A DNA stretch of 37,710 nucleotides. Source: a virus. The translations under genes and the position numbers were made by a program. The notes beneath the pieces were generated by a model. The model was not told the origin of the DNA, did no database searches, and saw only the letters and a program-made list of their open reading frames with translations. Location: IMG/VR virus record IMGVR_UViG_3300036828_001640, positions 1 to 37,710 of that record; one strand, given 5' to 3'. Positions 1 to 37,710 of the stretch are shown here, in pieces (positions within the stretch are counted from its first letter, which is position 1; each line of letters opens with the position of its first letter).

Positions 1-1230
1 ATGTCTAGGTCAGAACGCATAAAATTCACTAAAACTGCAATTGATGCTCTAAGCGAGCCAGGCATTTACAGGGACAGTGAACTTATTGGTTTTGCTGTAC
101 GAGTTAATTCAACTTGTAAGACCTACATTGTTGAAAAAAAAGTCAAAGGTAAAGCGGTACGGTCTACTATAGGTCTACATGGCAATTTAACACTATCACA
201 GGCGCGAATTTTAGCACAAGGTCTGCTTTCTCAAATGGCACAAGGTTACAATCCAAATGAAGAAAAGAAGGCTGAACGTGAGCAAAATGAACATATTTTA
301 AACGTATCGAGACAGCATCCAACTTTTGAGATCGCCTATAATGAATATCTTAAAAATAGAACATTAAAACCAAGAACACTTAAGGATTATGACAAGGTGG
401 TTAATGATTATTTAGCTGATTGGAAAAAACTTAAGATCGGGGATATATCGCGAATTCAAGTCCAAGCAAAATACACAGAATTAACTGAAAGAAGTCCAGC
501 TCAAGCAAATCTAGCAATGGCTGTTTTCAGGGCAATCTTTAATTTTTCTATTGAACATTTTCTTGATGCCAAAGATGAGTCAATAATTACTGCAGTGAAT
601 CCAGTAGCAACTCTTAAAGCAAAAAGAACATGGAACAAAATCAAACGCCGGAAAGGCTATGTCAAACAAGAACAGTTAACCGATTGGATTAACGCTGTAA
701 TGAATTTCACCGCTTTGAGACAGGAACGAAATACAGTCAGGGATTTTCTTTTAACTTTAATACTAACCGGGTTTCGCCGTGATGAATGCCAAACACTAAA
801 ATGGGATGCTGTTGATTTAAAGTATGGCTGGATAACTTCTAATGATCCTAAGAATGGTGAAGTTCATACATTACCTATGGGTGAGCGTCTTTGGGAGATC
901 ATGAAGAAAAGAGATGAGCAAAAGTTCAATGAGTATATTTTTGCTTCCCCTAAGGCTAAGAAAAAAGGGTATACAACGAATTTATTTGAAGCTAAACAAA
1001 AAATAATTGATGCAACAGGTATTGAGTTCACCTTTCACGACCTTAGGCGTACCTTTGGCACCATTGCAGAGAATCTTGATTACGGTCAGTACACGATTAA
1101 GAGATTATTGAATCATACGGTTTCAGGTGATGTAACTGAGGGTTATATCCAAATTAGCGATAAAAAATTAAGGTTAGCCATGCAGGAAGTTGAGGATATT
1201 GTTTTTGAAGGATATAAAAAAGGAGGATAA
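1..1230 (+). CDS. int: Tyrosine site-specific integrase (DUF4102/P4-type)
   Basis: A 409-aa phage integrase that would recombine attP with the host attB site and, with excisionase, reverse the reaction. Residues about 1-95 are an arm-type DNA-binding domain of the DUF4102 kind, 105-205 a core-binding (SAM-like) domain and 215-400 the catalytic domain. Visible active-site residues are R259 (in TGFRRDE), a likely K in the 280s, H346 and R349 (FHDLRRTF), H372 (LLNH) and the nucleophile Y382 (EGYIQ). The full set is present, so it should be active. It converges on the excisionase-like gene across a shared terminator. The window starts at its ATG, so its promoter and the att site are outside the view. 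Confidence 0.95.
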   Translation: MSRSERIKFTKTAIDALSEPGIYRDSELIGFAVRVNSTCKTYIVEKKVKGKAVRSTIGLHGNLTLSQARILAQGLLSQMAQGYNPNEEKKAEREQNEHILNVSRQHPTFEIAYNEYLKNRTLKPRTLKDYDKVVNDYLADWKKLKIGDISRIQVQAKYTELTERSPAQANLAMAVFRAIFNFSIEHFLDAKDESIITAVNPVATLKAKRTWNKIKRRKGYVKQEQLTDWINAVMNFTALRQERNTVRDFLLTLILTGFRRDECQTLKWDAVDLKYGWITSNDPKNGEVHTLPMGERLWEIMKKRDEQKFNEYIFASPKAKKKGYTTNLFEAKQKIIDATGIEFTFHDLRRTFGTIAENLDYGQYTIKRLLNHTVSGDVTEGYIQISDKKLRLAMQEVEDIVFEGYKKGG

Positions 1231-1241
1231 ACCTCCTTTTT
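1217..1241. terminator. Bidirectional intrinsic terminator between int and xis-like gene
   Basis: A ten-base perfect stem (AAAAAGGAGG / CCTCCTTTTT) with loop ATAAA overlaps the end of int and stops just before the convergent gene. A-runs and T-runs flank both sides, so it can terminate transcription in either direction. Confidence 0.85.
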
Positions 1242-1244
1242 AAA

Positions 1245-1505
1245 TCAGATTGTATTTGTAAGTTTTTGGCCTTCAAAATATTTAACGGCATCACCTTTTG
1301 TGTACGAGATTTTTCTAGGACCTTTAATGAATGGTATGCCACCACCTTCACAGCGTTTGAGTTGTAGCCAAGGGATTGATACATTGAAAACAAGTGCAAT
1401 TGTGGTAGGTGGGAATGTCGCATCACTTGGAGATTCCCAAAATATCTTTGTGGCCAAGAGTTTTTCTTCTTCAGTCATTTTTGTTAATTTTGAAGTTCTA
1501 CTCAT
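1245..1505 (-). CDS. Excisionase-like / AlpA-type small DNA-binding protein
   Basis: An 86-aa protein whose residues about 30-80 (PPTTIALVFNVSIPWLQL, then KGPRKISYTKGDAVKYFE) have the layout of an excisionase-type winged helix: a helix-turn-helix followed by a basic wing and a short terminal helix. It would bend attachment-site DNA and steer the integrase toward excision. It is the last gene of the leftward operon that starts at 2363, and its ATG overlaps (ATGA) the end of the -1 reading frame continuing the gene before it, with a GAGG ribosome site. Next to int and convergent with it, a typical place for xis. An AlpA-like transcription factor is the alternative. Confidence 0.65.
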   Translation of the reverse strand: MSRTSKLTKMTEEEKLLATKIFWESPSDATFPPTTIALVFNVSIPWLQLKRCEGGGIPFIKGPRKISYTKGDAVKYFEGQKLTNTI

Positions 1506-1617
1506 TTGTTTACCTCATCAATCATCATGCTTACATGAAATGCCATATTGAAAATTTTTAAAGCATTAATCGCTTTGTCTAAATTGCTTATTAATGAACC
1601 CCAATCAAACCCATACG
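1502..1617 (-). other. -1 frame continuation of the upstream small gene
   Basis: This open stretch has no good start codon of its own until deep inside, but directly continues the gene at 1591-1896 in the -1 frame after the codons TAC AAA AAA. It encodes 38 residues (beginning TYGFDWGSLISNLDKAINAL) that read like ordinary protein, and ends in TGA overlapping the ATG of the excisionase-like gene. The clean junction with the next gene argues that this is genuine coding sequence. Confidence 0.55.
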
Positions 1618-1896
1618 TTTTTTGTAAGTACGACGTTCATAAGATGGTATATGTGATTTTTTTAAACCAATTGCTAAATCCTTTCGCTTTTGGAATTTAC
1701 GCTCTCTTTCAAAACTAATACTAATCCAGGGCTTTTCTAAATGTTCTGCGAATTCTATAAGGAATAGATAGCCAGATTTACTCACTCGATAAATCTCACC
1801 ATTTTTTTGAATGTATTCAGATGAATAGATGCGCATGCGGAATTCACCGTTTTCATTGCTGATGAATTCAGTTTTATTTGGGTTGGTAGAAATCAT
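1591..1896 (-). CDS. Small basic phage protein, apparently frameshifted at a run of six A
   Basis: A 101-aa basic protein with no family I recognise; it is rich in K/R and may bind nucleic acid. Its ATG overlaps the stop of the upstream membrane protein gene (TAATG), so the two are translationally coupled. The annotated frame ends with an odd tail (RMGLIGVH). The -1 frame, entered at the A6 run at 1618-1623, stays open for 38 more codons and ends exactly on the ATGA overlap with the next gene. The real product is therefore probably a 131-aa protein (93 residues in frame 0 plus 38 in frame -1). Either the phage programs this shift or one A is missing from the homopolymer by mutation or sequencing error. 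Confidence 0.6.
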   Translation of the reverse strand: MISTNPNKTEFISNENGEFRMRIYSSEYIQKNGEIYRVSKSGYLFLIEFAEHLEKPWISISFERERKFQKRKDLAIGLKKSHIPSYERRTYKKRMGLIGVH

Positions 1897-2363
1897 TATT
1901 TTGCCTCCACAAGTTTGTTACGCTCGATATAAGACACAATCATTTGATTGATGTTTCTATGGTCGTTGTAATCTGTGAAGTCATTCCAGTCTTTACCATT
2001 TACATCCGTGATTTCATCTATCGCGAGATTGGTAATGTCTACTGCAGTAAATTCTGTACCAGGAATTCCATCATTGTCTGGACGAGTATCAAAATCAAAA
2101 CTTATTTTAAGTAGGAAGCTATCTAATTTAATTATAGCTATGCCTGAGGTGTTTGAGGTGAGTTTTAAGGCATCAATGTTATATGTGGATGATATGACGT
2201 TTGGAATGGTAAATGGTGGCTTGTATTGAGTGGCTGTTTGCTCGTAAGCCAGTGCGATTGCACCGACTGTCAATAATCCAGTCACTATGGCAATTTTGAA
2301 GCGATTTAGCGGCTGTACGCGATGTGTCAGGGTGGGATTGATTGAATTAGGCTTTGTGTTCAT
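1896..2363 (-). CDS. Single-span membrane protein, first gene of the leftward operon
   Basis: 155 aa from the ATG at 2363; a longer frame exists but would run through the promoter and operator. Residues about 20-40 (FKIAIVTGLLTVGAIALAY) form one hydrophobic span preceded by basic residues, so the protein is either anchored with its bulk in the periplasm or exported. The remainder is acidic and soluble, with a D-rich stretch (DFDTRPDNDGIPGTEF). No family recognised. A role in lysis timing, superinfection control or membrane signalling cannot be told apart from sequence. It is coupled by TAATG overlap to the next gene and would be made only when repression is lifted. Confidence 0.65.
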   Translation of the reverse strand: MNTKPNSINPTLTHRVQPLNRFKIAIVTGLLTVGAIALAYEQTATQYKPPFTIPNVISSTYNIDALKLTSNTSGIAIIKLDSFLLKISFDFDTRPDNDGIPGTEFTAVDITNLAIDEITDVNGKDWNDFTDYNDHRNINQMIVSYIERNKLVEAK

Positions 2364-2384
2364 ACTTATCTCGCAGTGATCTGT

Positions 2385-2421
2385 AAAGCACCCATGAGTT
2401 CGAAGGCAGGGGTGCTTTTTT
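2385..2421. terminator. Hairpin in the leftward leader; terminator in the + direction
   Basis: AAAGCACCC pairs perfectly with GGGTGCTTT across a 16-base loop. On the + strand it is followed by a T run and looks like a good intrinsic terminator. On the - strand, the direction of the leftward transcript, the T run is only TTT, so it would sit as a leader hairpin about 10-45 bases into the RNA. It could block stray rightward transcription or act in leader regulation. Confidence 0.55.
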
Positions 2422-2437
2422 GTTATCTGTGAGGTAA

Positions 2438-2465
2438 ATACTACTTTAAGTAGACTTAATGTCAA
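2438..2465 (-). promoter_or_regulatory. Leftward early promoter (PL-like)
   Basis: On the minus strand a consensus -35 TTGACA (2465-2460) is followed after 16 bases by TAGTAT (2443-2438), with transcription expected to start near 2430, about 65 bases before the ATG at 2363. The CTACTTAAAGTAG palindrome lies in the spacer and -10 region, so a bound repressor would block polymerase. A second, imperfect copy lies just upstream of -35. Confidence 0.65.
2441..2453. promoter_or_regulatory. Repressor operator OL1-like
   Basis: CTACTTTAAGTAG: six-base perfect half-sites CTACTT/AAGTAG around one central base. The identical 13-mer occurs at 6247-6259 in the cI-cro control region. It overlaps the -10 and spacer of the leftward promoter. 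Confidence 0.65.
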
Positions 2466-2484
2466 TATTTTATAGTTTTTATTT

Positions 2485-2497
2485 CTACTTTTAGTTG
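2485..2497. promoter_or_regulatory. Repressor operator OL2-like (imperfect)
   Basis: CTACTTTTAGTTG differs from the operator 13-mer at two positions and lies just upstream of the -35 of the leftward promoter, 44 bases from the perfect copy. Likely a weaker second site. Confidence 0.4.
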
Positions 2498-2577
2498 CTT
2501 TTGAGTGATTGTTGGGCATTAAAACCCAAAAAATAAAAGTTTAGTTAGATATAAATTGATATCTTCTAGTTTTTACT

Positions 2578-3246
2578 TTAGAAAAATAGTAACTCAATTA
2601 ATTTTGTTGACAGTTTAAGAGATGCTTCATTATATCTAGAGAGAAAAATCAAACCATTTTTTGATAACTCTATATTGAATACTTGTTCATCAAAAAATGA
2701 AATTTTTATTTTAGATAAGTCGTAATATATATTTCCAAAAAGATTTTCGAAATCATAAATTGCATTAACACTTGAAGTAACCTCAAGTGATGCTTTTGAA
2801 TTTTTGGAAATCGAAATTTCGTTAAATCTAGCTTTAAATATTTTAAATTGATCTAGTTTATATCCTTTAGATAGGAAATTCTTTAAATCTATTTTCTTTG
2901 TTTTAAATGAGAGTTTTAACTTAAAAATGGAATTTAGATATTCAATTAAATATTTGGAATATTTATTTGGCTCATAAATAATGAAAAAGATTCTATTATT
3001 TATATAGTGAAATGAAAAATTTTGATGAAGAAAATAATCAAAAGTGAAGAGTTTCTCTTTCCCATCTATATCTTTCGATTGCTCAGTTCTTTTAAACTCT
3101 TGATAAAAAGTAGCTAAAAAAGAATAATCATCGTATTTAATATTAAATATTTTTTTTGATGAGTAAATAGAGTGAGAATCAGTTAATAGTGAAGACAATT
3201 GATTGAAGCTAATAGTTGTACTACATTCAAAAATATGAAATTTCAT
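2578..3246 (-). CDS. Unknown protein C of the three-gene cassette behind cI
   Basis: 222 aa from the ATG at 3246, which has AAGGA nine bases upstream; an in-frame ATG three codons earlier lacks room for a ribosome site. The protein is rich in F, I, K, N and Y, has no signal peptide or membrane span, and reads as a cytoplasmic alpha/beta protein (for example FFIIYEPNKYSKYLIEYLN at about 85-105). No family recognised. It is the last gene of a tight cassette, starting directly after the stop of gene B. Base use is even more AT-rich than the surrounding phage genes, consistent with separate acquisition. Probably a partner of A and B rather than a virion protein. Confidence 0.7.
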   Translation of the reverse strand: MKFHIFECSTTISFNQLSSLLTDSHSIYSSKKIFNIKYDDYSFLATFYQEFKRTEQSKDIDGKEKLFTFDYFLHQNFSFHYINNRIFFIIYEPNKYSKYLIEYLNSIFKLKLSFKTKKIDLKNFLSKGYKLDQFKIFKARFNEISISKNSKASLEVTSSVNAIYDFENLFGNIYYDLSKIKISFFDEQVFNIELSKNGLIFLSRYNEASLKLSTKLIELLFF

Positions 3247-3247
3247 T

Positions 3248-4369
3248 TTAAGCATCCTTGGTTTTTGGAGCAGGAATATTTTCAGATTTAATATTTATCT
3301 TTGGTAGTGTAGTTAGGGAGTTAATTAGTGCAATACCATTCTTAAATATAGCTTTATTAAAGATATTGTCTTCTAAGTGTGATAGAGATGTAATTGATTT
3401 GGAGTGCTTCCCTTTAATAAATTTATAAAAACCTTTAGAAATAAAGGAAAAATGACTTGATCCATCCTCATCATAAGTAACTTTAATAGATAATCTAAAT
3501 TTATCCGATTTTGTATTGGTTGTATCAATACAATCCCATGTAAACTTATGAAGTAAATATCCATCACTTAATCGAGCCTGAAAATCCTCTGAAAGATGAA
3601 GTTGATTGCCTTTATAAGTAGCACTAATAAGCTGATAGATTCCTTCATCTTCAGCATTATCATCTTTGTTTGGATCTTTAAAAAGTACCTCTACAACATT
3701 AGTTCTTTTATAATTATCAAATGTATTAGTTAATTCATCAAAAAACTGCCAATAGAGACTGGGATCTGTTAATCCAGTTAAGTCGATACTATTAATTTTC
3801 ATATTAACATCATGATTTTGAAGTAGTCCCAGAATTGAAGTGGACCATTTTATCATTTCAGGTGTTGCTGGATATTCAACATAATATTCATTATTTATTT
3901 TATCCTTCTTGAATGTTAATATTGCTTTTTTATTTTCTAATTGAGCAAACATTTGCTTTTCTGGATGAAATTTTTCATAATCAAAAGTAATATAAAATAT
4001 ATCATCATTTATGTTGTAATCAGGTTCAACATCTTTTAATTGAATATTTGAAAAATTCTTTTCTAGGCATTTTACTAAATCTGTTGTTATAGTTGTTAAA
4101 TCAGAAAAACTCAAGGACATTTCAAGACTTAATGGCGACGTATATTCAACTCTATCAATTTTACTATGTTGAGAAGAAATTTTCTCAAAATCATAATAAC
4201 CATGCATGAATGAAGAAAAATAATCAGCTTTTGATTCTCTTGATGTTTTATTACTTAATATGATACCACGCTGTAAGAACAATCCAGTTAATGCTGAGTC
4301 AGAAACTTTCCCAGTGCTAAGAGCACTATAGATATTGAAGTCATTTGGTATTTTAAAAGATTTGCTCAT
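3248..4369 (-). CDS. Unknown protein B of the three-gene cassette behind cI
   Basis: 373 aa, soluble, no signal peptide. Residues about 8-60 form a short helical unit (SALSTGKVSDSALTGLFLQR, then GIILSNKTSRESKADYF) that reminds me of SAP/HeH-like N-termini seen in some defence-associated proteins; that comparison is from memory and weak. The rest is predicted beta-rich. A 'SHFSFISKGFYKFIKGKHSK' stretch near 310-330 may bind nucleic acid. The ATG overlaps the stop of gene A (ATGA), so the proteins are probably made in fixed ratio and may form a complex. Function not known. Confidence 0.7.
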   Translation of the reverse strand: MSKSFKIPNDFNIYSALSTGKVSDSALTGLFLQRGIILSNKTSRESKADYFSSFMHGYYDFEKISSQHSKIDRVEYTSPLSLEMSLSFSDLTTITTDLVKCLEKNFSNIQLKDVEPDYNINDDIFYITFDYEKFHPEKQMFAQLENKKAILTFKKDKINNEYYVEYPATPEMIKWSTSILGLLQNHDVNMKINSIDLTGLTDPSLYWQFFDELTNTFDNYKRTNVVEVLFKDPNKDDNAEDEGIYQLISATYKGNQLHLSEDFQARLSDGYLLHKFTWDCIDTTNTKSDKFRLSIKVTYDEDGSSHFSFISKGFYKFIKGKHSKSITSLSHLEDNIFNKAIFKNGIALINSLTTLPKINIKSENIPAPKTKDA

Positions 4370-5475
4370 GTTGTTTCCTTTAAAGGACGATCAATTTTTT
4401 TATTACAAAAAACTTGTTTTATAATGGTAACTTCTTCATATTCAATTTTATTTAAAATGACTTTCATATTGTCACTATAATCCCACATTTCACAGTACCT
4501 ACTGAGAGCTAAAGTGAAATTTTGTTTAGCATTACTACACTTTTCTCTAGAGTAATGTCTTATATAAGTATCGCAATTTTCATGTATTAATTCATACATC
4601 ATAAGGCTTTCAATCAAATAGATAAATTCATCAACAGAATCGCCTTTATCTTTGTAATAGATAATATTTCCTCTATTATTTTCAATTGTCTTGGGTTTCT
4701 TTAGGTTCTTCGGGTTATGAGAATAAGTAATAAAACTTTCATAGGTCATAATGAAAAAAGGTCCACTTATTAACTCTAATGTTGCAGGACATTCTTTAGG
4801 AGTTAAACTTGGCTTTTTTCTTTGTCTATTAGGATAGTAGAATGAAATTGGAGAATGCACTTCATCTGAAGGTACTTTTCCTTTAGTTTTTAAAATGTCA
4901 AGATCTAGTTTGATTGATAAAATCGAATCAATTAATAATGGATCTATGATATGTAGTTTAATATTTGTAGGTATATCTAAATCTTTTAAATGAAAGCGAC
5001 TAGGTGATTTTTTTTTAGTCGATGGTGGATGGTTGGGATAATCATAGATAAAAGAATAAAAAGGAGTTTCAAACAATCCATCATGATTATAGACAAATAA
5101 CAAGCCACGAATCTCGTATTCACCTTCAACACTATAACGTTGTTTCCATTCTTTACTTACATTACTACAGACGGTTCCATTAGTTAGACTAATAAGCCAG
5201 TCTTTAACAGCTGAATATCCTATTGATTTTGAAGCATAGCTTTTCAAATCGGTATTAAAATAGATTTTCTTATTTTCATAAGGATCTATATATGAAATAA
5301 CCAAGTCCGTTGGATGCGTCTTCTTATCAGTTGGCTTTGAACCTTTAAAGTGTTCGTCTTTTATGCAACAAGTGAAGTCTAGATCATTTTCTTCATGAAT
5401 TTTCCATTTTAGAAAATTTCCGATATCCGCTACTATTAAATTAGCTAATTCAGATATTCGTATTGTTTCCGACAT
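4366..5475 (-). CDS. Unknown protein A of the cassette; PD-(D/E)XK-like signature
   Basis: 369 aa, cytoplasmic. Near the N-terminus a helix (about 8-26) is followed by PTDLVISY (P55, D57) and then, after a beta hairpin, IYFNTDLKSY with D77-L-K79. The order helix, (P)D, strand, D/E-x-K, helix is the signature of PD-(D/E)XK nucleases, so residues 1-100 may be a nuclease core. The call rests on motif spacing alone. The C-terminal half (about 215-369) is unrecognised and contains several Cys. The start has GAGGAAAT upstream and lies 19 bases after the cI stop, so it is likely co-transcribed with cI and expressed in the lysogen, as rexA is in lambda. A restriction or abortive-infection effector is the leading guess. 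Confidence 0.7.
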   Translation of the reverse strand: MSETIRISELANLIVADIGNFLKWKIHEENDLDFTCCIKDEHFKGSKPTDKKTHPTDLVISYIDPYENKKIYFNTDLKSYASKSIGYSAVKDWLISLTNGTVCSNVSKEWKQRYSVEGEYEIRGLLFVYNHDGLFETPFYSFIYDYPNHPPSTKKKSPSRFHLKDLDIPTNIKLHIIDPLLIDSILSIKLDLDILKTKGKVPSDEVHSPISFYYPNRQRKKPSLTPKECPATLELISGPFFIMTYESFITYSHNPKNLKKPKTIENNRGNIIYYKDKGDSVDEFIYLIESLMMYELIHENCDTYIRHYSREKCSNAKQNFTLALSRYCEMWDYSDNMKVILNKIEYEEVTIIKQVFCNKKIDRPLKETT

Positions 5476-5494
5476 CTTATTTCCTCATTATAAT

Positions 5495-6184
5495 TTATAC
5501 ATCTCTATACAACCCAACGACTTTTCCAACCAGTTTGCATCCTTCACGGAGCTCAATGATTTTTCCAAGCCATTTAGGGTTTAAAGGTTCTAAGTACATA
5601 CCATTGCTTTCTACTATCAATTTTTTGAAAGTTGCTTCTGTTTCACCATTGCAAGCGACGATGACTAAATCTCCGGTTTTTAAGTCACTTATTTGAAAGT
5701 CAGGATTAACATAAATTTTATCGCCAGGACGAAAGTCTGGAAGCATGGATTCGCCAACAACTTGCAAGCCATAGCCATGTTTTCCACATTTAGGGTTTGG
5801 TGGTAACCATTCTTCAAAATGAGTACCAGCAGGCACAGCTTCGGCAGTAGTCCAAGCACCCGCTTGAACCCATGAAATAACAGGAACTAAGCGTCCAGCT
5901 ATTGGAAAACGTGCTGAAACATTTATCTCTGATCCAGTTCCGTGGTCTAAATAACTAATATCTACATTAAATATTTCAGCCAATATCTGCATTTTTTCTT
6001 CGCGTGGTTTTGCAACTCCAAGCGTATATCTACGAGCCATTTCGTAAGTGACTTCAATTACATCTTTCAACTGATTTACAGTTTTTATAGGCGAGTCATC
6101 TTTATCCATAAGACTTTTGAGCCTAGATGCAAATTCTTGATATTTAGGTGTTTGCAATTTTTGAATTTTTCCATTTTCTACCAC
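5495..6184 (-). CDS. cI: CI-like repressor with LexA/S24 self-cleavage domain
   Basis: The lysogeny repressor. I start it at GTG 6184 (229 aa, GAGG upstream at a long 13-base distance); TTG at 6157 is the alternative. The long open frame reaching 6484 is not credible because it would translate the operators and overlap cro. Residues about 30-80 contain the DNA-binding helices (KTVNQLKDVIEVTYEMARRY). The C-terminal half is an S24 peptidase: cleavage site A108-G109 (VQAGAW), nucleophile S146 (VVGESMLPDF) and base K187/K188 (EATFKKL), 41 residues apart as in LexA/CI. It should be inactivated by RecA during SOS. It probably binds the CTAC-N5-GTAG operators at 6223-6259 and 2441-2497. Confidence 0.9.
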   Translation of the reverse strand: MVENGKIQKLQTPKYQEFASRLKSLMDKDDSPIKTVNQLKDVIEVTYEMARRYTLGVAKPREEKMQILAEIFNVDISYLDHGTGSEINVSARFPIAGRLVPVISWVQAGAWTTAEAVPAGTHFEEWLPPNPKCGKHGYGLQVVGESMLPDFRPGDKIYVNPDFQISDLKTGDLVIVACNGETEATFKKLIVESNGMYLEPLNPKWLGKIIELREGCKLVGKVVGLYRDV

Positions 6185-6190
6185 TGGTAG
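6178..6190. promoter_or_regulatory. Operator-like palindrome over the cI start
   Basis: CTACCACTGGTAG is a perfect palindrome around one base and keeps the CTAC-N5-GTAG frame of the operators. It covers the proposed GTG start codon of cI and could be an OR3-like site for negative control of cI, or an RNA hairpin at its start. The middle five bases differ from the other operators. Confidence 0.35.
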
Positions 6191-6211
6191 AAGTTTACCT
6201 CGTATTTTTAG

Positions 6212-6241
6212 TTGCACCAATTCTATTTTTAGTAGTATATT
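6212..6241 (+). promoter_or_regulatory. Rightward early promoter (PR-like)
   Basis: TTGCAC at 6212-6217, an 18-base spacer and TATATT at 6236-6241 give a start near 6248 and a leader of about 28 bases before the cro ATG. One operator fills the spacer and the second covers the start site, which is how CI would shut off cro and the replication operon. Confidence 0.6.
6223..6235. promoter_or_regulatory. Repressor operator OR-like, copy 1
   Basis: CTATTTTTAGTAG, a near match to the perfect operator at 6247-6259 (two differences), placed in the spacer of the rightward promoter; centre-to-centre distance to copy 2 is 24 bases. The same 13-mer occurs inverted at 6490-6502. Confidence 0.55.
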
Positions 6242-6246
6242 ATTTT

Positions 6247-6259
6247 CTACTTTAAGTAG
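6247..6259. promoter_or_regulatory. Repressor operator OR-like, copy 2
   Basis: CTACTTTAAGTAG, identical to the operator in the leftward promoter at 2441-2453. It overlaps the expected start point of the cro transcript and lies upstream of the cI start on the other strand, so it can serve both divergent promoters. Confidence 0.65.
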
Positions 6260-6275
6260 TTTGAATTGGTGCATT

Positions 6276-6521
6276 ATGTCATCTCCAAAAGATGCTTTAG
6301 AAAAAGCAGTAAAAATTGCAGGCAGTAAATCGGCATTAGCTCGAGGTTTAGGAATTACGCCATGGGCATTAAGTAAATGGAATTTCGATAAAATTCCTAA
6401 AGAGCGTTGTTTAGCGATTGAGCAGTTAACCGAATCAAAAGTTAAGGCTGAGCAATTACGTCCTGATATAAATTGGGAATTCATTCGTACTACTAAAAAT
6501 AGTAACTCTTTAAATATTTAA
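6276..6521 (+). CDS. cro: Cro / YdaS-like lytic repressor
   Basis: 81 aa starting at ATG 6276; a TTG five codons earlier is unlikely. Residues 5-60 (KDALEKAVKIAGSKSALARG, then LGITPWALSKW) are a lambda-repressor-like helix-turn-helix of the Cro/YdaS type. It is divergent from cI, first gene of the rightward operon, and would repress cI transcription to commit the phage to lysis. The leader has only a weak ribosome site (GGTG five bases before ATG). An inverted exact copy of the 6223 operator lies in its last codons. Confidence 0.85.
   Translation: MSSPKDALEKAVKIAGSKSALARGLGITPWALSKWNFDKIPKERCLAIEQLTESKVKAEQLRPDINWEFIRTTKNSNSLNI
6490..6502. promoter_or_regulatory. Operator-like site near the end of cro
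   Basis: CTACTAAAAATAG is the exact reverse complement of the operator at 6223-6235, about 260 bases downstream inside cro. It might be a distal auxiliary operator that allows looping, as seen with other CI systems, or chance in AT-rich DNA. Confidence 0.35.
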
Positions 6522-6541
6522 CTAATTCAAAAAGGACAAAT

Positions 6542-6805
6542 ATGAGCCTAGAAAAAGAAGATCTACGACTAAAGATGCTCCCTGACATGATGGAGCGTTT
6601 GAGATTGGTTGCAGACGTAAGGGGAAAAGATTATGCACATCAAGCGGTGATCCTATTAGAAAAAGCAATCATGGGGGAATTCCATGAAGTTAGCTTAATG
6701 CTTGAAAGAGCAAATAAAAATAGGAAGAAAAGGGAAAGTTTGGGACTTGTTGGGAACACTGATCAAATTGAATCAAATCAAATTTTAGACATTAAAAAAG
6801 CCTGA
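6542..6805 (+). CDS. Ribbon-helix-helix-like small regulator
   Basis: 87 aa. The first half (LRLKMLPDMMERLRLVADVR then GKDYAHQAVILLEKAI) has the strand-helix-helix pattern of Arc/MetJ-type DNA-binding proteins: a basic alternating strand, then two amphipathic helices. The C-terminal half is charged and probably flexible. The gene follows cro with an AAGGAC ribosome site and ends inside a terminator stem. In position it corresponds to the CII slot of lambda, and a regulatory job in the early operon is likely, but it is not a CII homologue by sequence. Confidence 0.65.
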   Translation: MSLEKEDLRLKMLPDMMERLRLVADVRGKDYAHQAVILLEKAIMGEFHEVSLMLERANKNRKKRESLGLVGNTDQIESNQILDIKKA

Positions 6806-6824
6806 TCTCGCGAATCAGGCTTTT
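6797..6824 (+). terminator. Intrinsic terminator/attenuator in the early operon
   Basis: GCCTGAT (6800-6806) pairs with ATCAGGC (6814-6820), extended by an A-run and T-run on either side. The stop codon of the preceding gene is inside the stem. It lies where lambda has tR1, so early transcription past it may be partial or need antitermination; I see no N-like gene. Confidence 0.8.
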
Positions 6825-6845
6825 AATTCACTAATTTAGGAACCA

Positions 6846-7109
6846 ATGAATATGAAATCAAATTTAGCACAAGAACTAAGCGAAAACAACCAAGCCAACT
6901 TTTTATCTGGTGATGTGGCGGTCTTAAAGAGTCTCAATCTTTTATCGGTAAATGAACTTATTACGCTTAAAGAATTCGATGGTAAGCATTGGACAACGGA
7001 TCACCGCATTGGTCGAGTTGCTGAAAGTGCTATTCGTACTGCAACAACCACTGAACTCATGATGAAGCGCCGTTTGAGTGCAATAGAGTTATCTCTTGCG
7101 GAGGTCTAA
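6846..7109 (+). CDS. Small phage protein of unknown function
   Basis: 87 aa from ATG 6846, which has AGGA upstream; an ATG two codons later is also possible. Soluble and mostly helical, no motif recognised. It lies between the tR1-like terminator and the replication protein, and its stop overlaps the next start (TAATG), so it belongs to the replication operon. Small proteins in this place often regulate replication or host functions, but nothing here identifies the role. Confidence 0.65.
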   Translation: MNMKSNLAQELSENNQANFLSGDVAVLKSLNLLSVNELITLKEFDGKHWTTDHRIGRVAESAIRTATTTELMMKRRLSAIELSLAEV

Positions 7110-7417
7110 TGACAACTAACAAGGTATTTAACAAAGCTCCAGAGCATAAACAAATGCAATGGACTCAATCCTGGTATGAGCCTGCACTAAAGTCCTTAGA
7201 TACATTTCTTGAAATCCGAAAAGCAAATTTAAGAAAGATTAATCGTGATGAGAAAAATGCTGCAGTCACAAAACATGAATTTATGGAAATGCTAATCAAT
7301 GAACACCGTTTAACAGTATATCAAGCTGGTGAAATTGTCGCGAGCTTACTTAAAGCTAATCAAATTTTAATGCATGGCAGTTTCATATATGAAATGCCTA
7401 AGGTCGGTGAAATATGA
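7109..7417 (+). CDS. Small phage protein upstream of the replication gene
   Basis: 102 aa, soluble. Residues about 50-95 (VTKHEFMEMLINEHRLTVYQ onward) look like a helical, possibly winged-helix fold, but I cannot assign a family. It is coupled on both sides: TAATG with the gene before and ATGA with the replication protein after, implying co-translation with the replication initiator. A helper in replication initiation is a reasonable guess from context only. Confidence 0.65.
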   Translation: MTTNKVFNKAPEHKQMQWTQSWYEPALKSLDTFLEIRKANLRKINRDEKNAAVTKHEFMEMLINEHRLTVYQAGEIVASLLKANQILMHGSFIYEMPKVGEI

Positions 7418-8370
7418 GCTTAGATGCAACAGTGTGGGCATGGAAAGCTACAGTCTCAGGTGCAAGTGAAAGACTTGTACTTTTAGCACTTGCTGATCGA
7501 GCTGGGGATGACCATAAGTGCTTCCCAAGTTTAAAACGTTTAGAGAAAGACACCACGCTAAATCGCAAAACGATTATCAAAGTATTAGACGAACTTGAGT
7601 TTAAAAAGTTGATTAAATTTACAGGTGAAATTAAAGGAAATGGCGTTAAGGTTTATCAATTAATTGGTGTATTTGGACGTGAAGATTGTTCAGATACCAG
7701 TACCAAAAAGGGGATTAGTACCAAAAATGACACTGGTGTTGATTTAGGCACTGGTTCCAAAAACGGCACTGGTTCCAAAAACGGTACTAGTACCAAAAAC
7801 GGTACTAGTACCAAAAATGGAACTGGAACCAGTACCGATATTGGTACCGAGACCAGTACCAATTTTGGGACACAGAACCTCCCAAGGAATCTCTCATTAG
7901 AATCTATAAATAAAAAAGACTGGCTTTGTTTGAAAAAACTTCGTTCTGAATTAGATCAAGCCGATCCCACGGTAGTGCCAAAATCGATTATCGAAGCAGG
8001 TTGGTTTGAACGTGAGAAAAAAGCATTCGAACTTTTCAATGCCGATAAGGATCTTTGTGATGATCTTTTGATTTACCACTTCGCTGACACACTTTTGAAA
8101 AACCGTCACAAATACAACAAAGCGCAAAATGGAAAATCAAACAGTGAATCTGATTTAGTATTTTTCTCTTCACCTCAACAGATTTACGTGTTTGCCAGCA
8201 AACTCGCTCAACTTTCTGATGTCATCGATAAATTCAGTATGCCTGGTGAATCTTTTGAAAAACTAGCAAGCCGGATTGCTGCAAAACTCTCAGATCCGAA
8301 TGAACTCCAAAACTGGAAATCACATCTGCATGCAGTTGGATTTAAACCTAAGGGTAGAGGTGCAGCGTAA
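7414..8370 (+). CDS. Phage replication initiator (lambda O-like, HTH_36)
   Basis: 318 aa. Residues 1-90 form a winged helix-turn-helix typical of phage replication O proteins (MSLDATVWAWKATVSGASER, RAGDDHKCFPSLKRLEKDT, LNRKTIIKVLDELEFKKLIK). Residues about 95-145 are a six-residue repeat made of T, S, G, K and N, which is the translation of the 18-bp iterons at 7696-7839. The rest is probably the part that recruits the host helicase machinery. As in lambda, the origin would therefore be inside the initiator gene. No helicase or P-like loader follows, so the phage presumably uses host DnaB/DnaC-type functions. Confidence 0.85.
   Translation: MSLDATVWAWKATVSGASERLVLLALADRAGDDHKCFPSLKRLEKDTTLNRKTIIKVLDELEFKKLIKFTGEIKGNGVKVYQLIGVFGREDCSDTSTKKGISTKNDTGVDLGTGSKNGTGSKNGTSTKNGTSTKNGTGTSTDIGTETSTNFGTQNLPRNLSLESINKKDWLCLKKLRSELDQADPTVVPKSIIEAGWFEREKKAFELFNADKDLCDDLLIYHFADTLLKNRHKYNKAQNGKSNSESDLVFFSSPQQIYVFASKLAQLSDVIDKFSMPGESFEKLASRIAAKLSDPNELQNWKSHLHAVGFKPKGRGAA
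7696..7839. repeat. Eight 18-bp iterons, probable origin of replication
   Basis: Eight head-to-tail 18-base units run without gaps through the replication gene: 7696, 7714, 7732, 7750, 7768, 7786, 7804 and 7822. The central four are closest to each other (ACTGGTTCCAAAAACGGT type), and neighbours create the 12-base palindrome GGTACTAGTACC at 7783-7794 and 7801-7812. The outer units, notably 7732, are degenerate. Codon-length-compatible iterons inside an O-like gene, followed by AT-rich DNA near 7890-7920, match the lambdoid origin layout. The initiator should bind them. Confidence 0.75.
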
Positions 8371-8772
8371 GTGGAAAGCATCTCAATCGCTGAATATAAA
8401 AAGAAATACGCGCCTAAGGTGAAAAGAAAATCAAAGCGCAGTAATTCATTAAAAAAAGAACGTCTTGTAAGTGATGGTGAAGCAACATTAATTCAGCATT
8501 TGAGAGCTTACGGAATCGAATTTAAACAAGAGTACCAGTTCAATGAGAATCGAAGATGGAGAGCTGATTTTTATATTACTGGTACCAAAATTTTAATTGA
8601 GGTTGAAGGAGGTATTTGGAGCAATGGCAGACATACAAGGGGGAAAGGTTATATAGCAGATATGGAGAAATATAACTCAGCTCAGGAACTGGGTTATTTA
8701 GTGTTTAGGTATAGCACTGAACAGGTGAAAAGCGGCAAGGCAATTGAAGAAATCAGACGGTTGAAAGGATGA
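8371..8772 (+). CDS. DUF559/VRR-like phage endonuclease
   Basis: 133 aa starting at GTG 8371 directly after the stop of the replication gene, with AGAGGTG upstream. A basic N-terminus (about 10-30) precedes a PD-(D/E)XK-type core: RRWRADFYI (D68), then ILIEVEGG with the acidic pair in strand three, and a final FRYSTEQV. This is the layout of DUF559 and Vsr-like endonucleases and of several phage Holliday-junction or nicking nucleases. Placed between the initiator and Q, where lambdoid phages keep recombination/resolution nucleases, a role in processing branched or replicating DNA is likely. Confidence 0.7.
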   Translation: MESISIAEYKKKYAPKVKRKSKRSNSLKKERLVSDGEATLIQHLRAYGIEFKQEYQFNENRRWRADFYITGTKILIEVEGGIWSNGRHTRGKGYIADMEKYNSAQELGYLVFRYSTEQVKSGKAIEEIRRLKG

Positions 8773-8776
8773 TTAT

Positions 8777-9292
8777 ATGAATGCATCAATTACAATTATG
8801 CAGGCAACAGATTGGAAAAAGTACAGCTTTGAGGAATGGTGTCGCCAGTTAGGGGCTTGGATAAATGGTGATAATGAAACAATGGTACGTATTGTAAAAA
8901 CAATGCCAACAAAACGAATCACGCAAAAGCAGCGTGAAAGACTGCTTGCAATGTATATAAATGATGAGAGTTTAAAGGATCGCTTGTGTATAAAGCGTAA
9001 AGGGGTTTGCTGTGAATTAAATAGCAATGAAGCGCGAGCAATCCAAAAATTATTAATTGATCTACAATCTATAGACGATGAGGTTGTACAGGACTGGATC
9101 GGTTCAATTTGGTGGCATTATGTAATGGGTGAGTCATTGCGAGATATAGCTAAAAGTAATGATACTTATATCGCTCAAATTCAGCAGGACATTAAATGTG
9201 GTTTAGCTTTCATAAAATCACGATATCCACACTTTTTAATTGAAAAATTTTTAAAAGTTGAAAAAAAAATTAAGGATATTGAATCCACTTGA
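8777..9292 (+). CDS. Q-like late antiterminator
   Basis: 171 aa, soluble. N-terminal FEEWCRQLGAWINGD and a middle KRITQKQRERLLAMY are followed by a helix-turn-helix (GSIWWHYVMGESLRDIAKSN at about 110-135) as in phage antitermination Q proteins. A ribosome site GAAAGGATG precedes ATG 8777. The position is what settles it: last gene of the early operon, immediately before a promoter-like sequence and a strong terminator that any late transcript must cross. It would bind near the late promoter and let RNA polymerase read through into packaging, head, tail and lysis genes. Confidence 0.75.
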   Translation: MNASITIMQATDWKKYSFEEWCRQLGAWINGDNETMVRIVKTMPTKRITQKQRERLLAMYINDESLKDRLCIKRKGVCCELNSNEARAIQKLLIDLQSIDDEVVQDWIGSIWWHYVMGESLRDIAKSNDTYIAQIQQDIKCGLAFIKSRYPHFLIEKFLKVEKKIKDIEST

Positions 9293-9317
9293 CTGTATAT
9301 ACAGGGTATGGCATATT
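9289..9317 (+). promoter_or_regulatory. Candidate late promoter (pR'-like)
   Basis: TTGACT (9289-9294), 17 bases, CATATT (9312-9317); another -10-like TATAGT lies at 9323-9328. It overlaps the end of the Q-like gene and would give an RNA that meets the 9373-9399 terminator within about 50-75 bases, the short leader arrangement of Q-controlled late operons. Confidence 0.45.
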
Positions 9318-9372
9318 TCAGTTATAGTGGGCGAAGTAATACAAATCCACATAGATTGTTAGTTTTGAAAGC

Positions 9373-9399
9373 CCACTGATTCTATCAGTGGTTTTTTTT
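9373..9399 (+). terminator. Leader terminator after the Q-like gene (tR'-like)
   Basis: CCACTGAT / ATCAGTGG with a three-base loop TCT and eight T residues following: a strong intrinsic terminator placed between the candidate late promoter and all late genes. Read-through by Q would switch on the late operon. Confidence 0.85.
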
Positions 9400-9478
9400 G
9401 ATTGAATGCATTTAAGTTCGCTTTTCGATGCGATTTTTTTGATATAGTTAAGTTAATTTCAATTATAGAAAATAATAA

Positions 9479-10030
9479 ATGTTTAAAGAAGCCATGGATT
9501 GGATCACTTTAATTGCAAGTATTTTTACAATGTTAGCAGCCAGTGCAACTCTATATGCTGTTTGGTTAGCACATACGGCATGGAGGACGTGGAAGACACA
9601 ACAAAATTATAGTTTTTCTAGAGATAAAATATTTGAATGTGAGTTAATTGTTAATAAATTGACTTCAACACTAATTAACTACATTACAGGTTATTATCAT
9701 TACAGATTAAAAGTTGTAAATAATGAGTTTGTTGATAAAAAAGAATATATGCAATTGTTTGAAAATCAAGGGAAGGAGAACAACAGGTTATTGTTAGAAT
9801 ACGATTTAATCCTTGAATCTTTAGATATTCTTAAAATTGATTGTGATGAAAAAATTATCATTAACAGATTATTCGTTGCTTATAACTTTGATAAATATGT
9901 ATCTCAAATAAATAAATGTAAAGAAAGTAAAGAGTTAGTTACTTTGTATTGGCAACAACTATTGCCTGAAATGCAAAGTTTTAGAAAAGAAATGCTTAAG
10001 GAATTGAAGAAAAAAAGAGAAAACCTTTAA
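9479..10030 (+). CDS. Membrane-anchored accessory protein (moron candidate)
   Basis: 183 aa. Residues about 9-32 (ITLIASIFTMLAASATLYAV) form one hydrophobic helix, followed by a long soluble helical domain rich in K, E and N that is probably cytoplasmic. No family recognised. There is no clear ribosome site, and the gene is more AT-rich than the late genes. It is placed just after the late leader terminator, where lambdoid phages carry cargo genes that alter the host. Superinfection exclusion is one possibility, from topology and place only. Confidence 0.55.
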   Translation: MFKEAMDWITLIASIFTMLAASATLYAVWLAHTAWRTWKTQQNYSFSRDKIFECELIVNKLTSTLINYITGYYHYRLKVVNNEFVDKKEYMQLFENQGKENNRLLLEYDLILESLDILKIDCDEKIIINRLFVAYNFDKYVSQINKCKESKELVTLYWQQLLPEMQSFRKEMLKELKKKRENL

Positions 10031-10111
10031 TTATTGAGCTGAGTATTCCGAATATTCTAATTGATCTAACAAAAAGCTATAGTAAACTCCTACCGATAAA
10101 TAGGAAAAAAC

Positions 10112-10288
10112 ATGAATATTTGCATCGGTGGCGAACAGAACGGTCAAGTTGTAGAGAAAAGCCCGAATGATTACTTTCAACAGTCAATCGTAATTGGTGA
10201 AAAGACATATAAGTTTTGGTTTTCAGATAAATTAAGTTTTCATGATGCGTTTGTCGAAGCTGAGAAGCTGGCAAGGCAGATCAAATAA
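10112..10288 (+). CDS. Small phage protein, 58 aa
   Basis: A short gene with AGGA upstream of its ATG. The product starts MNICIGGEQNGQVV and then forms an apparent beta hairpin and a terminal helix (FHDAFVEAEKLARQIK). Small proteins with this CIGG start are common in phages of this kind, to my recollection, without known function. It ends just before an intrinsic terminator, which supports a separate transcription unit. The longer antisense frame over the same bases is a shadow. Confidence 0.6.
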   Translation: MNICIGGEQNGQVVEKSPNDYFQQSIVIGEKTYKFWFSDKLSFHDAFVEAEKLARQIK

Positions 10289-10311
10289 GGGATTATCCCG
10301 TATTTAAAATT

Positions 10312-10333
10312 AAGGCGCTTAGGCGTCTTTTTT
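10312..10333 (+). terminator. Intrinsic terminator
   Basis: AAGGCGC pairs with GCGTCTT (one G-T) around TTAG and is followed by a run of T. It closes the 58-aa gene. Confidence 0.7.
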
Positions 10334-10346
10334 ATTGGAGGTTCAC

Positions 10347-10448
10347 ATGCTCCGAATCAAACAAATCTTCTGTCTTCATGTTTGGGAATATTCAGATTTC
10401 TTTACGGTGAGAGAGTGTCGGAAGTGTGGGAAAGTAAAACCAATCTGA
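10347..10448 (+). CDS. Mini zinc-ribbon-like protein, 33 aa (DUF1660-like)
   Basis: A very short gene with a strong GGAGG site eight bases before its ATG. The product has the pattern C-x-H near residues 9-11 (IFCLHVWEYSD) and C-x2-C-G near 25-29 (VRECRKCGKVKPI), which would hold one zinc ion. Prophage proteins of the DUF1660 type have this form. Function unknown, possibly a small regulator. Confidence comes from the ribosome site plus the Cys/His pattern. Confidence 0.55.
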   Translation: MLRIKQIFCLHVWEYSDFFTVRECRKCGKVKPI

Positions 10449-10516
10449 AATTAAGATGTGCATATAATACAATTTGTTAGGATGCTGTGTGAAATAAAAC
10501 AGCATGAAAACTATGC

Positions 10517-10522
10517 TAGAAT
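10517..10522 (+). promoter_or_regulatory. Candidate extended -10 promoter
   Basis: TGCTAGAAT gives an extended -10 (TGN-TAGAAT) about 35 bases before the 71-aa gene, with a poor -35. It could drive that gene independently of the late operon. Confidence 0.3.
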
Positions 10523-10556
10523 GGTGGTTATATTTTTAGATTTGTAAGGAATCACC

Positions 10557-10772
10557 ATGTTAGAAATAATGTTGTCTGCCCAGAACCTAAAAGAAGAGCT
10601 TCTGGAAACCTATCAAAATTGTACTTATTTAGCTAATCCCTTAGATTGTGAATCTAGAAGACTATACATTTTAAGTCATTACAAAGTGGATAGTGTTGAT
10701 GAGCTGAATGAAATGCAGTTAGCTAGATTAATAAACATGACTATAGGTAGTTATTTATCATATCTAAGCTAG
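10557..10772 (+). CDS. Small hypothetical phage protein, 71 aa
   Basis: 71 aa with AAGGA nine bases before ATG. Soluble, acidic and helical; the middle (LYILSHYKVDSVDELNEMQL) resembles a small helical bundle. No family recognised. It has its own terminator immediately downstream and a possible promoter upstream, so it may be a stand-alone moron expressed in the lysogen. Confidence 0.55.
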   Translation: MLEIMLSAQNLKEELLETYQNCTYLANPLDCESRRLYILSHYKVDSVDELNEMQLARLINMTIGSYLSYLS

Positions 10773-10786
10773 TTATATTTGAAACC

Positions 10787-10808
10787 AACCACCTCAACGG
10801 TGGTTTTT
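10787..10808 (+). terminator. Intrinsic terminator
   Basis: AACCACC / GGTGGTT with loop TCAAC and a T run; follows the 71-aa gene. Confidence 0.8.
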
Positions 10809-10862
10809 TAATGCTTTAACATTTTTTAGTTTACAATGTGAAAAAATTTAACTGTAATCAAC

Positions 10863-11279
10863 ATGAAACCAATTCTATTAATATTCACATTATTCATTTG
10901 TGGCCATTCCTTTGCATATAAAAACAAAGATTTTGAAAAGCAGTATTGGTTAAATACTCTAGCTCTGTCGGTCGCGACTGATAAACTTATGGATTTCTCA
11001 TTAAAACAAAAGCCAAGACTGGCATCGAGTGATGGAAACGTTGAGCCTGATTTAAAATCAGATGCGGAAGAAAATTTTCTGTACTGCAATCTAGATAAAG
11101 TGGCAATTCAATTTTACGGTTACATTGTTAATAATTATGATGATTATAAAACAATGCTTACTTCCGACAATGTTAAACCACCAAGTAAACAAGAAGTGGA
11201 AACAGATTTGTCCAGCAGTATTTTATCAATAGAAAAACGCATTAATGTATCTAGGGGTGATGAATACAATTGCAGATAG
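10863..11279 (+). CDS. Exported (signal-peptide) protein, moron candidate
   Basis: 138 aa with a classic Sec signal: MKP, a hydrophobic core ILLIFTLFICG and a probable cut after HSFA (residue 18), so the mature protein is periplasmic or secreted. Cys13 is inside the hydrophobic core and does not form a lipobox. The mature part is acidic with two Cys (FLYCNLDK and EYNC), which may form a disulfide. No family recognised. It has no good ribosome site and is followed by its own terminator. An envelope-acting lysogenic conversion factor is a fair guess. Confidence 0.65.
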   Translation: MKPILLIFTLFICGHSFAYKNKDFEKQYWLNTLALSVATDKLMDFSLKQKPRLASSDGNVEPDLKSDAEENFLYCNLDKVAIQFYGYIVNNYDDYKTMLTSDNVKPPSKQEVETDLSSSILSIEKRINVSRGDEYNCR

Positions 11280-11306
11280 AAACATTGAGTATAGACATCA
11301 ACCAAG

Positions 11307-11326
11307 CCCCTCCCGAGGGGTTTTTT
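11307..11326 (+). terminator. Intrinsic terminator
   Basis: CCCCTC / GAGGGG with a two-base loop followed by six T; closes the accessory block before the structural genes. Confidence 0.85.
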
Positions 11327-11404
11327 AATGCCTAGAGGAATGTTGTTATCTAAAGACACCTGATGGCTTGATGTGTGCATGGGAAATGAACAGTTGAGGT
11401 TGCT

Positions 11405-12061
11405 ATGTTAAATATTAGATTCAATGTAGATGACCAAATAAGGCAAGTCAGTAGAGAACATAAAAGGCAAATAGATTTTGCTTTGGCTCAAACCGTTAAT
11501 AAGTTAGCCAAGTTAGCTCAAGCAGAAGAAAAGAAAGGCTTAGCGAGTTTCTTTGATACGCCTACGCCGTTCACTGTTAATTCAGTTGCAATCAAAGCAG
11601 CTAGAAAAGGCAATCCCACTGCAACGGTGTATATAAGACCAATAGCAGCAAAATATATAGAACCGTATGAATATGGTGGTAAGCAATACCTTGGGGCTAA
11701 GCCTGCTGATTTAGTTCCAATTAACGCCGTATCAAACCAATATGGCAACTTACCAAGAAACGCTATTAAGAAGTACATGAATAGAAAAGATGTGTTCTTG
11801 GGTAAGGTGAAAACATCAAGCGGTGTGGTGTATGGCTTATGGCAACGTCCAGCCTCACAAGCCCGCAGAGGCGCAAAGCGTACAAGGGGCGGACGGTTAG
11901 CAAATACAACAGGGCATTTAAAACTGCTTGTGTCATTTGCTGAGCCAGTCAATACACGTAAACGACTTAACTTTGGGCAACGGTCACAATTAATAGTGCA
12001 ACGTAATGCCGCCGTGTTGTTTAGAAACACATTAGCAAGTGCAATTGCTTCTGCTAGATAG
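11405..12061 (+). CDS. Minor tail/virion-like protein (gpZ-like candidate)
   Basis: 218 aa, strongly basic. An N-terminal helix (EHKRQIDFALAQTVNKLAKL) is followed by a mixed beta region (TATVYIRPIAAKYIEPYEYG) and an R/K-rich stretch (RRGAKRTRGGRL) near 155-167, ending in a helix (LFRNTLASAIASAR). The overall plan, helical start with 'AxNR/VNKLAxxA' followed by basic beta strands and a terminal helix, resembles lambda minor tail protein Z and related tail-completion proteins. That is my best guess; its position before the terminase rather than after the head genes is unusual. Confidence 0.45.
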   Translation: MLNIRFNVDDQIRQVSREHKRQIDFALAQTVNKLAKLAQAEEKKGLASFFDTPTPFTVNSVAIKAARKGNPTATVYIRPIAAKYIEPYEYGGKQYLGAKPADLVPINAVSNQYGNLPRNAIKKYMNRKDVFLGKVKTSSGVVYGLWQRPASQARRGAKRTRGGRLANTTGHLKLLVSFAEPVNTRKRLNFGQRSQLIVQRNAAVLFRNTLASAIASAR

Positions 12062-12070
12062 AGAATAGAT

Positions 12071-12265
12071 ATGAATCCATTAACAGTTTTACTTTGGTTG
12101 TTGTGTGCTTTCCTAGTGATTGGCTTCTTTGGTGGCATTGGTTTGTTGATCTATATGATTAAAAGCCGAAGGAAAGCAATTAAAGAGTTCAATGACCGTC
12201 TGGTCGCTATGAGGTTGAAGCCACACAAAGCATTTACAAAAGGTACTTCCCACAAGATCCTATAG
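12071..12265 (+). CDS. Small single-span membrane protein, 64 aa
   Basis: 64 aa with a long hydrophobic helix (residues 4-31, LTVLLWLLCAFLVIGFFGGI onward) and a positively charged cytoplasmic tail (KSRRKAIKEF), so N-out/C-in topology is expected. It starts nine bases after the gpZ-like gene. Small one-span proteins beside the packaging genes are unassigned in many phages; a holin or antiholin is possible but a separate holin exists at 36460. Confidence 0.5.
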   Translation: MNPLTVLLWLLCAFLVIGFFGGIGLLIYMIKSRRKAIKEFNDRLVAMRLKPHKAFTKGTSHKIL

Positions 12266-12318
12266 ACACGGGGATTGCGCAGCGTGCTTTGTGACTAGCT
12301 ACGAAATTTTTTGAAGTG

Positions 12319-12601
12319 GGTAACAGGGTAACGGGTAACATGAATCAAGCACAATTTGCTCGACTCCATGAAGTAAGCAAAAAGACTGTTACCTCATGGA
12401 AAAATAAAGGTTGGGTTGTCTTAAACACAGATGGCTCGGTTGATGTAGAGCTAAGCAATAAAAATTTAGAACTCTACAGAAAAGAAAAAAATACACCAGA
12501 TGAAGTAATAGGTTTCAAAGTTACCCAAGGTAACGAGGTAACGGATTCAGGTAACGATTCAGAGGGTAACCCTGATCCAAATGACGAGTTTTCAGGTTAC
12601 C
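12319..12601. repeat. GGTAAC repeat cluster, candidate packaging/cos-binding region
   Basis: Ten GGTAAC hexamers occur in 283 bases: three direct copies just before the terS ATG (12319, 12327, 12334), one inverted at 12388, and inside the gene four direct (12529, 12537, 12550, 12565) plus two inverted (GTTACC 12520 and 12596). About 0.1-0.2 would be expected by chance. Lambda-type small terminase binds repeated sites next to cos at this same place in the genome, so these may be its recognition sites, with the nick near the GC-richer stretch at 12265-12300. Confidence 0.5.
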
Positions 12602-12915
12602 CAGAAACAAAGTTGCCTGCTAAGGAATTAAATCGGCGCTTAACTTTAGAAAAGCTAAAACTAGAACGTGAGCGGGCAAGAGCGGCTGAATACGATACAG
12701 CAATTAGAGAAGGTCGATTATTAGAAGCCGACAAGGTATATCAACACGATGCAGAAGTTGCAGCTCAACTACAACGAAAGTTACTTTCTTTGCCTTCTGA
12801 GCTTGCAGTTCGTCTTTCAGCAATTAACTCACCCGCAGAAATTGAAAGTTTACTGAGAGAGGAATTGACGTACTGCCTTAATGAGTTCTTAGATTCTTAT
12901 GAAACTGAAAATTAG
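12340..12915 (+). CDS. Terminase small subunit (Nu1-like)
   Basis: 191 aa from ATG 12340, chosen over GTG 12316 because the helix-turn-helix begins here. Residues 1-40 (MNQAQFARLHEVSKKTVTSW) form the DNA-binding domain seen in lambda Nu1, 50-95 is a low-complexity acidic linker encoded by GGTAAC repeats, and 95-191 is helical (KLPAKELNRRLTLEKLKLER) for assembly and contact with the large subunit. It recognises the packaging site. It overlaps the large-subunit gene by 17 bases, which keeps the two coupled. Confidence 0.8.
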   Translation: MNQAQFARLHEVSKKTVTSWKNKGWVVLNTDGSVDVELSNKNLELYRKEKNTPDEVIGFKVTQGNEVTDSGNDSEGNPDPNDEFSGYPETKLPAKELNRRLTLEKLKLERERARAAEYDTAIREGRLLEADKVYQHDAEVAAQLQRKLLSLPSELAVRLSAINSPAEIESLLREELTYCLNEFLDSYETEN

Positions 12916-14860
12916 AGCGAGTTTTGCCGATGCATTAAGACCGCCACCATTTCTGTCAGTTAGTAAATGGTCAGAGCAATACATGGTGCTGTCTGCTGAC
13001 TATTCAGCAAGCACTGGACGTTTTAAGGCATATCCATATCAAAACGGCATTATGGATGCCATGATAGATTCAAAAAATAAAACCATTGTCGTTATGAAGT
13101 CAGCGCGTGTTGGTTATACCCAGATTTTAAATAATGCTTTCGGTTATTTTATCCATTATCAGCCTTCACCGATTTTGATTGTACAGCCACGTAATGGCGA
13201 TGCAGAGGATCATTCTAAAGGTGTTATTGCACCAATGCTGCGTGATGTACCTGTTCTAGCAAAATTAGGTGGTGATGCAAAAAGCAAAGATTCTAATCAG
13301 ACTATATTGGCAAAAAAGTTCAATAATGGTTCAAGTGTAAAACTGATTGGTGCTGATTCACCAGGTGGCTTTCGTCGTGTCACAGTTCGAGTGGTAATGT
13401 TTGATGAGATTGACGGCTATCCGGTGGGTGGTGCTGGTGCTGAGGGTGATCAAATCTCACTTGGTAAAAAACGTGCTGAAACTTACTGGAATAGTGTCAT
13501 TGTTCTTGGATCAACACCAACAAACAAGGGCGACAGTCGAATAGAGAAGGCATGGCAGAACAGCGACATGCGCCGTTATTTTGTTCCATGCCCTCACTGT
13601 CAGGAACTGCAAGTTTTGGAGTGGGGCGGGAAAGATACTTCACATGGAATCAAATGGAAACGTGATGAGCTTGGCGAGTATATAGAGGATTCTGCTTATT
13701 ATTCTTGTATCAATGGATGTGAGATAACAGAAGATCATAAAGGCCGGATGATTCAAAATGGTGTATGGCAGGCAACAGCTCCATTCAAAGGGCATGCAGG
13801 TTTTCATATTTGGACTGGTTATTCATTACTTCCTAAAGCGGGCTGGTCAAGACTTGTTGAGGAATGGTTGAATGTCCACAAAGATCCATTGCAACGTAAA
13901 ACATTTTTTAACCTTGTTTTAGGTGAGCCATTTGATGATCTCGGTGAACACGTTTTACCTGAGGGGCAATTATTAGAGCGGTGCGAAAGCTGGATTGATG
14001 AAGTTCCTAATGGTGTTGGTGTATTAACAGCTGGTATCGACTTTCAATATGATCGCTGTGAGATTGAAGTTGTTGGATGGGGCCGTTATGAGGAATCATG
14101 GTCTATTGCTTATGAAACAATTTATGGTGAGATTGATGATCCCAATTATTGGGCAAAAATAGATGCTTATTTGGCAAAACGATTTCGCAGAGGCGATGGC
14201 CGGCCTTTTACAATTTCCGCAGCATGCCTAGATTCGGGTGGTCAAGAAGGTCATACACAAAAGGTTTATGACTTTTGTAAGGAACGTCTTTCTCGTCGGA
14301 TATGGGCAATTAAAGGCGAGTCAGCGCGAAATGGTAAACGCTCACCTGTATGGCCAACTAAGAAACCAACAAACCGAACAAAGAAAAGTTTTAAGCCGAT
14401 CATTCTTGGGGTGAATAGTGCTAAGGATCAGATCAGACGCAGGCTACATCTTGATGTGACTGGTCCTGGTTATATGCATTTTCCTAGTGATCGAGACATT
14501 GGATATTTTCAACAGTTATTAGCTGAAAGACTAATGACTAGAAAAATAGGTGCTGATACATATCGAGTTTGGGAGTTACCTGCAGGCAAGGCTAACGAGG
14601 CTTTGGATTGTCGTGTATATGCTTATGCTGCGTTATGTGGCCTCAATCACATGGGTTTAAAACTTAATAATCTATGTGAGCGATTGGAAAAGCTAGACTT
14701 TGTACCAATGCAAGAAATTGAGCGAGTTTTAGATGATCATGTGGATGTTAATGATCTTACTCAATCAGATCCAAACGCTAACAAAGCTGTAAAAGTTACC
14801 AAAGTTGAAGTATCTAAGAAAAAATCACTGGCTGAGAGAATGGCTGAAATGAACAATTAA
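12899..14860 (+). CDS. Terminase large subunit (lambda GpA family)
   Basis: 653 aa, the packaging motor and cos nuclease. The ATPase has a variant Walker A K67-SARVGYTQ-Q75, Walker B VVMFDEID (D169, E170) and coupling motif LGSTPTNKGD. A CxxC pair (CPHCQEL and YYSCINGC) lies between domains as in GpA. The nuclease follows from about 375: TAGIDFQYDRCEIEV (first Asp), CLDSGGQEG and NEALDCRVYAYAAL. Length and motif order match lambda gpA (641 aa), which implies cos-type packaging with cohesive ends. It is followed directly by an intrinsic terminator. Confidence 0.95.
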   Translation: MKLKIRASFADALRPPPFLSVSKWSEQYMVLSADYSASTGRFKAYPYQNGIMDAMIDSKNKTIVVMKSARVGYTQILNNAFGYFIHYQPSPILIVQPRNGDAEDHSKGVIAPMLRDVPVLAKLGGDAKSKDSNQTILAKKFNNGSSVKLIGADSPGGFRRVTVRVVMFDEIDGYPVGGAGAEGDQISLGKKRAETYWNSVIVLGSTPTNKGDSRIEKAWQNSDMRRYFVPCPHCQELQVLEWGGKDTSHGIKWKRDELGEYIEDSAYYSCINGCEITEDHKGRMIQNGVWQATAPFKGHAGFHIWTGYSLLPKAGWSRLVEEWLNVHKDPLQRKTFFNLVLGEPFDDLGEHVLPEGQLLERCESWIDEVPNGVGVLTAGIDFQYDRCEIEVVGWGRYEESWSIAYETIYGEIDDPNYWAKIDAYLAKRFRRGDGRPFTISAACLDSGGQEGHTQKVYDFCKERLSRRIWAIKGESARNGKRSPVWPTKKPTNRTKKSFKPIILGVNSAKDQIRRRLHLDVTGPGYMHFPSDRDIGYFQQLLAERLMTRKIGADTYRVWELPAGKANEALDCRVYAYAALCGLNHMGLKLNNLCERLEKLDFVPMQEIERVLDDHVDVNDLTQSDPNANKAVKVTKVEVSKKKSLAERMAEMNN

Positions 14861-14886
14861 CCCCTGTATCAAGCGGGGTTTTTTTT
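14861..14886 (+). terminator. Intrinsic terminator after terminase
   Basis: CCCC and GGGG bracket a ten-base loop, followed by eight T. It may reduce transcription between terminase and the head genes. Confidence 0.7.
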
Positions 14887-14898
14887 GGATAAAAATTT

Positions 14899-15168
14899 AT
14901 GTTTGACCCAAATACCTCTCCACTTGCAGGCATGACAGTCCCTCAATTACAGGCAGCTTTGCAAACAGCTCAAGCGGCATATGTGCAGTTAATGACTGGA
15001 TCTCGTGGTGTTGAGTTCTCTTATTCTCAAGGGGATGGCAACCGATCTGTTAAATACGAAAAGTTAGATCTGCAACAACTTTTGCAGTTTATCAATATGC
15101 TGAAATTGCAGCTTGGTATGCCTGTTCAACGAAGAAAGCCAGTACAGTTTAGATACTCTCGGAGGTAG
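14899..15168 (+). CDS. Head-tail joining protein gpW-like
   Basis: 89 aa. The sequence pattern of lambda gpW is clear: a first helix (AALQTAQAAYVQLMTGSRG), a beta hairpin (VEFSYSQGDGNRSVKYEK), a second helix (LQQLLQFINMLKLQLG) and a basic tail (MPVQRRKPVQFRYSRR). gpW closes the portal after DNA packaging and lets the tail dock. It is about 20 residues longer than lambda gpW (68 aa), with extra sequence at the N-terminus. It sits just before the portal gene as in lambda. Confidence 0.9.
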   Translation: MFDPNTSPLAGMTVPQLQAALQTAQAAYVQLMTGSRGVEFSYSQGDGNRSVKYEKLDLQQLLQFINMLKLQLGMPVQRRKPVQFRYSRR

Positions 15169-15170
15169 GC

Positions 15171-16844
15171 ATGACTGCAGCAAAAGATAAACCTCATGTA
15201 AGTATTCTTGATGTTCATGGTCAGCCGATAACGCAAAAATCAAAAGCATTGGCAGGCAATGAGGGATTCGCAGCCCCGCCATATGATGCAGCTGGTTATT
15301 CAAGTGAGCACACTGCTGGTTGGTCGCCTTCTTTATGGTCACCAGATAACGAGATTAATAGTGGCCGCGACATTATTGTGGCTCGTGCTCGTGATTTGGT
15401 TCGGAATGATGGCTGGGCAAATGCCGCCATTACTCGAAACCTAGATAATGTTATTGGTCCTGAATTTAGACCTTTAAGTAAGCCAGATTATTACGCTTTA
15501 CAGCAAGTTACAGGCAATAAAGGGTTTGATCATAAATGGGCAGAGGAGTTCGGTCGAGCAGTTGATGCTTATTGGCGACTATTTGCAAATGATGTTGGAC
15601 GATATTGTGACGTTGAACGATGCTTAACAGTGTCTGAAATGCTCTATTTGTCATACAGACACAAAATTATTGATGGTGATGCGCTCGCATACATTAAGTG
15701 GCAACCTGAGCACGTTGGTTATGGTCGAGCTAATTTTGCAACTGCAATACAAGTGATTGATCCTGATCGGCTGAGCAATCCAAACAACCAATTCGATCTG
15801 AAAAACGTCCGTGGTGGTGTTGAAATTACAGAGGACGGTGCACCAATTGCCTATCACATAAGAAAAGCTCATCAAGGGGATTGGTTTAATGCTGACAAGT
15901 CGGTGATTTGGGAGCGTATCCCAAGAGAGACAGACTGGGGGAGGCCAATAATCGTACATGACTTTGATCATGACCGAGCCTCACAACATAGAGGAACGGG
16001 CATTTTAACTTCTGTCGTTGAAAGACTGAAAATGTTGATCAAGTACGATGGTACCGAAATGGATGCGGCAATTGTGAATGCAATTTTTGGAGCATTTGTC
16101 ACCAGTCCTTACGATCAAAGTTTTGTTGAGGATGCGCTTGGTGGTACTGGTCCAGATTCCGCTGGATTGGGAGCTTATCAAGAGTTTCGCACTGAATTTC
16201 ACAAAAATAGTCGCATTAAGCTTGGTGGAGTGCGTATGCCGATTTTGGCACCTGGTGAAACAATTAATACCGTTTCAGCGCAGCGACCAAATTCTAACTT
16301 TGCAAGTTTTGAATCTGCTGTATTGCGAAATGTGGCAGCTGGAACAGGCATGAGTGCTCAACAGATCAGCCAAAACTGGGCAGAGGTGAACTACTCATCT
16401 TATCGCGCCGCAATGTTGGAAGCTTGGAAAACCTTTAATCGTCGCCGTATCAACTTTGCTACAGGCTTTTGTCAGCCTTTATTTGCTGCATGGTTAGAAG
16501 AATGTTTTGAAGTGGGTAATCTTCCATTACCTGCAGGTTCGCCAGACTTTATCCAATATCGAAGTTTGTATGGTCGTTGTAGATGGATGGGGCCTGGGCG
16601 CGGTTATGTTGATGACGTTAAAGAAAAACAAGGGGCGATTCTTGGTATGGATGCAGGTCTAACAACGCTTGAAAAAGAAGCCGCGCAATTAGATGGTGCG
16701 GATTATCGAGAAATATTAGATCAAAGAGCGAATGAGGTAAAAATGTTTAAGGACAGAGATTTGCCACTACCTAAATGGACTGGTGAGGGGGAGGAGGCAA
16801 GCCCTCCCGCTAAACAGACAACTCAATTACCAGAGGTAGAATAA
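15171..16844 (+). CDS. Portal protein (lambda gpB family)
   Basis: 557 aa. The lambda-family portal is recognised by ARDLVRNDGWANAAITRNLD near 65-85 and IGPEFRPLS, the VIDPDRLSNP core, HDFDHDRASQHRGTG and the late GTGMSAQQISQNWAEVNYSS segment (about 390-410). Twelve copies would form the ring through which DNA passes and on which gpW assembles. The C-terminus (530-557) is acidic and disordered. The stop overlaps the start of the protease gene (TAATG). Confidence 0.95.
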   Translation: MTAAKDKPHVSILDVHGQPITQKSKALAGNEGFAAPPYDAAGYSSEHTAGWSPSLWSPDNEINSGRDIIVARARDLVRNDGWANAAITRNLDNVIGPEFRPLSKPDYYALQQVTGNKGFDHKWAEEFGRAVDAYWRLFANDVGRYCDVERCLTVSEMLYLSYRHKIIDGDALAYIKWQPEHVGYGRANFATAIQVIDPDRLSNPNNQFDLKNVRGGVEITEDGAPIAYHIRKAHQGDWFNADKSVIWERIPRETDWGRPIIVHDFDHDRASQHRGTGILTSVVERLKMLIKYDGTEMDAAIVNAIFGAFVTSPYDQSFVEDALGGTGPDSAGLGAYQEFRTEFHKNSRIKLGGVRMPILAPGETINTVSAQRPNSNFASFESAVLRNVAAGTGMSAQQISQNWAEVNYSSYRAAMLEAWKTFNRRRINFATGFCQPLFAAWLEECFEVGNLPLPAGSPDFIQYRSLYGRCRWMGPGRGYVDDVKEKQGAILGMDAGLTTLEKEAAQLDGADYREILDQRANEVKMFKDRDLPLPKWTGEGEEASPPAKQTTQLPEVE

Positions 16845-17716
16845 TGAATCGTTTCGGTTTTTTGGCACAACGTTTATTTAATGTGCCTCTTGCAATTCAC
16901 CCATCAAAAGCAGAAGTCGTTATTTCAGCATTATCTGAGCGCTTGGGTATTAGTCAGATCCAACGAGTTGCAATGATGGAGGATGATGATTATGAATTTT
17001 CTTCACCATCACGCAAAAGTAAAAGTGCTGGTTATGAAGTTGCAGGCGGTGTTGCAATTATTCAAATTGAAGGCACTTTAGTTCAAAAATTAGGTTGCTT
17101 AAAACCCTATAGCGGAATGACTGGTTATGACGGTATACGACAAAACCTCTATGCCGCAATAAATGACCCAGAAGTAAAAGCGATCGCTTTAGATATTTGC
17201 TCACCTGGTGGGGAAGTATCAGGGTGCTTTGATCTTGTTGATGCTATCTATGAAATCAGAGGGATAAAGCCAATTTGGGGCATCCTGAATGAATATGCCT
17301 ATTCTGCTGGATATGCAATTGCGAGCGCCTGTGACTATCTTACAGTCCCTCGTACAGGTGGAGTTGGCTCTATTGGTGTAATAACAATGCATGTTGATAT
17401 GGCAAAAGCTATTGATAGTGCTGGTTTAAAAGTCACATTCATTACATATGGAAAACATAAGGCTGATGGTGCACCAGAAATACCACTCGCACCTGAGGCA
17501 CTTGAGCGATATCAAAAAGAAATTGATGCAATGGGTGAGCTATTTGTAAATACAGTGGCTCGTAATCGTAACTTGGATGCTTCAAAAGTTAAAAACACTG
17601 AAGCAATTACCTTCATGGGACAGAATGGTGTTGATATGGGGCTTGCTGATGCAGTTATGTCCCCAGACGCAGCATTTAACGCCCTTTTTGAAAAAGTAAA
17701 ATCAGGAGAGCTTTAA
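16844..17716 (+). CDS. Prohead protease, S49/SppA family (lambda gpC-like)
   Basis: 290 aa. An SppA-like fold with nucleophile S154 in NEYAYSAGYAIA and probable general base K206 in YGKHKADGAP; LDICSPGGEVSG near 117-127 lines the oxyanion region. It would cleave the scaffold and other head proteins during maturation. Unlike lambda gpC it does not contain the scaffold as a C-terminal extension; the next gene appears to supply it. Its stop abuts the start of that gene. Confidence 0.9.
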   Translation: MNRFGFLAQRLFNVPLAIHPSKAEVVISALSERLGISQIQRVAMMEDDDYEFSSPSRKSKSAGYEVAGGVAIIQIEGTLVQKLGCLKPYSGMTGYDGIRQNLYAAINDPEVKAIALDICSPGGEVSGCFDLVDAIYEIRGIKPIWGILNEYAYSAGYAIASACDYLTVPRTGGVGSIGVITMHVDMAKAIDSAGLKVTFITYGKHKADGAPEIPLAPEALERYQKEIDAMGELFVNTVARNRNLDASKVKNTEAITFMGQNGVDMGLADAVMSPDAAFNALFEKVKSGEL

Positions 17717-18334
17717 ATGGCTAAGCCACTAACCAAAACCAAAAAGAAAACAATGCAACCGGCAGCGCCTTTTGCTAGTTTCATGAAACTTAACGCATCT
17801 GAACAAAATGAAGATGAACAAGCCCGCCGCGCTGAAAAAGAGGAAGAGTGGGCAAAAAAAGCTGAAACAGATCCAGACCGTGAACAGATGGAAGATGAAT
17901 CTGATGACGACTATGCAGCTCGCATGGAAGAGCTGGACGAGGAAGAAAAAAAGGCAGATGGAGAAATCATTGAAGATGATCCTGATGCAGAAGAAAATGA
18001 TGAAGATGACGAAAAGCCTAATGCAAAGGCTGCGCGTGCTTCTGAGCGTAAACGCTGTGCGCGAATTATTGCTCATGGCATTAAAGCAGGGAATGTTCAT
18101 CAAGCAGCCGTATTTGCATTCGATACTGGTTTAACAGCTACTCAAGCAATTTCAGCAATGAATGCCGCAAAAATAGATACATCTCGCGGTGGTGGTCTAG
18201 GCGTGAAAATGCAAGGTGTTGGAAATTACCAAGTGGGTACAGATGTTGGTGGTAATAATCATAAAGGCCAAAACAAATCAACTGCTCAAGCAAATGACAT
18301 TTTAAAGTCACTTGAAGCTGTTCGCGGTAAATAA
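17717..18334 (+). CDS. Scaffold-like protein (Nu3 analogue)
   Basis: 205 aa. Residues 35-105 are extremely acidic (runs of E and D), typical of phage scaffolds that are removed before packaging. Residues about 105-150 (AARASERKRCARIIAHGIKA) match the C-terminal tail found on ClpP/S49-type prohead proteases of other phages, which suggests that a protease-scaffold fusion has been split into two genes here. It starts right after the protease stop and precedes the decoration protein, the lambda order C-Nu3-D-E. Confidence 0.75.
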   Translation: MAKPLTKTKKKTMQPAAPFASFMKLNASEQNEDEQARRAEKEEEWAKKAETDPDREQMEDESDDDYAARMEELDEEEKKADGEIIEDDPDAEENDEDDEKPNAKAARASERKRCARIIAHGIKAGNVHQAAVFAFDTGLTATQAISAMNAAKIDTSRGGGLGVKMQGVGNYQVGTDVGGNNHKGQNKSTAQANDILKSLEAVRGK

Positions 18335-18346
18335 AAGGAAAATGAA

Positions 18347-18766
18347 ATGACAAATTATTCAAATAATCCTTGGATTCCAAGCATGACAACTGATGTGTTT
18401 GTGCCAGATCAGCTTGTTGCAGGTGATTTAAAGATTGTCACTGACACAGTCCCAGTCGGTGGCAGTGGGGTTTATGAGCGTGGCACTGTTATGGGGATGA
18501 TTGAAGCCACTGGAGTGTGGATTCCTTCAATTAATACTGCAACAGACGGCTCAGAAAAACCGCGCGGTATTCTAGTTGATCAGGTTGATGCAACTGTTAC
18601 CTCACCACAAACTGGTGGTGTCTATGTGATGATTGAGGTCAATTTTAACAAACTTATTTACGATGCAAGTTGGGGTGCGGCAGGCAGTGCAGCAGCTTTG
18701 ACTGCATTAAAGGCTGGTTTTGGTGCGACAAGTATTTTCTTGAAAACACCGATTTCAGCAAACTAA
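18347..18766 (+). CDS. Head decoration protein gpD-like
   Basis: 139 aa. It begins with a flexible N-terminus, then VAGDLKIVTDTVPVGGSGVY and a RGTVMG strand, and GILVDQVDAT later, the beta-rich pattern of lambda gpD trimers that stabilise expanded heads. Located between scaffold and major capsid gene, as in lambda. A GGAAA ribosome site precedes the ATG and a terminator follows. Confidence 0.85.
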   Translation: MTNYSNNPWIPSMTTDVFVPDQLVAGDLKIVTDTVPVGGSGVYERGTVMGMIEATGVWIPSINTATDGSEKPRGILVDQVDATVTSPQTGGVYVMIEVNFNKLIYDASWGAAGSAAALTALKAGFGATSIFLKTPISAN

Positions 18767-18789
18767 ATGCAAATTAAATTTTTTAAAAA

Positions 18790-18817
18790 GGGTCACTTTT
18801 CAGTGGCTCTTTTTTTT
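18790..18817 (+). terminator. Intrinsic terminator between gpD and gpE genes
   Basis: GGGTCACT / AGTGGCTC (two G-T pairs) with loop TTTC and a run of T. Partial termination would set the ratio of decoration to capsid protein. Confidence 0.65.
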
Positions 18818-18828
18818 GGAGAAAATTA

Positions 18829-19890
18829 ATGCCTGGTCAAAATAATATGACGCCATTTACCACTGCAGCACTCGTGCAAGTAGTGCCAAACCTTAAACGT
18901 GCACAAAAATTTCTTTTGGATAAATTCTTCCCAAATATTGTTGAATCTCAAACAGAAGAAGTTGACATTGATGTTGATGTGGGTAAGCGCCGTTTAGCTC
19001 CTTTCTGCTCTCCTAAGGTAGAAGGTAAATTGGTTGAATCTCGTACTTATCAAACAAACCGCTTTAAGCCTGCCTACATTAAAGATAAGCGTGCTCCCGA
19101 TTTAATGAAACCTGTTCGACGTCAAATTGGTGAGCGTATTGGTGGTGGTGATCTAACACCGCAACAACGTCAACAAGTGAACGTTGCTTTTGAAATGGAA
19201 GATCAGATTGATATGGTTGATCGTCGTCTTGAATGGATGGCCGCTCAGGCATTAACAACTGGTACTGTTACTGTCAAAGGTGACGGATTCCCAGAGACTG
19301 TCATTAATTATGGTCGTGCTCCATCTTTGACTTTAACGTTGGCTGGCGCTGCTAAATGGGGGCAAGCAGGTGTGTCGCCTTCAAGTGACATTGAGAAATG
19401 GGCTCACGAGATTCTTAAGCAGTCAGGTGGTGTAGCAACTGACATTATCTTTACTGCGACTTCTTGGACTCATTTTAAAAATGATGAAACAGTTAAGACT
19501 ACAATTTGGTATCCAGGCAATGGCGGTAGTGGCAACACCATCAATGTAGGTGCTCAAATTGAGCGCGGTGCTGTCTATAAAGGTCGTTGGGGTAATTACG
19601 ATCTTTGGGTATATAACGACTGGTACATTGATCCAGAGGATGACAAAGAATATCCGATGATCACAGATGGTACTGTGGTTATGTCTGGTCCAGATCTTAT
19701 GGGAACTCGTGCTTTCGGCATGATCATTGATCCTGCCTTTAATTATGGTCCATTGGCATATGCGCCTAAGATGTGGCTAAACCAAGACCCAGCTCAATTA
19801 TTCCTAATGATGCAATCTGCACCGTTAGTCATTCCTTCGCGTGTGAATGCTAGCTTCTCAGCCCGTGTTTGTGATCCAGTGTTAGGTTAA
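18829..19890 (+). CDS. Major capsid protein (lambda gpE family)
   Basis: 353 aa, close to the 341 aa of lambda gpE. Recognisable features are the start MTPFTTAALVQVVPNLKRAQ, the long spine helix region around DLTPQQRQQVNVAFEMEDQI, ERRLEWMAAQALTTGT-like WMAAQALTTGTVTVKG, and a C-terminal DPAFNYGPLAYAPKMW stretch. It builds the T=7-type HK97-fold shell. A GGAGAAAAT ribosome site lies just before the ATG. Confidence 0.95.
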   Translation: MPGQNNMTPFTTAALVQVVPNLKRAQKFLLDKFFPNIVESQTEEVDIDVDVGKRRLAPFCSPKVEGKLVESRTYQTNRFKPAYIKDKRAPDLMKPVRRQIGERIGGGDLTPQQRQQVNVAFEMEDQIDMVDRRLEWMAAQALTTGTVTVKGDGFPETVINYGRAPSLTLTLAGAAKWGQAGVSPSSDIEKWAHEILKQSGGVATDIIFTATSWTHFKNDETVKTTIWYPGNGGSGNTINVGAQIERGAVYKGRWGNYDLWVYNDWYIDPEDDKEYPMITDGTVVMSGPDLMGTRAFGMIIDPAFNYGPLAYAPKMWLNQDPAQLFLMMQSAPLVIPSRVNASFSARVCDPVLG

Positions 19891-19901
19891 GGAGAATTTC
19901 G

Positions 19902-20114
19902 ATGAAATATGCAGTTTGCACTGGCAATTCAATTGAATATGGCGCCACCAAAAAGTCAGGAAATGACACAACAGTTATCCTTAAAAACTACACTGCGGGT
20001 GATGTTATTGATTTTGATGACAAGCAGGAAATTAAACGCTTAGTCGATGCGGGAATTATTCGCCCTCTCGAACATCAAGCCGTGGTTGAAGAAGAAGCCA
20101 CAGAAGGTAAATAA
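19902..20114 (+). CDS. Small head protein in the gpFI position
   Basis: 70 aa. A beta-rich start (YAVCTGNSIEYGATK) is followed by KNYTAGDVIDFDDKQEIKRL and VDAGIIRPLE, a pattern seen in short proteins encoded after capsid genes in many phages. Probably a head-completion or connector accessory. A GGAG site precedes the ATG. Function not established. Confidence 0.65.
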   Translation: MKYAVCTGNSIEYGATKKSGNDTTVILKNYTAGDVIDFDDKQEIKRLVDAGIIRPLEHQAVVEEEATEGK

Positions 20115-20115
20115 A

Positions 20116-20505
20116 ATGAATGTGGATTGGCAAAGCAAAGTTTTGTCTCCACTAATGGCTGTCTTCGGGCAGCCAATTTTATATGCGTCTGTCAAAGATA
20201 AATATCTTGTAAAGCATAGCCTTAGTGGGGTTTTTGATGAAGCCTATATTGATATTCAAGTTGTTGATAGCTTGCATGTTACTTCTGTCAGTCCGTGTAT
20301 TGGTTTGAATCTAAAAGATTTGCCAGTTACACCTCGTCAGAAAGATCAAATATTAGTAAAAGCTTCATTTGGTGCACCTTTGGTTGACACGCTGTATATG
20401 GTCAAAGAGGTGAGGCTTGATGGACATGGTGGCTGTCGCTTACTTCTAAATCTTGCACCTAAAGCATGCGACATTACATCTGAAAAGGGGACACAAGATC
20501 AATGA
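20116..20505 (+). CDS. Head-tail attachment protein (gpFII-like)
   Basis: 129 aa from ATG 20116; the open frame extends upstream but would overlap the previous gene. It is a beta-rich protein (YIDIQVVDSLHVTSVSPCIG, VRLDGHGGCRLLLNL) in the position of lambda gpFII, the head-tail joining protein. It overlaps the next gene by four bases (ATGA). Confidence 0.7.
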   Translation: MNVDWQSKVLSPLMAVFGQPILYASVKDKYLVKHSLSGVFDEAYIDIQVVDSLHVTSVSPCIGLNLKDLPVTPRQKDQILVKASFGAPLVDTLYMVKEVRLDGHGGCRLLLNLAPKACDITSEKGTQDQ

Positions 20506-21188
20506 TTCCTGTATTGCCGTTATTGTTTCGCCGTCAGATGCGGATAGCTGTTGTTTCAGCGCTCCAAAAAGCTGATTTATGGCTTGGTGATGATCCAGTT
20601 TCAATAGATTCACCAGGGAATTGGAATGTACAACAGACACCAAATGATGGAGTTTTCCCCTGTATTTTTGTACGAACATCCACAGAAGGGAAAGCAGCGA
20701 TAATGAAAGCGGGCATTCCTGAATTTGATACTTCAATAAGTATTGATGTGATGTGTGTTGTGGCTTCAACCACAGCAGAGAAAGCACAAGATGATATTGA
20801 GCAGCTTTGGTATCAGGTTGAGAATTTATTGCTAACCGATTACTCAATTGTTGGATCTGTGCAAAATGTTCAATCTGTTGATAGTCGATTAGAAATAGTT
20901 TCAAACGGAAATGAACATATCGCAGCAATATCAGCAGCATTTGTTTATGAAGGTTTTGAAGTGTTTGACAGCCAGGCGACAGAGCCACCTATAACAGAGT
21001 TCCCAGTTAAACCATCAAAAACAGTGCCATTAAATAATGTTCATATTCATTTGGATTTAGTCAATGTTGCGGATCCAACAGGTACGTATCCCGATTCTAA
21101 ATATCCCGATTCTGTAGTCCCAGCACCAAGAAAACATGGTCCTGATGGACGAGATGAAGCGGAATTAGACATTAAGTTGAGTCAATAA
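20502..21188 (+). CDS. Tail terminator-like protein (Mu gp37-like)
   Basis: 228 aa. Residues 1-160 have the alpha/beta plan of tail terminators: an N-terminal helix (RRQMRIAVVSALQKADLWLG), VFPCIFVRTSTEGK and DTSISIDVMCVVASTTAEKA. About 60 extra C-terminal residues (DLVNVADPTGTYPDSKYPDS) look extended. As the last gene before the DUF2635/sheath pair it matches Mu gp37, which ends the tail tube and joins it to the head. This is the head-tail module boundary. Confidence 0.7.
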   Translation: MIPVLPLLFRRQMRIAVVSALQKADLWLGDDPVSIDSPGNWNVQQTPNDGVFPCIFVRTSTEGKAAIMKAGIPEFDTSISIDVMCVVASTTAEKAQDDIEQLWYQVENLLLTDYSIVGSVQNVQSVDSRLEIVSNGNEHIAAISAAFVYEGFEVFDSQATEPPITEFPVKPSKTVPLNNVHIHLDLVNVADPTGTYPDSKYPDSVVPAPRKHGPDGRDEAELDIKLSQ

Positions 21189-21189
21189 A

Positions 21190-21369
21190 ATGTATGTCAC
21201 CCCGAAACAAGGGAGTTGTATCCCTGACCCACAATTACAAGATTTTTTACCCATCCAAGGCCGTGAAGTAGAAAGAAATAGCTATTGGATTCGTCGATTA
21301 CGTGATGGAGATGTAGTGGAGGGTAAACCACCAAAAACTCAAATCACCAATTCTAATAAAACATCTTAA
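21190..21369 (+). CDS. DUF2635 protein (Mu gp38-like)
   Basis: 59 aa. MYVTPKQGSCIPDPQLQDFL followed by GREVERNSYWIRRLRDGDVV is the DUF2635 signature, a short protein always found just upstream of the sheath gene in Mu-like phages. Its exact role is not known. It begins in the stop region of the previous gene and lies 11 bases before the sheath ATG. Confidence 0.8.
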   Translation: MYVTPKQGSCIPDPQLQDFLPIQGREVERNSYWIRRLRDGDVVEGKPPKTQITNSNKTS

Positions 21370-21380
21370 GAGGTTTAAAC

Positions 21381-22889
21381 ATGGTTCCTTTTTCAAATGT
21401 GCCTAATGATGTTCGAGTACCATTATTTTATGCTGAAGTAGATAACTCTCAAGCAAATTCAGCAACAACAGTACAACGGACCTTAATTATTGGTCAAATT
21501 ACTAGCCTAGGTACAGCTACACCTGAATTGCCTCAGATTTGTGGTGGGGTTGGTGATGCTCAAGCTAAGTATGGTATTAATTCTCAGCTTGCAGCAATGG
21601 TTGCGGCTTACCGCAAAAATGATGATTTTGGTGAAGTTTGGTGCTTACCACTTTTAGATCCAGGAGACGCGCCGTCAGCTACAGCAACAATTACAATTTC
21701 TGGTACACCATTGAAAAATGGTGCGATTAGCTTATACGTTGGTGGGGGCGGTTACTGGGGGGATGGAACAGGTTTATATCAAGTTCCTGTAACTACATTC
21801 TCTACTGAAAGTTCAATTGTTACTTCACTTATTAACTTAATTAATTCAGATTTAAAAGCTCCCGTAAAAGCAACAAGTGCTGGGGCTGGAAAAATTAAAT
21901 TAACGGCTGTTCACGGTGGGGCAATTGGTAATGAAATTGACCTTCGCTTAGATTACTTAGACACACTAGGCGGGCAATCAACACCATCGGGACTCTCAGT
22001 TCTTTTTGATTCACAAAAGTTAATTGGTGGTGCTCTAAACCCAAATTTAGAAGGTCCACTTTCTAGCCTTGGTGATACGACTTTTGATTTCATTGTCTGC
22101 CCATATGTGGATACAGCCTCTTTAAATGCCTTGGATAATTTTCTCGGCATGCAAACGGGGCGATGGTCATGGAGCCAGCAACTTTATGGCAATTACTTTG
22201 CTGTAAATAACGGAACTTTTGGTGACCAGACAACATTGGGAACAACTCGAAATAGTCCTTATGGTTGTATTTTAGGTGTATATGACTCTCCAACACCGTC
22301 ATGGATTATTGCAGCTCAATATGTTGGTGCTATCGCTCAATCACTAAAAAACGATCCCGGTCGACCACTTCAAACTTTACCCATTGTCGGCATGTTTGCA
22401 CCTCCAACAGCAAGCCGTTTTGCATTAACAGATCGAAATATTCTTTTATATAACGGTATTTCGACTTTAACGGTTGGTGATGATGGGCTTTGTCGTGTTG
22501 AAGCAATAATTACAACCTACCAAAAAAATGCATTTGGATCCCCTGACAATTCATACTTGAAAATCGAAACCATGTTTTTACTGGCTTATATTTTGCGGTA
22601 CATGAAAACTCGGATTACAACGAAGTATGGCCGTATGAAGTTAGCAGCAAATGGAACGAGATTTGCTCAGGGTTCAGCGATCGTTACACCAAATATTATC
22701 CGTTCAGATGTCATTGCCGCTTATCAGGAACTCGAATTTAACGGTCATGTTCAAGATGCTGATGCTTTCGCCAAAGCACTTATTGTCGAGCAAAATTCTG
22801 AAAATCCAAATCGGGTTGATGTGTTGTGGCCAGGTACTTTGATTAATCAATTAAATGTGTTTGCGCTTTTGGCTCAATTCAAATTGTAA
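21381..22889 (+). CDS. Contractile tail sheath (Mu gpL-like)
   Basis: 502 aa. Starts MVPFSNVPNDVRVPLFYAEV, then TVQRTLIIGQITSLGTA; the C-terminal third carries the conserved sheath core (ETMFLLAYILRYMKTRITTK, then IVTPNIIRSDVIAAYQELE). This is the Mu-type sheath that contracts to drive the tube through the envelope, so the virion is a myovirus. A AAGAGG site precedes the ATG. Its first 20 residues recur at the start of the 675-aa protein at 32716. Confidence 0.95.
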   Translation: MVPFSNVPNDVRVPLFYAEVDNSQANSATTVQRTLIIGQITSLGTATPELPQICGGVGDAQAKYGINSQLAAMVAAYRKNDDFGEVWCLPLLDPGDAPSATATITISGTPLKNGAISLYVGGGGYWGDGTGLYQVPVTTFSTESSIVTSLINLINSDLKAPVKATSAGAGKIKLTAVHGGAIGNEIDLRLDYLDTLGGQSTPSGLSVLFDSQKLIGGALNPNLEGPLSSLGDTTFDFIVCPYVDTASLNALDNFLGMQTGRWSWSQQLYGNYFAVNNGTFGDQTTLGTTRNSPYGCILGVYDSPTPSWIIAAQYVGAIAQSLKNDPGRPLQTLPIVGMFAPPTASRFALTDRNILLYNGISTLTVGDDGLCRVEAIITTYQKNAFGSPDNSYLKIETMFLLAYILRYMKTRITTKYGRMKLAANGTRFAQGSAIVTPNIIRSDVIAAYQELEFNGHVQDADAFAKALIVEQNSENPNRVDVLWPGTLINQLNVFALLAQFKL

Positions 22890-22899
22890 GAGGTAAAAC

Positions 22900-23274
22900 A
22901 TGGCTAACAATACAAACCGTCAGGCAGGTATCGCTAATATTTCAGTAGATGGGGTGACCTATCTACTTAGTGGCGAATTGACCTATTCACCTGCAGATGT
23001 GGAAAGAAAAACACTACCTGGTCAAGATCAAATTCATGGTTATTCTGAAATGCCAAGAGCCCCTTTTATTTCGGGAACTCTACGAGATTCAAGCGGACTA
23101 ACAGTTAAAGATTTTAACGCAATGACGAATGCCACGATTCACCTTGAATTAGCAAACGGAAAAAATGTCACAGGTCGCAATATGTGGACTGTAGACGCCC
23201 AAGAAGTAAAAACCCAAGAAAGTACTTTTGAAGTGCGTTTTGAGGGAATGTCTGGATCAGTAACGGAGAACTAA
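22900..23274 (+). CDS. Tail tube protein (Mu gpM-like)
   Basis: 124 aa. NRQAGIANISVDGVTYLLSG, then ELTYSPADVERKTLPGQDQ and PFISGTLRDSSGLTVKDF are diagnostic of the Mu-type tail tube family. Hexamers stack inside the sheath and form the DNA conduit. Directly after the sheath gene with AAGAGGTAAAAC before the ATG, as in Mu L-M. Confidence 0.95.
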   Translation: MANNTNRQAGIANISVDGVTYLLSGELTYSPADVERKTLPGQDQIHGYSEMPRAPFISGTLRDSSGLTVKDFNAMTNATIHLELANGKNVTGRNMWTVDAQEVKTQESTFEVRFEGMSGSVTEN

Positions 23275-23275
23275 A

Positions 23276-23581
23276 ATGAGCCAAATTGAATTAGAAAATA
23301 CAGATGCAGAAACATCAACTTATACAACTCCCTTTACTCTGCCTTTAAAAGCGCCTGTAGAAAATACTGATGGTGTAGTGATTACAAATATCAATCTACA
23401 AGAGCCTACTATTGCAGAAATTGAAGTGCTTACAAACAATACTAAAAGCCATAATCCGATTAAAGCTTTCCAAATCATGTTGGCCAATCACTCGGGTTTA
23501 GATATACCAACCATTAAAAAAATTGGTGCACGTGATTTTGGGGCGATTCAAAAGTACTACGACTATTTTTTTGGCGAATAG
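23276..23581 (+). CDS. Tail assembly chaperone (Mu gp41-like), short form
   Basis: 101 aa. TTPFTLPLKAPVENTDGVVI, then NLQEPTIAEIEVLTNNTKSH and the C-terminal KIGARDFGAIQKYYDYF match Mu-like gp41 chaperones. It coats the tape measure during tail assembly. It ends at TAG 23579-23581, four codons after a run of seven T at which a share of ribosomes should shift to the -1 frame and make the longer form. Confidence 0.9.
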   Translation: MSQIELENTDAETSTYTTPFTLPLKAPVENTDGVVITNINLQEPTIAEIEVLTNNTKSHNPIKAFQIMLANHSGLDIPTIKKIGARDFGAIQKYYDYFFGE

Positions 23582-23724
23582 GGCAACACGATACTGAAGG
23601 CATGATTACCTATGTAACATGGTGCTTTAAGTGGGGTCCTTTTGATGCGGAAAATCTGACACTGACTAAACTAATAGTTTGGTCTGATCGTGCAAAACAA
23701 CTAAAAGAGGCAGGGGCAACATGA
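23276..23724 (+). CDS. Tail assembly chaperone, -1 frameshift long form (gp41-gp41' fusion)
   Basis: 99 residues in frame 0 followed by 50 in frame -1, giving 149 aa. The -1 part (WRIGQHDTEGMITYVTWCFK, then WGPFDAENLTLTKLIVWSD) has no ribosome site of its own and ends in TGA overlapping the ATG of the tape measure gene. Such paired chaperones made at a fixed ratio by -1 shifting are general among tailed phages, including lambda G/GT and Mu. The segment is conserved in character (WGPFDxEN). Confidence 0.85.
23566..23572 (+). promoter_or_regulatory. Programmed -1 slippery heptamer T TTT TTT
   Basis: Zero-frame codons TAT TTT TTT GGC place the heptamer T-TTT-TTT in the ideal X-XXY-YYZ register. 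Both phenylalanine tRNAs can re-pair after a one-base backward step, leading to TGG CGA ATA GGG and the 50-residue extension. Confidence 0.85.
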
Positions 23725-25634
23725 GGCCAATTCAATACACAATTACTGCTGTGGATAGAGCGACAGCAGTATTAGACAGAATTAATAATTCAGTTGGACG
23801 TATGACTCAGCCCTTATCTCGGTTAGGTAATTCAGTTAGACGTTTGGGAGATACAACGGGGGTTAATCGCTTGGCTCGTGGGGTGGGTGATTTAAGCTCT
23901 AAAGTGCGATCGTTACTTGGGTTTGTACTTAAACTTGGCACACCTTTACTTGCTTTATTTGGTGGGGGTTCAATCGCTGGTTTGTATCAAATGACTGAGG
24001 GGTGGGCTCGACTTGGATTTGCCGCCTCCTCAACATCACAGATCATCGGTATCAGTACGCAAAAACTAATGGAGTTGCGTGGTATTGGTGATTTGGCAGG
24101 CATCTCTGCTGAAACAATGACAAAAGGCTTTCAAAGTTTTGCTGATACTTTGCAAGATGCAAAATGGGGGCGAAATCAAGCAGTTTTTGGCATGATGCAA
24201 ATGCTTGGAATTGGTTTAAAGCATACTCGAACTGGGGTGATTGATACTGAGGCCGTTTTATTAAAACTTGCAGATAAAATCAAAGTCATTCAAAAACGTG
24301 ATCCAGCCGCAGCTCGTAAGTTGGCTCAATCATTTGGTGTGGAAGAATTACTACCTGTATTAATGCAGGGTAGTAAAGCAATGCGCGGTTATCAACTTGA
24401 AGTAAAAAAACTACAAGGAAATATCACGCCTAATATGATTGAAAGAGCAAGCAATTTTGCTTTATCAATCAACAAAATGAAAATTGCCGCTAATGGTACT
24501 AAGGCTGCTATTGCTGATAAATTAATACCTGTATTTCAACCATTAATAGATAAATGGACTAAGTGGTTAGTGGTAAACAGACAGGAAATAAGCGATAAAA
24601 TTGCAAAATTGGCAGAACGTTTATCGAAATGGTTAGACAAAATTGATTTTGAGAAGGTCCTCGAGGGCATTATTAAATTCATTGACGGCTGTATAAAAGT
24701 AGTCAAATGGGTAGATAAAACCGTTGAGAAGTTTGGAGGCTGGAAAGAAGTCTTAAAAGGACTAGCAATTTTAATTGGTGTTAGTTTCGTTTCAAGCATA
24801 GGTGTTGCTATTGCTAGCTTAATTGGAATGATTGGCAAATTAACCATCGCCACAGGAGCTATGACAGCATTCCGAGTAGCAGGTGGGCTTGCTATTTCAG
24901 CTTTCGCTGGCTGGGAGATTGGTACTGCAATTAGGGATCAGTATCTTAAGACTGAGACTGGGCAAAAATTTGATGATTGGGCTGGTGAAAAAATAGCAAA
25001 AGGGCTTGCTTTTGTTGGTTTGCCAGGTGCTAAAGAAGCAGTGGGCAATATGGAGAAGTACGATTCTTTTACTGGGAAATTTAAAGCACCAGGTGGAAAA
25101 GATTTAATTAAATCCAGTTTGCTGTTTGATTCGCTCGAAAAGCGAGATGGACTTCCTAAGGGGATGCTAGATCGAATGTGGTGGATAGAGTCCAGTCGAG
25201 GTAAAAATATGAAATCCCCGGCTGGAGCAACTGGCCACTTTCAGTTTATGCCAAATACAGCTAAACAGTATGGTATGACTAAAGCAGATACCTATGATTT
25301 AGGGCGATCCGCCGAAGCGGCCTCACGATATCTGCGCACTCTTATAAAAAGATACAATGGTGATACCCAGAAAGCTACTGTAGCTTACAACTGGGGTATG
25401 GGTAATGTTGATCGAGTTGCTAAAAAATATGGAAATAACTGGAAACAGCATATCCCTGAAGAATCAAAAGGTCATTTAGCAAAAATGATGAGCGCTGGTA
25501 CAGGAGGCAATCCAACAATCCCATTAAATGTCAATGTACAAACTACTGTCCATCCGAATGGTGGCTCTACCACCAAGGTTGCTACACCACAAGGTGTTAA
25601 GATTAAACATAATGCGCCAGGTGTTATGAATTAG
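23721..25634 (+). CDS. Tape measure protein with lytic transglycosylase domain
   Basis: 637 aa. Residues 1-340 are mostly helical; hydrophobic segments occur near 68-90 (FVLKLGTPLLALFGGGSIAG) and 350-375 (ILIGVSFVSSIGVAIASLIG). Residues about 475-600 form an SLT/goose-lysozyme-like domain: WWIESSRG with probable catalytic E493, AGATGHFQFMPNTAKQYG and ATVAYNWGMGNVDRVAKKYG. It sets tail length and, at injection, would cut peptidoglycan to let DNA through. It follows the chaperone with an ATGA overlap. Confidence 0.92.
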   Translation: MRPIQYTITAVDRATAVLDRINNSVGRMTQPLSRLGNSVRRLGDTTGVNRLARGVGDLSSKVRSLLGFVLKLGTPLLALFGGGSIAGLYQMTEGWARLGFAASSTSQIIGISTQKLMELRGIGDLAGISAETMTKGFQSFADTLQDAKWGRNQAVFGMMQMLGIGLKHTRTGVIDTEAVLLKLADKIKVIQKRDPAAARKLAQSFGVEELLPVLMQGSKAMRGYQLEVKKLQGNITPNMIERASNFALSINKMKIAANGTKAAIADKLIPVFQPLIDKWTKWLVVNRQEISDKIAKLAERLSKWLDKIDFEKVLEGIIKFIDGCIKVVKWVDKTVEKFGGWKEVLKGLAILIGVSFVSSIGVAIASLIGMIGKLTIATGAMTAFRVAGGLAISAFAGWEIGTAIRDQYLKTETGQKFDDWAGEKIAKGLAFVGLPGAKEAVGNMEKYDSFTGKFKAPGGKDLIKSSLLFDSLEKRDGLPKGMLDRMWWIESSRGKNMKSPAGATGHFQFMPNTAKQYGMTKADTYDLGRSAEAASRYLRTLIKRYNGDTQKATVAYNWGMGNVDRVAKKYGNNWKQHIPEESKGHLAKMMSAGTGGNPTIPLNVNVQTTVHPNGGSTTKVATPQGVKIKHNAPGVMN

Positions 25635-25704
25635 TTTGACAACCCTTAAAGATGATTATAGAAATGAAGCAAGGATGCAATTTTCTAATCAAACTGAGAC
25701 AATA

Positions 25705-26157
25705 ATGAAAAAATTTATTCTGATAACTTTTGTTGTTCTTACTTCTAACTCTATTCAGGCTGAAAACTATGCTCAATCAAAGAAAGCTATAAGAAATATT
25801 CTAGTTTCATGCTTAAAAGATCCTGAGAATTCGAAGTATTCCGCAGCATTCAATAGCTGTTTGCTAGATGCATCCGATAATTTTATTAAAAAAGCAGATT
25901 TAGAGTTTAATAAACAATTAAAAACAGCTAATGCTATTGAGCGCACTTCACTTATAAAAGATCAGCGGATTTATAAGACCTCTCTAAAAAATTGCGAAAT
26001 ATATCAAAATTTAAGTTTTGACGGATTTACTAAAGAAGCAGTGTGCAAACTACAGACAGGCAAAGATTATCTTAGCTTATTAACTGGTGGCGCTTCCTCA
26101 CTGCCTAGTAATTGGACGCTTGAAGACAGGGTAGATAAATTATTTATTGGTTACTAA
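25705..26157 (+). CDS. Exported LprI/DUF1311-like protein inside the tail operon
   Basis: 150 aa from ATG 25705, selected because it opens a typical signal peptide (MKKFILITFVVLTSNSIQA, cut after residue 19). The mature part has four Cys and the LprI/DUF1311 pattern: C-x(n)-C before a helix, an ALEF-like helix (DNFIKKADLEFNKQLKTANA), LIKDQRIYKTSLKNCE and a final C-KLQTGKDYLSLL. Some members of that family inhibit lysozyme; others are unassigned. It is inserted between the tape measure and gpN genes with its own terminator. It might protect the host wall from lytic enzymes or block incoming phages. Confidence 0.65.
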   Translation: MKKFILITFVVLTSNSIQAENYAQSKKAIRNILVSCLKDPENSKYSAAFNSCLLDASDNFIKKADLEFNKQLKTANAIERTSLIKDQRIYKTSLKNCEIYQNLSFDGFTKEAVCKLQTGKDYLSLLTGGASSLPSNWTLEDRVDKLFIGY

Positions 26158-26202
26158 TTATAACCGCAAAAAATTACTGTTACTCGAATTTTTAAATTTA
26201 AG

Positions 26203-26222
26203 CCACCTTCGGGTGGTTTTTT
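26203..26222 (+). terminator. Intrinsic terminator after the LprI-like gene
   Basis: CCACC / GGTGG with a TTCG tetraloop and six T. It isolates the inserted exported-protein gene from the tail genes that follow. Confidence 0.85.
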
Positions 26223-26238
26223 AATGCATGGAGATAAC

Positions 26239-27543
26239 ATGAGCATTAATCTACCATTCTATCGAAGCTTGCTCCCTGCTTCATGGTGTAATATTCCTTT
26301 TGGTGTTAGCTCCATTAATTTATTAATGGGTCGTAAATTAGCAATTCACGATTATCCTTATGTGGATGGAGTGTGGGTTGAGGACTTGGGTGCCAAAGGT
26401 AAAACATTTCATATCATGGGCTTTATTATAGAAGGCGGTGGTGCTTATGGTGGGACTGGCACACTAAAACAACAAATTGAAGCTTTTGAAAAAGTAGCTG
26501 AACAATGGGGGGACGGTATTTTTTGTCACCCAACATTAGGCACTCGAACAAAAATGTGCCTACATGATTTTGAGATAGAGCAAGATACACAAGGACGGAC
26601 AGCATCAATACGTTTTACTCTCATAGAAAACAAAGTAAAACCAACATTAATGGTTCTGGCCAATACTCAGGCCCAAACTATAGCTTTAAGTGCTATTGCT
26701 AAAAAAGCAACAATACTCGACGCGCTGACCATGATTAAAGGTGCTGTTAGAAGTTATAGAAATGGTATTTTGACTATTGTAAATCGCTTTACCACTCAAG
26801 TTAGACAGGTCATTTTTACTGCAACAAGTTTAGTGACAATGATTACTGGTTTGCCAGGTGAAATCGGCCGTTATATTGGCTCTACGATTTCCTTAGGACA
26901 AAAATCAAATAAGACAGTTAATCAATTGATCGGCATAGGGTCTGCGAGCCGTGTCAATGTATTGAATGAAATTCAAAAACTGGCAACAGCTAGTGAAGAT
27001 ATGAATATTGACAACATTGTAAACGGTATTGCTGATACGGTTACAGCCGTTTTTAAAGCCAATCCTGACCCGCTCCAAGCAATGAATGCAATGTTGCCCC
27101 TTATTAATTTACAAAATATGCCGATAGGCACTGACGATGCTAAAGGCTTCAATTTATTAAATGATCTAATTCACCGCATTGCAGTTATATGTATTGTTCA
27201 GGCTGCTTCTGATAGACAATATGTTTCATATGATGATGCTCAAATTACGAGAACATTAGTTTGTGAATATATAGATGGAGAGCTAAAAATTGCAGGCGAT
27301 CAAGGTCTAGATGGCACCTACAACGCACTTGTGAATTTGAGGACCTCTGTATCGCAAGATCTAACAGCAAGGGGTGGTGATTTAGCCAAGATTGAGCAAA
27401 TAGAAGTAGCCGCGAGTTTACCATCCTTGGTGTGGTCTCAACGTCTTTATCAAGATAGTAAGCGTGAAGCCGAATTGGTTAAGTCAGCTAACCCGATTCA
27501 TCCTGCATTTATGCCACTAAAATTTCGAGCACTCTCATCATGA
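26239..27543 (+). CDS. DNA circularisation / baseplate protein (Mu gpN-like)
   Basis: 434 aa from ATG 26239 (GGAGA upstream). The N-terminal domain matches DNA_circ_N: SLLPASWCNIPFGVSSINLL, HDYPYVDGVWVEDLGAKGKT and EAFEKVAEQWGDGIFCHPTL. In Mu this is gpN, a tail-tip/baseplate component that also aids circularisation or DNA protection. The middle is helical and less conserved. It overlaps the next gene by four bases. Confidence 0.9.
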   Translation: MSINLPFYRSLLPASWCNIPFGVSSINLLMGRKLAIHDYPYVDGVWVEDLGAKGKTFHIMGFIIEGGGAYGGTGTLKQQIEAFEKVAEQWGDGIFCHPTLGTRTKMCLHDFEIEQDTQGRTASIRFTLIENKVKPTLMVLANTQAQTIALSAIAKKATILDALTMIKGAVRSYRNGILTIVNRFTTQVRQVIFTATSLVTMITGLPGEIGRYIGSTISLGQKSNKTVNQLIGIGSASRVNVLNEIQKLATASEDMNIDNIVNGIADTVTAVFKANPDPLQAMNAMLPLINLQNMPIGTDDAKGFNLLNDLIHRIAVICIVQAASDRQYVSYDDAQITRTLVCEYIDGELKIAGDQGLDGTYNALVNLRTSVSQDLTARGGDLAKIEQIEVAASLPSLVWSQRLYQDSKREAELVKSANPIHPAFMPLKFRALSS

Positions 27544-28625
27544 AAAATGAAGTGAAATTAGTTATTGACACTGGTACTGCTCAAAACATTATTGTGGGTT
27601 GGAAGCAACTTAGTATCACTCGTGGTATTGAACAAATACCTAATACATTTAATTTGCAAATGTCAGAGAAAGTACCTGATCTTAATTATGTTGAAGTTAG
27701 AAAAGGCGATAAATGTAAAGTTTATATTGATGATGATTTAGTTATAACTGGGTATGTAGATCGAGTTATCCCTATTATTAATGGTAATCAACATATTATT
27801 CAGGTTATTGGCCGCGGGAAATGTTCAGATCTAGTTGATTGTTCGGCCGTATGGAAGGGTATGCAATTTCAAAACATGACAGCGCTTAATATAGCGCAAT
27901 CGTTATGTGAGGATTATGAAATTGAAGTGACTTCTGAGGTAGAGACTAAAGTTATCTCTGTTCAAAATATAAATTTAGGCGAAACTCCTGCAGCTGTACT
28001 AGATCGTGTATGCCGCGTTGCACAAGTTCTTTATTACGAGGACGAAAATGGAAATCTAATCCTTAGCCGTGAACGGAATGATGAGGTTACTGGATCCCTT
28101 GTTCAGGGAGTTAATATTGAGTCTGCGGTCTATAATAATGGGATGGATCAATTATATTCCGATTATATAGTTGTTATACCTAGTGCACCGTTAACAATGG
28201 ATCAAACATCAAGCCAAGAAACTGGTTATTACATTGTGAAAGATAGGGCCATCAATCGCTATCGACCACTTTATATTATTCCTGAAGATGGTGATGCGGG
28301 TTTTGAAGTTGCCGAAAAAAGGGCAATGTGGGAACAAAATAGACGCTACGCTCGAAGTAATATGCTAAATATTACTGTGTCGTCTTGGCGTAATATTGAA
28401 GAAAAATTATATAAGCCCAACACTCAAGTACAAATCAATCTACCCAGCCTTAAGGTAATCATGCAAACGTGGTTGATTGGTGAAGTCACATATAGAAAAG
28501 ATGAAATGGGGACTCGTTGTGATTTAACGATCATGCCACTTGGTGCATTTACACCAGAGCCAATTCTCCCATTCAAAGGTCTACCAACAGATGTTTTAAA
28601 TGCAAATTCGGGAGTGACTCAATAA
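27540..28625 (+). CDS. Baseplate hub (Mu gp44/gpP-like)
   Basis: 361 aa. NIIVGWKQLSITRGIEQIPN, then FNLQMSEKVPDLNYVEVRKG and VYIDDDLVITGYVDRVIPII are the start of the Mu gpP/late-control-D hub fold; CSDLVDCSAVWKGMQFQNMT follows. It forms the trimeric hub connecting tube and spike. It overlaps the spike gene by one base (TAATG). Confidence 0.92.
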   Translation: MKNEVKLVIDTGTAQNIIVGWKQLSITRGIEQIPNTFNLQMSEKVPDLNYVEVRKGDKCKVYIDDDLVITGYVDRVIPIINGNQHIIQVIGRGKCSDLVDCSAVWKGMQFQNMTALNIAQSLCEDYEIEVTSEVETKVISVQNINLGETPAAVLDRVCRVAQVLYYEDENGNLILSRERNDEVTGSLVQGVNIESAVYNNGMDQLYSDYIVVIPSAPLTMDQTSSQETGYYIVKDRAINRYRPLYIIPEDGDAGFEVAEKRAMWEQNRRYARSNMLNITVSSWRNIEEKLYKPNTQVQINLPSLKVIMQTWLIGEVTYRKDEMGTRCDLTIMPLGAFTPEPILPFKGLPTDVLNANSGVTQ

Positions 28626-29161
28626 TGATTGAAAAACTTTACCACGGATTAATGAATCTTCTAGGGTTGGGATGGGGGGTGGTGGTAGATGACGAATCAG
28701 ACACTCAAAAGATCCAAGTTAAATTCAATCAAGCTGAAACTAAAGATAACATACCGCGATATGCCGATTATGGTTTTCAATCATCCCCACCAGATGGTCA
28801 TAACGCATTAGTGTTGTTTTTTGGTGGTAATAAAAGCTCAGGTGTAGTTATTGCCACTCATCATGCTAAAAGCAGACGCAAGGGACTAAAAAAAGGTGAA
28901 GTTTGTATTTCTGATGATCAAGGTCAGGAGGTTTTTATCTCACGAGATGGAATCACGCTAATTGATAAAGTAGGAACTAAAATTATGCTTACCGGTGACG
29001 GAAAAGGCGAAATAAGTAGTTCAGATTCGTTCATGATCAATGGTGTTGAATTTAAAGATGGTATTGCCAAGGGTGTTGATTTTCAGGCTGGTGAAATATC
29101 TCAGATTAAGCATCACCATAAAGACTCACGGAACGGTGATACAACTCCACCACTCCCTTAA
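28625..29161 (+). CDS. Baseplate spike (Mu gp45-like)
   Basis: 178 aa. The N-terminal OB-like part (DDESDTQKIQVKFNQAETKD, RYADYGFQSSPPDGHNALVL) and a beta-helical tail ending near HHHKDSRNGDTTPPLP agree with the Mu/P2 spike family, the membrane-piercing tip. The His triplet near the C-terminus may belong to the metal-binding apex seen in related spikes. An intrinsic terminator follows. Confidence 0.9.
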   Translation: MIEKLYHGLMNLLGLGWGVVVDDESDTQKIQVKFNQAETKDNIPRYADYGFQSSPPDGHNALVLFFGGNKSSGVVIATHHAKSRRKGLKKGEVCISDDQGQEVFISRDGITLIDKVGTKIMLTGDGKGEISSSDSFMINGVEFKDGIAKGVDFQAGEISQIKHHHKDSRNGDTTPPLP

Positions 29162-29176
29162 AAGAAACTTATAAGC

Positions 29177-29197
29177 CCCTAATAAGGGGTTTTTTTG
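29177..29197 (+). terminator. Intrinsic terminator
   Basis: CCCCT / AGGGG with loop AATA and a run of seven T, between the spike and gp46-like genes. Confidence 0.8.
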
Positions 29198-29211
29198 TGG
29201 ACAAAATAATC

Positions 29212-29646
29212 ATGACTGATATTCAGACCATTTGGGATGTTTCGACAGGAACGGGCGATTACGAGATTGAGAATGGTGAATTAAGTAAAGGCCATGATGT
29301 TAGAACATCGGTTTTAATAAGTTTATTCACCGATCGAGTAGCAGATGTAAATGATGAGTTACCAGATAACACACAAGATCGCCGTGGATGGTGGGGTGAT
29401 ACAGGGCAAAAATATCCGATTGGATCAAGGTTGTACCTTTTAGATCGATCAAAAGCACCAACAAATATTGAACTTGAAGCCATTAATTACGCAGCTGAGG
29501 CGGTCCAATGGATGATAGACGATGGCATAGTTGCGAAATTTGATATTCAAGCAAAATTTATTCATAGCAATCAATTAAGAATGATTGTTGTTGCTTATCG
29601 TCAAGATGGCAGCATTTTAAGTAAAATTTCAGAGGAGCTTTGGTAA
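29212..29646 (+). CDS. Baseplate wedge protein (Mu gp46/gp25-like)
   Basis: 144 aa from ATG 29212; a GTG five codons earlier lies against the terminator. TDIQTIWDVSTGTGDYEIEN, then LSKGHDVRTSVLISLFTDRV and DRRGWWGD..GSRLYLLDRS are the Mu gp46 signature, related to T4 gp25. It connects the baseplate to the first sheath ring. Its stop abuts the ATG of the next gene. Confidence 0.9.
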   Translation: MTDIQTIWDVSTGTGDYEIENGELSKGHDVRTSVLISLFTDRVADVNDELPDNTQDRRGWWGDTGQKYPIGSRLYLLDRSKAPTNIELEAINYAAEAVQWMIDDGIVAKFDIQAKFIHSNQLRMIVVAYRQDGSILSKISEELW

Positions 29647-30753
29647 ATGGCATTTGTTAGACCATCTCTAAGCGATTTGATTAAAAGATCCCTTCAAAAC
29701 ATTATTTCTACATTACCAAAAGCAGATGCGTTACTACGCTTCTCAAACTTAAACGTAATAGGCACTGTTGTAGCTGGTATGACTCATCAACACTATGGGT
29801 ACATAGATTATATTGCTTTACAGGCAACCCCTTATACAGCAACAGATGAATACTTAGAAGCATGGGGGGCTTTACGAGGGGTTTATCGTAAGGCGGCAAC
29901 ACAAGCAATTGGTACTGTAAAATTTAGTGCGGTTGCTGGTGCAATTATTCCAAATGGAACAAAAATAATTCGGAGTGATAGCCAACAATATACTGTTATA
30001 AACTCATCTCAAAGCGCTGATTTTATTGTTGTCACAATACAAGCGCTCGCGGATCCAAACGGCTTGAAAGGGGCTGATGGCAATAGCGAGGCTGGAACTC
30101 AATTTTCACTCGGACAATCAATACCAGGGGTAAATTCTTCTGGTGTATCAGGGCCAATTGTTGGCGGTGCTGATATAGAAACCAGTGAAGACTTTAAGTC
30201 TAGAGTCATTGCAGCCTATCAATCAACACCTCAAGGTGGCGCTAAAAATGATTACGAGGTATGGGCAACAGAGGTTGACGGGGTTACTCGCGCATGGTGT
30301 GTGCCTTTAGTTTATGGCGCTGGCACTGTAGGTGTGTATTTTTTGGTTGAAAGTAGTGATAGCAATCCTATGGGTTTGCCTCAAGGTAGCAATGGGGTTG
30401 CAAGTGGTGAGGAACGAGATACACCAGCAACAGGGGACCAGTTAAGGGTAGCGAATTATTTATACCCACTTCGCCCAACAACGGCATTGGTTTATGGACT
30501 GTCACCAACCTTGGAATCAATCAATTTAAGCATTCAAGGTGTTAAGCCTGTAGATCGTGAGGCGGTTAGGTTATCACTCCAACAATCACTTTTAAATAAT
30601 TCCGCACCCGGTAGAAAAGTTTTGATTGCTTCAATTTGGGCAGCAGTTAATAAAGTCGAAAGTGTAAATGACTTTAGCATTATTTCGCCGATTGCCGATG
30701 TACCTGTGGCATCAAGTTCGATCGCAGTTCTTGGGAACATTAATTGGAGTTAG
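29647..30753 (+). CDS. Baseplate J-like protein (Mu gp47)
   Basis: 368 aa. PSLSDLIKRSLQNIISTLPK, TDEYLEAWGALRGVYRKAAT and the central GGADIETSEDFKSRVIAAYQ, then TPQGGAKNDYEVWATEVDGV are hallmarks of baseplate J/gp47 proteins, the wedge core around the hub. The next gene starts one base after its TAG. Confidence 0.93.
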   Translation: MAFVRPSLSDLIKRSLQNIISTLPKADALLRFSNLNVIGTVVAGMTHQHYGYIDYIALQATPYTATDEYLEAWGALRGVYRKAATQAIGTVKFSAVAGAIIPNGTKIIRSDSQQYTVINSSQSADFIVVTIQALADPNGLKGADGNSEAGTQFSLGQSIPGVNSSGVSGPIVGGADIETSEDFKSRVIAAYQSTPQGGAKNDYEVWATEVDGVTRAWCVPLVYGAGTVGVYFLVESSDSNPMGLPQGSNGVASGEERDTPATGDQLRVANYLYPLRPTTALVYGLSPTLESINLSIQGVKPVDREAVRLSLQQSLLNNSAPGRKVLIASIWAAVNKVESVNDFSIISPIADVPVASSSIAVLGNINWS

Positions 30754-30754
30754 C

Positions 30755-31441
30755 ATGGCTCAATCAAGATTTACACTTGAGCAATACACCAAAGCGATTA
30801 AATCGCTTTTACCAAGGGGGCGAGTATGGTCACGTGCAACGTCAGGTATTCAACATGATTTAATTGAAGGGATTGCTAAATCATTTCAGCAGGTAGATGC
30901 AGATGCATCACAGCTTTTAATAGAGGCATTTCCAGCAACAACTACTCAATTAATAGATGAATGGAATTTGACCGTTGGCATACCTGATTATTGTTTTGGT
31001 GCTCCTGATTCAATAGAGCAAAACAGGCAATATATCGTTGCAAAATTAATTGCTGATGGTGGTCAAAGTAACGGTTATTACATCGCAATCGCTAAATCTT
31101 TGGGAATTGATATTGTCATTCGAGAGTTCACACCAACGCATTATGACTTAGACGCCCCAGAGGGTTTAATTATTAATCCAAGCGACTGGTGGCATACTTG
31201 GAAAGTAGTAATCGATGTTAATTCGCCTTCGTTGGTTGAGTACTCTGGTGATGGAACTGCAATAAAAAATTCCAATTCCTATAAAGCCTTAATGTGCTTA
31301 CTTGAAAGATATAAGCCCGCTCATACGCAATTCTATTCAACTTTATTTGATTTTGTAGAAATTGATAGCGATCCTGTTTTTGGTTTTATGGAAGCAGAAG
31401 AAGATGCGGAGCCGTTTGGCCAAGGTCGATTCTATAAATGA
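30755..31441 (+). CDS. Baseplate protein (Mu gp48/YmfQ-like, DUF2313)
   Basis: 228 aa from ATG 30755; the longer upstream frame overlaps gp47 and is not used. FTLEQYTKAIKSLLPRGRVW and ATTTQLIDEWNLTVGIPDYC are typical of YmfQ-type gp48 proteins that link the baseplate wedge to tail fibres. As in Mu, the fibre gene comes next. Confidence 0.88.
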   Translation: MAQSRFTLEQYTKAIKSLLPRGRVWSRATSGIQHDLIEGIAKSFQQVDADASQLLIEAFPATTTQLIDEWNLTVGIPDYCFGAPDSIEQNRQYIVAKLIADGGQSNGYYIAIAKSLGIDIVIREFTPTHYDLDAPEGLIINPSDWWHTWKVVIDVNSPSLVEYSGDGTAIKNSNSYKALMCLLERYKPAHTQFYSTLFDFVEIDSDPVFGFMEAEEDAEPFGQGRFYK

Positions 31442-31458
31442 TTTTCGGGAGTATATAA

Positions 31459-32274
31459 ATGCCTCTTTCTCAACCAGAGTTAAATGCAGTAGCATTTGCA
31501 GTAAACAGTACTTTAAAAAATACAATTCCAGCAACAACCAGTACCCGTGGCGCAGCTTCGTTTGATAAAGGCTTTCCGCCTGAAACAATGGTTAAAAAAC
31601 TAGCTGGTGGTATTGCCCCAAGCGGTTATGATTTTAACGGTATTTTAAACTTTTTCGGTCAGCATCAAGTTTGGCAAAATGCAGGTGGTAAATATAAATT
31701 TAACTCTACTATTGCCAATGCTCTAGGTGGATATCACAAAGGGGCCGTTCTTAGTTCCGATGATGGTCTACGTTTGTACGTGAGTACAGTAGATGGAAAT
31801 ATGAATAATCTAAATAATGTTTTAACTGGCTGGGCTTTAATAGCTACAAGCGAGTTTGAAAATATTATTAATACTGAAAAGAATGATCGAATTAGCAGTG
31901 ATAACTTACTGAATAATAAAATTGATTATGAGATTTTACAGCGTGAAAATGCAGATAATTTAATTCGGCAAAGCTTGTTTCTTGGACAGGCTGTTATCAA
32001 TGCTGGAGATTTTATTGGATCAAGGGCACTCTCAACAGCTTATATCAATAATACTCCATACCCAAAAGTAATTAGTATTACAAGTGATCAAACAGTGGGA
32101 AATACAGAGTTAGGCGGTTTTTTTGGTAAGACACCTGGTGTTTTTACCAAAGTTGCTGGGGGGCGAATTAACTCTAACGTTACACCAGGCGGCTGCAACA
32201 TCCTATTCATTGTTCCACCTCAGTTTTATTACAAGGTGGAGGGAACAGGTTTAACCAATTGGTTTGAATATTAA
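31459..32274 (+). CDS. Tail fibre / receptor-binding protein 1
   Basis: 271 aa. The N-terminal part (TIPATTSTRGAASFDKGFPP, KLAGGIAPSGYDFNGILNFF) is the conserved baseplate-binding segment of fibres that follow gp48 in phages of this kind. Residues 140-180 are a coiled-coil-like helix (EKNDRISSDNLLNNKIDYEI) and the C-terminus a small beta-rich head with a G-rich stretch, likely receptor binding. The fibre is short compared with Mu gpS. The variable end would set host range. Confidence 0.8.
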   Translation: MPLSQPELNAVAFAVNSTLKNTIPATTSTRGAASFDKGFPPETMVKKLAGGIAPSGYDFNGILNFFGQHQVWQNAGGKYKFNSTIANALGGYHKGAVLSSDDGLRLYVSTVDGNMNNLNNVLTGWALIATSEFENIINTEKNDRISSDNLLNNKIDYEILQRENADNLIRQSLFLGQAVINAGDFIGSRALSTAYINNTPYPKVISITSDQTVGNTELGGFFGKTPGVFTKVAGGRINSNVTPGGCNILFIVPPQFYYKVEGTGLTNWFEY

Positions 32275-32288
32275 TAAAAGGTCTGAAA

Positions 32289-32702
32289 ATGAAATATTTT
32301 AAAGATAAAGATGGTTCAGTTTATGCCTTTGAGGATGACGGATCCCAAGATGAATTTATCACCCCTACAATGAAAATGATGACTAATTCTCAAATAGATC
32401 GTCATTTAAGCCCACAGAAATATCTAAATGATGAAGAAAAAAATCTAATTTATCTTCAATCATTAAGACCTTTAACTCGCCGTCAATTTATGTTGGCTCT
32501 TGTAGAAAATGATCTTGATGAAGCTGTTGAAACAGCAATAGGCAATATTCAAGATGCCAAACAGCGAAAACAAATGAGTATTGAATATAAAGATGCTCAA
32601 ACTTTCGAGCGTTTCAGTGCGTCAATAATGACTATGGCTACATTAATTAATTTAGATGATGAAAGCCTAAATTCTATGTGGGAAAAAGCTTTGACGTTGT
32701 AA
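32289..32702 (+). CDS. Tail fibre assembly-like protein
   Basis: 137 aa. MKYFKDKDGSVYAFEDDGSQ followed by a helical remainder (LRPLTRRQFMLALVENDLDE, ERFSASIMTMATLINLDDES) is the plan of small chaperone-like proteins following fibre genes (caudoviral fibre assembly or DUF4376-like). It would help fibre trimerisation or attachment. It lies 14 bases after the fibre gene. Confidence 0.65.
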   Translation: MKYFKDKDGSVYAFEDDGSQDEFITPTMKMMTNSQIDRHLSPQKYLNDEEKNLIYLQSLRPLTRRQFMLALVENDLDEAVETAIGNIQDAKQRKQMSIEYKDAQTFERFSASIMTMATLINLDDESLNSMWEKALTL

Positions 32703-32715
32703 GAGGGAAATTTAA

Positions 32716-34743
32716 ATGATTCCATTTAATAAAATACCAAGGGGACTAAGAGTCCCTTTATTTTTTGGTGAATTAGCAATTGATGGCGATGTGTTAGGGG
32801 GGAGTCCACAACCACCTCAACCGGGTATTAGTTGTGTTGGTGCATCTGAAAAAATGAACTTTGGAAGTTTTCGTGGTTATTGGGATATGGAACTAAACGG
32901 AGTTTTTTATCCATCATCAACAGACTTACTTCAAAACTATATTACAAATCATTTTAGTGACAAAATTTACGCTGATTATGATGGGTTTATTAATTTTGGC
33001 AATATCTCACACGATGATCACAGGATACGTCTTATACCAATAATGGATGCGGGTTATTCCAATCCTTATGGGAATGACACCTTTATGGAAAATGAGGATG
33101 GTAGTTTAACGTTTTGCTTGAAAGGAGTTGTTGAAAAACCCGTAATTTCATGTGACGGTGCAACAGCCAATTTACCTTTAAGTATTACCCTACCAATGCA
33201 TGCAGCAGATGGTACTTTTACTATTAGAGATTCAAGCAAAACAGCTAATAATGAATTGGATGTTATTGTTGAAATTTTTGGATCAGACATTGTTGAGGGG
33301 CAAGATTTTGTAACTCAATTAAAGACTTTAGTAAATCCCGATTATGCAAGCTTAGTTTCATTTACCACACTTAATCCAACAGTTTTTGCTGGAGATGGTA
33401 CGGTTACAGGTTATATCAATATCAAAGCAAACGTACCAGATTTGCGTATCTCAGTAGAATTGATTAAAGCAATTGATGTAAATCCTGAACTCTTATTTTT
33501 AAATATCCTTACACCAACAAATCCAGCTACACCTACATATTTTTGGGATACTCATGATCCTGAAAATGGTAATTACTTATTAAGTGCTTGTATAAGTGAC
33601 AATAATTTAATTTCATGTGCAGGGGCAACTCAATCAATAATGTTTGAACCAGGACCTGCATTTAATGGTCAAATTAATTGGGCTGTTGAGTTTGATGGAG
33701 TTACTTACGATATTGGTAACGTTTGGGCTGGTGAAATTATCAGCAATATGCCTAGCCACATTAAAGATATGATTTTCATGGAGTGGACTGGCTTATGGTT
33801 GGTGGAAAACAGAGATACTCAACCACACAGATTTAAATTAATACCTTCACCTAAGCCTGGTTATGATCCTATACAAGCACCATCATCAACTAACGAATCA
33901 TTCTTGTTAAATGAAGATGGTTCATTTGCATTTTGTTTAGCTGGGGCTGAACCAGTTTTCCCACCATATGCAGTAGTGAAAACAAGAGCGCTTTGGGGCA
34001 GTAGCTTTCCTGCCAAAATCACTGTTAATGGTACAGAATATTCAGGCGATCTATTCGGCAATTTAGCTGACGTTTTAGCACATCAATACAATGTCTACAC
34101 AGGTTTTGAAAGAATCTATGGGGATTTTGAAGGTGATCCTGATTTAGTACGTGTTGTATTTGCTGGGGATGTCTTTGCTGAGAATGCAAGTATCTCTGTT
34201 GAGTTTTTATCTGAAATCGCTATAAATATTGATGATAGCTTCTCGTACCCAGAAAATGAAACGCTTAAAATTAATGGAAAATCAGCAAGCTTTAATATTG
34301 GTAAGCTGGTTTGTATTACTAAAGTCGCTCAATATGGCAGTATCAATAATTCCAACTTTTTACTTGAGTATGGTCAGCCATTTAATTTTAGAGTTGGGGA
34401 TAAAATTAATACCAATATCCTCACAAATAGAATTGCTGGTGCTGGAATAGAAGATCCTGCAAGCTTTTGTGCTTCTGCAGCATCACCAGAGGGCTGTGTG
34501 CAAAGCAATCTACTTTCTAACCTGAGTGAGCAATGGAATCCCGAATTAAGGACCATTAATGTAAAAGTAAGTTGGTCGGGACTAAGTAGAGTCGTGATGC
34601 CATTAAATGCAAGCGATGATAAAGGTGTTGGTGACCCTTTTGCTACAGCAAAATTTGTAGTACAGCCAAACGATAAGACTCCTATCAATGATATGTATTT
34701 TCTTGGTTATACCATTCCAACATGTGATGATATGCCATCTTAA
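32716..34743 (+). CDS. Large repeat protein with a sheath-like N-terminus
   Basis: 675 aa, no signal peptide. Residues 1-20 (MIPFNKIPRGLRVPLFFGEL) closely resemble the sheath start MVPFSNVPNDVRVPLFYAEV. The rest is tandem modules: ISCVGAS (38) to FCLKG (137), ISCDGAT (144) and ISCAGAT (299) to FCLAG (410). The module ends share NEDGS-x2-FCL-x-G and the intervening domains share VFAGD and ISVE-type strands (about 224-252 and 481-505). A Cys-containing beta-rich multi-domain protein in the fibre region suggests a virion decoration or adhesin bound to the tail. I know no family for it. Confidence 0.75.
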   Translation: MIPFNKIPRGLRVPLFFGELAIDGDVLGGSPQPPQPGISCVGASEKMNFGSFRGYWDMELNGVFYPSSTDLLQNYITNHFSDKIYADYDGFINFGNISHDDHRIRLIPIMDAGYSNPYGNDTFMENEDGSLTFCLKGVVEKPVISCDGATANLPLSITLPMHAADGTFTIRDSSKTANNELDVIVEIFGSDIVEGQDFVTQLKTLVNPDYASLVSFTTLNPTVFAGDGTVTGYINIKANVPDLRISVELIKAIDVNPELLFLNILTPTNPATPTYFWDTHDPENGNYLLSACISDNNLISCAGATQSIMFEPGPAFNGQINWAVEFDGVTYDIGNVWAGEIISNMPSHIKDMIFMEWTGLWLVENRDTQPHRFKLIPSPKPGYDPIQAPSSTNESFLLNEDGSFAFCLAGAEPVFPPYAVVKTRALWGSSFPAKITVNGTEYSGDLFGNLADVLAHQYNVYTGFERIYGDFEGDPDLVRVVFAGDVFAENASISVEFLSEIAINIDDSFSYPENETLKINGKSASFNIGKLVCITKVAQYGSINNSNFLLEYGQPFNFRVGDKINTNILTNRIAGAGIEDPASFCASAASPEGCVQSNLLSNLSEQWNPELRTINVKVSWSGLSRVVMPLNASDDKGVGDPFATAKFVVQPNDKTPINDMYFLGYTIPTCDDMPS

Positions 34744-34749
34744 ACAATG

Positions 34750-34770
34750 ACCTCCTTCGGGAGGTTTTTT
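34750..34770 (+). terminator. Intrinsic terminator
   Basis: ACCTCC / GGAGGT with TTCG tetraloop and a T run; closes the 675-aa gene. Confidence 0.85.
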
Positions 34771-34786
34771 ATTGCTTGGAGAAAAC

Positions 34787-35101
34787 ATGAACTCATTAAG
34801 ACCCAGTATTGTTTTAGGCGATACCTTGCATGGAACTTGGACCTATGTTGATTGTGACGGAAAGCCAGTAGCAATTACGGATGATTTATTATTTTTAAGC
34901 TCCGTAATGATTAAAGAAACAAAATATTCTGTTTTATTAACTGTGCTTGATCAGACACAAAATAAAGGAGAAATAGCTTTTATTGCACAGACAATAGATT
35001 GGTCACCCGGTATTGCAGAAATGGATATAAAGGTAATGTCAGATGGTTTTGTAAAGCATTCTGAAAAGCACTGCTTTAATGTTGTGCGAGGTATTTCTTA
35101 A
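34787..35101 (+). CDS. Small beta-rich protein beside the second fibre
   Basis: 104 aa from ATG 34787 with TTGGAGA upstream. The sequence (VLGDTLHGTWTYVDCDGKPV, YSVLLTVLDQTQNKGEIAFI) looks like one immunoglobulin-like or BppU-like beta domain. It is coupled to the fibre gene by TAATG overlap, so it is probably a baseplate- or fibre-associated subunit. Family not recognised with certainty. Confidence 0.65.
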   Translation: MNSLRPSIVLGDTLHGTWTYVDCDGKPVAITDDLLFLSSVMIKETKYSVLLTVLDQTQNKGEIAFIAQTIDWSPGIAEMDIKVMSDGFVKHSEKHCFNVVRGIS

Positions 35102-36384
35102 TGAGGTTCAAATTAAATTTTGGTATTTTACCCAATATCGGCAACATTATTCAGAATGTTAGAAGTGTTAATAGTAAGACTGGTGATGTTGTTCTGAGTG
35201 CTGCAGATGTTGGTTCAGAGCCTTTGGGAGCTGTTGAATCAGTAAAAAATCAACTCAATCAAGATATTTCAATTGTTAAAAATCTTGCCGAAGTGAATCA
35301 GCTTAATTTGACAAAAAAGGCTGATTTGTTTGATTTAGAACAAACTCAAATACAAGTTGAGTTGAACCGATTAGCATTGTTAAGTAAAGCAGATCTAACA
35401 GCACTGGCAATACTAACAACACTAATTAATACAAAAGCTGATCAAGCATATGTACAAGAACAGATTGCCAATCTTTTAAGTGGTGATCAATCAATTATTA
35501 ATGCAATTCAAGAAATCAGTTTAGCGCTAAAGGAAAATGAAGATTTGCTTGCAGCATTGGACTATACGGTTGCAAATCGTGTTCGCTTTGATATTGCAAA
35601 TCAAGCTTTAACAGCATTACAAAAATTTAATGCGCGCACAAATATTAACGCAGAAGAATCAGGTACCGCTGCAATGCTCATTGCTCAAATTACAGCACAG
35701 ACACTTGGTGCAGCAACAACAGCTCAAGGGGCAAAAGCAGATACTGCACTACAAAGCGCAGATGTGGCACCAGTGGCGTTGTCTGGGCTATTTAGTAGTC
35801 TTACGGGGCAAAGCAAAATATTCGATGTTGTCTTTTCTGCCTATATAGAGGGACCTAATTCATTAGTCACCACCTCAGATTCACTTGGAGTGATGTTAGG
35901 AAAGTTGCAAGCTCAAATTAAAGCTGGGTTTGGTTCAAATGTTGAGTGGGTTAAAGCTGAGAATATTGGTGTAATAAGTGACGGCTTTATTCCCTATGTG
36001 ATCTTACAATCAAGAAGAATCGATTTAGAGTTTGCTAAAATTGATGGAATGCTCTACATGAGAGGGGGGTGTGAGCTAACTCGTGTAATTGATGCAACAA
36101 AGAATTTAATCAAATTAAATCCTGAATATTACGTCAGAAGTTATTTTTACAATAACGTTGCAAATATCACAGCTCAACCCAACTGCTATTTTAGAGTAGA
36201 CCCATCAATAGAAAATGCTTTTGTAATTTTAGCATCGGGCATGGTTCTTACAACTGAGGACATTCCTTTTTATGATCAATCTATAAGGTGGTGGAGAAAC
36301 GACGATAATGTTGGAAAAATAGGAAATTGGTTGATTGGGGGGCAAGGTGGGATTGTCTGCCTCGGGTCCCTGGTAACACCTTAA
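35101..36384 (+). CDS. Tail fibre / receptor-binding protein 2
   Basis: 427 aa. SVNSKTGDVVLSAADVGSEP near 25-40 is the NGKTG-V-L-ADVGA motif repeated in many phage tail fibres. Residues 50-150 are a long helical, partly coiled-coil shaft (LTKKADLFDLEQTQIQVELN), 190-225 is Ala/Gln-rich, and 290-427 a beta-rich head with aromatic and Cys residues. A second receptor-binding fibre beside the one at 31459 may broaden host range. Confidence 0.8.
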   Translation: MRFKLNFGILPNIGNIIQNVRSVNSKTGDVVLSAADVGSEPLGAVESVKNQLNQDISIVKNLAEVNQLNLTKKADLFDLEQTQIQVELNRLALLSKADLTALAILTTLINTKADQAYVQEQIANLLSGDQSIINAIQEISLALKENEDLLAALDYTVANRVRFDIANQALTALQKFNARTNINAEESGTAAMLIAQITAQTLGAATTAQGAKADTALQSADVAPVALSGLFSSLTGQSKIFDVVFSAYIEGPNSLVTTSDSLGVMLGKLQAQIKAGFGSNVEWVKAENIGVISDGFIPYVILQSRRIDLEFAKIDGMLYMRGGCELTRVIDATKNLIKLNPEYYVRSYFYNNVANITAQPNCYFRVDPSIENAFVILASGMVLTTEDIPFYDQSIRWWRNDDNVGKIGNWLIGGQGGIVCLGSLVTP

Positions 36385-36418
36385 TATTAACGTAAAAAGT
36401 AATGAACGAAATTGAATG

Positions 36419-36437
36419 CACCGAAAGGTGTTTTTTT
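36419..36437 (+). terminator. Weak intrinsic terminator before the lysis cassette
   Basis: CACC / GGTG with a GAAA tetraloop and seven T. A short stem, so termination is probably partial. Confidence 0.5.
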
Positions 36438-36459
36438 ATTGCCGAAAAATGGGGGCGTT

Positions 36460-36717
36460 ATGTCTGAAAGCGGTGTAACTGAAACGGTAACAGGGTTAAC
36501 AATTAGCAAGGCTGCAACCTATGCTGGAAGCGCAGTAGGCGCTGTATCTGCGTGGCTTGGCTTATTAGATATTGCAGTTTTAATCAGTATTATTATTGCG
36601 ATTATTGGTTTTTTAATGAACTGGTATTTTGCAAGAAAGAAAGACCGGCGTGATGAAATTGAACACAAAGCATATTTAGAAAGCTTAAAGGATAAATGCA
36701 ATGTCAAACAAGACTAA
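36460..36717 (+). CDS. Holin (class II, HP1-like)
   Basis: 85 aa from ATG 36460. Two hydrophobic helices: AATYAGSAVGAVSAWLGLL (about 15-34) and IAVLISIIIAIIGFLMNWYF (about 37-57), then a basic tail ARKKDRRDE. This is the two-span holin plan of HP1-type families; oligomers would depolarise the inner membrane at a set time and release the signal-anchor endolysin. It overlaps the endolysin gene by 17 bases. Confidence 0.8.
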   Translation: MSESGVTETVTGLTISKAATYAGSAVGAVSAWLGLLDIAVLISIIIAIIGFLMNWYFARKKDRRDEIEHKAYLESLKDKCNVKQD

Positions 36718-37210
36718 AATATTAGCAACATTACTAGCAGCTTCGGCTGCTTTTTTTGTGGTTGTAAAAAATGACGAAGGCTATACAGCTTACCCAGTAA
36801 TTCCAGTCAAAGGAGATGTTCCAACGCAAGGGCATGGATCTACTGTTAAGCCTAATGGTGTATCAGTAAAGATGTCTGATCCACCTATTTCTCGTGATAC
36901 AGCAGACAAATGGCTCAAAAATGATGTTTCAAAGCTTGAAGTAACTTATAAAAATTTATTGAAAGGTGTGAAGCTATCTCAAACAGAATATGATCTATAC
37001 CTTGATTTTTCTTATCAATACGGCATGAGGGCTTTTAGTAACTCATCAATGCTTCGTAATTTGAAAGCAGGGCAGTACAAGCAGGCTTGTGCTTCATTAC
37101 TGAAATACAAATACGTTGCAAAGCGTGATTGCTCAGTGCGGTCTAATGGGTGCTATGGCGTTTGGACTCGACAAGTTGAGCGGCATAAGAAATGTATGGG
37201 GGCGCAATAA
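36701..37210 (+). CDS. Signal-anchor endolysin (GH24 lysozyme-like)
   Basis: 169 aa. Residues 5-22 (TKILATLLAASAAFFVVV) are a weakly hydrophobic N-terminal anchor rich in A and G-like residues, typical of SAR endolysins that stay membrane-tethered until released. The catalytic Glu is likely E26 (KNDEGYTAY). The Asp/Thr partners of the usual E-x8-D-x5-T triad are not at standard spacing: T42 lies in VPTQGHG and the nearest Asp is D39. Six or so Cys in the C-terminal part (CASLLKYKYV, RDCSVRSNGCYG) may form disulfides. It degrades peptidoglycan at the end of the cycle. Confidence 0.85.
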   Translation: MSNKTKILATLLAASAAFFVVVKNDEGYTAYPVIPVKGDVPTQGHGSTVKPNGVSVKMSDPPISRDTADKWLKNDVSKLEVTYKNLLKGVKLSQTEYDLYLDFSYQYGMRAFSNSSMLRNLKAGQYKQACASLLKYKYVAKRDCSVRSNGCYGVWTRQVERHKKCMGAQ

Positions 37211-37710
37211 TGCAAGCATTCTTAGCGAAATTCTATGAAACCGTCATTATCACATTGGCGGTTTTTTTATTGTTGGCCATAACAGCTTTAGGCATTCAAT
37301 CATGGCGTGTAAATCATTTTAAAAGTGAATTTACATTGTTGGATGCAAAATACAAAACAGAAGTTGCTGAAGCCAAAGCATTGGCAGAACAAGCAAAAGC
37401 ATTTGCAGCATTAAAAGAGAAACAATGGTCTGAACAACAGTTAAAAGCGGAGCAAAACTATAATGCCAAAATTAAGCAAATTGAGTCTGATAGTCGCCTT
37501 GCTAGTGCCAGCGCTGACAGCTTGTCAAAGCAACTCAAGGTTGCAAATGGTCGCTTGTCCAGCGCTTCCAAAGCCACCATCGTTGAATATGTCGATACCA
37601 GCAGTGACATACTCGAAAAGTGCATCACTGAATATCGAACAGTGGCAGAAAAAGCTGATGGACACGCAGCTGATGCAGAAAGATTGAGGGAGGCATGGCC
37701 CTCTGAGTGA
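37210..37710 (+). CDS. Rz: Inner-membrane spanin Rz
   Basis: 166 aa from ATG 37210 (TAATG overlap with the endolysin). One N-terminal span (TVIITLAVFLLLAITALGIQ), then a long periplasmic coiled coil rich in A, K, E and Q (AEAKALAEQAKAFAALKEKQ) as in Rz i-spanins. It pairs with the Rz1 lipoprotein to fuse the inner and outer membranes in the last lysis step. The window ends at its stop codon. Confidence 0.88.
   Translation: MQAFLAKFYETVIITLAVFLLLAITALGIQSWRVNHFKSEFTLLDAKYKTEVAEAKALAEQAKAFAALKEKQWSEQQLKAEQNYNAKIKQIESDSRLASASADSLSKQLKVANGRLSSASKATIVEYVDTSSDILEKCITEYRTVAEKADGHAADAERLREAWPSE
37463..37687 (+). CDS. Rz1: Outer-membrane spanin Rz1, embedded in Rz
   Basis: 74 aa in the +1 frame completely inside Rz. 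The signal MPKLSKLSLIVALLVPALTAC ends with lipobox L-T-A-C, giving a lipidated Cys21 that anchors it to the outer membrane. The mature part is proline-rich (CPALPKPPSLNMSIPAV), as in lambda Rz1. A GGAG lies 13 bases before the ATG. The embedded arrangement is the lambda type. Confidence 0.85.
   Translation: MPKLSKLSLIVALLVPALTACQSNSRLQMVACPALPKPPSLNMSIPAVTYSKSASLNIEQWQKKLMDTQLMQKD

Follow-up and report, generated by a model that had tools for sequence, protein, structure and literature searches.

GGTAAC repeats around a small terminase gene as candidate terminase-binding sites of a lambda-type cos

The window analysed here, meaning the whole stretch of 37,710 bases of viral DNA, carries a packaging locus on its plus strand. 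A minor-tail-protein-like gene (phrog_1924, 11405..12061) lies upstream of the predicted cos. It is followed by terS for the small terminase subunit (12340..12915; phrog_57, E 4.9e-26), whose product consists of an N-terminal winged helix-turn-helix (wHTH), a linker and a helical C-terminal part. The next gene, terL (12899..14860), encodes a large terminase subunit of the lambda gpA type (PF05876, PF20454), and downstream of it we found gpW and then a lambda-family portal. The closest annotated phages were Serratia phage vB_SspM_BZS1 and Citrobacter phiNP, with TerS proteins 35% and 33% identical to that of the window, respectively. According to the BZS1 paper, this phage (p72) and others have a minor-tail-like gene at the same place (PMC7556043). 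In Pfam and NCBIfam no family scored above the cut-off for TerS, leaving PHROG 57 as its only assignment. A PDB sequence search with TerS gave weak matches only (the best was RppC, E 0.33), and the nucleotide search of the phage collection returned one weak match, to TerL.

Two further regions of the window deserve mention. On the minus strand, 2578-5475 holds a low-GC three-gene cassette, two proteins of which match PADLOC Hp1 (E 2.5e-54) and Hp2 (E 8.2e-17). Its order and size suggest that it may be a defence system of the Hp1-Hp2-Hp3 type with a diverged third gene. A 675-aa protein without a Pfam match is encoded at 32716-34743, and its first 20 residues are identical at 10 of 20 positions to those of the tail sheath protein at 21381. 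By sequence it resembles a sheath-like N-terminal arm placed on another protein.

The hexamer GGTAAC/GTTACC is strongly clustered around the start of terS. There are 19 copies in the window against a chance mean of 10.7, i.e. about 0.08 per 283 bp, and ten of them start within 12319-12601, at 12319, 12327, 12334, 12388 (minus strand), 12520 (minus), 12529, 12537, 12550, 12565 and 12596 (minus). When the window was simulated 200 times with a second-order Markov model, the densest 283-bp stretch contained three hexamers. The count of ten in 283 bases given in the initial annotation is exact, and we confirmed that three copies precede the start codon and six are packed in a coding stretch. The three form a proximal cluster (12319..12339, plus strand) abutting the terS ATG (12340) on its 5′ side. 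The six lie in 12520-12601 and comprise an inverted site (12520..12525, minus strand), four direct sites (12529..12570, plus strand) and another inverted site (12596..12601, minus strand). The remaining R-like site (12388..12393, minus strand) falls in the HTH, in the recognition-helix codons V17-T18, and in BZS1 the site in these codons has the opposite orientation with the residues unchanged.

We built an AlphaFold2 model of TerS on 25 own and fetched sequences. It has a winged HTH at residues 1-50, a disordered linker at residues 52-89 (pLDDT <50) and three long helices. The linker codons occupy 12493..12606 on the plus strand, and six of the seven coding hexamers lie within this predicted disordered stretch, in codons 61-88. 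The wHTH matched the structure of RppC (6hn7, Z 6.8), a PICI protein that redirects packaging, and two packaging-motor DNA-binding domains, 7lw0 (Z 6.4) and 7lwr (Z 6.0), both with an rmsd of 1.4, over 48 and 46 residues respectively; phage Xis and BldC came next. These Z-scores are modest, and for the modelled domain they indicate fold rather than function. Foldseek alone with the TerS model gave no match with E below 0.001.

As GN is the product of three of the seven coding sites, selection could be proposed to act on the G-N-rich linker as protein, with the hexamers arising as a side effect of codon choice. We compared the terS coding sequence with a synonymous-codon null in which the TerS protein was fixed and codon usage was taken from ten other phage genes of the window. 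The seven hexamers exceeded all of the 20,000 draws (mean 0.93, maximum 6). Moreover, the coding hexamers translate as GN, VT, EVT and GYP, i.e. they use all three reading frames, so a peptide repeat alone cannot account for them. The codon choice for GN was also distinct, with GGTAAC used in 3/3 cases in terS vs 1/23 elsewhere in the sampled phage genes. Noncoding copies of the hexamer, and the unrelated linkers that track other words in other TerS classes (see below), contradict this explanation as well, and we consider it extremely unlikely.

BZS1 is the closest phage with mapped ends. The available part of its description reports 12-nt 5′ cohesive ends GCATTGCGCGCC, from a PhageTerm prediction and a PCR check across the prophage junction, and makes no mention of repeats (PMC7556043). 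The BZS1 record starts at the mapped left end, and its first GGTAAC is at bp 48-53. In the window, the sequence aligned to the BZS1 overhang is GGATTGCGCAGC (12272..12283, plus strand), which we predict to be cosN with its 12-nt cohesive end. With cosN projected from BZS1 by homology (bp 1 = 12272), the first hexamer is again at bp 48. The proximal sites start at bp 48, 56 and 63, which is the position of R3 in lambda (bp 50-65) and N15 (bp 48-59) (PMC9026076, PMC4669245). In the distal cluster the inverted sites are at bp 249 and bp 325 and the direct sites at bp 258, 266, 279 and 294. A cosQ-like element, AGGTACTTCC (12241..12250, plus strand), is located 31 nt before the predicted left end. 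It has two substitutions, and most relatives have GGGTCCTTCC. The distance from cosQ to the left end is 31 nt for GGGTCCTTCC of BZS1 and 30 nt for GGGTCC of lambda. Between cosN and the first R site there is a CTAG (12295..12298, plus strand) that is kept in nearly all relatives read. A CTAG near bp 26 is common to nearly all TerS classes and also occurs upstream of some TerS without a visible repeat.

Some pac phages have their packaging site within or close to the small terminase gene, and on this ground the repeats could be a pac site used in headful packaging rather than part of a cos. However, TerL is of the lambda gpA type and the BZS1 ends are cohesive (PMC7556043), and we give the pac reading very little credence.

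We compared the cos predicted in the window with known ones. It shares several features with the complex cosB of lambda and phage 21 (R3-I1-R2-R1), namely a cosQ some 30 nt ahead of the left end, a first R site near bp 50, an inverted-then-direct order of sites, a wHTH in TerS and a gpA-type TerL. The 12-nt 5′ ends of lambda are mapped also in BZS1 and are predicted for the window by homology. The specificity of TerS for its R sites is known to differ between lambda and 21. Unlike lambda, which has three 16-bp sites, all noncoding, and an IHF site, the window has short sites that are mostly coding. The two-fold symmetry of cosN is 4/16 in the window, whose nick positions were placed by homology, 6/16 in BZS1 and 10/16 in lambda. 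The cohesive ends of the window and BZS1 are each identical to that of lambda at 5 of 12 positions, and that of N15 at 10 of 12. Because of this 5/12 identity the family falls outside the strict lambda-like definition (PMC4669245), and on its sequence we file the window cos as one of the lambda/N15 kind, outside the strict lambda-like group.

The simple cosB of N15 is similar to the window in having R3 at bp 48-59 and an inverted rR2 within terS, at bp 249-260, compared with bp 249-330 for the distal sites of the window. The N15-type features present in the window are an R3-like site, remote copies in terS about 200 bp away and no IHF site. A search of the window for the IHF consensus with at most one mismatch found none, and N15 is also without an IHF site (PMC9026076). 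With no IHF consensus in the window, the DNA may be bent by TerS itself or by another host protein. N15 differs from the window family in having one plus one 12-bp sites, of which rR2 is not critical, against 4-18 hexamers (mode 10) in the family and ten candidate sites in the window. It also differs in the cohesive-end sequence and the TerS word. BZS1 has the same hexamers, positions and TerS class as the window, with a TerS that is only about 35% identical. The initial annotation had equated the location with lambda cos/cosB, and both the homology to BZS1, with its published ends, and a set of 137 distinct terS loci support this. Its proposal of terminase recognition sites of a new type stands in part: the comparisons favour a role as cosB, while the sites appear to be an expanded lambda/N15-type cosB rather than a wholly new type.

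The terS loci were gathered from IMG/VR, GTDB genomes and phage records, and 116 loci have the window-type recognition helix. Acinetobacter, several Enterobacterales, Pseudomonas and one alphaproteobacterium are represented. In 114 of the 116 loci, many of which are closely related so that the counts are not independent, the first GGTAAC was at bp 48-50 counted from cosQ, while the terS start ranged over bp 62-211. Each locus had 4-18 sites, with a mode of 10, usually with a direct cluster proximally, followed by one or two inverted sites and then a run of mostly direct ones. The flanks RGGTAACA and a frequent 12-bp spacing were common to coding and noncoding sites.

These relatives also bear on the view, already expressed in the initial annotation, that DNA and not protein is selected, which the synonymous null and the use of three frames support. 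It had suggested checking whether the hexamers are conserved where linker residues differ, and they are: L002 and L003 keep the hexamers with other residues. In L028, L029, L032 and L036, where GN repeats are absent from the linker, the hexamers are carried outside it: an extra noncoding segment, which separates the first pair from the ATG, holds 4-6 more copies. L011 has both the GN repeats in the linker and the extra noncoding segment. Other TerS classes change word and linker together.

We made some additional observations on individual loci. L233 has 18 GGTAAC sites after cosN, and its linker cluster is apparently duplicated. Five Xenorhabdus-type loci (L015, L032, L225, L226, L227) have 2-4 extra GGTAAC upstream of cosQ, at about bp -50 to -73 and some further out, i.e. 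on the other side of cosN. In the terS of L033 and L034, from Rouxiella and Pantoea relatives, the frame is broken after an A10 run, about 157 bases in. The zero frame ends at residue 86 and covers the wHTH and linker, and the -1 frame runs into the well conserved C-terminal domain. It is possible that a programmed frameshift or transcriptional slippage yields two forms of TerS in these two loci. Three direct GGTAAC copies in a row are not by themselves diagnostic of a terS locus, as only 5 were near terS among the 120 matches listed from IMG/VR, where there were at least 120.

The hexamers could instead serve as an operator through which a repressor, possibly TerS itself, controls the transcription or translation of terS, with packaging incidental. 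In favour of this, three copies adjoin the start codon, TerS contains a wHTH, and relatives that bind direct repeats, e.g. BldC, are regulators (PMC5859096). However, the position of the sites is fixed relative to cosN and not to the start codon, and promoter-like sites in the region were at chance level (2 found, 2.2 expected). This makes a purely regulatory role unlikely. A dual role of the hexamers, as operator and in packaging, is possible.

Using the shared C-terminal part of TerS as the query, we retrieved TerS proteins with other recognition helices. These classes retain the cosQ block, the cosN block, CTAG near bp 26 and a first site near bp 48, but the word varies among them. TerS with the helix SRKTVTxWK goes with GGTAAC, SPKTVTKWK with GGTAAA, SEKTVSVWK with GGTAAG, SAKTVSKYK with GGGTAAT/GGTAAC, VKQSVAQWK with ACTGACGA, SKPAVTKWK with GGTTAAC, SDTLVRKA with GGTTCGCA, DDKQVRRGI with TGTCCGC and SRPAIKKNI (Acetobacter phiAP1) with GGTTGCA. 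For a covariation test we took hexamers at bp 45-59, unsupervised, from one representative per class and counted them in every other distal region. The own-class counts summed to 41 (the trace) over the nine helix classes, of which four have words with a GGTAA core, so that about six words are fully distinct. None of 20,000 class permutations reached this sum, and the Markov control gave mostly 0-1. For three more pairs, SKPAVGKWE with AGTAAACC, SDTLVHQAL with TTTGCA and SKAIVTKWK with GTGAAC, there was no cosQ nearby, and they were therefore matched only by eye. No convincing repeated word was seen in Asaia L038 or in the distant TerS of L245-L248 (Paracoccus Pyei1, Pseudomonas ZRG1, Bordetella PY223, Roseobacter CRP-811), and the distant cases mean that the scheme does not span the whole TerS superfamily.

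The linker residues track the word of their class (GN, GK, TDE, VN, GS, VS, QP), which suggests that the linker is a tolerant protein stretch whose residues would be set largely by the DNA word. From the covariation, TerS is almost certainly the reader of the word. Short direct repeats spaced about one helical turn apart would also suit replication iterons, or binding by a host protein or a restriction-modification protein. Yet the distance to cosN is fixed in many phages and the word changes with the TerS recognition helix, and these roles can be given hardly any weight.

Sequence comparison establishes the cosQ- and cosN-like elements, the first hexamer at bp 48, the variable placement of the copies and the covariation of word and helix. 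Taken together with these, the hexamers are very probably the TerS-binding (R) sites of a lambda-type cos, and make up a many-site cosB that overlaps terS. We propose that the winged HTH of TerS binds RGGTAACA. The proximal sites (bp 48-68), occupied by TerS, would anchor TerL, as R3 does in lambda, and cosN would be nicked 12 bp apart. The same TerS oligomer, with its wHTHs on flexible linkers, would also hold the distal cluster (bp 249-330), and the approximately 200 bp between the clusters would be looped or wrapped, giving avidity and specificity. Cooperative multimers of BldC assemble head to tail on direct repeats (PMC5859096), which would, by analogy, be a precedent for tandem binding by a MerR-like wHTH. 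BldC and MerR-like wHTH proteins are similar to TerS in fold but are transcription regulators, with a 9-bp register and no packaging role.

In the open-licence papers searched (for GGTAAC with terminase, iterons at cos, and R sites in terS), such repeats were undescribed beyond rR2 of N15. The nearest precedent is N15, whose terS contains one accessory site. As far as the literature was searched, the multivalent hexamer cosB, its extension through linker codons, the class-wise change of word and linker, and the shifts between coding and noncoding placement are new.

Detailed genetics of how terminase selects viral DNA exist for only a few cos phages (lambda, 21, N15). We think it fairly likely that in Proteobacteria a broad group of cos phages relies on a multivalent cosB made up of 4-18 short words lying partly in terS, and that TerS falls into at least nine helix classes with matching words. 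The linker residues would then be set by the packaging signal and not by protein function, and cosB together with the wHTH-linker would be exchangeable as one specificity module. Here a single anatomy comes with nine or more specificities, and the sequence reveals both partners, which makes a recognition code linking TerS helix to R site directly testable. The TerS linker would also be a clear example of a disordered protein segment whose amino acids are imposed by a signal in the DNA. For uncultured phages the same anatomy suggests a rule for locating genome ends: GGGTCC, then a 12-nt cosN, then repeats from bp 48.

Follow-up and report, generated by a model that had tools for sequence, protein, structure and literature searches.

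The closest described system is the contractile sheath of Mu, where the N-terminal arm (N-arm) of one gpL (gp39) subunit, the C-terminal arm (C-arm) of its neighbour and two domain I strands of the adjacent ring form a four-stranded handshake sheet (PDB 9khy and 9ki1; PMC11915804). According to this account, the sheath arms of the first ring pair with the gp46 wedge, a hairpin of the terminator gp37 completes the handshake of the last ring, and every handshake slot is filled. A similar kind of arrangement is described for XM1, with gp5 as the non-sheath partner at the sheath end (PMC10457771). In what they describe of the arms, both structure papers agree with the first-pass annotation of the DNA studied here, which took the sheath N-terminal arm to link neighbouring subunits. 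Mu gp46, the gp37 hairpin and XM1 gp5 (PMC11915804, PMC10457771) are non-sheath proteins that complete handshake sheets at sheath ends, a role proposed below for a short sheath-like tag. However, they are conserved core tail parts with strands of their own and, as described there, none is an N-arm copy carrying an exchangeable body. Another comparison is offered by the Ig-like and other surface domains of phage structural proteins, which have been proposed to aid adhesion (Fraser et al. 2006, cited in PMC9230969); additional sheath domains are described in the same source (PMC9230969). Such domains are exchangeable surface modules, like the bodies of the tagged proteins presented here, but as described they are fused to an entire structural protein, whereas the tagged proteins borrow a short arm only and no structural domain. 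No description of a sheath N-arm on a non-sheath protein was found in searches of an open-licence library.

The DNA analysed (the window) is the whole stretch of 37,710 nucleotides (37.7 kb) corresponding to positions 1-37,710 of record IMGVR_UViG_3300036828_001640. It encodes an integrase, a CI-type repressor, a terminase, a portal and a major head protein, and represents a temperate contractile phage. No matching phage record was found by a megablast-level search with bases 9000-33000. The tail cluster is of the SfV/Mu type and includes sheath, baseplate J, Gp48, tail fibre, holin, lysozyme and GP46 wedge genes. The sheath gene (Mu gpL/SfV type, 21381..22889, plus strand like all window features given with coordinate ranges in this form) matches phrog_165 (E=4e-165), the Pfam profiles Phage_sheath_1 and 1C and, in PDB, the Mu sheath 9khy. 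Its product aligns to Mu gpL over the whole length and its structure model resembles the Mu sheath (9ki1, 9khy) with a TM of about 0.8. In this monomer model the N-arm (residues 1-30, 21381..21470) is unfolded, with confidence values under 50, and the body starts with a strand at residues 33-39. The GP46 baseplate wedge protein (29197..29646; Pfam GP46 E=7e-32; phrog_180) is a candidate docking partner for a sheath arm, its Mu counterpart being the protein that pairs with the first-ring arms. A vacant slot was also sought at the head end, where the ORF in the terminator position (20502-21188) shows no similarity to Mu gp37 by BLASTP. A 173-aa ORF that follows the tape-measure gene and precedes the next tail gene (25636-26157) includes, by eye, a signal-peptide-like stretch (MKKFILITFVVLTSNSIQAENYAQ); this is an unusual site for an exported protein.

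The subject of this study is the gene at 32716..34743. It is the first to follow a tail-fibre gene (31459..32274; phrog_12796 tail fiber protein, E=3e-36) and a gene for a 137-aa protein (32289..32702; phrog_14311) which, from its position, may be assembly-like. It encodes a protein of 675 aa that starts with MIPFNKIPRGLRVPLFFGELAIDGD. When the whole protein is compared with the sheath by BLASTP, a single real match is obtained, residues 1-20 on residues 1-20, with 10 of 20 positions identical and 16 of 20 positive (E=1e-4). Past residue 20, local alignment scores no higher than 36, less than the shuffle mean of 41.9. Compared with the sheath start, the tag (32716..32775) obtains a score of 67 and the runner-up among the 1588 possible start 20-mers of the window a score of 20. 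With the tag as reference, the highest score among 127,841 unrelated start 20-mers from related loci is 27. In 200,000 shuffles a score of 67 was never reached. The window contains two occurrences of a degenerate DNA pattern for the motif, at the tag and sheath starts, against none in 100 shuffled windows. Translation-start bias, one of the two conditions under which the first-pass annotation would have given up its observation, and chance are both ruled out by these scores and counts. That annotation had reported the ten identical residues, the dissimilarity of the remainder of the two proteins and nucleotide differences at many third positions (here pS 0.61 and pN 0.39 between the tag and its own sheath). 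The three statements hold, and the observation of a sheath-like start on the 675-aa protein is confirmed and stronger than first stated.

The residues involved are those that sheaths themselves conserve. Eight N-terminal positions are invariant in 32 sheaths of this family (F4, P8, R12, P14, L15, F16, E19 and A25). The five tagged proteins described below keep all of those lying between positions 7 and 20, and four of the five also keep F4. The likeness ends at position 20, just ahead of the D-N-S-Q-A-N linker of the sheath. From there the tagged proteins continue with S-[IV]-N-G (AIDG in the window), then with a Pro/Ser/Gly-rich stretch; in the window protein the alignment of tagged proteins delimits this region as residues 21-37 (32776..32826), AIDGD followed by Gly, Pro and Ser, which probably acts as a tether. 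Judged from these alignments, the tag corresponds to the N-arm segment of the sheath, the same peptide segment as in Mu gpL. The Mu arm belongs to the sheath subunit itself (PMC11915804), whereas here a second copy is carried by a protein with neither sheath fold nor C-arm. As a possible paralogue of contractile sheaths, the 675-aa protein has the conserved N-arm motif and gives no Pfam match to the sheath fold (Phage_sheath_1, 1C) and no likeness past residue 20.

Other proteins starting with this motif, which the first-pass annotation had proposed to look for in related phages, do occur. An initial survey of 55 loci chosen by baseplate J found the motif on sheaths only, and these first searches suggested a private one-off fusion, an explanation dropped once relatives with 78-80% sheath identity, reached through a sheath search, were examined. 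A tag search of their records gave two matches each, the sheath and another ORF, in L073 (G001), L075 (G002) and L076 (G003). The sheath was the sole match in each of 17 more distant phages. A pattern scan added a fifth version of the tag in two near-identical copies, L165 (L170 in its re-oriented form) and L166. These fragments probably belong to the same clade as the window, because the metagenome that yielded L165 also yields a sheath at 78% identity (L074), on a separate contig from the tagged gene. The additional tagged proteins start with MNFNNIPMGLRVPLFFGEISVNGS (G001), MNFNNIPDQLRTPLFFGEVSINGN (G002), MISGQIPRGLRAPLFFAEVSINGN (G003) and MNFSNIPEGLRTPLFFGEISINGT (L170). A tail-fibre gene precedes the tagged gene in all five, and a small assembly-like gene lies between the two in the window and G001. 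The tagged gene of G001 is at the very end of its contig and that of L170 runs off the contig. Tail fibres and tailspikes also combine a conserved N-terminal anchor with a variable receptor-binding part. The tagged proteins share this layout and the gene neighbourhood, but their anchor is a copy of a sheath arm and not a fibre attachment domain. Two genes that are unusual for a phage tail region lie past the tagged gene of G003, on the minus strand (L162, 28-3365). One product, of 687 aa, is CotH kinase-like (Pfam E=3e-17); the other, of 420 aa, is a DUF285 surface-repeat protein (E=3e-48).

The motif appears to be specific. Pattern scans for the motif without its usual sheath continuation covered IMG/VR (2.9 million contigs) and 84,980 species with one genome each. 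Sheaths accounted for 4 of 4, 9 of 9 and 19 of 24 matches in three of them, the remaining 5 of the 24 being tagged proteins of the clade, and a further scan returned five matches, all tagged proteins of the window's clade; divergent tags would escape these scans because exact matches are needed, and the records scanned may lack those closest to the window. Of the ORFs recovered in 243 loci by a profile of the tag, 183 are sheaths and 17 are (redundant) copies of tagged proteins; one further match is weak and due to chance. No tagged second protein was found in 369 Gammaproteobacteria genomes, in which the single match is a sheath. Outside sheaths, the motif therefore appears, in the scans named above, only on the tagged-protein family.

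The first-pass annotation considered the copy to be old or kept by selection, and this is borne out by five conserved tags with near-saturated synonymous sites on variable or replaced bodies. The tag cores (18 codons) are identical at 12-15 of 18 positions in pairwise comparisons among the five proteins, with pS of 0.38-0.88 and pN of 0.11-0.30. Since the core is kept although synonymous sites have changed heavily, the peptide appears to be under purifying selection; the pattern is strong but, coming from 18 codons in five sequences, is no formal test. Body lengths lie between 95 and 675 aa, bodies that align over at least 100 columns are about 35-45% identical, and the body of G003 is unrelated to the others (scores within those of shuffles). 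In these comparisons the anchor has been kept while the cargo has changed. The tag reaches 74-78% identity with sheaths of other phages and 50% with its own, which rules out a recent copy of the resident sheath.

A terminator-like hairpin followed by a T run, found by a consensus scan, closes the tagged gene (34749..34774). In itself it is not evidence of function. G002 has one at the same place, and another was seen by eye after the G003 gene. In the window, the codons of the tag themselves include a second terminator-like hairpin, again with a T run (32739-32759); it is also present in L170, weaker in G001 and absent from G002, G003 and the sheath. Because of this patchy occurrence and of the scrambled synonymous sites, an RNA or DNA element was rejected as the conserved feature in favour of the peptide.

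The body of the window protein consists of three segments starting with ISCxGA and an unclassified C-terminal part. Module 1 (ISCVGA...FCL, residues 38-136, 32827..33123) is 85% identical to a module of L003, falls within the phrog_5283 match and is the sole confident part of the structure model. Segment 2 (ISCDGA...ACIS, 33145..33606) starts with the same signature, module 3 (ISCAGA...FCL, 33610..33945) shares about 55% identity with one from the second L003 ORF, and the C-terminal part (33946..34743) has no family match and low model confidence. The bodies of the tagged proteins match phrog_5283 and phrog_14345, both of unknown function: phrog_5283 is matched by residues 37-196 of the window protein (E=5e-30), by L161 (E=1e-28) and by L170 (E=6e-172, 574 bits), and a profile search gave no such match for the G003 body, for which only weak spike or glycosidase matches were obtained (E=0.003-0.007). 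Searches by Pfam, PDB sequence and Foldseek gave no usable identification of the window body, its model being poor except for module 1. Neither a Pfam match nor a significant Foldseek match, the latter on this poor model, pointed to an Ig-like domain, and no fibre family was found for the window protein by family profile searches for a fibre or spike domain.

Related bodies are found in L003, a phage with a different sheath type, in the head-gene region and behind another N-terminal domain. There (9791-12847) two adjacent ORFs share a 60-aa N-terminal domain (KELKFKDTIQFGVWKFL...) ahead of their ISCxGA bodies, and within the L003 record this domain occurs on those two ORFs only. The best-matching stretches of the phrog_5283 profile start at positions 95 to 239 and positions 1-94 are not matched, so that the N-terminus of this family is not the tag. 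Since the L003 bodies sit behind another N-terminus and phrog_5283 is matched only from position 95 or later, the body is, as far as these alignments go, a portable module whose N-terminus differs between phages.

We consider that the 675-aa protein is one of a few related tail proteins made of a sheath N-arm mimic, a tether and an exchangeable body, and docked on the sheath or on the GP46 wedge, with a probability of roughly 0.5. The tag would add a strand to the handshake β-sheet, either between sheath rings or between the first ring and the wedge. Tethered in this way to the exterior of the contractile tail, the body may serve as an accessory adhesin or a decoration; only the position of the gene points to an adhesin. 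The first-pass annotation had suggested that the protein could be a decoration or fibre plugged into sheath or baseplate, and all the comparative evidence agrees with this. The difficulty lies in the Mu structure, where all handshake places are occupied: a tagged protein would have to find a free end, replace some of the arms or act transiently. It might coexist with the sheath's own arms at the ring ends, by replacing them at a few positions or as an extra edge strand. Two further points weigh against docking: the N-arm acts with the C-arm of a neighbour, which is missing from the tagged protein, and the tag does not follow the sequence of its own sheath. More tentatively, the handshake joint could be an addressable docking site in general, the copy of about 20 residues being a portable tag that fixes exchangeable adhesins to the cylinder of the sheath and some rings a mosaic of sheath and foreign arms.

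The same observations can be read otherwise. A sheath-derived tag might now bind another partner, such as the fibre base, an assembly protein or itself; the tags have in common some residues that sheaths rarely or never have, chiefly S-[IV]-N-G past position 20, and are closer to the sheaths of other phages than to their own, but a changed partner is hard to reconcile with the invariance, in all tags, of every sheath-invariant residue at positions 7-20, and we regard this as rather unlikely. Quite unlikely is an assembly regulator, a cap, chaperone or competitor whose arm mimic binds free sheath subunits or the wedge and controls the place or time of polymerisation without becoming a lasting part of the virion. 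A soluble protein bearing a sheath arm would be a natural competitor, and the full occupancy of finished Mu tails favours a transient role. However, the bodies are long, modular and exchangeable, one being unrelated, as would be expected of outer parts rather than of a regulator, and the gene is grouped with those for fibres. That the peptide is a relic without docking role, recombination having supplied the ribosome site and first codons of the sheath as a ready-made start, is very unlikely: phage genes are often mosaic and TAAGAGG precedes the start codons of both tagged and sheath genes in the window, but the peptide is kept while synonymous sites are heavily changed and bodies wholly changed, and the upstream sequences of the other tag copies are not sheath-like.

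If docking on the sheath or wedge is the correct reading, the joint that holds sheath rings together can take foreign passengers, accessory outer proteins can be exchanged without redesign of the baseplate, and a short natural tag would be available for the display of proteins on contractile tails in the laboratory. phrog_5283 and phrog_14345 would also gain a testable place, the tail exterior. From the comparisons made here, a protein family of unknown function appears to be tied to a defined and testable candidate binding peptide.

An ISCxGA body also occurs next to sheath sequence in L263 (MF417929.1, phage clone 2F_1, human skin; 15784-18412, minus strand). An ORF whose product has a related body (BLASTP E=1e-7 to L170; phrog_14345 E=5e-12) interrupts the P2-type sheath gene after about 200 codons. 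A run of 7 T (U_UUU_UUG) lies at the junction, across which the frame changes to -1. The sequence coding for the C-terminal half of the sheath comes next, as a separate ORF that has an AAGGA ribosome site, whereas intact relatives have one contiguous sheath gene. The interruption may correspond to an assembly or homopolymer error, or to a second way of joining an ISCxGA body to a sheath.
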